Below, piece by piece: positions 1 to 64,000 of a DNA stretch of 64,000 nucleotides. Both the position numbers and the translations under genes were made by a program. The stretch spans positions 3,782,001-3,846,000 of the forward strand of contig NC_016818.1 of assembly GCF_000241955.1 (NCBI RefSeq), read 5' to 3'. The notes beneath the pieces are model-generated. The model worked only from the letters and a program-made list of their open reading frames with translations, ran no database searches and was not told the DNA's origin. The DNA comes from Rahnella aquatilis CIP 78.65 = ATCC 33071. GTDB lineage: Bacteria > Pseudomonadota > Gammaproteobacteria > Enterobacterales > Enterobacteriaceae. How positions within the stretch are numbered: position 1 is the first letter of the stretch; each line of letters begins with the position of its first letter.

Positions 1-744
1 TTCTTCATCCTCCAGATGGTCTGTTATCAGTGTGTCGATTTCCCGGTAGTGGCAGATCCGCGCAAAAGAGCGGCGGCCGAATTTGCTGGAGTCAGCCAGC
101 AAAATTTTGTGCTCGGAGGAAAGCAGCATTTGCTGTTTCAGCCGCGCATGATGCTCATTACTTTCACGGATGCCGCCTTCGTGGCTGATACCGTGACAGG
201 AGAAAAACAGTTTGTTGATGACGAACTCTTTCAGCATTTGTTCGGCCAGCACGCCGACGAAATCTTCATATTTCGCCGAGTATTCGCCACCCAGTCCGAT
301 GACGCGCACATTGGCTTTCACCGCCAGCGTCTGGATGATGTGCACCGAGTTGGTCAGCACCACCAGCTGGATATCAGGCATCTGGCGGGCCAAAAACCAG
401 CTACTGGAACTGCTGTCGAGCAGCAGACAATCGCCGGGATTAATCAGTTGCAATGCCCGTTTGGCGATGCGCGTTTTGCTGTCCGGCGACTGATTGCTGC
501 GGTCACGAAAGGATTCGCCCTGTTCAATCTGCGAAGGCACGTAAGTTTTTTCGCCCGCCGAATGTTCCATAAACACCGCGCCGCCGTGGCTGCGTAACAG
601 CACGCCGCGCTTTTCCAGCAGCGCCAGATCCCGCCGCGCCGTTTCCAGCGAGATGCGGCATAACTGCGCCACTTCCTGCACTAATATGCGTCCGCGCTGG
701 CTGAGAATTTCGGTGATATAACGATGTCGCTCTACTGGCAGCAT
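1..744 (-). CDS. DeoR-family transcriptional regulator (3' end outside window)
   Basis: The reading frame opens with ATG at 744 and runs uninterrupted to base 1, giving 248 residues. The start MLPVERHRYITEIL followed by a helix-turn-helix containing LETARRDLALLEKRG is the classic DeoR N-terminal DNA-binding domain. The C-terminal part has the DeoR sensor fold pattern, with LLLDSSSS and a VLTNS-type motif, which usually binds a phosphorylated sugar. It lies downstream of ygfF on the same strand. I cannot name the regulon or the inducer. Four TGACCGTTTG-like decamers 220-285 bases upstream may be its operator. Confidence 0.85.
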   Translation of the reverse strand, partial: MLPVERHRYITEILSQRGRILVQEVAQLCRISLETARRDLALLEKRGVLLRSHGGAVFMEHSAGEKTYVPSQIEQGESFRDRSNQSPDSKTRIAKRALQLINPGDCLLLDSSSSSWFLARQMPDIQLVVLTNSVHIIQTLAVKANVRVIGLGGEYSAKYEDFVGVLAEQMLKEFVINKLFFSCHGISHEGGIRESNEHHARLKQQMLLSSEHKILLADSSKFGRRSFARICHYREIDTLITDHLEDEE

Positions 745-960
745 GTGGTGATTCCTCTTTCCCGATGTCAAATAGGATACGCAGCCGGATGTTTACGGAA
801 TGCGCAGTGCCTCAAAGGCGACTGTGCGCATTTTTTGCCACAATCGTCCTGTGATAGTTGTCACGAAAAGGTGAGAAAAGATGAAATGTTAAAGTTTGGA
901 TCTGTGGCGGGAACGGCATTAAATCGTTATTTACGTTGCAACAAGACAGCAACAGATTTG

Positions 961-1028
961 CAAACGGTCACAATTCCTCGTGCAATTTAATGACCGCTAA
1001 TGACCGTTTGTGTGGAATTGACCGTTTG
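961..1028. promoter_or_regulatory. Cluster of TGACCGTTTG decamers, possible operator
   Basis: The 330-base gap between the DeoR gene and ygfF holds the decamer TGACCGTTTG at 1001-1010 and 1019-1028, its reverse complement at 961-970, and a degenerate copy (TGACCGCTAA) at 991-1000. Repeats of this sort are typical of DeoR-family operators. The link to the adjacent regulator is inference. Nothing else is recognisable in 745-1074. Confidence 0.4.
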
Positions 1029-1074
1029 GGGGAGTGAACGGAGAGCTATCCCCGTTATCAATGACTTACTCTGA

Positions 1075-1818
1075 TTATCTGCCGCCTGCCAGTTCGAGAA
1101 AACTGCCGGTGGCATAGGAAGCAGAATCCGACAGCAGCCAGGCGATCGCCTGTGCCACTTCTTCCGGCTGACCGCCGCGCTGCATCGGCAGGTTGGCTTT
1201 CACGCGATCGACACGCCCCGGCTCACCGCCGCTGGCGTGCATTTCGGTGTAGATAAGACCTGGACGCACGCAGTTAACGCGAATACCGTACGCCGCCACT
1301 TCCAGCGCCAGACCGGTGGTCAGGGTATCCACCGCGCCTTTCGATGCGGCGTAATCCACATATTCACCCGGCGCACCCAGACGGGCAGCCGCCGAAGACA
1401 CATTCACAATCGCTCCACCCTTTCCTCCATGCCGGTGCGACATAATTTTCACCGCCTCGCGGCAGCACAGGAAATAACCCGTCACGTTGGTGGACAGCAC
1501 TTTGTTGATACGTTCGGCAGAGAGATTTTCGATGGTCGTCTGCTGGAACAAAATCCCGGCGTTATTCACCAGCGCGGTGACCGGCCCGAGTTCAGCGCTT
1601 AACTGTTTGAACATCGCGACAACCTGCGCTTCATCGGAAATATCGGCTTTGAGCGCGAGCGCTTTACCACCGGCCTGATGGATTTCATCGATGACGGATT
1701 GCGCTGCGGTTTCGTTATTGAGGTAATTAACACCGACTGCATAACCCTGCCGGGCAAGGAGGACAGCCGTTGCACGGCCGATACCGCGACTGGCGCCGGT
1801 GACGAGAGCGATTTTCAT
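1075..1818 (-). CDS. ygfF: Short-chain dehydrogenase/reductase YgfF
   Basis: An NAD(P)-dependent oxidoreductase of the classical SDR family, 247 residues, the same length as E. coli YgfF, which also sits beside gcvP. Visible motifs are the Rossmann glycine motif TGASRGIG near residue 8, NNAG near residue 90, and the catalytic Ser with YxxxK (YAASK) near residue 155. ATG 1818 is chosen over ATG 1830 because GGAG lies 7 bases upstream of it and it gives the family N-terminus MKIALVTG. The substrate is not known. In E. coli it adjoins gcvP directly; here an IS element and REP-like repeats separate them. Confidence 0.85.
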   Translation of the reverse strand: MKIALVTGASRGIGRATAVLLARQGYAVGVNYLNNETAAQSVIDEIHQAGGKALALKADISDEAQVVAMFKQLSAELGPVTALVNNAGILFQQTTIENLSAERINKVLSTNVTGYFLCCREAVKIMSHRHGGKGGAIVNVSSAAARLGAPGEYVDYAASKGAVDTLTTGLALEVAAYGIRVNCVRPGLIYTEMHASGGEPGRVDRVKANLPMQRGGQPEEVAQAIAWLLSDSASYATGSFLELAGGR

Positions 1819-1849
1819 GAGTGACTCCATTGGGGGAAGTGAGAAAAGT

Positions 1850-1880
1850 GCTTACTCCTCCCCCTGCGAAGGGGGAGCAG
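1850..1880. repeat. REP-like palindrome, left part interrupted by IS110
   Basis: CTCCCCC and GGGGGAG face each other across a TGCGAA loop. The unit breaks off at about 1880 and its continuation (GCTGGGAGGGGG) appears at 3068, after the IS. Related palindromes lie at 3148-3169 and 59881-59905. Confidence 0.6.
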
Positions 1881-1907
1881 CTGTGTCGAATGTCAATCCG
1901 GCAGCGA

Positions 1908-2846
1908 TTAATTTGCTGCCCATTCACGGCCATCTCGCACCATCGCATTCAGGATTGTCACCAGTTTCCGGATGCATGCTGTTAGCGCAACTTTCTTTAA
2001 CTTTCCCCGAGCGATGAGACCGTCGTAAAACCTCTTGATTTCCTTATTATTCTTTTTTGCCACCAGCGCAGCCATATACAATGCAGCCCGCACCGCTGAA
2101 CGCCCTCCCCAGATAGCTCGCTTCCCTTTGAGCTTTCCGCTGTCATGTGAATAAGGGCACACTCCCACCAGAGCACTAATTTTCCTCCGACTCAGTGTTC
2201 CTAATTCAGGCAAAAGTGCTAATAACGTCGCCGTCGTTGTTGGGCCTACGCCTTTGACACTGCTCAGGATTTTTGCTTTCTCCTGCCACAGTGGCATCAC
2301 ACGCAACTGTCGTCCAATGTCATCATCGAGATCTTTTATCTGGCTGTTCAGCCACTCGATGTGATGGTGAATGAGTTCCGCAACATCAAGATGGACACCA
2401 TCAAGGCGGTTTTTTTCCATCGTCCGCATATCGATCAACTGACGCCGTCTTGTCACCATTTGCGCAAGCCGCTGGGTCTGCTCATCACTTGCTACTGTCA
2501 GCGGCGGCAACACGACTTGTGCAAAGCGACTCAGCACCATGGCATCAAGTTTGTCCGTTTTCGCGAGATTCCCGAGCGATAAGGAAAAATGCTTAACCTG
2601 CCGTGGGTTTACGACCGATACGGGATAGTTTTCCACAGATAAATTTGCGGCTAACACACAGTGATAACGACCCGTAGCCTCCATGACTATCTGTGCAACC
2701 TCATAATTTTTAAGCAAATTAATGAAGTCGACATGGCCAGTTTGGTTGTTAGTAAACTTCTGATAGAAATTGCCAACGTTAATAAAAACATCGAAGGTTT
2801 CTTTAGAAATATCGACGCCGACAAATGCTTTTGGGGACTGATTCAT
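1908..2846 (-). CDS. IS110-family transposase (DEDD recombinase)
   Basis: This 312-residue protein catalyses excision and insertion of the element. The RuvC-like N-terminal domain carries the four acidic residues at D12 (VGVDIS), E56 (VMEATG), D98 and D101 (KTDKLDA). The C-terminal Tnp_20 domain has the helix-hairpin-helix stretch GVGPTTATLLALLPELG-like near 200 and the conserved serine motif PYSHDSGKLKG, with the likely nucleophile at S236. Length and motifs are intact, so it looks active. Known IS110 enzymes such as IS621 work with a bridge RNA encoded upstream, and the long upstream leader here fits that. Confidence 0.93.
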   Translation of the reverse strand: MNQSPKAFVGVDISKETFDVFINVGNFYQKFTNNQTGHVDFINLLKNYEVAQIVMEATGRYHCVLAANLSVENYPVSVVNPRQVKHFSLSLGNLAKTDKLDAMVLSRFAQVVLPPLTVASDEQTQRLAQMVTRRRQLIDMRTMEKNRLDGVHLDVAELIHHHIEWLNSQIKDLDDDIGRQLRVMPLWQEKAKILSSVKGVGPTTTATLLALLPELGTLSRRKISALVGVCPYSHDSGKLKGKRAIWGGRSAVRAALYMAALVAKKNNKEIKRFYDGLIARGKLKKVALTACIRKLVTILNAMVRDGREWAAN

Positions 2847-2849
2847 TAT

Positions 2850-3045
2850 TTCCCGTCCTTGTAGATACGGGCTGGTGCAGGCACCGCCCAGGCAGCTGTT
2901 CGGGTTAAAAATGAGCTGACGTAACGCAGGAATGCTCCCCCACGGGCTTGATGTCCCAGAGGCCGGACTTGCTGCTACATCAGTTTAGAACTCGTTAAAA
3001 TAATAGATGCTTGAAAGAGATTTCAATGATCAACGACGTAAATCA
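2850..3045 (-). ncRNA. Candidate IS110 bridge RNA
   Basis: This is the non-coding leader between the element end and the transposase, transcribed in the same direction. In that direction GGGGGAGCA (complement of 2933-2941) can pair with the right flank TGCTCCCCC. ACAGCT (complement of 2894-2899) repeats the donor sequence at the right end including the CT core. UACAAGG (complement of 2857-2863) can pair with CCTTGTA at the left end. The order right-target guide, left-donor guide, right-donor guide is that of IS621 bridge RNAs. A left-target guide is only weakly seen (2960-2967). Exact RNA ends are unknown. Confidence 0.55.
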
Positions 3046-3055
3046 ATCATTGAAA
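3021..3055. repeat. Perfect 10-bp inverted repeat near the IS110 left end
   Basis: TTTCAATGAT (3021-3030) and ATCATTGAAA (3046-3055) form a perfect stem with a 15-base loop, just inside the element end. It may be part of the 5' structure of the bridge RNA or a site bound by the transposase. Confidence 0.6.
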
Positions 3056-3142
3056 TGAACATACAAGGCTGGGAGGGGGTTTTAAGGACTAACACTTTGA
3101 CAAAGCAAACTTTAATTTTGGGATTCTTACCTTAATACCCCA

Positions 3143-3205
3143 CCCCAACCCTCCCCTTCGCAGGGGAGGGAGCCGATCGAGCTTTTCTCCTCCCCCTTCT
3201 CAGCG
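3143..3205. repeat. REP-like palindrome downstream of gcvP
   Basis: CCCTCCCC and GGGGAGGG flank TTCGCA at 3148-3169. A degenerate second unit (CTCCTCCCCC...AGGAGCAG) follows at 3188-3212. No T-tract follows on the gcvP strand, so it is a repeat rather than a standard terminator, though it may stabilise the gcv mRNA 3' end. Confidence 0.6.
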
Positions 3206-3222
3206 AGGAGCAGACCGCAGTC

Positions 3223-6096
3223 TTACTCGTAATCTGACATCGGTACACACGAACAGAACAAATTCCTGTCCCCGTACACGTCGTCGAGACGTTTCACGGT
3301 CGGCCAGTATTTGTTGTCATAACCGGCCGGGAAGACTGCGACTTCGCGGGTGTACGGATGGTTCCAGTCGCTGACCAGCTCGTTCTGCACGTGCGGTGCA
3401 TTCACCAGCGGGTTGTCTGCCAGCGGCCATTCACCTTGCGCCACGCGGTCGATTTCACTGCGGATCGCCAGCAGTGCATCGATAAAGCGATCCAGTTCCA
3501 CTTTGCTTTCTGATTCGGTTGGCTCAACCATCAGCGTACCCGCCACCGGGAATGACATGGTCGGGGCATGGAATCCATAGTCGATCAGGCGCTTGGCGAT
3601 ATCCATTTCACTGATACCGGTGGTTTCTTTCAGCGGACGGATATCCAGAATGCATTCATGCGCCACACGACCGTCACGGCCGGTATACAGCACCGGATAC
3701 GCGTCTTTCAGACGGGTCGCGATGTAGTTAGCATTGAGGATAGCGACCTGGCTGGCTTGTTTCAGGCCTTCCGCACCCATCATGCGGATGTACATCCAGC
3801 TGATTGGCAGAATGGAAGCGCTGCCGAACGGAGCCGCAGAAACCGCGCCGTTTTGGGTCAGTACGCCGTCAATCTGCACCACGCTGTGTCCCGGAACGAA
3901 CGGCGCCAGATGCGCTTTCACACCGATTGGCCCCATACCCGGACCGCCGCCGCCGTGCGGAATACAGAAGGTTTTATGCAGGTTAAGGTGCGAGACGTCG
4001 GCGCCGATATAACCCGGCGTAGTGATGCCCACCTGGGCGTTCATGTTCGCGCCATCAAGGTAAACCTGACCGCCGTACTGATGCACAATCTGGCAAACTT
4101 CACGGATGGTTTCTTCGTAAACACCGTGCGTTGACGGATAAGTCACCATGATACAAGACAGCTCATCGCCCGCTTTCGCCGCTTTTTCACGCAGATCGCT
4201 GAGATCGATGTTGCCCTGTTTATCACAGGCCACCACCACCACGCTCATGCTCGCCATCTGTGCGGATGCCGGGTTAGTGCCGTGCGCTGAACTTGGGATC
4301 AGACAGATGTGACGACTGCTTTCATTACGGCTTTCATGGTAACGGCGGATCGCCAGCAGACCGGCGTATTCGCCCTGCGCGCCGGAGTTCGGCTGCATGC
4401 ACACCGCGTCATAACCGGTGAGCTGAACCAGCCATTGTGACAATTGCCCAATCATTTGCTGATAACCGGCAGCCTGTTCAGTCGGACAGAACGGATGCAG
4501 TTCAGCGAATTCAGGCCAGGTGATGGGGATCATTTCTGCCGCAGCATTGAGTTTCATGGTGCAGGAACCCAGCGGGATCATCGCCTGATTCAGCGCCAGA
4601 TCCTTTTTCTCCAGACGGTGCATGTAACGCATCATCTCGGTTTCGCTGTGGTACTGGTTGAATACCGGATGGGTCAGGATCGGATCCACACGCAGCATGG
4701 CGGCAGGAATGGCGTTGCTGTCAGTCGATACGGCTTTGTCCAGTTTGTCGATATCCAGACCGTTGTCGTCACCCAACAGGGCAGCAAACAGAATCTGAAC
4801 GTCTTCGCGGGACGTGGCTTCGTCGAGGGTGATACCGACTGCGCCGTGAATGTCAGTACGCAGGTTCAGGCCGAAGCTCAGCGCGCGTTCCAGCACGGCA
4901 GCTTTATCTTTGACTTCAACGGTCAGCGTATCGAACCAGGTGTTGTGACGCAGTGTCAGGCCGCCCTGTTTCAGGCCAGCGGCCAGAATGTCGGTCAGAC
5001 GGTGGATACGGGACGCAATACGTTTCAGGCCTTCAGGGCCATGGAATACCGCATACAGGCTGGCAATATTCGCCAGTAAAACCTGCGAGGTACAGATGTT
5101 GGAGTTGGCTTTCTCGCGGCGGATATGTTGCTCACGGGTCTGCATCGCCATACGCAGTGCAGTTTTGCCTGCGGCATCACGGGAAACCCCGATGATACGG
5201 CCCGGCATGGAACGTTTGAATTCGTCTACACAGGCGAAGAAGGCCGCGTGCGGACCGCCGTAGCCCATCGGCACACCAAAGCGTTGCGCGGAACCGAAGA
5301 CCACGTCTGCGCCCTGTTTGCCCGGCGCAGCCAGCAGTACCAGTGCCATAATATCAGCGGCAACGCTGGTAATAATTTTGCGGGTTTTCAGTTCGCCCAG
5401 CAGCGCGGTGTAATCATGCACTTCACCGGTGGTGCCAACCTGCTGTAACAGCACGCCAAATACGCCTTCCAGCTCGAGCACTTTTTCGGCTTTATCAACA
5501 ATGATGTCAAAACCAAAGGTTTCCGCACGGGTACGCACCACATCCAGCGTTTGCGGATGCACGTCGTCAGCCACGAAGAAACGGTTGGCATCTTTGAGTT
5601 TGCTGGCACGTTTTGCCAGCGCCATCGCTTCGGCTGCGGCAGTCGCCTCATCAAGCAAAGAAGCAGAAGCCAGATCCAGCCCCGTTAAGTCTAACGTCAG
5701 TTGCTGGAAGTTCAGCAATGCTTCAAGACGGCCCTGCGACACTTCCGGCTGATAAGGCGTGTAGGCAGTGTACCAGCCCGGATTTTCCAGCATGTTGCGC
5801 AGGATAACCGGCGGCGTCAGCACCGCGCTGTAACCCATACCGATGTAGGATTTATAGCGTTGGTTCTGGCTGGCAATGGCTTTCAGCTCAGCCAGCGCCT
5901 GATGTTCCGTGACGGCATCGCCGACAGCCGGCGGGCCGGGTAACTGGATATCGACCGGAACGATCTGCTGGATCAGCGCGTTTAAGGAATCCGCACCGAC
6001 CGTTTCCAGCATTTGTTGCTGCTGCTGAGAAGACGGACCGATATGGCGGCCAATAAAGGCTTCGCTGTGTTCGAGTTGGCTGAGAGTCTGAGTCAT
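3223..6096 (-). CDS. gcvP: Glycine dehydrogenase (decarboxylating), P-protein
   Basis: The P-protein of the glycine cleavage system decarboxylates glycine with pyridoxal phosphate and passes the aminomethyl group to the lipoyl arm of GcvH. At 957 residues it has the full length of the homodimeric form (N- and C-terminal PLP-fold halves on one chain). The PLP-lysine motif [16 protein letters not shown] is in the C-terminal half, and the N-terminal half starts with IGRHIGPS. It is the last gene of the gcvT-gcvH-gcvP operon. A strong hairpin lies in the 109-base gap from gcvH. Confidence 0.97.
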
Positions 6097-6164
6097 TTGC
6101 TACGCATTCCTGAAATCTGCTGGAGGTGTCTTGGGATACTGACAAAAGCTACGGGTCCTGATTT

Positions 6165-6187
6165 GCCCCGCAAGCGGGTTGCGGGGC
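6165..6187. other. GC-rich hairpin between gcvH and gcvP
   Basis: GCCCCGCAA (6165-6173) and TTGCGGGGC (6179-6187) form a perfect 9-bp stem with a 5-base loop. No T-run follows on either strand, so it is unlikely to be a standard terminator. It could affect mRNA stability or read-through inside the operon. Confidence 0.6.
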
Positions 6188-6205
6188 GGGTAAAACAGTA
6201 TTTAA

Positions 6206-6592
6206 TCAGTCTTCAATGGATGCTGAATAGGCTTCTGCATCAAGCAGGTTAGCCAGTTCACTTTCGTCAGACGCTTTAATCTGGAACAGGAAACCGGTGT
6301 CATATGGCTCGCTGTTCACCAGCTCCGGGGAACCTTCCAGTTCAGCGTTTACCGCAATAATTTCGCCGCTGATCGGAGAGTAAATGTCGGAAGCTGCTTT
6401 GACGGATTCCGCCACGGCGCAGTCTTCACCGGCGGCAACTTCACGGCCAACTTCGGGCAGATCAACAAATACCATGTCGCCCAGTAATTCCTGTGCGTGT
6501 TCGGTGATACCTACGGTGTAAACGCCGTTACCTTCTGAACGAATCCACTCGTGGGAAGACGCGTATTTCAAATCTGACGGGACATTGCTCAT
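6206..6592 (-). CDS. gcvH: Glycine cleavage system H protein
   Basis: The lipoyl carrier of the glycine cleavage complex, 128 residues. The lipoylated lysine is K65 in the motif AESVKAASD, the same position as in E. coli. The protein shuttles the aminomethyl group from GcvP to GcvT. It is 54 bases downstream of gcvT and starts with ATG at 6592 behind a GGAG-type ribosome site. Confidence 0.97.
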
Positions 6593-6646
6593 CGATAATC
6601 TCCTGAAAACGTTTTAAATTTTTCTATTTCTGCTCAATTAAATACG

Positions 6647-7744
6647 TTACTGCGCCAGCGGTTTGCCGTTACGGACAAAACCGGGTTTAGTGACTTTTAC
6701 CGGCATTTCACGGTTGCGGATCTGCACAATGGCGTTTTCGCCGATGCCCGCCGGAACGCGTGCCAGTGCAATACTGTAGCCCAGCGTCGGCGAGAATGAG
6801 CCGCTGGTGATCACGCCTTCCAGGGTGTTACCCGCGCTGTCGGTGAATCGCACCGGCAGTTCATTACGCAATACACCTTTCTCGGTCATCACCAGGCCGA
6901 CCAGTTGATCAGTGCCCTGCTCGCGCTGTCTTTCCAGCGCGTCACGGCCAATAAAATTACGGTCTTCCGGTGCCCAGGCAATGGTCCAGCCCATGTTGGC
7001 CGCCAGCGGTGAAACGCCTTCGTCCATTTCCTGACCGTACAGGTTCATACCTGCTTCCAGGCGCAGTGTGTCACGCGCCCCCAGACCGGCTGGCTTCACG
7101 CCTGCGGCCAGCAATTTCTGCCAGAAATCGGCAACCTGTTCTTGTGGCAATGCGATTTCATAACCCGCTTCGCCGGTATAACCGGTGGTCGCGATAAACA
7201 GATCGCCCGACTGAACGCCAAAGAACGGCTTCATGCCCGCGACAGCTTGTTTTTGTTCGGCGGTAAACAGCGTTTCCGCTTTCTCTTTCGCCTGCGGCCC
7301 CTGCACGGCAACCAGCGCCAGATCATCACGCACCGTCAGTTCGACAGCGTACGGTTCTGCATGTTGCGAAATCCATGCCAGATCTTTCTCGCGGGTCGCG
7401 GAGTTGACCACCAGACGGAAATAATTTTCGTTGAGGAAATAGACGATCAGATCGTCAATCACGCCGCCGGAGGCATTGAGCATGCCGGTGTACAGGGCTT
7501 TGCCGGGAACGGTGAGTTTGGCGACATCGTTCGCCAGAAGATAACGGAGGAATTCACGGGTACGGGCGCCGTGGAGATCAACAATGGTCATGTGCGAGAC
7601 GTCAAACATACCGGCATCCTGACGCACGATGTGGTGTTCATCCAGCTGAGAGCCGTAATGCAGAGGCATCATCCAGCCGTGGAAATCGACCATACGCGCG
7701 CCGCACGCAACATGTTGTTCATAAAGCTGAGTCTGCTTAACCAT
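6647..7744 (-). CDS. gcvT: Aminomethyltransferase, T-protein
   Basis: GcvT releases ammonia from the H-protein-bound aminomethyl group and makes 5,10-methylene-tetrahydrofolate. The product has 365 residues, close to the E. coli 364. Visible family stretches are [18 protein letters not shown], the folate-binding core GMFDVSHM, and [19 protein letters not shown] 7744 is preferred to an in-frame ATG at 7756: GAGG lies 6 bases before 7744, and the upstream ATG overlaps that ribosome site. It is the first gene of the gcv operon. Confidence 0.96.
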
Positions 7745-7782
7745 CTTATTCCTCATTTAATTAAGTGCATAAACAGCACACC

Positions 7783-7798
7783 GCGCAAACGATACCCT
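7783..7798. promoter_or_regulatory. PurR-like box upstream of gcvT
   Basis: GCGCAAACGATACCCT matches 9 of 11 defined positions of the PurR consensus ANGCAANCGNTTNCNT. PurR represses gcvTHP in E. coli and the position, about 40 bases before gcvT, is reasonable. I did not identify GcvA or Lrp sites with confidence in the rest of 7745-8054. Confidence 0.45.
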
Positions 7799-7972
7799 TT
7801 GCCTGAACTTACCACTGAATCTCCCTGCTAACCATAAGTTAAAATATGCAGAGCGGTGGAGATGTCAGTGATTTCACAGAGGCATTGTGCAGAGTTTTTG
7901 ACTGGTAAACTGGGGTTTGTGGCGCAAAATCTACAAATAAACAGCAAAAGTATCGATGTTATATAACGACAA

Positions 7973-8012
7973 GGCCGAATTTCTCACCATTTGCAGAATG
8001 AGAAATCCGGCC
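7973..8012 (-). terminator. Hairpin downstream of ubiI
   Basis: A 14-bp stem with one mismatch (GGCCGAATTTCTCA against TGAGAAATCCGGCC) around a 12-base loop, 43 bases after ubiI. The T-tract is poor, so termination efficiency is uncertain. Confidence 0.55.
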
Positions 8013-8054
8013 CCGGATTAGAAAATGTAATGGAAAATTTTAGCTGAAATTAGA

Positions 8055-9281
8055 TTATTTCAATCGAAGCGATTCGTCCTGTAACCATTCCGGTAAATCA
8101 TTCAGCCCCATCGCCTGACGGACCAGTTTCGGTTTCACGCCCGGCAGGGAATCCGCCAGCGTCAGGCCGATATCGCGCAGCAGTTTTTTGGCAGGATTGT
8201 CACCGGCAAACAGTTCACGGAAGCCCTGCATCCCGGCAAGCATCAGCGCAGCGCTGTGTTTGCGGCGGCGTTCGTAACGGCGCAGGTACATATGCTGGCC
8301 GAAATCTTTACCTTCTTTTTGCAGACGTTTGATTTCAGAGGCCAGTTCGGCGGCATCCATAAAACCTAAGTTGACACCCTGCCCGGCCAGCGGATGTACG
8401 GTGTGCGCCGCATCCCCGATCAGCGCCAGACGCTGTCCGGCAAAGCTGCGGGCATAACGACCGGTCAGCGGGAAGGTCAGGCGATCGCTCTCCACGGCAC
8501 AAACGCCAAGGCGCAGGTCAAAGGTGCTGGCGAGAATTTTGTTGAATTCTTCCGGCTCCAGCGCACTCAGGCGCTGCGCTTCATCCGGCGAAACTGACCA
8601 GACGATAGAAGACAAATGCGTATCCGCCAGCGGCAGAAATGCCAGAATACCTTCGCCGTGGAATACCTGCCGTGCGACAGACTGGTGCGGTTCTTCAGTG
8701 CGGATGGTCGCCACCAGTGCATGATGGCGGTAATCCCAGAAGGTCAGCGGAATATCGGCGTGCTGACGCAGCCATGACTGTGCACCATCCGCTCCCACGA
8801 CTAAGCGCGCACTGAGCTGACGATCATCGCTAAGGGTAATGAAGGCTTCATTTTCGCCCCACGCCACATTTTTCAGTGTTGCCGGTGTGAGCAGTGTGAT
8901 GTCAGAAGATTTTTCCGCACGCTGCCACAAAGCACGGTGGATCACCTGATTTTCGATAATGTGGCCCAGATGGCTGAAACCGTATTCTTCGCAGCGGAAC
9001 GCGATTTTGCCGAAGCTGTCGCGATCCCAGACTTCCATCCCCTGATAGGCATTGGCACGCTGAGCAATAATGTTGTCCCAGACGCCGATATATTTCAGCA
9101 GACGTTCGCTGGCGGCATTGATCGCCGAAACCCGTAAACCCGGCTGTTCCGGCAACGGCGAATCGAGATCCGGTTGCTGGTTTTCCAGCACGGCAACGCG
9201 CAAACCGCTGCCCTGTAATCCGCACGCCAGCGCCAGACCGACCATTCCGCCACCGGCGATAACCACATCAAAAGATTGCAT
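8055..9281 (-). CDS. ubiI: Ubiquinone C5-hydroxylase UbiI
   Basis: A flavin mono-oxygenase (formerly VisC) that hydroxylates C5 of the ring during aerobic ubiquinone synthesis. It has 408 residues. The N-terminal dinucleotide motif GGGMVGLALACGL is near residue 10, and the second FAD motif GDAAHTVHPLAGQGVNLG is in the last third. It follows ubiH by 17 bases and is the end of the ygfB-pepP-ubiH-ubiI operon, as in E. coli. Confidence 0.95.
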   Translation of the reverse strand: MQSFDVVIAGGGMVGLALACGLQGSGLRVAVLENQQPDLDSPLPEQPGLRVSAINAASERLLKYIGVWDNIIAQRANAYQGMEVWDRDSFGKIAFRCEEYGFSHLGHIIENQVIHRALWQRAEKSSDITLLTPATLKNVAWGENEAFITLSDDRQLSARLVVGADGAQSWLRQHADIPLTFWDYRHHALVATIRTEEPHQSVARQVFHGEGILAFLPLADTHLSSIVWSVSPDEAQRLSALEPEEFNKILASTFDLRLGVCAVESDRLTFPLTGRYARSFAGQRLALIGDAAHTVHPLAGQGVNLGFMDAAELASEIKRLQKEGKDFGQHMYLRRYERRRKHSAALMLAGMQGFRELFAGDNPAKKLLRDIGLTLADSLPGVKPKLVRQAMGLNDLPEWLQDESLRLK

Positions 9282-9298
9282 AATTTTTCCTGTAAGGC

Positions 9299-10477
9299 TT
9301 AACGGTCAACCCAACCTAATGTTCTTCGGGTGAAAGCATCGCGCAACGGCGTAATGCTTTCCATCGCCAGTAAACCGAAATTGCGTCCGACCATTAATGG
9401 CAGCCAGCGGTTGGCAAAAAGGTGGATCAGGCCATCGGTGATGCCAATGGTCGCCTGCTGATCAGGCTGACGGCGCTGCTGATATTCATTGAGCACGCGG
9501 TAACTGCCGACGTCAGTGCCTTGTGCGGCAGCACGGGCCAGCGTTTCCGCCAGCGTCATGACGTCACGCAGACCGAGGTTAAAACCCTGCCCGGCAATCG
9601 GATGCAGCGTTTGCGCCGCATTGCCCACCAGCGCCAGGCGGTGGCTGATATGGCTGTTGGCTTTCTGTAATTGCAGCGGATAACTGAAACGTTTACCGGC
9701 CTGTTTCAGGGTGCCCAGACGCCAGCCAAACGCTTTTTGCAGCTCACTGAGGAACTGTGCTTCAGTCCAGTTATCGATCTCTTCTTTCGCTTCGCGCGGA
9801 TGACACCAGACCAGCGAACTGCGGCCATCGGACATCGGCAGTAACGCCAGCGGCCCGTGCTGAGTGAAACGTTCAAAAGCACGACCCTTGTGCGGTTCGC
9901 TGGTGGCGATATTCGCGATCACGGCAATCTGACCGTAATCTTCACGCTGCCAGCCAATATTGCAGGCTTTTGCCAGCGAAGAATGCGAACCGTCAGCGGC
10001 CACCAAAAGCTGCGCTGTCAGCGTTTGACCGCTGTCGAGCGTCACGCTGGCGGAATCTTGTGAACGCGCGACATCCGTGACTTTGGCCGGACAATGCAGC
10101 GTGACGCCGGGGGCATTTTTCAGCATCGCAAACAGGCGCTTACCGACTTCATGCAGCTCAACCACCTGCCCCAGCGCCTCAACGCCATAATGCGCGGCAT
10201 TGAGATTCACAAAGGCCGCGTGACCACGATCGCTGACGTGGATATCACGGATTGGCGTGGCGATTGCCGCCAGCACAGGCCAGATCCCCACCCGCGATAA
10301 TTGCTGGCAGGTTCCCTGCGCCAATGCGATCGAACGGGCATCAAAACCCGGATGCCCGTGATGCTCCGGCGCAGTGGCTTCCACCAGATGCACCGCCAAA
10401 CGTCCCTGCGTCAGCGAGGAAATCGCCAGCGCCAGCGTGGCACCGGTCATGCCGCCGCCAACAATTACGATGCTCAT
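9299..10477 (-). CDS. ubiH: 2-octaprenyl-6-methoxyphenol hydroxylase UbiH
   Basis: The FAD mono-oxygenase for C1 hydroxylation in ubiquinone synthesis, 392 residues. It carries GGGMTGATLALA at the N-terminus and the second FAD motif NAAQTLHPIAGQGFNLG. That motif begins with N instead of the D usual in UbiI, as in E. coli UbiH. Only one base separates it from pepP upstream, so the two are translationally linked. Confidence 0.95.
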   Translation of the reverse strand: MSIVIVGGGMTGATLALAISSLTQGRLAVHLVEATAPEHHGHPGFDARSIALAQGTCQQLSRVGIWPVLAAIATPIRDIHVSDRGHAAFVNLNAAHYGVEALGQVVELHEVGKRLFAMLKNAPGVTLHCPAKVTDVARSQDSASVTLDSGQTLTAQLLVAADGSHSSLAKACNIGWQREDYGQIAVIANIATSEPHKGRAFERFTQHGPLALLPMSDGRSSLVWCHPREAKEEIDNWTEAQFLSELQKAFGWRLGTLKQAGKRFSYPLQLQKANSHISHRLALVGNAAQTLHPIAGQGFNLGLRDVMTLAETLARAAAQGTDVGSYRVLNEYQQRRQPDQQATIGITDGLIHLFANRWLPLMVGRNFGLLAMESITPLRDAFTRRTLGWVDR

Positions 10478-10478
10478 A

Positions 10479-11795
10479 TTATTTCTTTGCCGCCGCCATT
10501 AACGCTTCAATATCATCGGCTTCTTTCACCACATCGCCGGTCAGAATTTCAATACCGGTAGCGGTGATCAGAATGTCGTCCTCGATGCGGATACCGATAC
10601 CGCGGTATGCTTCCGGTACGTCGGCATCCGGCGCGATATACAGACCCGGTTCAACGGTCAGCACCATGCCCGGTTCCAGCGTCCGGCTGCGATCCACTGA
10701 ACCGTAATGGCCGACATCATGAACGTCCAGCCCCAGCCAGTGGGAAAGACCGTGCATGAAGAACTGGCGGTGTGCCTGCTCCGCGTAAAGGGTTTCAACG
10801 TCACCTTTCATCACGCCCAGTTTGACCAGACCTTCAATCATCACGCGAACTGCGGCTTCGGTCGCGGCCTGAATGCTGCTGCCCGGCCCGAACACTTCCA
10901 GCGCTTTATATTCTGACGCCAGCACGATGTCGTAGATTTCGCGCTGCGCTTTGCTGAATTTGCCGTTCACGGGGAACGTGCGGGTGATATCACCGGCATA
11001 ACCCTGATATTCACAACCGGCGTCGATCAGCACTAAATCGCCGTCACGCAGTTCACATTCGTTTTCGGTGTAATGCAGGATGCAGCCGTTTTCGCCGCCG
11101 CCTACGATGGTGTTATAGGAAGGATAACGTGCACCGTGACGGGTGAATTCGTGATGAATCTCGCCTTCAAGCTGATATTCGAACATGCCCGGACGGCATT
11201 TTTCCATCGCACGGGTATGGGCCAGCGCGGTGATGTGTCCGGCGCGGCGCATGACGGCAATCTCTTCAGCCGATTTGAACAGGCGCATGTCATGCACCCA
11301 CGGACGCCAGTCGGTGACAGTGGCCGGGGCCGAGAGATTCTGGCGGAAGCCTTTGCGCAGTTTTTCCATGGCACGGTTAACGATTTCATCCGCATAGGCG
11401 TAATCGCCCTGTGCGTGATACAGCACGTCGAGACCGTTAAGCAACAGGTGAAGCTGATCGTTGATATCATCAAAAGGCAGCGCTTTGGTCACACCCAGTT
11501 TGGCGGGCGCGGCTTCCTGACCTAAACGACGACCAAACCAGATTTCAGCGGTGAGATCACGGACGCGGTTAAACAGGACGCTGTGGTTATGATTTTCATC
11601 ACTTTTCACCAGGATCAATACCGCTTCCGGCTCATTGAAACCGGTGAAGTACCAGAAATCACTGCTCTGACGATACGGATATTCACTGTCGGCACTGCGT
11701 GGGGCTTCCGGCGCAGAAAAAATTACCGCAGCGCTTCCCGGTGCCATCTTCGCTAACAGCGCCTGACGACGATTATCGTACTCTTGCTGAGTCAT
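10479..11795 (-). CDS. pepP: Xaa-Pro aminopeptidase P
   Basis: A cytoplasmic dimanganese peptidase that removes N-terminal residues preceding proline. Metal ligands are visible in the motifs LIDAGCEY, DITRTFPV, HGLSHWLGLDVHD, TVEPGLY and IRIEDD, all conserved in the pita-bread fold (M24B). It has 438 residues from ATG 11795. A GTG at 11798 would add one residue and lies 5 rather than 8 bases from the AGGAG site, so the start is uncertain by one codon. Confidence 0.95.
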   Translation of the reverse strand: MTQQEYDNRRQALLAKMAPGSAAVIFSAPEAPRSADSEYPYRQSSDFWYFTGFNEPEAVLILVKSDENHNHSVLFNRVRDLTAEIWFGRRLGQEAAPAKLGVTKALPFDDINDQLHLLLNGLDVLYHAQGDYAYADEIVNRAMEKLRKGFRQNLSAPATVTDWRPWVHDMRLFKSAEEIAVMRRAGHITALAHTRAMEKCRPGMFEYQLEGEIHHEFTRHGARYPSYNTIVGGGENGCILHYTENECELRDGDLVLIDAGCEYQGYAGDITRTFPVNGKFSKAQREIYDIVLASEYKALEVFGPGSSIQAATEAAVRVMIEGLVKLGVMKGDVETLYAEQAHRQFFMHGLSHWLGLDVHDVGHYGSVDRSRTLEPGMVLTVEPGLYIAPDADVPEAYRGIGIRIEDDILITATGIEILTGDVVKEADDIEALMAAAKK

Positions 11796-11855
11796 CACAC
11801 CTTCTCCTGAAATCGTTTTAATGAGTGCAATCAGTTTATGTAATGCAATGTACCA

Positions 11856-12428
11856 TTAATGCAAAGTACGGTGATTTTCCGCAGCCGTCGGGCGGCTGTG
11901 GCCAAATTCACCAAAGCACAGAATGGCAGCAACACGGACATACTCCACCACTTCCTCTAAAGATTGCGCCAGTTGTTCCTGATCTTCATCTTCGTCGTAG
12001 CCCAGTTGCGCGATGCTGCGCAAATCGTCGATCGCTTCACCGACTTCGCCTTTCACTTTGGCGAGTTTGGGCTGCATCATGCCCAGGCCAAGCAGGAAAT
12101 GGTTAACCCATCCGGCCAGGGCATCGGCACGCTCAAAGATGTGTTTTTCATCGTCGGGCATCAACATTTTGAATTCGAAGCTGTCATCTTCGAGAGTGTC
12201 TGACGTCACTTTGCGCAATTGTTGCAGCAAATCTGCCAGCGTGTGCGGGAAGGCCATGCCTTCGTTAGTCAGATCATGCACCATCGTCAGCCAGCTGCCG
12301 TCGCGATTGCCACCGCACAGCAAGCCACTGATCAAACCGTGCATTTCTGCTGCAGTCAAAGCAACCGATTGTTGTTTCAGGTTTTGATCCAACGAATCGT
12401 AAGTAGGGTAAGTATTCTCTATAGACAT
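11856..12428 (-). CDS. ygfB: UPF0149 family protein YgfB
   Basis: A 190-residue protein of the UPF0149/YgfB family, first gene of the operon with pepP, ubiH and ubiI. Family hallmarks are [26 protein letters not shown] and [22 protein letters not shown] sequence. The acidic stretch DEDEDQEQL is typical. The start is taken at MSIENTYP by comparison with E. coli YgfB; another ATG lies two codons upstream. Its biochemical role is poorly defined. Confidence 0.9.
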
Positions 12429-12681
12429 GCGCATTCGCCATCGTTGGCAGGTTAAGTTCGTGTTATGCTACCACCAAGGTCTGTCGTAGTACCAGATTAG
12501 CAGCCCGTGATTGGGTGCTCTTAAACATGAATGGCACGCCCTGAACAATCGGGCAGCAGTCAGTCGGTCATGGGGTTGTAACCTGGTATTGAGATAGTTA
12601 TAGTGGCGCCCGCTTCCAACATCCTGCGCCAGGTCGTAGTGGTCACGTTGGGGCGGATGAATAAATCAGCAGGAAGGTGGC

Positions 12682-13011
12682 ATGTCTGCACAACCGGTAG
12701 ATATTCAAATTTTTGGTCGCTCTTTACGGGTGAATTGTCCGCCAGAACAACAGGAAGCACTGAATCTGGCAGCTGAAGATCTTAATCAGCGGTTGCAAGA
12801 TCTGAAAGTTCGCACTAGAGTCACCAATACAGAGCAACTGGTATTCATCGCGGCATTGAACGTATGTCACGAACTTGCTCAGGAAAGGTTGAAAACGCGC
12901 GATTACGCATCCAATATGGAACAACGTATACGGATGTTGCAACAAACCATCGAGCAGGCATTGCTCGAACAAGGCCGGATCTCTGAACGTGAAGGGGCGC
13001 CTTTCGAATAA
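12682..13011 (+). CDS. zapA: Cell division protein ZapA
   Basis: A 109-residue FtsZ-ring-associated protein that cross-links FtsZ filaments. The N-terminal part ([22 protein letters not shown]) is the ZapA globular domain, and the C-terminal half is a predicted coiled coil. A strong ribosome site (AGGAAGG) precedes ATG 12682. It is followed by 6S RNA and fau in the order known from E. coli. The 253-base gap to ygfB holds the divergent promoters, but I could not fix them. Confidence 0.95.
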
Positions 13012-13058
13012 CACACGTTGCTGACTGACTGGTCACAGGTCGTCAGAAACGGTAAAAA

Positions 13059-13242
13059 ATTTCTCTGAGATGTTCGCCAGCGGGCCCGTCCCCTGAGCCG
13101 ATAATTAGTACCAACAGAATGTGATGATCCGTAATCGGTGCGCATGCTCGGCCCGTCCGAGAAGCCTAAAGATTGCGACAGCACGTTCACCTTGAACCAT
13201 GGGTTCAAGGGTTACAGCCTGCGACGGCATCTCGGAGATTCC
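13059..13242 (+). ncRNA. ssrS: 6S RNA
   Basis: This 184-base segment follows E. coli 6S RNA from its 5' end ATTTCTCTGAGATGTTCGC to its 3' end GGCATCTCGGAGATTCC. The ends pair with each other, with the large central bulge between. 6S RNA binds sigma-70 RNA polymerase and down-regulates transcription in stationary phase. It lies between zapA and fau, as in other gamma-proteobacteria. No protein frame should be called across it; the fau start is downstream. Confidence 0.96.
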
Positions 13243-13281
13243 CCTTTCTTTTCGGTACATCCCTTTCTGGTGTTTGTATCT

Positions 13282-13878
13282 ATGCCCTACACACCGCTGT
13301 TTGCTTCAGTCCGACAAACCATCCGCAGTGAAATACGCCAACGCAGAAATATGCTGACCGCTGAGCAGCAAACTCATTTTGCGCTGCAGGCTGCAGAACG
13401 CGTCGCAACACACCCCAAGATTATGCCCGCCACGACAGTTTCCCTGTTTCTGTCCTTTGATGGTGAACTGGATACCACACCGTTGATCACCCGTTTGTGG
13501 AACGAAGGCAAACAACTTTGCCTGCCGGTGCTGCACCCTTTCGCCCCCGGCAATTTGCTTTTTCTGCGTTATACGCCTGAAACGCCTCTGGTGTGCAATC
13601 GTCTTAAAATCCTTGAGCCACAACTGGATGTCACCCAGGTTATTCCGCTGGCGCAACTGGACATTATCCTGACGCCACTGGTCGCCTTCGACAGCGCGGG
13701 GCAACGTTTAGGTATGGGTGGCGGCTTTTATGACCGCACACTCGAGCGCTGGAAACAAGGCGGCCCGTATCCGATAGGGTTGGCGCACGATTGTCAGCAT
13801 GTCGATGCTTTGCCGGTGGAACACTGGGATGTCCCTTTACCTGAAGTCATCACACCTGGAAAAGTGTGGGTCTGGTGA
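13282..13878 (+). CDS. fau: 5-formyltetrahydrofolate cyclo-ligase
   Basis: Converts 5-formyl-THF to 5,10-methenyl-THF with ATP, and in E. coli affects persister formation. The product from ATG 13282 has 198 residues (MPYTPLFASVRQTIR). The C-terminal ATP-binding motif GQRLGMGGGFYDRTL is typical of the 5-FTHF cyclo-ligase family. A longer frame reaching upstream overlaps 6S RNA and is rejected as start. It is probably co-transcribed with ssrS. Confidence 0.94.
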   Translation: MPYTPLFASVRQTIRSEIRQRRNMLTAEQQTHFALQAAERVATHPKIMPATTVSLFLSFDGELDTTPLITRLWNEGKQLCLPVLHPFAPGNLLFLRYTPETPLVCNRLKILEPQLDVTQVIPLAQLDIILTPLVAFDSAGQRLGMGGGFYDRTLERWKQGGPYPIGLAHDCQHVDALPVEHWDVPLPEVITPGKVWVW

Positions 13879-14029
13879 TGCCAGACAATATAAATTCCCT
13901 GTAACTTGAGTGACAGTCATAAACAGAAAGCACACCTCATCAGTATGTTGTAACTAAGCAAGGAACCGGCGCACTCCCTTCTTTGTTGAAAACACCTAAC
14001 TCGTTGAAATAAATAACAATTTGATCTTA

Positions 14030-14043
14030 TACATACCGTTACA
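14030..14043 (+). promoter_or_regulatory. RstA box upstream of asr
   Basis: TACATACCGTTACA matches the RstA consensus TACATNTNGTTACA at all but one defined position. RstA activates asr in E. coli in acid. A TATTAT -10-like hexamer follows at 14086-14091, so the box would be about 60 bases upstream of the start of transcription. Confidence 0.55.
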
Positions 14044-14151
14044 CGCCGAAACCAAACACTCACGGACAACAGGGTTTGTCGCGCCTATTATTCCCACATC
14101 GGCCCCGCAGTGGGGTGGACACATAAACCAAGACTCTCTGAGGAATTAAAC

Positions 14152-14565
14152 ATGAAAAAAGTATTAGCTCTGGTTGTAGCCGCTGCAATGGGCCTGTCTT
14201 CTGTCGCTTTCGCTGCTGAAACTACAGCAACCCCGGCGCCTGCTGCTACCACAACCACCGCAGCCCCGGCTCATGCTACAAAGCATAAAGCACACAAGAA
14301 ACCGGTTCAGAAAGCGCAAGCTGCCAAGAAACATAAAAAAGCTGCCAAAAAGGCGCCAGTTGCTCAGAAAGCGCAGGCTGCTAAAAAACACGTAAAACAT
14401 GCTAAGAAAGCGGCTCCTGTTGCTCAGAAAGCGCAAGCTGCTAAGAAACACGTAAAACACGCTAAGAAAGCGGCTCCTGTTGCTCAGAAAGCGCAAGCTG
14501 CTAAGAAACACGTAAAACATGCTAAGAAAGCGGCTCCGGCAGCAAAAGCGACTCCTGCAGCATAA
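14152..14565 (+). CDS. asr: Acid shock protein Asr
   Basis: A periplasmic, lysine- and alanine-rich protein induced at low pH. The signal peptide [20 protein letters not shown] is nearly identical to E. coli Asr. The mature part is 137 minus about 22 residues, built of tandem [16 protein letters not shown] units. Three 60-base repeats at 14365-14544 are nearly identical and a shorter one precedes them at 14308. ATG 14152 follows GAGGAATTAAAC. In E. coli asr is elsewhere; here it lies between fau and serA together with a ydgU-like gene. Confidence 0.92.
14308..14544 (+). repeat. 60-bp tandem repeats inside asr
   Basis: A 57-base unit (14308-14364) is followed by three 60-base units starting at 14365, 14425 and 14485, each opening with CAGAAAGCGCA. 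The last three differ at only a few bases, so repeat number probably varies between strains. Confidence 0.9.
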
Positions 14566-14625
14566 GAAGTCACTAAGAAGTCTTTGTGAACGAACCTGTT
14601 CACCCTTATCAAGACTGAAAAATTT

Positions 14626-14653
14626 AACACCCGGTTCGCCGGGTGTTTTTTTC
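14626..14653 (+). terminator. Intrinsic terminator after asr
   Basis: AACACCCGG, loop TTCG, CCGGGTGTT, then a run of T. It is a perfect 9-bp stem. Confidence 0.9.
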
Positions 14654-14681
14654 TCCGTTTTCTGGCCTGAGGTACTGACAG

Positions 14682-14765
14682 ATGATGCTGCGCCGCTACC
14701 TGTTCGAAATCACCTTTTCATCCATGATCCTCTGCGGTCTGATTACCCTGTCCTTTTACTTCTGA
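14682..14765 (+). CDS. ydgU: YdgU-like small membrane protein
   Basis: A 27-residue frame starting MMLRRYLFEITF, with a hydrophobic segment holding LCGLIT and ending in SFYF. The pattern RRY-FE-(x)n-LCGLIT-FY resembles E. coli YdgU, a small acid-related inner-membrane protein encoded immediately downstream of asr. GAGG lies 9 bases before ATG 14682. The same neighbour (asr) supports the call. It would be expressed by read-through of the asr terminator or from its own promoter. Confidence 0.7.
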   Translation: MMLRRYLFEITFSSMILCGLITLSFYF

Positions 14766-14827
14766 CGTTTTGATTCCCCTTTCTTCCATCTTCAGACATT
14801 TTTTACCTCCCCGATGCCATAAAAACA

Positions 14828-14848
14828 AAAAACCGCCTTTCGGCGGCG
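14828..14848 (-). terminator. Intrinsic terminator of serA
   Basis: CCGCC-TTTC-GGCGG stem; on the minus strand it is followed by TTTTTTGTTTTT, 28 bases after the serA stop. Confidence 0.85.
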
Positions 14849-14875
14849 GGTATTTGTCTGTTTCAGAACGGCTTA

Positions 14876-16114
14876 TCAGTAAAGCAAACGGGCGCGAATG
14901 GTACCCGGAATCGCCTTCATCAGTTGCAGCGCGGTGTTAAGCGTCGCTGTATCCGTTTCCGCATCAATCACTACATAACCGATTTCCGGGCTGGTTTGCA
15001 GATATTGCGCCGCAATGTTGATGCCTTGTTCCGCGAAAATCTGGTTGATGCTGGTCAGCACGCCAGGGCGGTTTTCGTGGATATGCAGCAGACGGCTGGC
15101 TTTCTCGGTGTGTGCTGGCAGAGAGGCTTCCGGGAAGTTGACCGCTGACAGGGTTGAACCATTATCAGAGTATTTCGCCAGTTTGCCCGCCACTTCGAGG
15201 CCGATACCTTCCTGCGCTTCCATCGTTGAACCGCCGATGTGCGGCGTCAGCAATACGTTGTCGAATTCACACAGCGGAGAATTGAACGGATCACTGTTGG
15301 TTGCCGGTTCTTCCGGGAAGACGTCGATGGCTGCACCGGAAAGATGTTTGCTGCGCAGCGCATTGCACAAAGCAGGAATGTCGATCACGGTGCCGCGTGA
15401 GGCGTTGATTAACAGCGCACCCGGCTTCATCTGTGCCAGTTGCCGCTCGGAGATCATGTCTTTAGTCCCTGCTGTTTCCGGCACATGCAAGGTGACCACG
15501 TCGCTGGTGTTGAGCAATTCTTCCAGCGTGGCAATCGGCTGCGCATTACCCAATGGCAATTTGCTTTCGATATCGTAATAGAAGACGCGCATCCCCAGGC
15601 TTTCCGCCAGGATCCCCAGTTGCGTACCAATGTGGCCGTAACCGATAATGCCCAGACGCTTGCCCCGCGCTTCGAATGAACCGACCGCCAGCTTGTTCCA
15701 GATACCACGGTGCGCTTTCGCATTCGCTTCAGGAATGCCGCGCATCATCAGCAACATTTCACCCAGCACCATTTCCGCAACTGAACGGGTGTTGGAGAAC
15801 GGTGCGTTAAAGACCGGAATACCGCGACGGGTCGCAGCTTTCAGATCCACCTGATTGGTGCCGATACAGAAACACCCAACAGCCACCAGTTTTTCTGCCG
15901 CCTGGAACACTTCTTCAGTCAGCTGAGTACGCGATCGGAGTCCAACAAAGTGCGCATCACGGATCGATTCTTTCAGCGATTGCGTGTCTAAAGCACCTTT
16001 GTGAAATTCAATATTGGTGTAACCCGCAGCACGGAGTGTATCAACCGCACTTTGGTGGACGCCTTCCACTAACAAAAATTTAATCTTGTCTTTCTCAAGT
16101 GATACTTTTGCCAT
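14876..16114 (-). CDS. serA: D-3-phosphoglycerate dehydrogenase
   Basis: Catalyses the first step of serine synthesis from 3-phosphoglycerate. It has 412 residues, with substrate domain, NAD domain (GIIGYGHIGTQLG near residue 155), catalytic His in LLTPHIGGST, and a C-terminal ACT domain (HENRPGVLTSINQIF) that binds serine for feedback inhibition. ATG 16114. A CRP-like site lies about 200 bases upstream. Confidence 0.97.
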   Translation of the reverse strand: MAKVSLEKDKIKFLLVEGVHQSAVDTLRAAGYTNIEFHKGALDTQSLKESIRDAHFVGLRSRTQLTEEVFQAAEKLVAVGCFCIGTNQVDLKAATRRGIPVFNAPFSNTRSVAEMVLGEMLLMMRGIPEANAKAHRGIWNKLAVGSFEARGKRLGIIGYGHIGTQLGILAESLGMRVFYYDIESKLPLGNAQPIATLEELLNTSDVVTLHVPETAGTKDMISERQLAQMKPGALLINASRGTVIDIPALCNALRSKHLSGAAIDVFPEEPATNSDPFNSPLCEFDNVLLTPHIGGSTMEAQEGIGLEVAGKLAKYSDNGSTLSAVNFPEASLPAHTEKASRLLHIHENRPGVLTSINQIFAEQGINIAAQYLQTSPEIGYVVIDAETDTATLNTALQLMKAIPGTIRARLLY

Positions 16115-16310
16115 TTCCCGACCCTATATTTTCTGGCTGAATTCAAACTGCAAGGTGACTGCTCACAGCCAACATAACAAAAAATCCGCCAGCATCAATA
16201 CAAACGATTGCCTGCCCCACAGCAGAAGGCTCAGCGCGCCTGTTGGTTTTTAGCATTTCATGCTGGTTAGATTTTACTGTGCCAGACGTTCAGGAGGATA
16301 AACATCAGAA

Positions 16311-16326
16311 TGTGACATAAGTCACC
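16311..16326. promoter_or_regulatory. CRP-like site upstream of serA
   Basis: TGTGACATAAGTCACC matches TGTGA-N6-TCACA at 9 of 10 positions. CRP and Lrp act on serA in E. coli. The remainder of the 349-base serA-rpiA gap holds a weak hairpin (16417-16443) after rpiA and no gene that I can see. Confidence 0.5.
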
Positions 16327-16463
16327 AAATTAAAGCTTTTGAAGAAAAGATGATTCAGCCAGAAAATTATCATCTTCATAACATTGCGTTATGACGGCGG
16401 GATGACGAGGCGCAGACTGGCTGCTTTGGGCAAAAACAGCCAGATCTTCTGCTTATAAGCTGA

Positions 16464-17126
16464 TTACTTCAGTTTGACGGTTTTGACACCTTCGGAAGTC
16501 CCGACCAGCGCCACATCAGCCCCCCGGTTGGCGAACAGGCCGACAGTCACCACACCGGCAATACTGTTGATCTTATTTTCCATCGCGACAGCATCCAGAA
16601 TGTTCAGGTTGTGCACATCCAGAATTACGTTACCGTTGTCTGTCAGCACATTCTGACGGTATTCCGGCAGGCCGCCGAGTTTCACCAGTTCACGCGCCAC
16701 GTAGGAGCGTGCCATTGGGATCACTTCAACCGGCAGCGGGAATTTACCCAGCACATCCACCTGTTTGGAGGCATCCACAATGCAAATGAATTTTTTGGCG
16801 ATCGCGGCAATGATTTTTTCACGGGTCAGCGCCGCACCGCCGCCTTTGATCATTTGCATTGAACTGTTGATTTCATCTGCGCCGTCAACATACACATCCA
16901 GCGAATCCACTTCGTTGCTGTCGAAAACATGAATGCCTAAGCTTTTCAGTTTTGCGGTGGAGGCGTCGGAGCTGGAAACTGCGCCTTCAATCTGGCCTTT
17001 GATAGAGCCCAGTGCATCGATGAAATGCGCGGCGGTGGATCCGGTGCCGACACCGACAATGGTGCCCGGTGTGACGTAATCCAGCGCGGCCCAGCCGACT
17101 GCTTTTTTCAATTCTTCCTGCGTCAT
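16464..17126 (-). CDS. rpiA: Ribose-5-phosphate isomerase A
   Basis: Interconverts ribose-5-phosphate and ribulose-5-phosphate. The product from ATG 17126 is 220 residues ([18 protein letters not shown]), matching E. coli RpiA. Key motifs are [15 protein letters not shown], the catalytic-loop DGADEIN, and [13 protein letters not shown] longer frame upstream begins MLSDREAI and lacks family support. It is divergent from argP. Confidence 0.96.
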
Positions 17127-17352
17127 AATGGCTTCTCTGTCTGATAACACGTAAGTGGCGTGAATAGTTCGGTGAAACGAAGAGTGTCGGTATTATAAAG
17201 CATGTGCTGGCAGATTGGGCAGCCAGGAGCGCGGCCAGATCACACTTATTAAGTGCAATTGCGTTGCAAACACCCCGATTTTCCTCACCACAAAACCTGA
17301 CAATCTGTGGCATAGTGTCTGGATAACATTGAATCTAAGGGACAGAACTCCG

Positions 17353-18255
17353 ATGAAACGCCCGGACTATAGAACGCTGCAGGCACTGGACGCGGTGATC
17401 CGTGAGCGCGGTTTTGAGCGCGCAGCACAAAAGCTTTGCATCACACAATCGGCGGTCTCTCAGCGCATCAAGCAACTGGAAAATTTGTTCGGCCAGCCGC
17501 TTCTGGTACGAACCGTTCCACCTCGTCCGACTGAACAGGGACAGAAATTGCTGGCCCTGTTACATCAGGTGGAATTACTGGAAGAAGAGTGGCTGGGCAG
17601 TGACAGCAACAACGAAAGCAACGATACGCCGCTGTTGCTTTCACTGGCGGTTAACGCCGACAGTCTGGCAACCTGGCTGTTACCGGCGCTGAAATCGGTG
17701 CTGGTGGATTCCCCTATCCGCCTGAATTTACAGGTGGAAGATGAAACCCGTACGCAGGAACGCTTGCGACGCGGCGAAGTGGTGGGCGCGGTGAGTATTC
17801 AGCCGCAGCCGCTGCCGAGCTGTCTGGTGGATCAGCTAGGTGCACTGGACTATTTGTTTGTGGGTTCCAAACCTTTTGCTGATCGCTATTTCCCGAACGG
17901 CGTTACCCGCTCCGCCTTGCTGAAAGCCCCTGCGGTGGCGTTTGACCATCTTGACGATATGCATCAGGCTTTCCTGCAACAGAACTTCGATTTATCGCCG
18001 GGCAGCGTGCCGTGCCATATCGTTAACTCGTCAGAAGCCTTCGTACAACTGGCCCGTCAGGGCACCACCTGCTGCATGATCCCGCATTTACAGATTGAGA
18101 AAGAACTGGAAAGCGGCGAGCTGATCGACCTGACGCCAGGCCTGTTCCAGCGTCGTATGCTTTACTGGCACCGTTTTGCGCCGGAAAGCCGCATGATGCG
18201 TAAGGTCACCGATGCACTGATCGCCCACGGACATCAGGTGTTACGTCAGGACTGA
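17353..18255 (+). CDS. argP: LysR-type regulator ArgP
   Basis: The lysine/arginine-responsive regulator (also IciA) activates the exporter gene argO and other targets. It has 300 residues. The N-terminal helix-turn-helix contains [20 protein letters not shown], and the effector domain follows. The start [15 protein letters not shown] equals the E. coli start. Its target argO is in the same window at 23950-24567. It is divergent from rpiA. Confidence 0.95.
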
Positions 18256-18283
18256 TAGAATTATCCGGCGTAAGAAGCGGCGT

Positions 18284-19084
18284 TTAACCACTTTTCTCCC
18301 GGACCATCTCGATCAATGCCCGCAGGCTCGCGGGCACATGCCGGTTGCCCGAGAAGTAAAGAAATAAACCGGGGATCGGCGGGCACCAGTCTTCCAGTAC
18401 CGCGATTAGCCGCCCTTCTTTCAGCGCAGCCTGCGCATAATCTTCAGGAACATACGCGATCCCCAGCCCGTTCTGTGCAGCCTCCACCATCAGTTGCGTA
18501 TTATCCAGTGTCAGACTTCCCGGCACGTCCATCGCCACTTCCTGTCCGCGTTGGTGAAACTCCCAGCGATAGCGTTTTCCGCCAGGCAGGCGCTGGCGCA
18601 GACACTGATGACGGGCGAGATCATCCGGCGTTTCAGGGGCGGTATGCGCCGCAAGATAATCCGGCGAAGCCACGGCCAGAAAGCGCATGTCGGGGCTGAG
18701 CCGCACGGCGATCATATCCCGCGGAACCGCTTCTCCCAGCCGGATCCCTGCGTCAAACCCTTCCCCGACAATATCCACCAGCTTTCCTTCCGCCACCAGA
18801 TCCAGCGCCACACCGGGATAACGCGCCATGAATTGCGGCACAATCTCTCGTAACAACAAGCGGATAGCGCCTTCGCTGCCGTTGATACGCAATTCGCCCG
18901 TCAGCCGCCCCGGCTCGCCCGCCACGTCTTCCAGCGCAGCATCAAGCCCGCGCATAATGTGGCTGAGCGAGGATCGGGTAATGCCCAAAAGATCGGCGGC
19001 ACGGCGGAAACTGCGGTGTTCGGCAACGGCCATAAAGGCCCTGAGTTCTGCCAGGGTCGGTTTGCTCAATAATGGTTTGCTCAT
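18284..19084 (-). pseudogene. LysR-family regulator with internal deletion
   Basis: The 266-residue frame has an N-terminal helix-turn-helix (RSFRRAADLLGITRSSLSH) and a full effector-binding domain (LRINGSEGAIRLLLREIVPQF to the end). The segment normally between them (wing and linker helix, with the LysR pattern GVRLL-RTTR and TEAG) is absent: the sequence jumps at residue 47 from HIMRGL to DAALEDV. The gap is in frame, about 35 residues, at 18940-18946. Truncated LysR proteins of this kind should fail to dimerise or bind DNA normally. It may be a pseudogene or a dominant-negative variant. It is divergent from the SDR gene at 19191, its likely former target. Confidence 0.75.
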
Positions 19085-19190
19085 TGGTGGATAATATTCA
19101 CCTGTTCATGCGGGTTATTGGGTATTAACGCAACAGTAGTATTGCCCTACCCTGAATGTCTGGCAACTTCTGCAACAGAGGTATTTGATA

Positions 19191-20021
19191 ATGGCAAAGA
19201 CATGGTTTATTACCGGCACATCGACCGGCCTTGGACGCCTGCTCACTGAACAACTACTTGAACGCGGTGACCGGGTGATCGCCACCTTACGCAAGCCGGG
19301 TGCGCTCGACGACTTACAGGCGATCTATGGCGATCAGTTGCATCGCATCACGCTCGACGTCACAGATACGCCGGCAATCAGAGCAGCCGTTGCCGGGGCA
19401 TTCGCTAAGATGGGACGTATTGATGTCGTGGTCAGCAATGCCGGTTATGGCCTGTTCGGCGCAGGCGAAGAAATTAGTGACGGGCAAATCGACAGGCAGA
19501 TCGCCACTAATCTGGTGGGTTCGATCCAGCTTATCCGCGCCGTTTTACCGCACCTGCGCGCACAAGGCGGTGGCCGGATTGTGCAGGTTTCATCGGAAGG
19601 CGGACAGATCGCTTATCCCAACTTCAGCCTTTATCATGCGACCAAATGGGGGATTGAAGGGTTTGTCGAATCGGTTGCGCAGGAAGTGGCACCGTTTGGC
19701 ATTGATTTCCTGATCGTGGAACCCGGCCCGACCAGCACAGAATTTGGTGCCGGGCTGGATCATGCAATCCTATTACCGTGCTATGAAAAAACACCCGCCG
19801 GTGATGTACGTCGGGCGATAGCATCCGGTGATTTCGCCATTAAAGGTGACGCAGTAAATACTGTCCGGGCAATGATCACCGCGACCGATGAGGTGAACCC
19901 GCCATTGCGTCTGGCGCTGGGCAGTACCGCTTATGCCTCAATCAGCCAGGCGCTGACAGAAAGAATGCGGGTGCTGGAAGCACAGAAAGACGTGACATTT
20001 TCAGCGGATAAAAACGCATAG
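19191..20021 (+). CDS. SDR-family oxidoreductase
   Basis: A 276-residue NAD(P)-dependent short-chain dehydrogenase. The cofactor motif TGTSTGLGRLL is at residue 8, NAGYG near 85, the catalytic Ser region VQVSSEGGQ near 140, and YHATKWGIEGF with the YxxxK pair near 150. The pattern fits the group of SDRs annotated as "SDR family oxidoreductase" beside LysR regulators. Divergent placement from the LysR gene suggests shared control. The substrate is unknown. Confidence 0.88.
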   Translation: MAKTWFITGTSTGLGRLLTEQLLERGDRVIATLRKPGALDDLQAIYGDQLHRITLDVTDTPAIRAAVAGAFAKMGRIDVVVSNAGYGLFGAGEEISDGQIDRQIATNLVGSIQLIRAVLPHLRAQGGGRIVQVSSEGGQIAYPNFSLYHATKWGIEGFVESVAQEVAPFGIDFLIVEPGPTSTEFGAGLDHAILLPCYEKTPAGDVRRAIASGDFAIKGDAVNTVRAMITATDEVNPPLRLALGSTAYASISQALTERMRVLEAQKDVTFSADKNA

Positions 20022-20047
20022 CCAGCGTTACAAAAGGCAGAAAACAA

Positions 20048-20070
20048 AAACCCGCCGAAGCGGGTTTTTT
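20048..20070. terminator. Bidirectional terminator between SDR gene and M66 protease gene
   Basis: AAACCCGC-CGAA-GCGGGTTT followed by T-run on plus and by TTTTTG on minus, so it can serve both converging genes. A near-identical copy lies at 23073-23098. Confidence 0.85.
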
Positions 20071-20086
20071 CATTATGTGGGAAAAG

Positions 20087-22876
20087 TTAATAACTGCCTA
20101 AATATTCCCATTCGCTATTTGATGCGAGATTAGTCGGGAAATACCAATAGGTTGGCGTTTTCAGCATGAAGTAATCCTGCGTTCCCTTATTTGCATTTTT
20201 ATATAAGTCACCGATCGTGTTATTGGTCGCGTTACTATGCCATATCTGGAATTCAGTTTTTCCATACCATGACAATAACTGTTGCTCCAGATCTGCCTGT
20301 GAGAGTTGCTTCATCGCTTCGAGCGTTTTTTGATCACCAATATAATACCAGTCTTCATTGGATTTTTTATTGGTTGGGAAATAATGCCCGGATTTCTTAT
20401 TGCGCTGAAGGAAGTACTCTTTATCTTCGTTGTCAGGGTTCTGATAGACGAATATTTCTCTGTCTTGCGTGGTGTTCTGTCTCTGAGACCAGCTAAAAAT
20501 ATCCTCGCGGGAGAAATATTTTTTCAACAAATCTTCTGTTGTAAGATTTTTATTGGTATGAGCAAACAGCGGCGAAACGTCATTATGAACATATTGCGTC
20601 GATGAACCTATATACCCCCAAACCTCGGTAGACTGCTGAGTGGTTGGGAAATACCAGTAGTTCTTTTGCTTGAGAATGAAGTAGTCGCGGGTTTTGGTGT
20701 ACGGGTTTTCATAGACGTACAAGTCTCCCGGCATACCGCTATCTTTACCTTTTGAGCTCCAGGTTTTAATGTCGCTTTTCCCATAAGAGGCGCGAACATC
20801 CTTTTCGAAAGCCTCAACAGTGGCATAGCTGTGAGGTTTTAGCTGAGTATTTTGTTCAAACAGGATCGTCTGTTCCAGCACCTGAGTGAAACCCTCTGAT
20901 TTCCCGATGACGACAGCGGGCGCAGGTTCAACGGTGGCGGGTTCAATAGTACGCTGATCGAGTAAGTCAACGCCCATACTGTCATAGCTTTGCCCGGCGA
21001 GTTCTGCCTCGAAAAGCTCGTTCAACGCCTTCTCATTGGTCAGATATTCCCAATCGTTATTACTTTGTGTTCCCGCAGGGTAATACCAATAACCAGCATG
21101 TTTAAGCTTGAAATAACGGCCATCACTGTCGCGGTAAACATCTCCCGCAACACCGTTTTTATCGGCACTCCAGTTCTTAATTCTTTCCACGCCGAAGTAG
21201 TCATTTTTCCAGGTATCGTAGACCGCATCCATATCTTCTTGCGGACAATTCACGGAGACGAATTGCGGGTTGCTCGCGGTTTCAACATTGAAATGGAATT
21301 TATTCATGCGCGCGGTGTTATGTCGGGACCCAGCCAGCGGATAACGTTGCTTGTTATTGTCGGCAAAGGTCACTTCCGCCCAGCATTGCCCCCCTTTCAC
21401 CGGCTGTGGCTCATAGACGTAGCCATAGCTGCTGGTCATCGGCGGGTAAATATAGCCTTTCACGTCCTTAGCAGGATCGTAAAAACCAACCAGCGTCGTC
21501 ACAGGAACGCCAAATTTCACCGGCTTAAGTCGGGTTGGATCATTACGTTCAACCATTTCATGCTTATCTTCATCCCACATCAGATAACCAGAAGAAGCGG
21601 CCTCAGAAATGACACCGGTATTTTCCATTCCGGCCTGAATACGTTTTTGGGAATATCCGGTATACAACGTATAGGCAGAATAAGGAGAACTGGCTACCCC
21701 ACCAGCCATCGCATCCGTGTTGAAGCGATAGACACCCGCAAATGGCAAGGTGGTAACCCCTTCAGAAACCGCATTCCCACTTTTATCCCAGAAGAAGTTC
21801 GCAATAAAACGGTTGTTAAGACTGTCCCAGCCCCAGCCCGAATTCTGGTTATGCGTCGACCACATGCCGCCGCCAGGGTAATGCCCTAACCCGTATGCAT
21901 GTCCGAGTTCGTGGCTTAACTCATTGCCGGTAGTCTGGGTCAGCGTTGCCATGCCGTTACCGCCGCTCATGCCATGCTGGACCACGCCATTCTGATAAAA
22001 ACCACATGCCTCATGCACAGCATAGATATTAAACCAGGCCGGTTGCCATTGTGTTGAACCCGCGGAATCATTGATGCCAAAGTTAGCATTATCAATACCC
22101 ATGGAAATCAGGTTCTTGGCGATATCCTCACGTAAATCACCGCTGTACATATCCCCGGTGGTGTCGCTTTGATATTCATAAATCTTGCCATCTGACAGCA
22201 CCACTTTGGTCAGATGAACCGGCGAGTAATTTCCGACAATCAGTCGCGACACGGGTATTTTCTGGAAATAATCTGCCGCTAAGATCGAATTGCCTTCCAG
22301 CTCATTGGTTTTCGCGGGTTCAGTCAGCATTCCAAGACGGATATTCTGTATCATGACCTCATTTTCAGCGCCTACATCAATATCCATGAGCAGACCAGTG
22401 CTGCCATTTTCATCGGAAATTGAAATCTCCATTCCGGGTTCGATCAGATCCCAGGAAAGTTTCGCGCTGTAGGCATTATCGGAATACACCACGTCGGGAT
22501 GTCTGCTGTCAGCCAGGTCTGCCTTGTCACTGGCTGGCAATGCGGAAGGCGGAGACAGGCTAAACGGACCATGGCTAACCCCCTTTTTATCTTTAATATG
22601 TATGGTGTATTTCGTTCCCGTGCTGCCAGAATGCGGGATAAACATAAATAACGAGTCACGCAGACTGACCAGACGGGGCATTTCCTGCACACTGTTATTG
22701 GCAGGATCAATGGTATGGGTTTGAGCAAACTTTACCTGTCCCTTGAGTGAACCGGACAGGCTATTGATAGAATCGTCTTGCTGATGAAAAACTAACGGTG
22801 CAACGCTGGCACAAACAGGAAAACTGCCCATGCTTATCGCCAGTGCCAGAAACGTCTTATTAAAGTTCATATTCAT
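20087..22876 (-). CDS. StcE-like secreted zinc metalloprotease (family M66)
   Basis: A 929-residue protein with an N-terminal signal peptide (MNMNFNKTFLALAISMG). The zinc site HELGHAYGLGH starts at H322 (ligands H322, H326, H332; catalytic E323), matching the HExxHxxGxGH of M66 peptidases such as StcE and TagA, which cleave mucin-type glycoproteins. The C-terminal 370 residues carry four copies of a module with GD(L/V)Y...YF-LK...YW(Y/F)P...SN-(D/E)W-YLG at about residues 555-610, 700-755, 790-850 and 870-929. These may bind glycans. Export by a type II system is inferred from StcE. The gene lies between near-identical terminators and has no partners in the neighbourhood. Confidence 0.85.
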   Translation of the reverse strand: MNMNFNKTFLALAISMGSFPVCASVAPLVFHQQDDSINSLSGSLKGQVKFAQTHTIDPANNSVQEMPRLVSLRDSLFMFIPHSGSTGTKYTIHIKDKKGVSHGPFSLSPPSALPASDKADLADSRHPDVVYSDNAYSAKLSWDLIEPGMEISISDENGSTGLLMDIDVGAENEVMIQNIRLGMLTEPAKTNELEGNSILAADYFQKIPVSRLIVGNYSPVHLTKVVLSDGKIYEYQSDTTGDMYSGDLREDIAKNLISMGIDNANFGINDSAGSTQWQPAWFNIYAVHEACGFYQNGVVQHGMSGGNGMATLTQTTGNELSHELGHAYGLGHYPGGGMWSTHNQNSGWGWDSLNNRFIANFFWDKSGNAVSEGVTTLPFAGVYRFNTDAMAGGVASSPYSAYTLYTGYSQKRIQAGMENTGVISEAASSGYLMWDEDKHEMVERNDPTRLKPVKFGVPVTTLVGFYDPAKDVKGYIYPPMTSSYGYVYEPQPVKGGQCWAEVTFADNNKQRYPLAGSRHNTARMNKFHFNVETASNPQFVSVNCPQEDMDAVYDTWKNDYFGVERIKNWSADKNGVAGDVYRDSDGRYFKLKHAGYWYYPAGTQSNNDWEYLTNEKALNELFEAELAGQSYDSMGVDLLDQRTIEPATVEPAPAVVIGKSEGFTQVLEQTILFEQNTQLKPHSYATVEAFEKDVRASYGKSDIKTWSSKGKDSGMPGDLYVYENPYTKTRDYFILKQKNYWYFPTTQQSTEVWGYIGSSTQYVHNDVSPLFAHTNKNLTTEDLLKKYFSREDIFSWSQRQNTTQDREIFVYQNPDNEDKEYFLQRNKKSGHYFPTNKKSNEDWYYIGDQKTLEAMKQLSQADLEQQLLSWYGKTEFQIWHSNATNNTIGDLYKNANKGTQDYFMLKTPTYWYFPTNLASNSEWEYLGSY

Positions 22877-23072
22877 ATTCAGTCCATTGGATCAAAATAA
22901 TTGAGATTTAACATCATTATTAAATCAACATTATTTTCCCAGCAGAGACCATCTTTCCATACTGAATGTTATTTTCAGATAATTAATATAATAGCAGGAG
23001 CTGTTATTTATTTATCCATTTTAAAAACCAATGAATAAAAAAAATAATAACGATAATAACTAATTTAAAATG

Positions 23073-23098
23073 AAAAAACCCGCCGAAGCGGGTTTTTT
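23073..23098. terminator. Bidirectional terminator after yggE
   Basis: AAAAAACCCGC-CGAA-GCGGGTTTTTT, 14 bases after the yggE stop. About 27 bases, including the trailing TTTTTTCATT, are shared with the copy at 20048. Confidence 0.88.
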
Positions 23099-23111
23099 CA
23101 TTTTTACTGCG

Positions 23112-23846
23112 TTATTGTGCGGGAGCCTGAGGCTGCAATTCGAACACCACATCAACCTGATCGTCGAAGTGAATGCTTTGCTGCTCGTAGGTTTGCGCAA
23201 CATCGCTCTGCCCTGCGGCTTCAGCGGTTTTATACATACGCGCAACCGGCATCGGCTGGTAGTTAGCCACGTGATAACGAATGCTGTAAACCGGCCCCAG
23301 TTTGGTATGGAAACCTTCGGCCAGCGATTTTGCCTGCTGCGTGGCGTTTTCGATAGCTTTCTGACGCGCTTCATCGCGGAATTTATCCGGATTGGCGACA
23401 CCCAGTTCAACCGCACGCACTTCATTCAGGCCTGATTTCAGTGCGCCATCCAGCAGTTCGTTCAGTTTGTCCAGCTGACGTAATGTTACCTGCACCTGAC
23501 GCACCGCACGGTAGCCTTTCAGCTGTGACGTGCCGTCTTTCAGATAGTTGTATTCCGGCTGAGTCCGCAGGTTCGCCGCATTGATATCTTTTTTCTCAAT
23601 GCCGTTTTTCTGCAGGAAAGCAAAGTACTCTGCCACGCGTTCATCAGCCTGCTTCTTGGCGCTGGCTGAGTCGTTCGCTGACACACTGACTTCGATCGCC
23701 AGCGTCGCGATATCCGGCGTAGCATCAACGCTTGCGGTACCTGACGTCACGACGTGCGGCCCGGCAGGCAATTCTGCCGCCTGTAACGCCAGCGGTAATG
23801 TCCCTAATCCCAACATCGCTGCTACAGCCAATGCTTTCAGTTTCAC
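23112..23846 (-). CDS. yggE: Periplasmic SIMPL-domain protein YggE
   Basis: An oxidative-stress defence protein of the SIMPL family, 244 residues. GTG 23846 is chosen because GGAGG lies 5 bases upstream and the translation then starts with a signal peptide (VKLKALAVAAMLGLGTLPLA). The mature part has GPHVVTSGTASVDATPDIATL, nearly the same as E. coli YggE. The neighbour argO is conserved. Confidence 0.92.
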   Translation of the reverse strand: MKLKALAVAAMLGLGTLPLALQAAELPAGPHVVTSGTASVDATPDIATLAIEVSVSANDSASAKKQADERVAEYFAFLQKNGIEKKDINAANLRTQPEYNYLKDGTSQLKGYRAVRQVQVTLRQLDKLNELLDGALKSGLNEVRAVELGVANPDKFRDEARQKAIENATQQAKSLAEGFHTKLGPVYSIRYHVANYQPMPVARMYKTAEAAGQSDVAQTYEQQSIHFDDQVDVVFELQPQAPAQ

Positions 23847-23949
23847 AGTGCCTCCATTAATCATTAAAGATCTGGCAATAGATAGGTCAAACAATCTGCG
23901 AAACCGTAGCATAATCCGTTACAACAGAAACTAAGATTAGTGACAAAAC

Positions 23950-24567
23950 TTAAAATACCCCGGTCTGACGCGCCAGTTGTATTGCAATTCCCCACATGAT
24001 CACGCCGACGATAACATTAATTACCCGCTGTACTTTGCCGGTATTCAGCCAGGGTGCAAGCATGGCGGCAAGAATGGCCAGCCCGAAGAACCACATCACC
24101 GACGCACTGACCGCGCCGAGCGCAAACCACGAACGTTCATCGGGGCTCAGACTGCCGCCCAGACTGCCGAGCACCACGAAAGTATCGAGATAAACGTGCG
24201 GATTTAGCCAGGTCACCGCCAGCATGCTGACGACGATTTTCCAGCGGCTTTGCTTCGCCACTTCGGCCTGAGCCAGCTCGGGATTTTTGCTGAATGCCGT
24301 ACGAAATGCACCCCAGCCATACCACAGTAAAAAAGCTACGCCGCCCCAGCTCACCAGCAACAGCAACGTCGGGGATTTGCTTAGCAACGCGCTGCCGCCA
24401 AAGATGCCACCGCAAATCAGCGCGATGTCACTCAGTGCGCACAAGCCAGCAATCATCAGATGATACTGACGGCGGATGCCCTGATTCATGACAAACGCAT
24501 TTTGCGGACCAATCGGCAAAATCATTGCGGCGCTCATCGCCAGTCCTTGCAGGAAAATAGCCAGCAT
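23950..24567 (-). CDS. argO: Arginine exporter ArgO
   Basis: An inner-membrane exporter of the LysE family, 205 residues with about six membrane segments. The start [20 protein letters not shown] and the motif [16 protein letters not shown] are family hallmarks. AAGGAG precedes ATG 24567. It exports arginine and canavanine under ArgP control; argP is about 6 kb away in this window. A longer N-terminus is possible in the frame but has no ribosome site. Confidence 0.95.
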
Positions 24568-24698
24568 AGGGAACTCCTTCAGAGAATGAATAACAGTGAT
24601 TGCGCGCAGTGTAAGGGCTTTGCTGGCATAAGAGGAAATGGATATTTCTAATCGCTCATTAGATGTGCTTATCAGCAACAGCGCGCTATTACAGGCGT

Positions 24699-24722
24699 GA
24701 AAAAGGCGCCCGCAGGCGCCTG
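24699..24722 (-). terminator. Intrinsic terminator of mscS
   Basis: AGGCGCC-CGCA-GGCGCCT stem followed on the minus strand by TTTTT. Confidence 0.85.
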
Positions 24723-24750
24723 AGAAAATCTGAAAACTGGGGGAGATTTA

Positions 24751-25638
24751 TTATTCGAAAGTGCGTCGTTCTTCTTGCTGGCTGCCCGCCGCATTCGCCA
24801 CCTGATACAGGTGAACATCCATTTGCGGATAAGCAATATTGATATTGTTTTTATCCAGCGCACGTTTGAACGATTCCAGCAGATCCCATTTTACGTTCTG
24901 CGCATCACCATTGCTGGTCCAGGCGTACACGATGAAATTCAGTGTCGACGCTGCCATTTCGTTCAGACGAACCACGACGTCTTTATCTTTTAAAACGCGC
25001 TGATCGGCAGTGATGATGTCGGTCAGGATTGTTTTCACCAGATCGATGTCAGAGTCATAACCCACGCCAACAGTCAGCTCGATACGGCTGGTTGGTTCGC
25101 GTGAATTATTGATGATATTACCGGCGATGATTTTGCCGTTTGGCACCACAATGATTTTGTTGTCCGGCGTCCGAAGGGTGGTGGAGAAAATTTGTACCTG
25201 AGTGACAGTACCGGCCACGCCACCGAGATCGACATATTCACCGGCACGGAACGGACGGAAGATCACCAGCAGTACGCCTGCCGCAAAGTTGGACAGTGAA
25301 CCCTGTAATGCCAGACCGACGGCCAGACCAGCGGCACCGATGACGGCGATCACGGACGTGGTTTGCACGCCAATCCGCCCCAGAACCGCGATCAGGGTGA
25401 ACGCGATAATCGCGTAACGCACCATGGCAGAAAGGAAGTCGGAAACCGTGATATCAATACCACGAACTTTTAAGACCCGGCTGACGGCACCGGAAACGAC
25501 GCGGGCAATAATCATACCCACAATCAGAATGAAGATTGCTGCCACAATATTTACAGCGTAATGAAGCAGTAACGCCTGGTTTCTCACCAACCAGTTGCCA
25601 GCATTATTGATGCTGCCCACAACGTTCAAATCATCCAT
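24751..25638 (-). CDS. mscS: Small-conductance mechanosensitive channel MscS
   Basis: A heptameric inner-membrane channel that opens under osmotic downshock. It has 295 residues. Three membrane helices are followed by the pore helix TM3 ([26 protein letters not shown]; glycine-alanine rich), the beta domain ([10 protein letters not shown]) and the C-terminal cage. It lies next to argO as in E. coli. In E. coli fbaA comes next; here the lac genes lie between. Confidence 0.96.
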
Positions 25639-25774
25639 TTAAAGTACCCCAAAATTACACCCTCACGGGCTGCAAGAAACCAAAGCTGCCCCGTTTAACG
25701 AGGCAGCAAGTGTTCTGTAAGGTTAACTAACAATGGGATGAAGTGCCAATTTCGTAGCAAAGACGTCAGATAAA

Positions 25775-27043
25775 TTAAGAATTTGCGTGGCTGTTTTTTA
25801 ACGGTTCAGGGGTTTTGAATGCCTGAAGGGGGCCGCGACCGCTCAGCGTAAAGGCAGAAATCACCGTAAAGGTCAGCGCGACTAAGCCGAGGATCAGATA
25901 GGTGCCGTGGAAACCGATACGGTCATACATATTGCCCGCGAAGACCGACATAAAGATGATCGCCACCTGTTTGAAGAAGCAGAAAGTCACCAGATAAATC
26001 GTCGCCGAGAAACGGACTTCAAACACTGACGTAATGTACTTGAAACAACCGACAATCAGGAACGGCACCTCAAACATGTGCAAGGTTTTCAGCACCACCA
26101 CTTCCAGCGGCGATGACGCGAAAGACGAGCCGATGATACGTACTGACATGATGGCACCGGCCAGCAGCAACGCATTCTTGCCGCCAATCCGGTTCACAAT
26201 CAGCGGTGCGAAGAACATGATGCAGGCGTTCAGCAGTTCGCCCATCGTGGTCACATAGCCAAAGACACGTGTCCCTTCCGAAGATGAAGTGAAGAACGAG
26301 GTAAAGAAGTTGGCAAACTGCTGGTCAAACACGTCGTATGTACAGGAGACGCCAATCACGTACAGCGCCAGAAACCACAGTTTTTTATCTTTCAGCAGTT
26401 CGACGGCCAGTTTGAGATTGAACGGTTTGCTGTTCGCCCCCAGTTCATTGACCACACGTGCGCTGGACGTGACTTCCGGTTTGGCGATCAGCAGCAGGAT
26501 AGCGAGGATCACCGCACAGCCGGAACCGAGCCAGAATACGAATTCATTGTTAATGGTAAACATGATGCCGACCACCGAAGCACACAGCGCCCAGCCGACA
26601 CAACCGAACATACGTGCCCGGCCAAATTCAAAGCTGCTGCGACGGCTGACTTTCTCGATATAGGCTTCAATCGCAGGTGCACCGGCGTTGTAAATCAGCC
26701 CCAGGTAAATCCCGCCTACTACTGAACCGAGGTAAATATTTATTTTCAGTAACGGGCCAAACACATAGATAAAGAATGGCGCGAACAGGATCAGCATACC
26801 GGTGATGATCCACAACAAATGCTTTTTCAGCCCCAGCTTATCGGCCAGTAAACCAAACACCGGCTGGAACAACAGAGAGAACAACGAAATGCTGGCGAAG
26901 ATGATGCCGGTGTCACTTTTGCTGATCTGATTGATGTCATGCAGCCAGATCGGGAAGAACGGAAAGTAGGCTCCCATAATGAAAAAGTAGAAGAAGAAGA
27001 ACAGCCCGAACATCCAAAAGTTAGTATTTTTCAGGTAATACAT
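25775..27043 (-). CDS. lacY: Lactose permease LacY
   Basis: A proton/galactoside symporter of the MFS, 422 residues with 12 membrane segments. The E. coli LacY signature [20 protein letters not shown], which follows the glutamate of substrate binding ([12 protein letters not shown]), is present, as are the H/E proton site ([10 protein letters not shown]) and the conserved FDQQFANFF segment. It is 60 bases downstream of lacZ. No lacA follows; the next gene is mscS. Confidence 0.96.
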
Positions 27044-27103
27044 AAGCAGATTCCTTACGTCTGAATACTGCGCTGCGGCGGGTTAACGCCACAGCGCGGG
27101 ATG

Positions 27104-30237
<3,134 letters not shown>

Positions 30238-30242
30238 ATATA

Positions 30243-30271
30243 AACATGCGTAACGGGAGAGAGTAAGTAAA
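30243..30271 (-). promoter_or_regulatory. lacZ promoter
   Basis: TTTACT (complement of 30266-30271) and CATGTT (complement of 30243-30248) with a 17-base spacer resemble the lac TTTACA/TATGTT elements. Transcription would start near 30236. Confidence 0.75.
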
Positions 30272-30288
30272 GTACCGGGATGCGGGAA

Positions 30289-30304
30289 AGGGACGCGGAT
30301 CACA
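30289..30304. promoter_or_regulatory. CRP site of the lac promoter
   Basis: TGTGATCCGCGTCCCT on the lac strand has a perfect left half and a weaker right half. Its centre is about 60.5 bases upstream of the predicted start, the class I spacing of lac in E. coli (-61.5). Confidence 0.6.
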
Positions 30305-30336
30305 AATTCCGCGTCAGTCTGTTCTGAAAAGGGGAG

Positions 30337-31419
30337 TTACAGCGCGCTGAGCTGGCGGGCGATGCGGATCAGTTCCTGCGACAAGGCTTCCTGTGACACG
30401 TTGTCTTCGCCGGGTCTGGCGGTTGTGTGGCGTTCCACCAGGGACGTGGGCAGTAACAGCGAGGATTGCTGATGATCGCCATGCGTATGCAGATGCTCAA
30501 CCAGCCGGTTAATGCTCTCGTGCCCGAGCAGGCGGAAATCCTGCTTGATGGTGGTCAGCGGCGGGAAGAAAAAGGCGCTGTCTTCGGTGTCATCATAGCC
30601 TATCACCGAGATTTGTTCCGGCACCCGCAGGCCAAACTCATGGACAGCGCGCAGGACACCCAGCGCCATCTGGTCATTGGCCACCAGAATAGCCGTAAGC
30701 CGTGCAGGCTGATTGAGCAACAATAATGCCTGCTGATAACCCGACGCCGCACTCCAGTCGCCATGCTGAACCGCACAGGGCGTAATATTATGCATCGCCA
30801 GCGTTTTCAGCCAGCCTTCATAGCGCAGACGCGCAGAGATGGATCCCAGCGGGCCGGTCAGTACGGCGATCTGCTGATGTCCGAGCGCCAGCAAATGCTC
30901 CACGCCCTGCTCTGCCCCGCAGTGAGGATCGAACAGAATTTTAAACACATCGGCCTGCGGATCAACATCCAGAAACAGCGCCGGTAAATTGCCGCAAAGC
31001 TGTGCGATCGCGTCTGCGTCTTCATTCGACAGCGGCACGTTAATCAGCACGCCATCGACACGCTGCGACATCAGTTCATTCACCGCTGTACGACACGCGG
31101 CAAGGCTCAGGTTATCAATCATCGAAATCACGACGTTGAAGCCTAACTGGTTCGCACGTGTTTTCATCGCCGAGGCAATTTGTGACGGCGCATGCAGCGC
31201 CAGTTCAGTGGTCGCCAGACCCAGCGTGTAACTTTGTTTGCCCGCCAGTTGCTGGGCGACACGGTTCGGGACGTAATTGAGCGCCGCCATCGCCTGTTCA
31301 ACTTTATTGCGCGTTCTGACCGAGACGTGCGCAGCCTGATTCAGTACACGCGAAACGGTCTGATAAGACACACCGGCGTGGCGAGCAACATCATCGAGGG
31401 TGACAGATTTTGGCTTCAT
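30337..31419 (-). CDS. lacI: Lac repressor LacI
   Basis: A 360-residue repressor, the same length as E. coli LacI. The headpiece MKPKSVTLDDVARHAGVS is followed by the recognition helix YQTVSRV, identical in its operator-contacting residues (Tyr, Gln, Arg). The hinge NRVAQQLAGKQ and the sugar-binding domain follow, and a leucine-containing C-terminal tail for tetramerisation is recognisable. ATG 31419 follows AGAGAGAG. The conserved recognition helix fits the conserved O1/O2 sites. Confidence 0.95.
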   Translation of the reverse strand: MKPKSVTLDDVARHAGVSYQTVSRVLNQAAHVSVRTRNKVEQAMAALNYVPNRVAQQLAGKQSYTLGLATTELALHAPSQIASAMKTRANQLGFNVVISMIDNLSLAACRTAVNELMSQRVDGVLINVPLSNEDADAIAQLCGNLPALFLDVDPQADVFKILFDPHCGAEQGVEHLLALGHQQIAVLTGPLGSISARLRYEGWLKTLAMHNITPCAVQHGDWSAASGYQQALLLLNQPARLTAILVANDQMALGVLRAVHEFGLRVPEQISVIGYDDTEDSAFFFPPLTTIKQDFRLLGHESINRLVEHLHTHGDHQQSSLLLPTSLVERHTTARPGEDNVSQEALSQELIRIARQLSAL

Positions 31420-31483
31420 AGCTCTCTCTTGGGGATTCTGGCGAAACACGGATAACGGGCTATTGTGGCCGGAAAGCAGGCAA

Positions 31484-31508
31484 TAAAAAAGGGGCCGGAG
31501 CCCCTTTG
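31484..31508 (-). terminator. Intrinsic terminator of fbaA
   Basis: AAAGGGGC-CGGA-GCCCCTTT, followed on the minus strand by TTTTTTATT. It separates fbaA from lacI. Confidence 0.9.
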
Positions 31509-31554
31509 ACGATGATCCTCACATTCCGGTGGTCAAGCACCGGAAGGATAAGAA

Positions 31555-32634
31555 TTACAGTACGTCGATCGCGTTCAGTTCTTTGAATGCCAGTTCCAGG
31601 CGAGTCACCATGGAAGACTGGGCAGAACGCAGCCATACGCGCGGGTCATAGAATTTCTTGTTAGGTTTGTCCGCGCCTTCCGGGTTACCCAACTGACCTT
31701 GCAGGTAAGCTTCGTTTTTCTTGTAGAACTGCAGGATACCGTCCCAGTTAGCCCACTGGGTGTCGGTATCGATGTTCATTTTGATCACACCGTAACCTAC
31801 AGATTCTTTGATTTCTGCTGCAGTTGAACCGGAACCGCCGTGGAATACGAAGTTCAGGCTGTTGTGTGGCAGGTTGTGTTTCTTGCACACGTATTCCTGA
31901 GAATCACGCAGGATCGTTGGAGTCAGTTTAACGTTACCTGGTTTGTAAACACCGTGTACGTTACCGAATGACGCAGCGATAGTGAAACGCGGGCTGATGG
32001 CGTTCAGTTTTTCGTAGGCATAATCAACGTCTTGCGGTTGAGTGTACAGTGCAGATGCGTCCATATGGCTGTTGTCTACGCCATCTTCTTCACCGCCGGT
32101 GCAACCCAGTTCGATTTCCAGAGTCATGTCGATTTTTGCCATGCGCGCTAAGTACTTGCTGCAAATTTCGATGTTTTCTTCCAGGGATTCTTCAGACAGA
32201 TCAATCATGTGAGAAGAGAACAGTGGTTTACCGGTTTTCGCGTAGTGCGCTTCACCCGCGTCCAGCAGACCGTCGATCCATGGCAGCAGTTTTTTCGCAC
32301 AGTGGTCGGTGTGCAGGATAACCGGCACACCGTAATGTTCTGCCATCTGATGCACGTGGTGTGCGCCAGAGATTGCACCCAGGATTGCCGCGCCTTGTGG
32401 CACGTCAGTTTTCAGGCCTTTACCTGCGATGAACGCAGCGCCACCGTTAGAGAACTGAACGATAACCGGTGAACGGACTTTCGCAGCCGCTTCGAGAACG
32501 GCGTTGATGGAGTCGGTGCCTACGCAGTTAACCGCTGGCAGAGCAAATTTGTTTTCTTTAGCAATAGCGAAAACTTTCTGTACATCATCACCAGTGATAA
32601 CGCCTGGTTTTACGAAATCAAAAATTTTAGACAT
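31555..32634 (-). CDS. fbaA: Class II fructose-bisphosphate aldolase
   Basis: A zinc-dependent aldolase of 359 residues cleaving fructose-1,6-bisphosphate. Zinc-binding His pair in VILHTDHCAKK, the second site with FHGGSGST, and the catalytic Asp/Glu of the family are present. It lies downstream of pgk by 126 bases with an intervening GC-rich hairpin, in the epd-pgk-fbaA operon. Confidence 0.97.
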   Translation of the reverse strand: MSKIFDFVKPGVITGDDVQKVFAIAKENKFALPAVNCVGTDSINAVLEAAAKVRSPVIVQFSNGGAAFIAGKGLKTDVPQGAAILGAISGAHHVHQMAEHYGVPVILHTDHCAKKLLPWIDGLLDAGEAHYAKTGKPLFSSHMIDLSEESLEENIEICSKYLARMAKIDMTLEIELGCTGGEEDGVDNSHMDASALYTQPQDVDYAYEKLNAISPRFTIAASFGNVHGVYKPGNVKLTPTILRDSQEYVCKKHNLPHNSLNFVFHGGSGSTAAEIKESVGYGVIKMNIDTDTQWANWDGILQFYKKNEAYLQGQLGNPEGADKPNKKFYDPRVWLRSAQSSMVTRLELAFKELNAIDVL

Positions 32635-32688
32635 AGTTCTTTGTCCTGTATTCGTCGGCCGTAGATGGATTGAATCGGTTTGCTATGT

Positions 32689-32720
32689 CGCGCGGGCTCC
32701 ACTGTGCAGCCCCCCGCGCG
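32689..32720. other. GC-rich hairpin between pgk and fbaA
   Basis: CGCGCGGG and CCCGCGCG can pair over a 16-base loop. No T-tract follows, so it may be a processing or stability element in the operon mRNA rather than a terminator. Confidence 0.45.
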
Positions 32721-32760
32721 GCAAAGAAGAACGGACAGCATTATGCTCCCCGTTCAGGGT

Positions 32761-33927
32761 TCATGACTTCTTAGCACGCTCTTCCAGCATCACAACCGCT
32801 GGCAGTGCTTTCCCTTCAACGAATTCCAGGAATGCGCCACCGCCAGTGGAGATATAGGAAATTTTGTCAGCGATACCGAACAGGTCGATAGCTGCCAGTG
32901 TGTCGCCGCCGCCTGCGATAGAGAATGCATCGCTGTCAGCAATAGCCTGCGCCACAATTTCGGTCCCTTTACGGAAGTTAGGGAACTCGAACACGCCTAC
33001 AGGACCATTCCACAGAATGGTTTTAGCGTTTTTAATAATCTCAGCCAGACGGTATGCAGACTCATCGCCCATGTCGAGAATTTGTTCGTCATCTTTGATG
33101 TCTTTAACAGACTTCACAGTGGCGGTCGCGGTTTCGGAGAACTCAGTCGCCACGCGAACATCAGTAGGAACAGGAATGTCGCAGGTTTCCAGCAATTTGC
33201 TTGCGGTGCCGACCAGGTCTGCTTCGTACAGGGATTTACCGACGTTGTTGCCTTGAGCAGCCACGAAGGTGTTCGCGATACCACCGCCAACGATCAGCTG
33301 GTCAGCGATTTTAGACAGGGAATCCAGAACGGTCAGTTTGGTAGAAACTTTAGAACCGCCAACGATAGCCACCATCGGACGTGCCGGGTTACCCAGCGCT
33401 TTACCCAGTGCTTCCAGCTCTGCAGACAGCAGCGGACCGGCACAGGCGATCGGCGCAAATTTGCCCACGCCGTGAGTAGAAGCTTGCGCGCGGTGCGCGG
33501 TACCAAATGCGTCCATCACATAGATGTCACACAGGGCAGCATATTTTTTGGACAGGGTTTCGTCGTCTTTCTTTTCGCCTTTGTTAAAGCGAACGTTTTC
33601 CAGAACAACCAGCTCGCCTTCGGCAACTTCAACACCATCAAGGTAATCTTTCGCCAGACGTACCGGGGATTTCAGATGCTCTTTCAGGTAATTAACAACC
33701 GGCAGCAGAGAAAACTCTTCGTTATATTCGCCTTCAGTCGGACGACCCAGATGCGAGGTAACCATCACGCGTGCGCCTTGTTTCAGGGCAATTTCGATGG
33801 TTGGTAAAGAAGCGCGGATACGTGCATCTGACGTTACTTTGCCATCTTTAACTGGCACGTTCAGATCGGCACGGATTAGTACGCGTTTACCCGCTAAATC
33901 CAGATCGCTCATCTTAATAACAGACAT
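32761..33927 (-). CDS. pgk: Phosphoglycerate kinase
   Basis: Transfers phosphate from 1,3-bisphosphoglycerate to ADP. The 388-residue protein has the family start [29 protein letters not shown], the substrate region [13 protein letters not shown], and the nucleotide-binding GGSKVSTKL and [10 protein letters not shown] motifs. ATG 33927 follows an AGGA-type site. It is the middle gene of epd-pgk-fbaA. Confidence 0.97.
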
Positions 33928-33999
33928 GGTGAATCCTCTCGTTGATTCTCTTTAAAGTTGCTTGAAGGCCATTCAGGTCTGAAGACCGGAACAGCCGTA

Positions 34000-35016
34000 C
34001 TAGAAACCGCTAGCGGACATTGCCAATGTTGTATCCAACATTCTGTTGGCAAAACCCCACTCGTTATCGCACCAGACCAGTGTCTTAATCAGGTGCTGTC
34101 CACTTACCCGCGTCTGCGTTCCATCTACGATGGCGCTATGGGGATCATGGTTAAAATCTGTCGAGACTAATGGTAGTTCGGTATAGTCAACAATACCACG
34201 AAAAGCACCTGTTGCAGCCTTTTGCAGCAGTTGGTTAACCTCGCCTACCGTCACAGAACCCTCGACAAATACGCTCAGATCAATGGCTGTGACATTGATT
34301 GTCGGCACACGCACCGAGATCGCTTCAAAGCGATCGCAGAATTTGGGCATGATGCGCGTGATCCCTGCGGCCAGTTTGGTATCGACCGGGATAATGGACT
34401 GGCTGGCGGCGCGCGTACGGCGTAAATCTGCATGGTATGCATCAATCACCGGCTGGTCATTCATCGAGGAATGGATGGTCGTTACCGTGCCGGACTCAAT
34501 GCCAAAGGCATCGTCGAGCAGTTTGATCACAGGGATAATACAGTTGGTGGTACAGGACGCATTGGACACAATGCGGTGCTGACGTTCGAGCAACTCGTGG
34601 TTCACACCGTAAACCACCGTGGCGTCAAGATTATGACCGCCCGGATGCGCGAACAGGATTTTTTTGGCACCGGCCGCAAGCTGGGCTTCTCCGTCTTCAC
34701 GGCTGCCATAAACGCCGGTGCAATCAAGCACGACGTCAATGCTCAGTTCGCCCCATGGCAACTGGCTGGCATCAGACTGATGAAGTAAACGGATGGAGTC
34801 ATCGCCGACGTAAAGGTTTTCACCTTCCTGGCGGACATCCCAGGCAAACCGCCCGTGGCTGGAGTCGTATTTAAGCAGGTGGGCCATGCCTTCAGGGCTG
34901 GCAATTTCATTGATGGCAATGACGGAGATTTCCGCCCGACGCCCGGATTCGTATAACGCGCGCAATACGCTACGGCCAATGCGACCAAAGCCATTAATTG
35001 CAATACGTATTGGCAT
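34000..35016 (-). CDS. epd: D-erythrose-4-phosphate dehydrogenase
   Basis: A GAPDH-like enzyme, 338 residues, oxidising erythrose-4-phosphate for pyridoxal phosphate synthesis. The NAD motif [19 protein letters not shown] and the catalytic cysteine in [11 protein letters not shown] are present. ATG 35016 gives the family N-terminus [11 protein letters not shown] with GGGAG upstream; a longer N-terminus from a non-canonical upstream start is less likely. First gene of the epd-pgk-fbaA operon. Confidence 0.95.
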
Positions 35017-35186
35017 ACATCTCCCTGTTACACGGTTGTTACTCAATTTCAGTAACACCTATAGTAATGCAGCGTGCGTTTACGGTGAATCACCATCATC
35101 ATCTGTCCGCACAATGCGTGCGGCAGAAAAGTTTCAGTTTCAGGCACGATAACAACCTGGTGACGATGTTAAGCTCAAATAGCCTG

Positions 35187-35200
35187 ACTGAAACGGTTCA
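35187..35200. promoter_or_regulatory. Cra (FruR) box upstream of epd
   Basis: ACTGAAACGGTTCA matches every position of RSTGAAWCSNTHHW. It is about 170 bases upstream of the epd start. Cra regulates epd-pgk in E. coli. The rest of 35017-35468 is promoter-type DNA without a credible gene. Confidence 0.6.
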
Positions 35201-35468
35201 GCTGAGAATAAACCAAACGATGAATAAAAGGAATAATTCGTAGAACAACCCCGCATTAATCGCGCCGATCGCTGAAAAAAACGCCAGTCAATTCTGTGTA
35301 TTCACAGTGATTTTACTTTTTCGTCACCTTTTCGACAGTGATTTTTCGCAAAAAATGACCGAATGAAACACTTTCAGAATGCAGGCAGTGTAGCCGAGTC
35401 TGCATGAGAACGGTTTGACCTGCGTCATTTCGTACGAAACTGAGAGCCGGCGCATGAAATCGCAGTCG

Positions 35469-35494
35469 AAAAAAAAGCACCCGAAGGTGCTTTT
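35469..35494 (-). terminator. Intrinsic terminator of tktA
   Basis: AAAAGCACC-CGAA-GGTGCTTTT followed by eight T on the minus strand, 20 bases after the tktA stop. Confidence 0.9.
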
Positions 35495-35514
35495 AGACGT
35501 TTCAAAAAGCGGAA

Positions 35515-37509
35515 TTACTTCAGTAACGCCTGTGCCTGAGCAACAACGTTATCAACCGTGAAACCGAACTCTTTAAACAGCAGATCTGCCGGAGCAGATT
35601 CGCCGAAGCTGTGCATACCGACGATAGCGCCATTCAGGCCCACGTATTTGAACCAGTAATCAGCAATACCGGCTTCGACGGCAACACGTGCAGAAACCGC
35701 TTTCGGCAGGACAGATTCACGGTAAGCCGCGTCCTGTTTGTCGAAGGCATCGGTAGACGGCATAGAAACCACGCGCACTTTGGTGCCCGCAGCCGCCAGT
35801 TTGTCTGCCGCTTCTACTGTGATACCGACCTCAGAACCGGTGGCGATCAGGATCACTTCCGGCGTACCGTCGCAATCTTTCAGCACGTAACCACCACGCG
35901 CCACGTTGGCCAGTTGTTCAGGCGTACGCGGTTGCTGGGTCAGGTTCTGACGTGAGAAGATCAGGGTAACCGGGCCATCATTACGCTCAATAGCGTATTT
36001 CCATGCCACAGCAGATTCAACCTGATCCGCAGGACGCCAGGTGCTCATGTTTGGCGTAACACGCAGGCTGGCGATTTGCTCAACCGGCTGGTGCGTCGGG
36101 CCGTCTTCGCCCAGACCGATGGAGTCATGGGTATACACGAACACGTTGCGGATTTTCATCAGTGCTGCCATACGCACCGCGTTACGGGCGTATTCCACGA
36201 ACATCAGGAAGGTGGCAGAGTACGGCAGGAAACCGCCGTGCAGTGCAATACCATTGGTTATCGCGGTCATACCGAATTCGCGCACACCGTAATGGATGTA
36301 GTTACCCGCCTGATCGTCGCCGATAGACTTAGAACCAGACCACATGGTCAGGTTGCTTGGTGCGAGGTCAGCAGAGCCGCCGAGGAATTCCGGCAACACT
36401 TTACCGAACGCTTCCAGCGCATTCTGAGACGCTTTACGGCTGGCGATGTTTGCAGGGTTTGCCTGCAGCTGTTCGATGAATTTCTGTGCTTCGGTTTCCC
36501 AGTTTGCTGGCAGCTCGCCGTTCACACGACGTTTGAACTCTTTTGCCAGTTCAGGATACGCTTTCGCGTAGGCATCAAACTTATCGTTCCATGCCGCTTC
36601 TTTCGCTTTACCGGCTTCTTTCGCATCCCACTGTGCATAAATATCTTGCGGGATTTCAAACGCAGCGTATTTCCAGCCCAGCGCTTCGCGGGTCGCGGCC
36701 ACTTCGGCTGCTCCCAGTGCAGCACCGTGTACATCGTGAGTACCGGCTTTGTTCGGCGAACCGAAACCGATGACGGTTTTGCACATCAGCAGGGAAGGTT
36801 TGTCGGTAACTTTGTGCGCTTCTTCGATAGCCGCTTTGATAGAGTCAGGATTATGACCATCAACGTGACGCACAACGTGCCAGCCGTACGCTTCGAAACG
36901 TGCCGCAGTGTCATCGGTGAACCAGCCTTCTACGTGGCCGTCGATGGAGATACCGTTGTCATCATAAAAGGCGGTCAGTTTGCCGAGTTTCATGGTACCG
37001 GCCAGAGAGCACACTTCGTGAGAAATGCCTTCCATCATGCAGCCGTCGCCCAGGAACGCATAGGTCTGGTGATCGACAATGTCATGACCTGGTTTGTTGA
37101 ACTGTGCAGCCAGCGTACGTTCTGCGATAGCAAAACCGACAGCGTTCGCGATGCCCTGACCCAGCGGACCGGTGGTGGTTTCAACGCCAGGCGTATAGCC
37201 GTATTCCGGGTGGCCCGGGGTTTTAGAGTGCAACTGACGGAAGTTAGCCAGTTCGCTCATCGGCAGGTCATAGCCGGTGAGGTGCAGCAGGCTGTAAATC
37301 AGCATAGAACCATGACCATTGGACAGCACGAAGCGGTCACGGTCAGCCCAGTGCGGGTTTGTCGGGTTGTGATTCAGGTAATCGCGCCACAGCACTTCGG
37401 CAATGTCTGCCATGCCCATAGGGGCACCAGGGTGGCCGGAATTCGCTTTCTGCACGGCATCCATACTAAGTGCGCGAATAGCGTTCGCAAGCTCTTTACG
37501 AGAGGACAT
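35515..37509 (-). CDS. tktA: Transketolase A
   Basis: A thiamine-diphosphate enzyme of the pentose phosphate pathway, 664 residues. N-terminal domain with the cofactor motif GDGCMMEG and GHPGAPMG, Pyr domain with the catalytic Glu region (REFGMTAI), C-terminal domain from about residue 540. It is single-gene with its own terminator. A long frame on the opposite strand is only a shadow of it. Confidence 0.97.
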
Positions 37510-37757
37510 GTTCTACTCCAGGTCGGATTAAAAAAGCAGTCAAGAAAGTCATTTTCTCAGACTCGGCATTAAAACGGCAATCTCTAATCACTCTCGTGAT
37601 TAAGTTCACAAAATCCGCTTTTAAATCAGTGCATTTTTTCGGACTTACACTATAGATCGTGCACTGCGAAAAACCTACCTTAACGCTATCCTTACAACCA
37701 GAGCCTTTTTCAGGCTACATTTTCTGTTTTGTTAACTTTTTCTGGGAACACAAATTG

Positions 37758-38510
37758 ATGAAATTTCACCCTCTTCTGTTAAGCCTTTTTACGGCGTCCC
37801 TGGTCAGCGGTTGTGCGACTGTCAATACCGATACCTTAATGCAGTCCGGCGCGCAGGCTTATCAGGCGTATACCCTGAGCGATGCCGACGTCAAAACGCT
37901 GAGCGTGCAGTCCTGTGAAGAAATGGATAAAAAGGCGCAGATAGCACCTGACAGCAGCGAATATGCGCAACGCCTGAAAAAAATCTCGGCGGCGCTGGGC
38001 GATAATATCAACGGCACACCGGCCAACTATAAGGTTTACCTGACCAAAGACGTCAATGCCTGGGCGATGGCGAACGGCTGTATCCGCGTTTACAGCGGCC
38101 TGATGGATATGATGAACGACAATGAAGTCGAAGGCGTTCTCGGCCATGAAATGGGCCACGTCGCACTCGGTCACACCCGCAAAGCCATGCAGGTCGCCTA
38201 CAGCGCTACGGCGGCACGTTCAGCGATTTCTTCCCTTGGCGGCGTCAGTGCCACATTGTCACAATCACAACTGGCCGATCTGGGTGAGAAATATGTCAAC
38301 GCACAGTTCTCGCAGAAACAGGAATCTGAAGCGGACGATTACTCTTTCGATTTGCTGAAAAAACGCGGTATTGATCCTACAGGTCTGGCAACCAGTTTCG
38401 AGAAGCTGGCAAAACTGGATAAGGGAAGCAGCATCGGCTGGTTTGATGATCACCCGTCATCAGAAGCCCGCGCGAAACACATTCGCGAACGCATTGCTGC
38501 CGGGAAATAA
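37758..38510 (+). CDS. loiP: Outer-membrane-associated metalloprotease LoiP
   Basis: An M48 zinc lipoprotein protease, 250 residues (formerly YggG). ATG 37758 gives a lipoprotein signal peptide ending in the lipobox LVSGC, so the mature protein is lipid-anchored. The zinc site is HEMGHVALGH, with downstream conserved EADDYSFDLL. It is next to tktA as in E. coli, where speB follows; here a fimbrial operon follows. Confidence 0.94.
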   Translation: MKFHPLLLSLFTASLVSGCATVNTDTLMQSGAQAYQAYTLSDADVKTLSVQSCEEMDKKAQIAPDSSEYAQRLKKISAALGDNINGTPANYKVYLTKDVNAWAMANGCIRVYSGLMDMMNDNEVEGVLGHEMGHVALGHTRKAMQVAYSATAARSAISSLGGVSATLSQSQLADLGEKYVNAQFSQKQESEADDYSFDLLKKRGIDPTGLATSFEKLAKLDKGSSIGWFDDHPSSEARAKHIRERIAAGK

Positions 38511-38557
38511 TCTATTAAAAAAGCAAATAAGAATAAAGGCTATCACCTCTGACAGTC

Positions 38558-38585
38558 AGGCACCTGTGGGTGCCTTGATTTTTGT
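38558..38585 (+). terminator. Intrinsic terminator of loiP
   Basis: AGGCACC-TGTG-GGTGCCT followed by TGATTTTTGTTT. Confidence 0.85.
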
Positions 38586-39065
38586 TTCCTCTTTTACCTC
38601 TTCTGCTTCTCTTCGTTAGCCCGACATCAGCAGTCTGTACGTTATTCATACAAAAAAGTCAGATAATTATGTGAATTATCACTCATAGCACAATTTGATT
38701 ATCACCTGCAGAGAGTATAAGAATTATTACATCACATAGATGAATGTATATTTTTCATCATTTTCACGATTCGATTAAAAACTCTGTTCCTGAAGATTTT
38801 TTAATTTGATAGTCAATAGCGTTCTGAGAAACAAAATTCAATACTTAAAAACTTAATTATAAAAGACAGTTAACTAATTACAAATTGAAAAAGGAATCAC
38901 TTTATTACATTTGTATTACCGTAAGGCGAACTTGATATCAATAAAAACGATAATTATAATTCACACTCAGTAACTTTCTGAAAAAACTTATTCAAGTCAC
39001 TAATACAAGCCACTAATAGTTTTATTTTAATGTTGTCATTACTTTTATAATGAAAAGGAAGATTC
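38586..39065. other. AT-rich leader of the first fimbrial operon
   Basis: A 480-base gene-free stretch, strongly AT-rich unlike the surrounding core. It should hold the fimbrial promoter and may be a target for H-NS silencing. A short inverted repeat GATAATT/AATTATC is at 38662-38680. I found no recombinase gene and no long inverted repeat, so no sign of an invertible switch. Confidence 0.5.
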
Positions 39066-39653
39066 ATGAAAAAGAGTACTATTTTTTTCCCTTTGTCGGC
39101 ATTCTGTCTGGTATTCTCAGGCTTATCTGCACAAGCAGCAGACGTAGGCTTAATTACCTTTGATGGCGCTGTATCAGATACCACTTGCGAAATCACCACC
39201 AATAACGGTGTTGCTGCCAATAATGTGACGATTTCGTTGCCGGTTGTGACCAAAGCAGCGGTTGATGCCACGACTCTGGCTGCGGGCGGCGTGGGCGCGA
39301 AAGAGTTCGAGTTAATGCTCAATGACTGTGCAGCATCGGTCACAAAAGCCACTATTAGCTTCTCTTCACAGCAATTTGCTGAATTGTCCAACGGTACGCT
39401 GAAACCAGACTCTACGGTTTCTGGCAGCGCGCAAAACGTCAGTATTGCGCTGTATAACAACACTACGACGGATGTCAGCCAGGTATTGATCGGTGATCCG
39501 ACCGATGTGCCACAAAGCGTGACGCTGGTCGACGGTCGCGGTATTTTCGCCTACAAAACAGCGTATGTTCCGAGTGCTGACTGGACAGAAACCAATTCTG
39601 TTCAGTCGGGTAAAGTGAATACTAACGTCACCTTCACCATGGCTTACGAATAA
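39066..39653 (+). CDS. Fimbrial major subunit (FimA-type)
   Basis: A 195-residue pilin with a signal peptide (MKKSTIFFPLSAFCLVFSG, cleavage after AQA). Two cysteines about 38 residues apart (TTCEI and NDC) form the usual disulfide, and the C-terminal beta zipper FTMAYE ends with the penultimate aromatic residue that usher/chaperone systems recognise. First gene of the operon. A terminator-like hairpin downstream suggests high expression of this gene relative to the rest. Confidence 0.85.
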   Translation: MKKSTIFFPLSAFCLVFSGLSAQAADVGLITFDGAVSDTTCEITTNNGVAANNVTISLPVVTKAAVDATTLAAGGVGAKEFELMLNDCAASVTKATISFSSQQFAELSNGTLKPDSTVSGSAQNVSIALYNNTTTDVSQVLIGDPTDVPQSVTLVDGRGIFAYKTAYVPSADWTETNSVQSGKVNTNVTFTMAYE

Positions 39654-39679
39654 TTATTATCGCTATTTAGCGAGTGATT

Positions 39680-39716
39680 AAGCGTGCCGCTGACAGAGCG
39701 GTGGCACGCTTTTATT
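39680..39716 (+). terminator. Terminator-like hairpin after the major subunit gene
   Basis: AAGCGTGCC and GGCACGCTT form a perfect 9-bp stem with inner pairing, followed by TTTATT. Partial termination here would give more major subunit than chaperone and usher. Confidence 0.75.
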
Positions 39717-39737
39717 ATAAAATTTACAGAGGGAATT

Positions 39738-40472
39738 ATGAATTTTATATCGGCTAAAAAAGTTATTATATACAGTCTGGCAATGTTGGGTTTTATTGCT
39801 TCTGATGTCAGTGCGGATGTTGTCATCTCCGGCACCCGGGTTATTTATCCAGCTCAGGCGAAAGAGGTCACGGTAAAACTGGATAATCGTGGCGAGAAAG
39901 CTTTGCTGGTGCAAGCCTGGATGGACGACGGCCGTGAAGATATTAATCCGCAGGAGATGAAAATTCCTTTTCTGGTTACGCCTCCTATTTCCCGAATGAA
40001 TGCCAAACAGGGACAGACAGTAAAAATTGCCAGCCTTGATGCAGACTTACCTAAAGATAAAGAAAGTGTCTTTTGGTTTAACGTTCTGGAAATCCCCCCT
40101 AAAGCGAAAAATACTTCCGATGAGAATTTGCTGCAACTGGCTTTCCGTACCCGTATAAAACTGTTTTATCGCCCCGAGGGGCTTAAAGGTTCTTCTTCTG
40201 AAGCGGCCACCGCGCTGACATGGAAAATTATCAAAAAAGATAAACAGGTGTTTGCAGAAGTCAAAAATGCCTCACCTTATTTTGTCACGGTGAATGAAGC
40301 AACGTTGAATGCAAATAACAGTCAGTACGCTATTGAGAAAAATATGATCTCCCCAGCGTCCATAAAACTGATGAAAGTTGAAGGGCTGAGCAATCCCGTC
40401 AGCGCCGGGAAAATAACCTACTCCGCTATCAGTGATTACGGCGGAAATATCACTCACGCGTTTAGCCTTTAA
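39738..40472 (+). CDS. Fimbrial chaperone (PapD/FimC-like)
   Basis: A 244-residue periplasmic chaperone. Signal peptide from MNFISAKKVIIYSLAML to SADV. Two Ig-like domains; the first has the G1 strand pattern and the conserved Arg/Lys for pilin C-termini, and PLFLVTPPISRM-like (PFLVTPPISRMN) is the subunit-binding strand region, a short F1-G1 loop type. ATG 39738 has GAGGGA upstream. It lies 84 bases after the pilin and before the usher. Confidence 0.87.
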   Translation: MNFISAKKVIIYSLAMLGFIASDVSADVVISGTRVIYPAQAKEVTVKLDNRGEKALLVQAWMDDGREDINPQEMKIPFLVTPPISRMNAKQGQTVKIASLDADLPKDKESVFWFNVLEIPPKAKNTSDENLLQLAFRTRIKLFYRPEGLKGSSSEAATALTWKIIKKDKQVFAEVKNASPYFVTVNEATLNANNSQYAIEKNMISPASIKLMKVEGLSNPVSAGKITYSAISDYGGNITHAFSL

Positions 40473-40518
40473 CAAAGGCTCTGTCATTGTCAATTTTTCA
40501 AAAAAAGCCAGTAATATT

Positions 40519-43140
40519 ATGAAATTTAAAAAAATAATAAGTGGACTATTACTGCTTCCATTGACTCAGGGCATTGCCACTTTCTGGTCGCCAGTCAGTA
40601 TAGCGGAAACTGCCATATCAAATGATACTGATGAAGATGAAACTGTAGAGTTTGACAGCCAGTTTCTCTACAGCACGACAGACAGCGACAAAATCGACAC
40701 CCGGCGTTTCAGTAAGGGAAATCCCATTATTCCGGGTGTTTACAGCGTGGGAATTTTTGTCAATGGCACGTTGAAACTCAACACTCAGGTCACCTTTATT
40801 GATAACGGCAGTGCGACGGCAACCCCCTGTCTGACACAAAAATTAATCGATCAGTTGGATATTATTACCGAAGATACCCGTGCTTCCGATATCAATGCGG
40901 CAGACACCGGGACGGGCGAGGCTTCTTGCTTTGACCTCAGTAAAAATTTGGATGGCGCACGGGTCCGGTTTAATACCGCCGAACAACGGCTGGACATTAC
41001 CGTTCCACAAATTTATCTCGCCAGACATCCTGCCGGCTATGTGAATCCGACTCTCTGGGAAGAAGGCATCACAGCGTTCATGCTGTCTTATGATTTGAAT
41101 GCCTACCGTTCAACCGCTGACGGAGAATCCCGTGACACTGCCTACGCCGGGTTAAATTATGGTGCAAACTTCGCTGGCTGGCGTTTTCGTGCCCGTGGCT
41201 CAACAAACTGGGATCAGGACAACGGGCTGTCCTATTCAAGTCAGGATGCTTATGTCCAGCACGATATCACGGGCTTAAAGGCCCAATTCGTTTTAGGGGA
41301 CACTTACACGCAGGGTGATACTTTTGACTCCATCAGTCTGCGTGGGCTCAGGATATTCAGCGATCCCCGTATGCAAGCCAGCTCAGCCAACAGCTATGCG
41401 CCAGTGATCCGCGGCACGGCAAACAGTAACGCGAAAGTCACTGTCCGTCAGAGCGGCACTGTGATTTATGAAACCACGGTACCACCGGGGCCGTTTGCAC
41501 TTGATGACGTTAACCCGACCGGTTATGGCAACAGTCTGGACGTAACCGTAGAAGAGTCTGATGGTAGCAAGCGCACCTTTTCCCTGCCCTATTCTTCAGT
41601 CACGCAGATGTTGCGCCCAGGCAGTGCCCGCTGGGATGTCGGCGTCGGAAAACTCAATGACGGTTCATTGAGTAATTCTCCCGACGTGGCGGTTCTGACG
41701 GGATATTACGGCATCAATAACACTTTTACGGGTTATGCTGGTGTGGAAGCGATGTCATCAGATTACCTGTCCGTTTTAACCGGGATAGCCATGACGACTC
41801 CGGCTGGGGCATTTGCTTTTGACATCACCCATTCCCGTGCAGATATCGATGATACACAATCGCTGGAAGGTCAGAGTTATCGGATTTCATACAATAAACT
41901 GTTAACCGAGACCAATACGTCGCTGAATGTGGCTGCTTACCGGTTTTCAACGCAGGACTATCTGAGCCTCCACGATGCAGCCTCGCTACAGGATGAACTC
42001 AATAATGATCCGATAAATAAAGAAGAGACTTTCAAAAATTACGACAGAATGAAAAACCAGATACAGGTTAATATTAATCAGCCCCTGGAATATGCTGAAA
42101 AAGATTACGGTTCACTCTATATGACCGGCAGTTGGGAAACTTACTGGAATCAAAGTAAAAAAACGTCCCAGTTCTCGCTCGGATATAACAATAACTATCG
42201 TTGGGCAAATTACAGTATTTCGTTACAGCGGGAATATAACGAAAATGGCGAACAGGATGACAGGCTTTATGTCAACCTGAGCATTCCTTTAGAAAATCTG
42301 TTCGGTCAGGGTAAACGTCCGGCGGGATTTACCAACGTGAACGCCGGTTTAAGCTCTGACTTTAAAGGCTCGTCGCAGTTAGACATGAGCGCCGGGGGGT
42401 ACACCGAGGATAACCGTTATAACTACAGCGTTAACACGTCTTCTTCGCTGTCTGATTCACAGAACTTAAATCAGATTGGTGGCTACGGAAGTTATAACAG
42501 CCCTTACGGTCCGGTCAGCCTTTCCGCTTCCGTCACTGATGACGGAGGCAGACAAGCATCCTTCGGCACCAGCGGTGGTATGGTTATTCATTCTCAAGAT
42601 ATCACCTTTGCTCCCGGAAATATTAATGACACCGATACGCTGGCGTTGGTCAAAGCTAAAGGAGCGAAAGGCGCCAAAATGAGTATGGGCGAAGGAGAGA
42701 TAAACAGTAACGGATATGCGATTACCCCCTATCTTTCACCTTATCAGGAAAATATCGTTGGCCTTGACATCAGCACTCTGGAAACGGACGTTAATATCAT
42801 CAATACCAGTACCACAACCTACCCTCGCAGTGGTGCTGTGGTTTTGGTTAATTTTGAAACCGATGAGGGACGCTCGGTTATTCTGGAGTTAGAGCGTTCT
42901 GATAATGGTTTCATTCCTTTAGGAGCTGATGTTTTTAATAGCAAAGATATTTTGGTCGGCACGATAGGACAAGGCGGACGTGCTTTTGCACGTGGCATTG
43001 ATGATAAAGGGGTGTTGAAGGTGGTGTGGGGAAATCAGTCTGACCAATCTTGTCTGGTTGATTATTCCATTCCAGAAAATCCTGACAAGATAAATATGAC
43101 GATTATGCTAAAAAACGTCTCTTGTAAAATGAAACACTAA
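40519..43140 (+). CDS. Outer-membrane usher (FimD/PapC-like)
   Basis: An 873-residue usher that assembles the fimbria. A signal peptide precedes the N-terminal binding domain (FDSQFLYSTTDSDKIDTRRFSKG). The beta-barrel follows, with the plug region near residues 230-330, and the two C-terminal domains end with conserved cysteines (SCLVDYSIPE, VSCKMKH). The start at ATG 40519 is chosen because it gives the signal peptide; the frame is open upstream. Confidence 0.9.
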   Translation: MKFKKIISGLLLLPLTQGIATFWSPVSIAETAISNDTDEDETVEFDSQFLYSTTDSDKIDTRRFSKGNPIIPGVYSVGIFVNGTLKLNTQVTFIDNGSATATPCLTQKLIDQLDIITEDTRASDINAADTGTGEASCFDLSKNLDGARVRFNTAEQRLDITVPQIYLARHPAGYVNPTLWEEGITAFMLSYDLNAYRSTADGESRDTAYAGLNYGANFAGWRFRARGSTNWDQDNGLSYSSQDAYVQHDITGLKAQFVLGDTYTQGDTFDSISLRGLRIFSDPRMQASSANSYAPVIRGTANSNAKVTVRQSGTVIYETTVPPGPFALDDVNPTGYGNSLDVTVEESDGSKRTFSLPYSSVTQMLRPGSARWDVGVGKLNDGSLSNSPDVAVLTGYYGINNTFTGYAGVEAMSSDYLSVLTGIAMTTPAGAFAFDITHSRADIDDTQSLEGQSYRISYNKLLTETNTSLNVAAYRFSTQDYLSLHDAASLQDELNNDPINKEETFKNYDRMKNQIQVNINQPLEYAEKDYGSLYMTGSWETYWNQSKKTSQFSLGYNNNYRWANYSISLQREYNENGEQDDRLYVNLSIPLENLFGQGKRPAGFTNVNAGLSSDFKGSSQLDMSAGGYTEDNRYNYSVNTSSSLSDSQNLNQIGGYGSYNSPYGPVSLSASVTDDGGRQASFGTSGGMVIHSQDITFAPGNINDTDTLALVKAKGAKGAKMSMGEGEINSNGYAITPYLSPYQENIVGLDISTLETDVNIINTSTTTYPRSGAVVLVNFETDEGRSVILELERSDNGFIPLGADVFNSKDILVGTIGQGGRAFARGIDDKGVLKVVWGNQSDQSCLVDYSIPENPDKINMTIMLKNVSCKMKH

Positions 43141-43170
43141 CTTTTAGTTTAATAATAAAGTGGAGATGAT

Positions 43171-43749
43171 ATGATAAAGGAATATAAAAACATACTGGCA
43201 TTATGCTCAGCTTTGCTTGTTAACTTTAACAGCACATGTGTTTTTGCACAGAACGTCGATGTCACTTTTAGCGCCAATATTATTGAAACCACCTGCGAAA
43301 TGAAACTAGAAGGGGGGACTGGCAATGGTATTAATAATACCATCCCTATTGGTTCGGGTGGAAAAGTCAGTCTGGATAAAATAATACAAAATGATCCGGC
43401 GGCAACAATGACATTCAAAATTAAAATCGTAGAATGCCCGGCAGGGGTAACATCAATCAAGACTACTATCAGAGGCACTCCGTCCGCTTATAAGGATACA
43501 GCCATTATCAGTGATCTTTCAGGCGAAGGCGCATCATCCTTTTTGGGGGTCACGATCGCCAGAACGTCAGCTTCAAATCAGCCTTTTGTCATCAACTCTA
43601 CAGCAGATAATCAAAGGTTAAACTGGAGCAGCGCAGAGATCAATGCAAAAGAAGTTTCGTTGATTTCACGTTTGATAGAAACACAATCAGGTAAGGGCAC
43701 AACGGGAAATTTTAGCGCGGTTGCCACTTTTAATTTCGAATATGAATAA
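43171..43749 (+). CDS. Minor fimbrial subunit
   Basis: A 192-residue pilin-like protein. Signal peptide to VFAQ, cysteine pair (TTCEM and VECPAG), and the beta zipper FNFEYE at the C-terminus. TGGAG precedes ATG 43171. It is the second subunit gene in the operon after the usher. Confidence 0.82.
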   Translation: MIKEYKNILALCSALLVNFNSTCVFAQNVDVTFSANIIETTCEMKLEGGTGNGINNTIPIGSGGKVSLDKIIQNDPAATMTFKIKIVECPAGVTSIKTTIRGTPSAYKDTAIISDLSGEGASSFLGVTIARTSASNQPFVINSTADNQRLNWSSAEINAKEVSLISRLIETQSGKGTTGNFSAVATFNFEYE

Positions 43750-43787
43750 TATAGAAAATTCAGATATAAAACATGGAGGATAATAAC

Positions 43788-44354
43788 GTGAAAAAAATAA
43801 AATTTTTCCTGTTCCCTGCGACTTTAATAACGGTTTTTTCAGCACATTCACTTGAACTTACACCGACTGAAAATTTGTCAGCTACCTTCACCTCAACCAT
43901 TGAAGCAGGTACTTGTACCGCCATCATTCAGAATGATGCCGGCGCGGCCACATCTCAAATTAATTTCGGTGATGTGTATAAATCTGAGCTCGCACAAAAA
44001 AGTAAAGTTCAAGCTTTTAAACTTGTTTTTAGCAGTTGCTCTGGCGTTAAATCAGCGGATATAACGGTTAGACCTACTGCAGGCGGATGTTCAGGCCCCA
44101 GTTCAAATGGCGACTCTTTTGCTAATAACGGCGGTACAGCGACAGCCACCGCTGTCGAATTATGGCGAGGTGCCACAGATTCAGGTAGTCAGTTAAGTTG
44201 CTTCGACAGGACAACGTCGCAAAACATCGCGCTCAGTTCTGGCGGCACCATGGCGATGAATGCCAGAATGGTTATCGCTAAAGACAGAATGATCACTGAT
44301 GTCTTAGCTGGAAGTTTTACTGCACCTATTACATTTGTTATTACCTATCAATAA
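43788..44354 (+). CDS. Minor fimbrial subunit
   Basis: 188 residues from GTG 43788, which has GGAGG 8 bases upstream and starts the signal peptide VKKIKFFLFPATLITVF. An upstream ATG (43773) would overlap that ribosome site. Cysteines at TCTAI and SSCSG plus a second pair (GGCSG, LSCFD) suggest two disulfides. The C-terminus FVITYQ fits the pilin zipper. Confidence 0.78.
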   Translation: MKKIKFFLFPATLITVFSAHSLELTPTENLSATFTSTIEAGTCTAIIQNDAGAATSQINFGDVYKSELAQKSKVQAFKLVFSSCSGVKSADITVRPTAGGCSGPSSNGDSFANNGGTATATAVELWRGATDSGSQLSCFDRTTSQNIALSSGGTMAMNARMVIAKDRMITDVLAGSFTAPITFVITYQ

Positions 44355-44383
44355 TCGGTTTATACACGGTCAACGGGTGGATT

Positions 44384-44986
44384 ATGTTTTACAATCTGTG
44401 GAAGAAAAATAGAACCTTATCGCTGATTTTGTTTTTCTTTACATCCTGCTTTCCTTTTGTGAGCCATGCAGAAGGTGATTTAAATATGAATATTCAGGCA
44501 AATATTCTTGAAACAACCTGCAAACTCACATTACGAAATGGGGGATCGGTCCATTTACCGACTGTTAGCGTGGCTTATTTTTCTGATCGCGGTTCTCCGC
44601 CTGCACCGATATTACCCACCGACCAACTGGGCGGTTACCCGTTTACTGTAAGCCTTAGCGAATGTACGAATGAAGTAGATAATATTCACTTCAGTTTTGC
44701 ACCTCAGTCGGGAAATTTTGCGCCTACATCTAAGCAGGTTTTTATCAGTGAAACGAGCGAAATGCCGGGTGGAGCAAATAATGTGGGCGTTGTGATATTT
44801 TCAAAAAAATACAATACCAATGTCTTAGAACCTGACGGAACTTCTGATGTCAATTTTCCGGTGGATGCTTCAACGTTCTCTTCGGGCATGACAGACTTTA
44901 ACTTTTACGTTCGTTATCAGAATACCGGAATGGTGACAGCAGGTAAGGTCACTTCGAAGGTTCTGGTGAGTGTCAATTATGAATAA
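44384..44986 (+). CDS. Minor fimbrial subunit
   Basis: A 200-residue pilin-like protein. Signal peptide to SHAE. Cysteine pair (TTCKL and SECTN). C-terminal LVSVNYE. It overlaps the adhesin gene start by 8 bases, which implies translational coupling. It probably sits near the fimbrial tip. Confidence 0.8.
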   Translation: MFYNLWKKNRTLSLILFFFTSCFPFVSHAEGDLNMNIQANILETTCKLTLRNGGSVHLPTVSVAYFSDRGSPPAPILPTDQLGGYPFTVSLSECTNEVDNIHFSFAPQSGNFAPTSKQVFISETSEMPGGANNVGVVIFSKKYNTNVLEPDGTSDVNFPVDASTFSSGMTDFNFYVRYQNTGMVTAGKVTSKVLVSVNYE

Positions 44987-46088
44987 TGTTATTTTAGCAA
45001 CACCTCTTAATATATCGAGATCACAGAACAGGAAGGGAACAGCCCTGAATATTCTGTTAGCATTGCTCATTATTTTTTGTTTCAAAAATGCACATGCAGC
45101 CAGGGAATGCTATTTTTCCAATGCGCCCTTCACAACCACATTAACTCTAAGCGGGCCTGAGATTGATTTGCATCCTCATGTAAGCAGTACAACAATGCTT
45201 ACGAATAACGACTTAAAAGCAACGTCAAGCTGGGGGATTCACTCTGATTGCAGGACCGGGAATGATGGCGAAAACTTATATGGGAAGACAGGTGGCATTG
45301 CTCAAGCAGGTTCTATTGATAAAAATACGGGGTACTCTGCAGTATTATACGCCACTAACATTCCCGGAATTCTCTATTCAGTTGAGTTAAGAAGGGAAAC
45401 CAATGCGTCTGTGGCTGCATATATTCCCATCAATACAGAGATGATCACTCTGTACAACATGCATGATGACGAAAGCATAGTTGAGGACAGAAATTGGGGG
45501 TTTTATATTGATCTTTACCAAACCTCTCAATTCGTTGGTATTCCAAAAGGTGTATCGGCTATTCACCCGTTAACCCAGAGTAATGTCGGGGCATTCAGAT
45601 TAGGTGGGGCTGATACAAATAACGGTGTGATTTCAGTCAATATAGGTGATTTTTCGTTTCCTGTTAAAGCACCCACCTGTACCTCACTCGTCAGCAGTGC
45701 TGGCAACATTCCATTAGGGGATTACACCGCGGCAAAGATCAGAGCAGGTTCTACAAGTGTTGTGAATTTTACCCTTAATGCATCTGGCTGCACCAATGTC
45801 AGTATGTTTAAAACCAGAATGACCACGGTCAATGTCGCGCCAGGGAACAGCGCATTATTGGGGAATTCTGCTACATCAAATGCTGCGACAGGTGTCGGGG
45901 TAAAGATTACAACCGCTGCTGGTGGTCAGTTAATACCTAACGATACCAATTCAATAAATTCTGTAAGTGATACCAATATCCCTGCATCTAAACAATTGCA
46001 ATTCAGCGCCCAGTTGGTAGCAGATTCAAAAACCATTTCGGTAGGGAGTTTTTCGGCTAAAGGCACTTTTGTTGTCAATTACGAATAA
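44979..46088 (+). CDS. Fimbrial tip adhesin
   Basis: A 369-residue two-domain protein, last gene of the operon. ATG 44979 is inside the end of the previous gene; the frame is open further upstream to a GTG at 44970. Residues 1 to about 45 form a signal peptide (ending AHAA). The N-terminal half lacks similarity I can name and should be the lectin domain. The C-terminal half is a pilin domain (APTCTSLVSS, ASGCTNVS) with zipper GTFVVNYE. The FimH-like domain order supports the tip role; the ligand is unknown. Confidence 0.8.
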   Translation: MNNVILATPLNISRSQNRKGTALNILLALLIIFCFKNAHAARECYFSNAPFTTTLTLSGPEIDLHPHVSSTTMLTNNDLKATSSWGIHSDCRTGNDGENLYGKTGGIAQAGSIDKNTGYSAVLYATNIPGILYSVELRRETNASVAAYIPINTEMITLYNMHDDESIVEDRNWGFYIDLYQTSQFVGIPKGVSAIHPLTQSNVGAFRLGGADTNNGVISVNIGDFSFPVKAPTCTSLVSSAGNIPLGDYTAAKIRAGSTSVVNFTLNASGCTNVSMFKTRMTTVNVAPGNSALLGNSATSNAATGVGVKITTAAGGQLIPNDTNSINSVSDTNIPASKQLQFSAQLVADSKTISVGSFSAKGTFVVNYE

Positions 46089-46094
46089 AAAAAT

Positions 46095-46117
46095 GGCGAA
46101 GGAATAAAACCTTCGCC
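46095..46117. terminator. Bidirectional terminator between the fimbrial operon and speA
   Basis: GGCGAAGG-AATAAAA-CCTTCGCC, with T-runs on both strands, so it can end both converging transcripts. Confidence 0.85.
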
Positions 46118-46156
46118 AAATATTTTTACTGATTCAGCCGGAACGAACCTGCTGAA

Positions 46157-48139
46157 TTACTCATCTTCTTCCAGATACGTATAACCGTATAAACCGGCTT
46201 CAAACTCTTCTACAAACTGTGCCTGCAGTTCTGCATCCAGATCGGTTTCTTTTACCTGATCGCGGAAACGGGAAAGCAATACGTTAGGATCCAGTTGCAC
46301 GTATTCCAGCATATCAGCAACAGTATCGCCTTCGTCGGACTGCTGCACTTCAATGCTGCCGTCAGGGAAGACAAATACATCTACCGCCGCAGTATCGCCG
46401 AACAGGTTGTGCATATTGCCGAGAATTTCCTGGTACGCGCCGACCATAAAGAAGCCCAGCACTGGCGGATTCTCAGGATCGTACGGTGGCATTGGCATGG
46501 TAGTGGCTACACCGTCACCGTCGATGTAGTGATCGATAGTGCCGTCGGAATCACAGGTGATATCCAGCAGCACCGCACGGCCTACCGGTGGTTTATCCAG
46601 GCCTTCGAGCGGCAGAACCGGGAACAGCTGATCGATACCCCATGCATCCGGCATTGACTGGAACAGAGAGAAGTTGACGTACAGTTTGTCCGCCATACGC
46701 TCCTGTAATTCGTCAATGATCGGACGGTGCGCGCGGTTGCTCGGATCCAGCTGATCCTGAATTTTGTTGCAGATATTCAGGTAGATGTCTTCCGCCCAGG
46801 CGCGCTGTGTCAGATCCAGGATCCCGTGCGCATACTGCGAGTGGACATCGTGCAAATCCATCTGGCTGTCGTGCAGCCATTCGCGCAGTGAGCGGCGGTT
46901 TTCCGGATCGTGCATTTCGTTCCAGGTATCCCACATGCTGCCCAGCGCACGCGGTGCATCATTTTCAGGGGCGACAGGCTCTTTGAATTCGTTGCGTTCA
47001 ACGCCAATCACGTTTGATACCAGCACAGTATGATGCGCGGTCACGGCGCGGCCAGATTCGGTGATCACCGTCGGGTGCGGCAGGCCGTGCTCGTTACAGG
47101 CATCACCGATCCCCCAAATCACGTTATTGGCGTATTCATTCAGACCATAGTTCACCGAGCAATCAGACTGTGAACGGGTCCCTTCGTAATCCACGCCCAA
47201 ACCGCCGCCGACGTCGAAGCACTGAATGTTGACGCCCAGCTTATGCAGCTCGACATAGAAACGCGCGGATTCACGCACACCAGTCGAAATGTCGCGAATA
47301 TTCGCCAGCTGAGAACCCAGGTGAAAGTGCAGCAGTTGCAGGCTTTCCAGACGCCCGGCTTCACGCAGCATTTCCACCAGTTGAAGAACCTGAGATGCCG
47401 CCAGGCCGAATTTGGATTTCTCGCCGCCGCTGGACTGCCATTTACCCGACCCCTGCGAAGATAAGCGCGCACGCACGCCCAGACGCGGGATCACGTTCAG
47501 ACGTTCGGCTTCTTCCAGCACCAGTTTAATCTCAGTCATCTTTTCGATAACCAGATAGACCTTGTGACCGAGTTTCTCACCGATCAGTGCCAGACGGATG
47601 TATTCACGGTCTTTATAACCGTTACAGACGATCACGGAACGGGTCATCCCGGCATGCGCCAGAACGGCCATCAGCTCAGCTTTTGAGCCAGCTTCCAGCC
47701 CCAGCGGTTCACCGGATTCCACCAGCGATTCAATCACGCGGCGATGCTGGTTGACTTTAATCGGGTATACCAGGAAGTAGTCACCCTCGTAGCCGAAAGA
47801 TTCACGCGCACGTTTAAACGCGGCGTTAATCGAACGCAGGCGGTGCTGCAAAATTTGGGGGAAACAGAACAATGCTGGCAGACGCTGACCGTCCTGCTCG
47901 CGCATGTCTTTGACCAGTTGTGCCAGATCGACACGGGCAGAAGGTACGTCGGGATCCGGGCAAACACTGATGTGGCCCAGTTCATTGACGTCATAATAAT
48001 TGTTACCCCAATAGGCAACGTTGTAAGTGCGCAGCATCTTGCTGGCATCACGATCGTTCACGGCAACCTCCTGCATGGAGCGCAAAGAAACAGTATCGCC
48101 CGAATGTGACGGACGGTGGGACTGGATGTCATCAGACAT
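46157..48139 (-). CDS. speA: Biosynthetic arginine decarboxylase
   Basis: A PLP enzyme of 660 residues that makes agmatine from arginine in the putrescine pathway. The PLP lysine is in [10 protein letters not shown], with the glycine loop [13 protein letters not shown] and active-site [10 protein letters not shown] near the C-terminus. Magnesium and PLP dependent. E. coli has speB (agmatinase) downstream; here the fimbrial operon occupies that place. A small yqgB-like frame overlaps its start. Confidence 0.97.
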
Positions 48140-48275
48140 AGGTAAATCCTCTTTCTATACTGACAACATGGCCAGCCACTATCGCAGTAACAACAGGTGA
48201 GAACAACCCGCAAGGCTGGCTTTCAGACAGGATAAAACCCTGCGTGCCACAGCTATGGGGCTGTTTTCCACTCAT
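48132..48275 (-). CDS. yqgB: YqgB-like small protein
   Basis: A 47-residue frame that starts with ATG at 48275 and overlaps the speA start by 8 bases. Its middle, [15 protein letters not shown], resembles the PCAYGLLSQFQAAIVV stretch of E. coli YqgB, a small protein encoded in the same position upstream of speA. No clear ribosome site is seen. Weak similarity and position are the only support. Confidence 0.45.
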
Positions 48276-48468
48276 ATCATTGTAAAACACGTTTTTAGAC
48301 TCCGTGTAACGAGTCGGGAGAAATCAGGGGTGAATGCCCCAGGAGATTACAGGCTACATCAGTTATATGTCGGGAGTGCGATGTTCACGCAGACCAGAGG
48401 TTACTGAGTAGCGTACCGGTGTCGGCGACTGACCTGTCTATAGCCAGGCTGTCTGTAACATCGCAGAG

Positions 48469-48582
48469 ATGACAGACGCTTTTCTAAATGAGGGTCTGAG
48501 AGAAGTGCTGCAGTGCGCAATGAAGGCTGCAGGGGATGCAGTTGAAATGTTACAAGCGGTAAAAAGTGGGTCATTAAACTAA
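48469..48582 (+). CDS. Small ORF of 37 residues, unknown
   Basis: ATG 48469 to TAA 48582. The sequence begins MTDAFLNEGLREVL and continues as an alanine-rich amphipathic helix (AMKAAGDAVEMLQAVKSG). Composition is protein-like and clearly different from the neighbouring noise. The start has only a weak AGAG upstream, and an imperfect hairpin (48449-48476) overlaps it. I do not recognise a family. It is divergent from speA and on the strand of metK. Confidence 0.4.
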   Translation: MTDAFLNEGLREVLQCAMKAAGDAVEMLQAVKSGSLN

Positions 48583-49019
48583 CCACCTCCACACGTGCCA
48601 CGCATCACCCGCGGGCATTCTAGCTGAAAACGCAGTAATTACTGGAATACGCTGCTTCTGCAGAGCCTGCAGAAATGTGCATAGCGCGCGCCGTTTATAC
48701 CGGCAACCCGCTGTAATTGCAAAATGAAAATGCAGTGTAAATAGTTTCAGACCGTGAATATCACTGCAAACCCGCACAATAACACTCACTCTGTCACAAA
48801 AATGACTGGCATTCAGAACGCCTGCTATCCTAAAATAGCCGTCCAGATGTTAATCCGTCCACACGCATGGGTGGTTTAACGCGCAAACTGCTTCAAGGCT
48901 TTGCCTAATGGGGACATGCAGGACGCATTGCGACAATGGCGAGCTTCGCTCCTCATCTGCCAGTCTCCCCAGTGCTATGCAGTGATATCTAACCCGTCGT
49001 ATGTAAGGTAAAGAACATA
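48583..49019. other. Leader region of metK
   Basis: A 437-base non-coding stretch between the small ORF and metK. It holds a perfect 8-bp hairpin (TTCTGCAG-AGC-CTGCAGAA, 48656-48674) and MetJ-box-like octamers at 48837-48868. The metK start has TAAGGTAAAG upstream. Confidence 0.5.
48837..48868. promoter_or_regulatory. MetJ box array upstream of metK
   Basis: Four consecutive octamers AGCCGTCC, AGATGTTA, ATCCGTCC, ACACGCAT match AGACGTCT at 5-6 of 8 positions each. MetJ with S-adenosylmethionine represses metK in E. coli. Confidence 0.5.
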
Positions 49020-50171
49020 ATGGCTAAACACCTCTTCACGTCCGAATCCGTTTCGGAAGGACATCCAGATAAAATCGCTGACCAGATTTCTGATGCGGTA
49101 CTTGACGCGATTTTAGAGCAAGACCCAAAAGCACGTGTTGCATGTGAAACTTATGTCAAAACCGGCATGGTCCTGGTTGGCGGTGAAATCACCACCAGCG
49201 CATGGGTCGACGTTGAAGAAATCACGCGTCAGACTGTTCGCGAAATTGGCTACATCCATTCTGACATGGGTTTCGATGCCAACTCCTGTGCAGTGCTGAG
49301 CGCTATCGGCAAGCAATCACCGGATATCAACCAGGGCGTTGACCGTACTGACCCGCTGGAACAAGGTGCGGGCGATCAGGGCCTGATGTTTGGTTATGCG
49401 ACCAACGAAACCAGCGTACTGATGCCAGCACCTATTACTTATGCACACCGTCTGGTGCAGCGTCAGGCTGAAGTGCGTAAATCAGGCACCCTGCCATGGC
49501 TGCGTCCTGATGCAAAAAGCCAGGTCACTTTCCAGTATGACGAAGGCAAAATCGTCGGTATTGATGCAGTCGTGCTGTCTACTCAGCACGCAGAAGACAT
49601 CGCGCTGAAAGATTTGCAGGAAGCAGTGATGGAAGAAATCATCAAACCTGTGCTGCCCGCAGAATGGCTGAACGCCGGTACCAAGTACCACATCAACCCG
49701 ACGGGCCGTTTCGTTATCGGCGGCCCGATGGGTGACTGCGGCCTGACTGGTCGTAAAATTATCGTGGATACCTACGGCGGCATGGCCCGTCACGGTGGCG
49801 GTGCGTTCTCAGGTAAAGATCCGTCGAAAGTTGACCGTTCTGCGGCCTACGCTGCACGTTATGTGGCAAAAAACATCGTAGCAGCGGGTCTGGCCGATCG
49901 TTGTGAAATTCAGGTGTCTTACGCGATTGGCGTGGCAGAACCGACGTCCATCATGGTGGAAACCTTCGGTACCGGTAAAGTATCCAACGAACAGCTGACC
50001 CTGCTGGTGCGTGAGTTCTTCGACCTGCGTCCATACGGTCTGATTCAGATGATGGATCTGTTGCACCCTATCTATAAGGAAACCGCAGCCTACGGTCACT
50101 TTGGTCGTGAACACTTCCCTTGGGAAAAAACCGACAAAGCCGCTCAGTTGCGCGAGGCAGCAGGCTTATAA
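49020..50171 (+). CDS. metK: S-adenosylmethionine synthase
   Basis: Makes S-adenosylmethionine from methionine and ATP, 383 residues. Motifs [21 protein letters not shown] and the P-loop-like [16 protein letters not shown] are present. ATG 49020. Followed by an intrinsic terminator and then by the class 5 fimbrial operon. Confidence 0.98.
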
Positions 50172-50198
50172 CTCCTTCGCACGTCCTGTCGTCTCTCA

Positions 50199-50224
50199 AA
50201 CCCCGTCCTTTGGCGGGGTTTTTT
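50199..50224 (+). terminator. Intrinsic terminator of metK
   Basis: AACCCCG and CGGGGTT stem followed by six T. Confidence 0.9.
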
Positions 50225-50667
50225 ACTGCCTGTATCTCCTTTCCTCCCTGCTCTTTCCTCTTTTTATAAGAACCTCCCTCATTCACTTAAAGAATATAAA
50301 AAACACATCATTGATTTTTAAGATATTTTATATCCATTCATTTAATTTCATTATTCTTAATTACTCATTCATTAAATACACACAACCAGAAAACCCACTG
50401 CTTTTATTTAACAATGCCGAATATAAAAAAACTGATAATGATAAAAAATCCTTTGCTATCATAATAATAAAAAAACCACCAAATGTTACTTAATTGTTTT
50501 GTTTTATATTAGCCAAACAAATAACACAAATAGCTCATTTCCATGCCATTGACCTGAACATTCATTGAATCTATTATTCACCCCATCGAAAGCATCCAAA
50601 CAAATAAATACTCAAATGGAATTAACGAAATCTCTTTAAGGATAGTGACCCATTAAATATTGAGAAA
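50225..50667. other. AT-rich leader of the class 5 fimbrial operon
   Basis: 443 bases, very AT-rich, no gene. It should hold the fimbrial promoter; no specific site is recognised. No invertible element or recombinase is seen. Confidence 0.5.
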
Positions 50668-51417
50668 ATGACAATGCCATTAACTAACTTGAAATCATGG
50701 ACAATGATTTTAGCAGCCGCCCCATTAATTTTATCAGCATCATCATTTGCAGGAATAAGCGTCTACCCTATTTCTGTCCCGATGCAAAAAAGCGGCGGCG
50801 CACAAATTAGCGTGACAACAAACTCTGCCACCACGGAATATGTGAAGACCACAGTAAAGAAGATTAACAACCCTGGCACCGCGCAGGAAAATGAAACCAC
50901 AATAAGCCAGTCATCGGGAAATGGTATTGTCGTTACCCCGGAGAAATTCGGACTGGCACCCGGCACCACCCGTATTATACGCCTGATTAATATTCAGCAA
51001 CCGCAAACCGAAGAGGCGTACCGCGTTTATTTTGAAGGTGTTCCGGGGGTGAATAATAGTAACGACAAAAACGAACAAAAAAGTCCGGCTAAACTCGGCA
51101 TCAGCATGATTTGGGGCGTACTGGTTAACGTACCGCCTGCCACGCCAAGGCTGGACTTCACGCTGGACCCGGCGAGCCGCGTGGTCAGCAATACCGGTAA
51201 TATTCATCTGAAGATTGAGAGTATTGGTTTATGTCCTCAGCAACTCACTGATGAGGGCTGTAAATGGAGCAAACCGGTTAAAAACAGCATTTACCCTAAT
51301 CAGCACGCCACATTAGATCCTGCCCTATTTAAAGGAAATAATTATCGCGTGGTGAAAGTAAAATATTCCAACTGGGCCGAAAAAACCGTTGGTGTAAAAG
51401 AATTCGGTGCAAAATAG
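50668..51417 (+). CDS. Class 5 fimbrial chaperone (CfaA-like)
   Basis: A 249-residue periplasmic chaperone of the alternate chaperone-usher pathway. Signal peptide to SFAG. Contains the class 5 motif region with VTPEKFGLAPGTTRIIRLIN, resembling CfaA/CooB. ATG 50668 or the in-frame ATG 50674 may be the start; ribosome site is weak. First gene of the operon. Confidence 0.85.
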   Translation: MTMPLTNLKSWTMILAAAPLILSASSFAGISVYPISVPMQKSGGAQISVTTNSATTEYVKTTVKKINNPGTAQENETTISQSSGNGIVVTPEKFGLAPGTTRIIRLINIQQPQTEEAYRVYFEGVPGVNNSNDKNEQKSPAKLGISMIWGVLVNVPPATPRLDFTLDPASRVVSNTGNIHLKIESIGLCPQQLTDEGCKWSKPVKNSIYPNQHATLDPALFKGNNYRVVKVKYSNWAEKTVGVKEFGAK

Positions 51418-51501
51418 ATCTCACTATTTTATACAGAAAATAAAACCCTCTTGTTATAAAACCCGCATATCAATATGCATCTTATTAATTAGGAATTAAA
51501 A

Positions 51502-52005
51502 ATGAAATCAATTATCAAACCATTACTCGTAACTGCAATCATGGGCTTCGCTATCAATGCTTCTGCAGTGCAGAAAGATATTACTGTAACTGCAAACGTG
51601 GATGCCACGCTGGATATGACCACTGACACGGGTGATGTATTACCGTCCACCATGGAAATGCGATATATGCCAGGCGTGGGTCTGGAACCTGTTACTCAAT
51701 CCACGAAAATCTACTCAAACGATGCGACAAAAGACGTGAACATCAACCTGGCCGGTACTCCGCAATTAATGGATACCGTTGGCGTCAACCCGAATATCCC
51801 ACTGAGCGTGAAATACGGTGACCTGACCCTGACTCAGGCTCAGCAAACCATGAGTGCAACCACGCTGTTCCCGAACGGTGACACCACTAACGGTTCCATC
51901 ATTCAGCCTCTGATGGTCAGCCAGGCTACTCAGGCACCGGTGGCTTCCGGTAACTACAGCGGTGTAGTCAGCGTTGTGCTGACTCAGGCAACTACAACGC
52001 CATAA
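51502..52005 (+). CDS. Class 5 major fimbrial subunit (CFA/I, CblA-like)
   Basis: A 167-residue pilin. After a signal peptide (to NASA) the mature protein begins VQKDITVTANVDATLDM, very close to the CFA/I pilin start VEKNITVTASVDP. ATKDVNINLAGTPQL and the C-terminal SGNYSGVVSVVLTQA are family stretches. No cysteines, as in class 5 pilins. Followed by a terminator-like hairpin. Confidence 0.93.
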   Translation: MKSIIKPLLVTAIMGFAINASAVQKDITVTANVDATLDMTTDTGDVLPSTMEMRYMPGVGLEPVTQSTKIYSNDATKDVNINLAGTPQLMDTVGVNPNIPLSVKYGDLTLTQAQQTMSATTLFPNGDTTNGSIIQPLMVSQATQAPVASGNYSGVVSVVLTQATTTP

Positions 52006-52032
52006 GCGTTCACCTCACCAGAGTCACTCCTC

Positions 52033-52061
52033 ATCGGCCTGTTAATCGGGCCGATTCTTTT
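52033..52061 (+). terminator. Terminator-like hairpin between pilin and usher genes
   Basis: ATCGGCC and GGCCGAT pair over a 9-base loop; TTCTTTTCC follows. Partial termination fits the need for much more pilin than usher. Confidence 0.7.
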
Positions 52062-52091
52062 CCACTGCTCAGATTTTTGAATAAAGGAAAA

Positions 52092-54788
52092 ATAATGAAA
52101 CCCAATCTGAAAGTGTCACTCTGCTTTCTGGCAATTCATTTTGCTTTATTCAGCAATCTTGCTTTAGCAGCAGACTCCGGCGTACCGCCTGGTTTTGAAG
52201 AACTGGTTTCCGGTCAGAACATCTGGCTGAACCTCAATTTGCTGGGCCAGTCGGCTGGCTTATTTGAAGCGAATGTCACACTGGAAACCGTCCAGTTCAA
52301 AGACCCACAGGCGGTCATGACGGCATTAAACCTGCCACTGAAAGCCGGTACGCCGGATTATCAGAAAATGCTGGCGACATTGTCCGCGCCGCTTTCACGA
52401 CACGGCAACCTGGCCTGCGGCAGCAATGCTAATGCCAAAGGATGCGGCTATCTGGAAACAGATTCCCTGGCGCTGATTTATGATGAAAATAACAGCGCGG
52501 CTGACGTTTTTGTCAGTAAGAAGCTGGTACCGGATGCCGGTAAAAAGGCTCTCTATTACACGCCAACTACGCAGACGGAAAATGCCCTGATTCATCAACA
52601 GACACTGAACGTGGCGGCGCAGGATGAATACCAGAGCCTGTCCTTACAGGGCTCCGGCGCGCTCGGCGTGCTGACCAACGGCTATGTGGGTTTTGACTGG
52701 TCGCTCAATTCGTACAAAAGCGACGACAGCGAAAGCCAGACGGTGTCTGTGGATGACCTGTATTTCCGCCAGAGCTTAGGCAAACGCCATTACGTACAGG
52801 CCGGACGGATGGATTCACGCGATCTCTCCAGCAATCTCGGCGGGAATATCAGCTTCTCGCTGCTCCCGCTGAATGCAATTGACGGTATCCGTGCAGGCAG
52901 TTCACTGAGCTACCTGAATCTCGAAGAGGCCAGCAAAGGTTCGCCGCTGGTGGTGCTGCTTTCCAGTAAATCCCGTGTGGATGCCTATCGCGGCAATCAG
53001 TTACTGGGCACGTTCTACCTGAATAACGGCTCAAATACGCTGGATACCGGCAACTTCCCGAGTGGCAGTTATGCCGTCACCCTGCGAATTTATGAGAATA
53101 ACCAGCTCGTGCGCACCGAGACTCAGCCGTTTACCAAAACCGGCGGGATCGGCGACGGACATATGCAATGGTTTATCCAGGCCGGTGAAACGGCAGATAA
53201 CAAGGTCGTCAGCTCAACCGATGATGAAGACAGTAACAGCACGTCACGCAAACCGGTGGTGCAGGCCGGTGCCCGTCTTCCGGTATTTGCCGAGCTGACG
53301 GCCACCGCGGGTGTTGCCAATACCGATAATGAAAACTATGGCGAAGCGGGTTTGCAATGGACGCACGGGTTTACCGGCAAAGTGATCGATGGCGTGCTGG
53401 ATATGCAGGCCAATGTCTTTAGCGGTACCGACGGTTCCAAAGGTAACGTTGAGCAAATCAGTTACAACGACGGCTTTTCCATGAGCATTTACCGCAATGC
53501 CGCGTACGGCAAAAGCTGTACCAGCGCAGATGCCGGCCAGTATGATTACGCCGATATCGGTTGTTACGAATCAGTAAGCGGTACACTTTCCGTGCCGGTC
53601 AAAGGCTGGTCGGCATCGCTGGGCTACACTTACAATAAGAACACCAGCCTGTCGCCAGACTATTCGTCGTACGATCCTTCAAAGCCTTTTGAAGACAACA
53701 TGATCAACAACACCGAATCGCAGAGTACGTCCAAGACTTTACAGCTGAGCCTGAATAAAAGTTTCAACTGGAAGCAGATGACGATTACCACGCGATTTGG
53801 CGGATACCGCCGTCAAAGCAGCAGCGCCAGTGATAATGACAAAGGTATCTACATGGGCTTCTCTCTGTCACGCAGCACACCAAAAAATTCCCAGCTTCGC
53901 AGCAGCAACTCCTCATTCAGTACCGATTATCAGGGCAGCCAGAACGGCGACGCACAGATGACCTACAATGCCAGCCAGAACTGGGACTGGGGCAGCAATA
54001 ACGACCGCGAACTGGGTATTGATGTGGGTGGCACGGATACCGACAACGCTAACGCTTCAGTTCACGGTCGTCTTAATGGCCAGTATGGCGAAGGCGAACT
54101 GACCATTTCCGACAGTTATGACAACGAGCAAAAAACCCATCAGGGTGCGGTCACTGGCAGCTACAGTTCTTCCGTAGCCGTCTCCAAATCCGGCTTCTTC
54201 TGGGGGCCGGGCGGTACAGGTTCGCCGGGGGCAGCGGTGGCGGTCAAAGTCAAAGGCAAAGATGAAGATGCGGATGCCGCTGATGATGCACTGGTTGACG
54301 TTTCCGTTCAGGGTGGCGGTGCCACCAAAATGAAGCAAAACAGCAAAGCATTATTCCCGGTGACCGGTTTTGAAGAAGGCAAGGTGTCCGTCGATGAAAG
54401 CCGTGACGTCAGTAACGGCAGTCAGGCCAGCATTACGCAGGGCGCAGGCAGCCAGAAATTGTTCCTGTTGCCGGGGAAAATGAAAGTGCGCGAAGTGACA
54501 ATGGAATCGCATTACACCTACGTCGGCCAGCTGGTCACGGCGACAGGTGAACCGATTAATCAAGGCAGTATGCTCAATGCCAGCGCGTTCAGCCCTTCAG
54601 AAGATGGCGGATTTACCGCAGAAATGACCTCGCTGGCGAAAAGTTTGTATGTTCAGAATGGCGATAAGAATTATCAATGCACGGTGACCGTACAGTCGAG
54701 CCGTGATGTGGTGCGTTATGTGGGCAAAACATTGTGTAAAACCATTACGCAAGGCGAATTACCCACAAATATCAGGAAAACAAAATGA
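52092..54788 (+). CDS. Class 5 fimbrial usher (CfaC-like)
   Basis: An outer-membrane usher of the alternate pathway, 898 residues from ATG 52092 (MKPNLKVSLC), which gives a signal peptide; ATG 52077 is five codons earlier. The plug and barrel region includes RQSLGKRHYVQAGRMDSRDLSSNLG. The C-terminus holds the segment that is duplicated downstream (54484-54788). The gene ends overlapping the adhesin start by 4 bases (ATGA). Confidence 0.9.
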   Translation: MMKPNLKVSLCFLAIHFALFSNLALAADSGVPPGFEELVSGQNIWLNLNLLGQSAGLFEANVTLETVQFKDPQAVMTALNLPLKAGTPDYQKMLATLSAPLSRHGNLACGSNANAKGCGYLETDSLALIYDENNSAADVFVSKKLVPDAGKKALYYTPTTQTENALIHQQTLNVAAQDEYQSLSLQGSGALGVLTNGYVGFDWSLNSYKSDDSESQTVSVDDLYFRQSLGKRHYVQAGRMDSRDLSSNLGGNISFSLLPLNAIDGIRAGSSLSYLNLEEASKGSPLVVLLSSKSRVDAYRGNQLLGTFYLNNGSNTLDTGNFPSGSYAVTLRIYENNQLVRTETQPFTKTGGIGDGHMQWFIQAGETADNKVVSSTDDEDSNSTSRKPVVQAGARLPVFAELTATAGVANTDNENYGEAGLQWTHGFTGKVIDGVLDMQANVFSGTDGSKGNVEQISYNDGFSMSIYRNAAYGKSCTSADAGQYDYADIGCYESVSGTLSVPVKGWSASLGYTYNKNTSLSPDYSSYDPSKPFEDNMINNTESQSTSKTLQLSLNKSFNWKQMTITTRFGGYRRQSSSASDNDKGIYMGFSLSRSTPKNSQLRSSNSSFSTDYQGSQNGDAQMTYNASQNWDWGSNNDRELGIDVGGTDTDNANASVHGRLNGQYGEGELTISDSYDNEQKTHQGAVTGSYSSSVAVSKSGFFWGPGGTGSPGAAVAVKVKGKDEDADAADDALVDVSVQGGGATKMKQNSKALFPVTGFEEGKVSVDESRDVSNGSQASITQGAGSQKLFLLPGKMKVREVTMESHYTYVGQLVTATGEPINQGSMLNASAFSPSEDGGFTAEMTSLAKSLYVQNGDKNYQCTVTVQSSRDVVRYVGKTLCKTITQGELPTNIRKTK

Positions 54789-55939
54789 AACTGAGCGCTT
54801 ATTTAACCGCATTCTTGTTGCTGATCGGAGCACAAGGGCTGATAACTTCACAAGCCTATGCTACACGGGTTGAACCCACTGGGCGTGACACCCCCGTTAC
54901 GTCAACATTTGATAAATCCAGCCCGCCCTCACAAATTGATATTTGGAAAGATGAAAGCGGGGGTTACGACAATTCAAACGATCCGCTCTGGGGCAGAAAT
55001 ACTTGGACTTGTTTATCATCCTCAAACCCTGTGAATGGTCAATGCAGCACCTCGGTGACCGGTGTAAAAAACGGAAGCACTACTATTCCAATTATTTTTA
55101 CAGAAAAAAGAAGTCACATCACTCAGGTCATTAATCTCACCGGTTACCATGAAATCTATACCACTACAGGTACAGGCTGTGGTAACCCCATCAACTCCAA
55201 GGAGGGTGGCCCCTACCTGGTTAATGCTGGTATGCAGAGGAATTGCGAGGATGGTAATGCTAATGATGACTCCAGACTGACTGTCTATGTGAATAGTCAG
55301 GAGCTTCAGAAACTACCCACAGGTGGGATCTGGGAAGCCAATCTAAAAATGAATCTAATGCAATGGGATCCCCGAATCAAACTTGCAGACTGGAACGCCC
55401 ATATCACCCTCAATGTCACCGACAATAATAACCAGCAAATCTATTTACCTGAATTTGGTCAGGCCGCCCCGCGTGTTGATCTTAACTTGCGCCCGCTGCC
55501 GGGCACCGGGGGGAATCAGGCGCAGATGACTGGCAGGGCAAATATTGATATGTGTTTGTATGATGGTTATGGATCTAACAGCTCCAGTTTCACGCTAAAA
55601 TTTGAAGACCAGCCTCAGGGATCATCCAGCCCTAGCTCGGGTAATTTTTTCATTTATACTGACCACGGCGATGTTAATCAGAGTTCGGGCTGGATTGAAT
55701 ATTTTGTGCAAATGGTGCTACCGGACGGTAACAAAATGAGCATTATGCGTGGCCACGATATTGTGATCCCTGATATCCAGAACGCACACGTAAGGCCGGT
55801 ACATCTCCCGGGGATCCCGCAAGCCGTCTTATGCGTGCCAATGCCAATTGAGCTCGACACGAAAGCCATTGATATCAACAGCAAACAAGCAGGGCATTAT
55901 ACCGGGCACCTGATAGTGACATTTACTTCACAGCTTTAA
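54785..55939 (+). CDS. Class 5 tip adhesin, copy 1 (CfaE/CooD-like)
   Basis: A 384-residue tip subunit. Signal peptide to YATR, then an adhesin domain and a C-terminal pilin-like domain. From 55418 to the stop the 522 bases are almost identical to 56842-57363 of copy 2: two amino acids differ in about 173. The N-terminal halves differ strongly. The position after the usher equals cfaE in CFA/I. The receptor is unknown. Confidence 0.88.
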   Translation: MKLSAYLTAFLLLIGAQGLITSQAYATRVEPTGRDTPVTSTFDKSSPPSQIDIWKDESGGYDNSNDPLWGRNTWTCLSSSNPVNGQCSTSVTGVKNGSTTIPIIFTEKRSHITQVINLTGYHEIYTTTGTGCGNPINSKEGGPYLVNAGMQRNCEDGNANDDSRLTVYVNSQELQKLPTGGIWEANLKMNLMQWDPRIKLADWNAHITLNVTDNNNQQIYLPEFGQAAPRVDLNLRPLPGTGGNQAQMTGRANIDMCLYDGYGSNSSSFTLKFEDQPQGSSSPSSGNFFIYTDHGDVNQSSGWIEYFVQMVLPDGNKMSIMRGHDIVIPDIQNAHVRPVHLPGIPQAVLCVPMPIELDTKAIDINSKQAGHYTGHLIVTFTSQL

Positions 55940-56240
55940 GTGCGCGAAGTGACAATGGAATCCCATTACACCTACGTCGGCCAGCTGGTCACGGCGACAG
56001 GTGAACCGATTAATCAAGGCAGTATGCTCAATGCCAGCGCGTTCAGCCTTCAGAAGATGGCGGATTTACCGCAGAAATGACCTCGCTGGCGAAAAGTTTG
56101 TAAATGGCGATAAGAATTATCAATGCACAGTGACAGTACAGTCGAACCGTGATGTGGTGCGCTATGTGGGTAAAACACGGTGTGACATCATCCGTAAAGC
56201 TGAATTGCCTGAAGTACTCCTCAAACAAGAAAGTACGCGA
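55938..56240 (+). pseudogene. Duplicated 3' end of the usher gene, broken
   Basis: The sequence from 55938 repeats the usher from 54484 (KVREVTMESHYTYVGQLVTA in the intact copy). It carries a 1-base deletion (near 56046; CAGCCC becomes CAGCC) and a 7-base deletion (near 56101), so no usher frame survives. It starts directly after the stop codon of adhesin copy 1. It marks the duplication joint. Confidence 0.88.
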
Positions 56241-56262
56241 GTTCTGACATCTGGAGAATAAT

Positions 56263-57363
56263 ATGAAAAAAATTCATAGCTATATTGCAACAGTTGCAGT
56301 TCTGCTCGCCTCTGCCTTTTTTAGCACTACGACCTGCGCCAAGCCTCCTGCGGGAAGAGATACGACGGCGGAATTCACTTTTGATAAAACAGCACCAAAA
56401 GATTCCTATATCTGGAATAGAGAAAGTGGCGGTGACGATCCGTCCGATTTTAAAAATAACTGGGTATGCTTATCAAGTACATCCCCGGATAACGGACAAT
56501 GTGCAACACAGACAATACAAGAGGGAGCACCCGGTTCGTCGCAAGGCAATAAATCATCAATACCTTTACTTTTCAGAGAAAAAAAGAGCGGAGCAACAAC
56601 GATAATTAATCTGACCGCGTATCGAAATGTTGGCGGATATGGCCCCTGGGTAATTAATGCCGCGGCACATGCCAGTAGTGGTAATAATGGTGCTGATGCG
56701 ACTTTTTATGTTCCTAAACAGGAGATTGCAAAATTCCCATTCGGTGGTAACTGGCAAGCTGAGCTAAAAGTCAGCCTGATAGATCATTATGCCGGTGATG
56801 TTAAAGCTGCTGACTGGGTTGCTCATATTTCGTTAAAAATTACCGACAATAATAACCAGCAAATCTATTTACCTGAATTTGGTCAGGCCGCCCCACGCGT
56901 AGATCTCAACATGCGCCCGCTGCCCGGCACGGGAGGGAATCAGGCGCAGATGACTGGCAGGGCAAATATTGATATGTGTTTGTATGATGGTTATGGATCT
57001 AACAGCTCCAGTTTCACGCTAAAATTTGAAGACCAGCCTCAGGGATCATCCAGCCCTAGCTCGGGTAATTTTTTCATTTATACTGACCACGGCGATGTTA
57101 ATCAGAGTTCGGGCTGGATTGAATATTTTGTGCAAATGGTGCTACCGGACGGTAACAAAATGAGCATTATGCGTGGCCACGATATTGTGATCCCTGATAT
57201 CCAGAACGCACACGTACGGCCGGTACATCTCCCGGGGATCCCGCAAGCCGTCTTATGTGTGCCAATGCCAATTGAACTCAACACGAAAGCCATTGATATC
57301 AACAGTAAACAAGCCGGGCATTACACCGGGCATTTAATTGTGACGTTTACGTCGCAGCTTTAA
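56263..57363 (+). CDS. Class 5 tip adhesin, copy 2
   Basis: A 366-residue paralogue of the preceding adhesin. Signal peptide to TCAK; shared start PPAGRDTTAEFTFDK with TGRDTPVTSTFDK of copy 1. The N-terminal domain is divergent (no gap-free identity beyond scattered positions), while the C-terminal half equals copy 1. CTGGAG precedes ATG 56263. It appears intact, so both adhesins may be made. Confidence 0.85.
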   Translation: MKKIHSYIATVAVLLASAFFSTTTCAKPPAGRDTTAEFTFDKTAPKDSYIWNRESGGDDPSDFKNNWVCLSSTSPDNGQCATQTIQEGAPGSSQGNKSSIPLLFREKKSGATTIINLTAYRNVGGYGPWVINAAAHASSGNNGADATFYVPKQEIAKFPFGGNWQAELKVSLIDHYAGDVKAADWVAHISLKITDNNNQQIYLPEFGQAAPRVDLNMRPLPGTGGNQAQMTGRANIDMCLYDGYGSNSSSFTLKFEDQPQGSSSPSSGNFFIYTDHGDVNQSSGWIEYFVQMVLPDGNKMSIMRGHDIVIPDIQNAHVRPVHLPGIPQAVLCVPMPIELNTKAIDINSKQAGHYTGHLIVTFTSQL

Positions 57364-57418
57364 GCTGCATGACCGGACTTACCCTTATTCATAGCCCCTG
57401 TTGAACTGAAGGAACCTT

Positions 57419-58168
57419 ATGTGTGAGTCACAAAGCAAGAGTCTGGCCTGCGGCCTGAAAATTCTCCCGTTGCTGGCGCTGGCCATTCCCGCACTCTGTT
57501 TCGCCAATATCACGGTTTCACCGATGAAGGTAATGCTTAACGATCAGCATGCCGCCAATCTGGTGATCAGTTCTAAAAGTGAAACCACCCAGTATATTCA
57601 GGGAAAAATCACCGAGGTTCATCATCCCGGCACACCTGAAGAAAATGAAACGCCTGCGCCGCAAGGCGCGCAAAACAGTCTGGTCGTATCACCGCTAAAA
57701 TTTGCCTTACCCGCCGGTAACAACCAGCCGGTAAGAATCATCGGTCTCGGCGACAGCAACGAAGAAAAAATCTATCGTGTCCATTTTCAGTCGATGACAC
57801 CGGAAGAATTTAAAAACACTGGCAGTAACAAAAACATCACCAGCGATCTGAGTCTGATTATCGTATGGGGTGTGGTGGTCATGGTGCCGCCCGCAAAACA
57901 GTTCGCAAAACTGGGGTGGGATGCATCGCTTCAGAAAATCACTAACACTGGCAATGTTCACCTTTTGGTAAACCGCATTGGCCTGTGTACCAGCGATAAA
58001 CCTGAGGCGAAATGTCAGTGGAAAGTGCTCAGAAAAAACGTCTATCCGGGCAAACCTTTCTCACCCGAACTCTCTCTTCCCGCTTCAGTTTCTTCCGAAA
58101 GTGTAAGAATCGACTATTTCAACGATTACACTCAAAAGCAGGAAGTGGAGAATTTCCCTGTCAGATGA
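57419..58168 (+). CDS. Second class 5 fimbrial chaperone
   Basis: A 249-residue chaperone at the end of the operon, related to the first one: signal peptide to CFAN, then ITVSPMKVMLNDQHAANLVI. The shared motif is PGTPEENET near residue 80 against PGTAQENET in the first. The other stretch is VSPLKFALPAGNNQPVRIIG. GAAGGAACC precedes ATG 57419. It could serve the adhesins or one pilin subset. CFA/I has only one chaperone. Confidence 0.83.
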   Translation: MCESQSKSLACGLKILPLLALAIPALCFANITVSPMKVMLNDQHAANLVISSKSETTQYIQGKITEVHHPGTPEENETPAPQGAQNSLVVSPLKFALPAGNNQPVRIIGLGDSNEEKIYRVHFQSMTPEEFKNTGSNKNITSDLSLIIVWGVVVMVPPAKQFAKLGWDASLQKITNTGNVHLLVNRIGLCTSDKPEAKCQWKVLRKNVYPGKPFSPELSLPASVSSESVRIDYFNDYTQKQEVENFPVR

Positions 58169-58255
58169 CAGTACTAATGAAAACGTTTACAGATAATAAC
58201 TTGTTATAATTTAATTAGTTATTTGTATGTGTAAAAGTTTGAAACACTGTATTGA

Positions 58256-58269
58256 TTGATATAAATCAA
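58256..58269. promoter_or_regulatory. Perfect FNR box upstream of galP
   Basis: TTGAT-ATAA-ATCAA matches the FNR consensus TTGATNNNNATCAA fully. It is about 165 bases upstream of the predicted galP start of transcription, too far for a standard class I or II site for that promoter. Confidence 0.5.
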
Positions 58270-58360
58270 TTTCTGAGCTATTACTCTCAGGCACCTCCCC
58301 TTCCTGTTACGCTATCTGTTTGAAACCCTTCAAAAACAAGACACCCGGCCACACCTATTA

Positions 58361-58376
58361 GTGTAAACGATTACAA
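58361..58376. promoter_or_regulatory. GalR/GalS operator of galP
   Basis: GTGTAAACGATTACAA fits the GTGKAANCGNTTNCAC consensus except for the last base. A weaker related site is at 58178-58191. Confidence 0.7.
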
Positions 58377-58379
58377 CAC

Positions 58380-58395
58380 TGTGACCGGGTTCACG
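58380..58395. promoter_or_regulatory. CRP site of galP
   Basis: TGTGACCGGGTTCACG matches TGTGA-N6-TCACA at 9 of 10 positions. It lies about 41 bases before the predicted start given by the -10 TAACAT at 58417-58422, the class II spacing. Confidence 0.7.
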
Positions 58396-58477
58396 TTATG
58401 CTGTGTGCAGGGTTAATAACATAACAGCCTAAGCATTATTACAAACTTAATAACGATTGCATTATTTTGGAGACCGG

Positions 58478-59872
58478 ATGAATAACTCAACATCGACGAA
58501 AGGAAAGCGCTCGAACAAAAGCGTCACTTTCTTTGTCTGTTTTCTCGCTGCACTTGCCGGACTGCTGTTCGGCTTAGATATCGGCGTCATCGCTGGTGCC
58601 CTGCCTTTTATCAGCCATGATTTTCAGATAACCAACCACCAACAGGAATGGGTTGTCAGTTCCATGATGTTTGGTGCCGCTGTCGGTGCTGTCGGCAGTG
58701 GCTGGCTGAACTTCCGTCTTGGACGTAAATTCAGCCTGATGATTGGTGCAATTCTGTTTGTGGTCGGCTCCCTGTGCTCAGCCTTTGCGCCTAATGCCGA
58801 AATCCTGATTGTCGCCCGCGTTCTGCTGGGTCTGGCGGTCGGTATTGCCTCTTACACTGCACCGATTTATCTGTCCGAAATCGCACCGGAGAAAATCCGC
58901 GGCAGTATGATTTCCATGTACCAGTTGATGATCACCATCGGTATTCTGGCGGCGTACCTGTCTGATACCGCGTTCAGCTACACCGGGGCATGGCGCTGGA
59001 TGCTGGGCATCATCACCATTCCGGCATTGCTGTTGCTGGTTGGCGTCTTCTTCCTGCCGGACAGCCCGCGCTGGCTGGCCGCGCGTGGCGATGACGGTAA
59101 AGCGCGCCGCGTACTGGAAAAACTGCGTGATTCCAGCGAGCAGGCAAAACGCGAGCTGGATGAAATCCGTGAAAGTCTGAAAGTCAAACAGAGCGGCTGG
59201 GGCTTGTTCACCAACAACAAGAACTTCCGTCGTGCGGTTTACCTCGGCATTCTGTTGCAGGTGATGCAGCAGTTCACCGGGATGAACGTGATCATGTATT
59301 ACGCACCGAAAATCTTCGGCATTGCCGGGTTTGCCAGCACATCACAACAGATGTGGGGTACGGTGATTGTCGGTCTGGTTAACGTTCTGGCGACCTTCAT
59401 CGCCATCGGTCTGGTTGACCGCTGGGGCCGCAAACCGACGCTGAAACTGGGTTTCCTGGTGATGGCGGTCGGTATGGGCGTGCTGGGTACCATGCTGCAT
59501 ATCGGTGTTGAATCCGATGCGGCGAAATACTTCTCCATCGCTATGCTGCTGATGTTTATCGTCGGTTTTGCCATGAGTGCCGGTCCGCTGATCTGGGTAC
59601 TGTGTTCTGAAATTCAGCCGCTGAAAGGCCGCGATTTTGGTATCACTGTGTCCACGGCGACCAACTGGATCGCCAACATGATTGTCGGCGCGACCTTCCT
59701 GACCATGCTCGACAGCCTCGGCAACGCCAATACCTTCTGGGTGTATGCCGCGCTGAACGTGGTCTTCATCTTCATCACCATTGCGCTGATCCCAGAGACC
59801 AAAAACGTCTCTCTGGAACACATCGAACGCAACCTGATGAAAGGCGAAGCACTGCGCGACATCGGTAAGTAA
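58478..59872 (+). CDS. galP: Galactose:proton symporter GalP
   Basis: A 12-segment MFS sugar transporter, 464 residues, the same length as in E. coli. Sugar-porter motifs are [39 protein letters not shown] and [15 protein letters not shown] 58478 follows GGAGACCGG; a TTG further upstream is rejected. In E. coli it follows metK directly; here the class 5 fimbrial operon lies between. Confidence 0.96.
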
Positions 59873-59880
59873 GCCCGCCG

Positions 59881-59905
59881 TTCCTCCCCTGCAAAGGGGA
59901 GGAAA
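59881..59905. repeat. REP-like palindrome between galP and sprT
   Basis: CCTCCCCT-GCA-AAGGGGAGG, the same family as the copies near the IS at 1850 and 3148. No T-run. Confidence 0.65.
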
Positions 59906-59948
59906 TTCCATATTGCATCTCTCCCCTGCCAGATTTATCCTTCGCCAG

Positions 59949-60470
59949 ATGAAAACCTCACGTCTCCCCATTGCCCTGCAACAAGCCGTTATGCGCTGCC
60001 TGCGGGAAAAACTCCTGATGGCAAATCAGTTTTTTGGCACCGATTACACGGAGCCGGAAATCAGCTACCAGCAACGCGGCACCAGCGCGGGAAGCGCGTA
60101 CCTGCAACACTGGCAAATCCGGCTTAATCCGGTGCTGCTGATGGAAAATCAACAACCTTTTATTGATGAAGTGGTGCCGCACGAACTGGCCCATTTACTG
60201 GTCTACCGCCGCTTTGGCCGCGCACCTGCGCCGCACGGTAAGGAATGGCGCTGGATGATGGAACATGTGCTGGGTGTGTCAGCAAGCAGAACACACAAGT
60301 TCGAAGTGGCCTCCGTGCAAAGTAAAACCTATCCCTATTTATGCGCCTGCCGCGACCATCAGCTGACCGTGCGACGCCACAATAAGGTGATGCGCAAGGA
60401 GTCGGAATACCGCTGCCGCCATTGCGGCGAACTGTTACGCTTTAACGCTAACGGCACCCCTAATTGCTGA
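59949..60470 (+). CDS. sprT: SprT-family zinc metalloprotease-like protein
   Basis: A 173-residue protein with the zinc signature PHELAHLLV and a C-terminal zinc ribbon (CACRDH and YRCRHCGE), matching E. coli SprT in layout. ATG 59949 gives the family start [15 protein letters not shown]. Role is not well defined in bacteria; SprT was linked to bolA control. Next to galP and endA as in E. coli. Confidence 0.93.
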
Positions 60471-60563
60471 TTTTTCAAGCACTCATTAGCAGCAAAGTCC
60501 CATTGTCATGACACCTTTCATCCGTTACCCTTTCGGCCTTTTAGTCTCGGGGCTTTCAGAAAC

Positions 60564-61277
60564 ATGTTTCGTAAAACGTTCTTATCTTTTCTGTTTATCG
60601 GTGCGCTGGTACCGCTGAGCGCCTTCAGCCAGTCTGGCAATACCATCAATAATTTCAGTCAGGCCAAAGCCGCCGCTGTTAAAATCAATCAGGGTGCGCC
60701 AACATTTTATTGCGGCTGCAACATCCGCTGGCAGGGGAAAAAAGGCACGCCGGATCTGCAATCCTGCGGCTACGCGGTACGGAAAAGCGAACTACGCGCC
60801 AGCCGGATCGAATGGGAACATGTGGTTCCTGCGTGGCAGTTTGGCCACCAGATGCAATGCTGGCAGGATGGCGGGCGCAAAAATTGTGCGAAAAATGCCG
60901 ACTATCGCCAGGTAGAAACCGATTTGCATAACCTTGAACCGGCAATCGGCGAAGTGAACGGCGATCGCAACAACTTTATGTACAGCCAGTGGAATGGCGG
61001 CGAAGGCCAGTATGGCCGTTGCGAAATGAAAATCGACTTCAAAGCCAAAGCCGCTGAGCCGCCTGCCCGCGCCCGTGGTGCCATTGCGCGCACTTACTTC
61101 TACATGCGTGACCAGTACAAACTGAATTTATCCCGCCAGCAGACACAGTTGTTTACCGCATGGGATCGCCAGTATCCGGTGACCGCATGGGAATGTGAAC
61201 GCGACAACCGTATTGCCAGGGTGCAGGGGAATCATAACCCGTACGTTCAGCAGGCTTGCGCGCAAAGAAAAAGCTAA
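60564..61277 (+). CDS. endA: Endonuclease I, periplasmic
   Basis: A 237-residue periplasmic DNase that cuts double-stranded DNA. Signal peptide [20 protein letters not shown]. The active-site region [13 protein letters not shown] with the catalytic His, and the NDR motif [21 protein letters not shown] typical of the family are present. ATG 60564. Gene order sprT-endA-rsmE is conserved. Confidence 0.95.
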
Positions 61278-61364
61278 CCTACTATAGAGCACAATAGTCA
61301 GCGACAGGGCGGGCAACAGTTGCCAAAATAGCCCACTTCAACCGTTTAAGGACAGCAGCCTCAC

Positions 61365-62096
61365 ATGCGCATTCCCCGCATTTATCATCCCGAACCCCTG
61401 ACCGCCCGCAGCGAAATCGCGCTGAGCGAAGATGCTGCGAACCATGTCGGACGCGTTTTGCGTATGCAGCCCGGTCAGACGATCCAGTTGTTTGACGGCA
61501 GCAATCAGGTTTTCGACGCCAGCATCACGCAGGTTGATAAGAAAAGCGTGCGTGTCAGCCTGAACGAGGGCGTGCTGGCGGATAACGAATCTCCGCTGAA
61601 TCTGCATCTCGGCCAGGTGATATCCCGTGGCGAGAAGATGGAATTCACCATTCAGAAATCCATCGAACTGGGCGTGAATACCATCACCCCGCTGTTTTCA
61701 GAACGTTGTGGCGTGAAGCTGGACGGCGAACGTCTGGAGAAGAAATTGCAGCAGTGGCAGAAAATCGCCATTGCCGCCTGTGAACAGTGTGGCCGTAACC
61801 GTATCCCGGACATTCGCCCGGCGATGCAGCTTGAAGCCTGGTGTAACGAGCAGGACGACAGCCTGAAGCTGAATCTGCATCCGCGCGCCAGCCACAGTAT
61901 TAATACCCTGCCGTTGCCGGTGAGCCATGTTCGCCTGCTGATCGGCCCGGAAGGCGGTTTATCCGCTGATGAAATTGCAATGACCTCCGGCTACGGATTT
62001 ACTGATATCCTGCTGGGCCCCCGTGTTCTGCGTACAGAAACCACAGCGCTCACCGCGATAACGGCCTTACAGGTCCGTTTCGGCGATCTGGGTTAA
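61365..62096 (+). CDS. rsmE: 16S rRNA m3U1498 methyltransferase
   Basis: A 243-residue SPOUT methyltransferase that modifies U1498 of 16S rRNA. N-terminal PUA-like domain to about residue 70, SPOUT domain after it with the knot sequence [14 protein letters not shown] and [19 protein letters not shown] 61365. It is followed by gshB after 11 bases, probably in one transcript. Confidence 0.95.
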
Positions 62097-62107
62097 GAGG
62101 AAACCAA

Positions 62108-63058
62108 ATGATCAAGCTTGGCATCGTGATGGATCCGATCTCTTCCATCAACATCAAAAAAGACACCAGTTTCGCTATGTTGCTGGAAGCGCAGAGTCGC
62201 GGTTATGAACTGCATTACATGGAAATGAACTCCCTGTATCTGCGTGGCGGCGAAGGCCGTGCGACCACCAAAAAACTCAGCGTGAAGCAGGATTACGATG
62301 GCTGGTATGAGTTTGGCACAGAGCAGGATATCGCCCTGCAGGAACTGGACGTGATCCTGATGCGTAAGGATCCGCCGTTTGATACCGAATTTATTTATGC
62401 CACTTACATCCTCGAACGTGCCGAAGAAAAAGGCACGCTGATCGTCAATAAACCGCAGAGCCTGCGCGACTGTAACGAGAAACTGTTCACCGCCTGGTTC
62501 CCTGAACTGACGCCGGATACCCTGGTGACCCGCAATGCCGCGCAGTTGAAAGCGTTCCATAAAGAACACACTGACGTGATCCTCAAGCCACTCGACGGCA
62601 TGGGCGGCGCGTCCATTTTCCGTCTGAAACCTGAAGACGCCAACGTCTCCGTCGTTATCGAAACCCTGACTGAACACGGCAGCCGTTTCTGCATGGCGCA
62701 AAACTACCTGCCAGCCATCAAAGACGGTGACAAACGTGTTCTGGTGGTCGACGGCGAACCGGTACCGTATTGTCTGGCGCGTATTCCGGCACAAGGTGAA
62801 ACCCGTGGTAATCTGGCGGCCGGCGGCCGGGGTGAAGCACGTCCGCTGAGCGAAAGCGACTGGGCGATTGCCCGTACCGTGGCACCAGTCCTTAAACAGA
62901 AAGGCTTGATTTTTGTCGGTCTGGATATCATCGGCGATCGCCTGACGGAAATTAACGTCACCAGCCCGACCTGTGCGCGTGAAATCGAAGCCGCATTCCC
63001 GATTTCCATCACCGGCATGCTGATGGATGCCATCGAGAAACGTCTGGCTGCACGATAA
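62108..63058 (+). CDS. gshB: Glutathione synthetase
   Basis: An ATP-grasp enzyme of 316 residues that joins glycine to gamma-glutamylcysteine. MIKLGIVMDPISSINIKKDT is the typical start, with the P-loop LKPLDGMGGASIF and GLDIIGDRLTEINVTSPTC. It is 11 bases downstream of rsmE and followed by a terminator. Confidence 0.97.
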   Translation: MIKLGIVMDPISSINIKKDTSFAMLLEAQSRGYELHYMEMNSLYLRGGEGRATTKKLSVKQDYDGWYEFGTEQDIALQELDVILMRKDPPFDTEFIYATYILERAEEKGTLIVNKPQSLRDCNEKLFTAWFPELTPDTLVTRNAAQLKAFHKEHTDVILKPLDGMGGASIFRLKPEDANVSVVIETLTEHGSRFCMAQNYLPAIKDGDKRVLVVDGEPVPYCLARIPAQGETRGNLAAGGRGEARPLSESDWAIARTVAPVLKQKGLIFVGLDIIGDRLTEINVTSPTCAREIEAAFPISITGMLMDAIEKRLAAR

Positions 63059-63080
63059 GCACAGATAAAAAACCGATAAA

Positions 63081-63117
63081 CGGGTTGTTCAGCATTGCTG
63101 GATAACCCGCTTTTTTT
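63081..63117 (+). terminator. Intrinsic terminator of gshB
   Basis: CGGGTT (63081-63086) and AACCCG (63104-63109) with inner CAGC/GCTG pairing, followed by seven T. Confidence 0.85.
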
Positions 63118-63187
63118 GGCAAGCCTGACGTAATAAACTGGCCTGCCTGCACCACTTTATATTCTGAGGTTAAACATCCTGCATACC

Positions 63188-63751
63188 ATGAATCTACAAC
63201 ATCACTTTCTTATTGCGATGCCTGGCCTGGATGAACCCCAGTTCAAACGTTCGGTCGTGTATATCTGCGAGCACAATGAAGACGGCGCCATGGGTCTGGT
63301 GATTAATAAACTGGTCGACGATTTCACCGTAGAAAGCGTACTCGACAAGCTGGACATCACCCCTGAACCACGTGACCTGAGCATTCGTCTTGATCGCCCG
63401 GTGTTTTCAGGCGGCCCGCTGGCTGACGATCGTGGTTTTATTTTGCATACGCCACGCGAAGGTTTTGGCTCCAGCATCCGTATCTCCGACTGCACGATGA
63501 TCACCACCTCCAAAGACGTGCTGGAAACATTGGGCACGCCCGATCAGCCGAAAGATGTGCTGGTGGCGCTGGGTTATGCCGCATGGGAACAGGGCCAGTT
63601 GGAAAAAGAGTTGCTGGAGAACTCGTGGCTGACCATTGAAGCTAACAGCGATATTTTGTTCCGCACCCCGATTGCTGACCGCTGGCGCGAAGCGGCGAAA
63701 ATGATCGGCGTTGACGTCGGCCAACTCGCCACCCATGCAGGGCACGCATAA
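63188..63751 (+). CDS. yqgE: UPF0301 (AlgH) family protein YqgE
   Basis: A 187-residue protein of the UPF0301/AlgH family with the start [19 protein letters not shown] and [16 protein letters not shown]. Function is not established. It overlaps the next gene by one base (TAATG), so the pair is translationally coupled. Confidence 0.93.
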
Positions 63752-64000
63752 TGGCAAACCGCACGGTTTTTGCTTTCGACTTCGGCACCAAAAGTATCGG
63801 CCTGGCTATTGGTCAGGAAGTCACCGGAACAGCGCGTCCGCTGACCGCGTTTAAAGCGCAGGACGGCACCCCGGACTGGCAGAAAATTGAAAAATTGCTC
63901 AAAGAATGGCTGCCGGATCTGGTGGTTGTCGGTTTGCCGCTGAACATGGATGGCACCGAACAACCCCTGACCGCCCGTGCACGCAAATTTGCCAACCGTC
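63751..64000 (+). CDS. yqgF: Pre-16S rRNA nuclease YqgF (3' end outside window)
   Basis: The first 83 residues of the RNase H-like YqgF/RuvX family. [24 protein letters not shown] has the DxG motif with the catalytic Asp. [20 protein letters not shown] is the second family block. It processes the 5' end of pre-16S rRNA in E. coli. The frame leaves the window at base 64,000. Confidence 0.94.

Follow-up and report, generated by a model that had tools for sequence, protein, structure and literature searches.

Guide RNAs are known for the IS110 group of insertion sequences (PMC11208160, PMC11208158, PMC11187229), and the question raised by the locus analysed here is whether the non-coding leader of an IS110-group element in Rahnella aquatilis is such a bridge RNA and, if so, whether its guides read the repeat in which the element sits. 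The element lies in a 64,000-nt stretch of the genome (hereafter the window), the initial annotation of which had taken the leader for a left-end bridge RNA with guides arranged as in IS621 and a REP-like repeat as natural target. From comparisons of the element with its other copies, with empty copies of the repeat and with homologs, we consider it very probable that this is an IS621-like member of the IS110 group with a bridge RNA.

Boundaries of the element and its target repeat

A search of the element's own genome, made with the element and its surrounding DNA, recovered three full copies, identical across 1,192 bp, beside which there were 45 further short matches, all confined to the flanks. 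Each of the three has a chromosome position and a flanking sequence of its own, inside a different copy of one palindromic repeat, and the flank-only loci that were inspected are empty copies, whole or partial, of this same two-armed repeat, the arms of which (CCTCCCCCTTCGCAGGGGGAGG and CCCTCCCCTTCGCAGGGGAGGG) are about 80 bp apart. In the transposase direction the empty repeat L006 reads CCCCCTCCCAGC-CT-CCCCCTTCGCAG, the left junction of the element reads CCCCCTCCCAGC-CT-TGTATG and the right junction reads CACAGCTG-CT-CCCCCTTCGCAG; comparison of the junctions with this empty repeat thus places the cores at complement 3067-3066 and 1877-1876, and the single CT of the empty repeats against one CT at each end of the element indicates a core common to donor and target. 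The boundaries and the occurrence of three identical copies at the same target are in this way established at the level of sequence, and give the following features.

1876..3067, minus strand: whole IS110-group element, 1,192 bp with both CT cores, ends from empty repeats
1876..1877, minus strand: right core CT, from empty-site comparison
3066..3067, minus strand: left core CT, from empty-site comparison
1878..1884, minus strand: left donor (LD) ACAGCTG, at the right end of the element
3061..3065, minus strand: right donor (RD) TGTAT, at the left end of the element
1851..1875, minus strand: right part of the target repeat (CCCCCTTCGCAGGGGGAGGAG...), from empty-repeat comparison
3068..3172, minus strand: left part of the target repeat with the second palindromic arm, from empty-repeat comparison

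The REP-like repeat proposed as target is borne out by these empty repeats and by the three insertions at the same target; the repeat is palindromic and repeated, its extragenic position being seen for the window copy only. The pattern CCCCTCCCNNCCTCCNNCTTCGCAG occurs with at most two mismatches at 43 places in the element's own genome, compared with 0 for a reversed control, and with at most one mismatch in all 14 host-genus genomes examined; of 295 genomes sampled across the family, 5 contain it with zero mismatches, representing 2 of 154 genera (the second genus being g126). Rahnella as host genus agrees with a 10-kb piece of the 464-kb contig of this genome, which aligns to Rahnella megaplasmids with up to 94% identity across 96% of its length. 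The perfect GG variant is present at 2 of 3 occupied and 3 of 25 exact-pattern empty sites, numbers too few to claim a preference. The initial annotation had named one guide at different insertion sites as the observation that would count against it; the three copies have one guide and one target sequence, an outcome that does not refute it, and target specificity in the Rahnella genome rests on n = 3 since these are the only copies. A megablast comparison of the element with plasmids gave no match, and comparison with E. coli genomes gave a single weak match covering 11%. A separate search of the same genome for a REP-associated transposase, made with PF01797 (Y1 transposase), yielded 10 matches with 171-aa open frames (for example G000:C1:579956-580312), presumably, from their size, an IS200-like element, and nine of the ten score alike, which suggests that it was recently active.

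The recombinase and the joined-end promoter

Both domains of a bridge recombinase, the DEDD RuvC-like domain and the C-terminal Tnp domain with its conserved serine, are present in the protein of the element.

1908..2846, minus strand: bridge recombinase, 312 aa (Pfam PF01548, E=1.6e-23; PF02371, E=4e-17)

It matches the solved IS621 recombinase (8wt6) with E=1.8e-37 and 132 bits over about 300 residues, and its best solved-structure match is ISCro4 (9t56; E=1.2e-40, residues 7-307). Residues D12, E56, D98, D101, and S236 align with D11, E60, D102, D105, and S241 of IS621, which are the published catalytic residues of that enzyme (PMC11208158). Among the 14 genus genomes, no full-length close copy of the transposase was found outside the source genome; the best full-length match is 46% identical, and shorter fragments reach 59% (99 residues) and 76% (46 residues).

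In IS621 a promoter is rebuilt across the joined ends of the element (PMC11208160), and joining the ends of the Rahnella element brings together TTGACA-17-TATGTT, which has 10 of 12 consensus bases and is a predicted sigma-70-like promoter.

1891..1896, minus strand: -35 hexamer TTGACA at the right end, 17 nt from TATGTT (3058-3063) in the circle

The best promoter match lies at the same offset with the same 17-nt spacing in 51 of 61 joined ends, and a score of at least 9 of 12 is reached in 45 of 61 joined ends against 405 of 12,200 mononucleotide shuffles. These observations bear on whether the element, although of the bridge-RNA kind, might now be inactive and its identical copies the product of recent gene conversion or another duplication, as the presence of only three copies beside 43 near-matching empty repeat sites could suggest. 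We regard this as unlikely: the copies are at separate positions with different flanks, and all three retain an unbroken open frame together with the promoter parts and the aligned catalytic residues.

The leader as a bridge RNA

The non-coding ends of the element are unequal, with 219 nt upstream of tnp (the leader) and 30 nt downstream, from its stop codon to the right core, and the RNA lies upstream of tnp, so that the layout is not of the IS1111 type. A covariance model (R1), built from 44 homologs with the window excluded, matches the leader at 79.4 bits (E=9.1e-19), and its sole other match in the 64 kb has 6.8 bits (E=1.7).

2852..2989, minus strand: bridge RNA, match to model R1
3021..3055, minus strand: predicted 5' stem-loop of the bridge RNA (TTTCAATGAT ... 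ATCATTGAAA), from the fold
2971..2983, minus strand: 5' strand of the target-binding-loop stem, including a conserved unpaired A, from model R1
2916..2927, minus strand: 3' strand of the target-binding-loop stem, from model R1

The alignment of 44 leaders was drawn from 48, with L091 and L105 (both mis-trimmed), L120 and L136 omitted. Across it the 24-pair structure pairs 93.9% of cells, where shuffles average 75.7%, and in 174 cells both sides have changed, where shuffles average 44, while sliding the partners by 1–3 columns lowers pairing to 30–49%; for the target-binding-loop helix of the 44 homologs 93.4% of cells are paired. The model also found a bridge RNA in 24 of the 24 IS110 loci supplied to it, of which L001–L003 are the element's own copies and L041, L163, and L158 carry training leaders; the other 18 are additional loci, some of them sharing a genome. 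Single-sequence folds of the window RNA are not significantly better than shuffles (z of -0.61 and -1.23), and we have relied on the comparative evidence for that reason; where the initial annotation had asked whether a structured RNA is predicted at all, the comparative structure is very strong and the single-sequence fold is not significant. The model match, the helices and the guide-flank covariation described below uphold the reading of the leader as a left-end bridge RNA. At Rfam gathering scores the window contains no bridge-RNA family and only 6S RNA (RF00013, 138.4 bits; 13059-13242, plus strand), an ordinary housekeeping RNA.

Guides in the window element

The guides were located by placing the bases of the window on the IS621 numbering by way of what we take to be the letters of the IS621 bridge RNA. 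The resulting lengths and positions agree with the published layout, which has a nine-base left-target guide (LTG), a right-target guide (RTG) extendable to seven bases, an eight-base left-donor guide (LDG), handshake guides at 81-82 and 166-167 and a right-donor guide (RDG) with two flipped-out bases (PMC11208158).

2960..2968, minus strand: LTG GUCCGGCCU, ending in CCGGCCU
2935..2941, minus strand: RTG GGGGGAG, complementary to the core CT plus CCCCC of the target, 7/7
2933..2934, minus strand: target-loop handshake-guide positions CA, from alignment to the IS621 numbering (PMC11208158)
2892..2899, minus strand: LDG ACAGCUGC, equal to LD ACAGCTG plus core C, 8/8
2858..2866, minus strand: RDG AUCUACAAG, AU-CU-ACAAG, from the IS621 pairing scheme
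2856..2857, minus strand: donor-loop handshake-guide positions GA, from the numbering of PMC11208158

The target loop therefore runs LTG, hairpin, GU, RTG, CA (2934-2933) and the second loop LDG, hairpin, GU, RDG, GA, so that the order of IS621 claimed at the outset is indeed that of the element: left target, right target, left donor, right donor. The last 7 nt of the LTG are exact to the flank CCGGCCT of copies 2 and 3, where 7 of 9 bases are identical and one forms a wobble, while the window copy has the flank CCAGCCT, which places one G.T wobble in the last 7 nt and leaves 6 of 9 identical with two wobbles (position 1 being a mismatch and position 2 a wobble). The initial annotation had seen this guide only weakly, at 2960-2967, since the wobble of the window copy is absent from copies 2 and 3; it is genuine, spans 2960-2968 and, being exact over CCGGCCU to copies 2 and 3, is more than a weak match.

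On the right side of the target, the reported complementarity of GGGGGAGCA (complement 2933-2941) to TGCTCCCCC (complement 1871-1879) is exact to the letter, but only CTCCCCC is core and target; the remaining TG is an over-reading, two donor bases from the element's own end, and it is because seven bases of core and target are joined there by two of the element itself that nine match at the occupied junction. The match crosses from target to donor at the handshake positions, where the C is complementary to donor G7 and the A to donor T6, and guide predictions made from occupied junctions can thus overestimate the length of the target. In the donor-loop handshake the first base is complementary to target C7 and the second is not. 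The donor guides had been partly recognized. ACAGCT at complement 2894-2899 does equal complement 1879-1884, but the right core had been set with it at 1880-1879, 3 nt away from its real place at 1877-1876, and UACAAGG (complement 2857-2863) is exactly complementary to CCTTGTA (complement 3062-3068), but the RDG is discontinuous (AU..ACAAG), as in IS621, with 7 of its 9 nt complementary to CTTGTAT and 7 of 7 of the positions that pair in the IS621 scheme.

Chance occurrence of these words was gauged by dinucleotide shuffling, 20,000 times, of the 136 nt at 2850-2985 (minus strand). Singly, GGGGGAGCA appeared 30 times, TACAAGG 208 times and ACAGCT 1,000 times; the three motifs of the initial annotation appeared in order in 0 of 20,000 shuffles, as did, in order, the four guide words CCGGCCT, GGGGGAG, ACAGCTGC, and CTACAAG. 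By these counts ACAGCT is weak by itself and the ordered set is not due to chance.

Covariation of guides and flanks in homologs

Homologs came from genome contigs scanned with an alignment of five sequences; the best 80 of 343 relatives were kept, which together with L022, L041 and the window made 83 loci. Ten loci with an unparsable leader, one without an LDG, one with an unparsable RTG and nine without a right end within one mismatch of their own LDG were dropped, leaving 62 that were scored, the window among them. Because RTGs were required to end in AG, only the five variable bases were scored. All five pair with the right flank in 42 of the 62 loci and four of five in 14; the total is 279 pairs, whereas 10,000 permutations, ignoring relatedness among homologs, gave 107 on average and 139 at most. 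With one locus per guide, a reduction that removes repeated guides only and in which GGGGGAG is represented by L119 and not by the window, the 40 distinct guides make 174 of the 200 possible Watson-Crick pairs, whereas 10,000 permutations, with relatedness again ignored, average 59 and never exceed 84. The question whether the segment 2933-2941 covaries with the flanks is answered for its RTG by this result, which establishes the guide-flank covariation by sequence comparison.

The same result bears on two other explanations of the leader. Target choice could lie with the protein, the recombinase recognizing the palindrome and the complementarity of the leader arising by chance or as a side effect of repeats rich in G and C; with so G/C-rich a target an accidental match to five G is possible, and GGGGGAG alone turned up in 346 of 20,000 shuffled leaders. 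We consider this extremely improbable, since the guide-flank match across 40 distinct guides is far beyond permutation and includes A/T-rich guides (UUGUAAG for CT-TACAA and AAAAAAG for CT-TTTTT, among others). That the leader serves mainly to regulate translation of the transposase, as a 5' untranslated region and not a guide, is very hard to credit for a related reason: a leader with that role only would not vary together with flanks outside the element. The RNA match does stop directly before the start codon (2852 against 2846), which makes a cis effect possible, and PMC11208160 mentions an earlier view that small RNAs modulate expression of the ISPpu9 recombinase; regulatory and guide roles of one leader can coexist.

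The other guides were followed in the same loci. LTGs agree with left flanks in 398 matches over 60 loci; 1,000 permutations, relatedness ignored, averaged 308 and reached at most 330. A usable left end was available in 60 of the 62 loci, and in real and permuted sets alike the best offset was taken and the core included. The LDG equals the LD in 54 of 62, changed forms included (ACAGCTG, as in the window, ACAGTCG and ACGGTTG). The first base of the target-loop handshake pairs with donor base 7 in 61 of 62 loci, one of them by A-T and not C-G; since 60 of 62 are C-G, and the position is almost invariant, this is conservation and not covariation. The second position shows 7 A-T, 3 G-C, 20 G.T wobble and 32 unpaired, and without clear covariation there we count the first position alone as conserved.

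Six of the 62 loci have at most three of five RTG pairs (L149 with 0, L101 with 1, and L091, L093, L116, and L145 with 3), from which it follows that present-day flanks are not always the guided target. In L149, a Klebsiella relative with the RTG AUAUCAG, a changed guide, a moved flank or an off-target insertion would explain the mismatch. Individual loci may also be noted. L119 and L124, gamma- and betaproteobacterial metagenome elements, have the same RTG GGGGGAG with a right flank that is likewise CT-CCCCC, and L119 has GTCCGGCC of the LTG in common with the window element. L132, L133, and L135, three copies in one Dehalococcoidia genome, have one guide and one right flank, and their LDG (ACGGTTG) is one base apart from their LD (ACAGTTG).

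Relation to known systems

The element shares with IS621 a left-end bridge RNA with a 5' stem-loop, target and donor loops and the same guide order (PMC11208160, PMC11208158), as well as the CT core, the discontinuous RDG, the joined-end promoter and a target that is a REP element or, in the Rahnella case, a REP-like repeat. It differs in that its guides read a different repeat, its recombinase has clearly diverged, its RTG complementarity reaches 7 nt, compared with 4 in the IS621 RTG as published, and of the 9 nt of its LTG the last 7 match. Insertion into REP elements is known for IS110 elements such as IS621 (PMC11208160), and ISPsy8, ISPa11, ISPpu9, ISPpu10, ISRm19, and ISRm22 are reported to insert specifically into REP sequences (PMC1525189), although these are different elements with different REPs; ISPa11 belongs to the IS1111 group and has the guide RNA on the downstream side of its gene (PMC11187229). 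The independently named seekRNA, worked out on four IS1111 elements and ISEc21 and placed upstream of tnp in IS110 types, resembles the RNA of the window in coming from a non-coding region and in its short matches to each target strand (PMC11187229).

Nearer relatives are known from the protein. The likeness of ISCro4 (9t56) to the window recombinase is a protein-structure match, and an IS110 family RNA-guided transposase of Serratia sp. D1N4 (P0007) is 63% identical by protein comparison. L157, from another genus, is 57% identical, scores 98 bits for the bridge RNA and has the same LD (ACAGCTG), but its RTG GGGAGAG fits its own flank CT-CTCCC and so reads a different palindrome; in this one comparison it is the guide, not the protein, that goes with the repeat. 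In the Rahnella literature on IS110 or REP, taken as titles and abstract openings and with subscription papers mostly outside, nothing was found about the element or the repeat.

Proposed mechanism and implications

We now put forward a mechanism for the element along the lines of IS621, and we are highly confident in the bridge-RNA explanation as a whole. The element would be excised as a circle, and the joined ends would create the sigma-70-like promoter, from which a bridge RNA of about 200 nt would be transcribed from the left end. In the target loop, the LTG (ending CCGGCCU) and the RTG (GGGGGAG) would read CCGGC-CT-CCCCC at the edge of one arm of the repeat, while in the donor loop the LDG (ACAGCUGC) and the RDG (AU..ACAAG) would read the circle junction ACAGCTG-CT-TGTAT, and the 312-aa DEDD/serine recombinase would then swap strands at the CT core. 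The excision as a circle, the transcription, the RNA binding and the order of strand exchange are those we infer from IS621.

Both the kind of element and its mechanism are already known from IS621 of E. coli, of which this is a clean new example. What it adds is a naturally programmed bridge recombinase with a 7-nt RTG, exact boundaries and three identical copies, and these, together with many empty sites in the same genome, make it a practical test case for the way in which such guides locate repeats and are retargeted to them. With the exact repeat pattern in 2 of 154 sampled genera and a 57%-identical relative reading another palindrome, we tentatively suggest, with somewhat less than even confidence, that the guide is fitted to the host lineage. 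If so, the target loop of such elements would be altered to keep pace with the repeat families particular to each host, and wobble pairing would let one guide serve several variants of a repeat.
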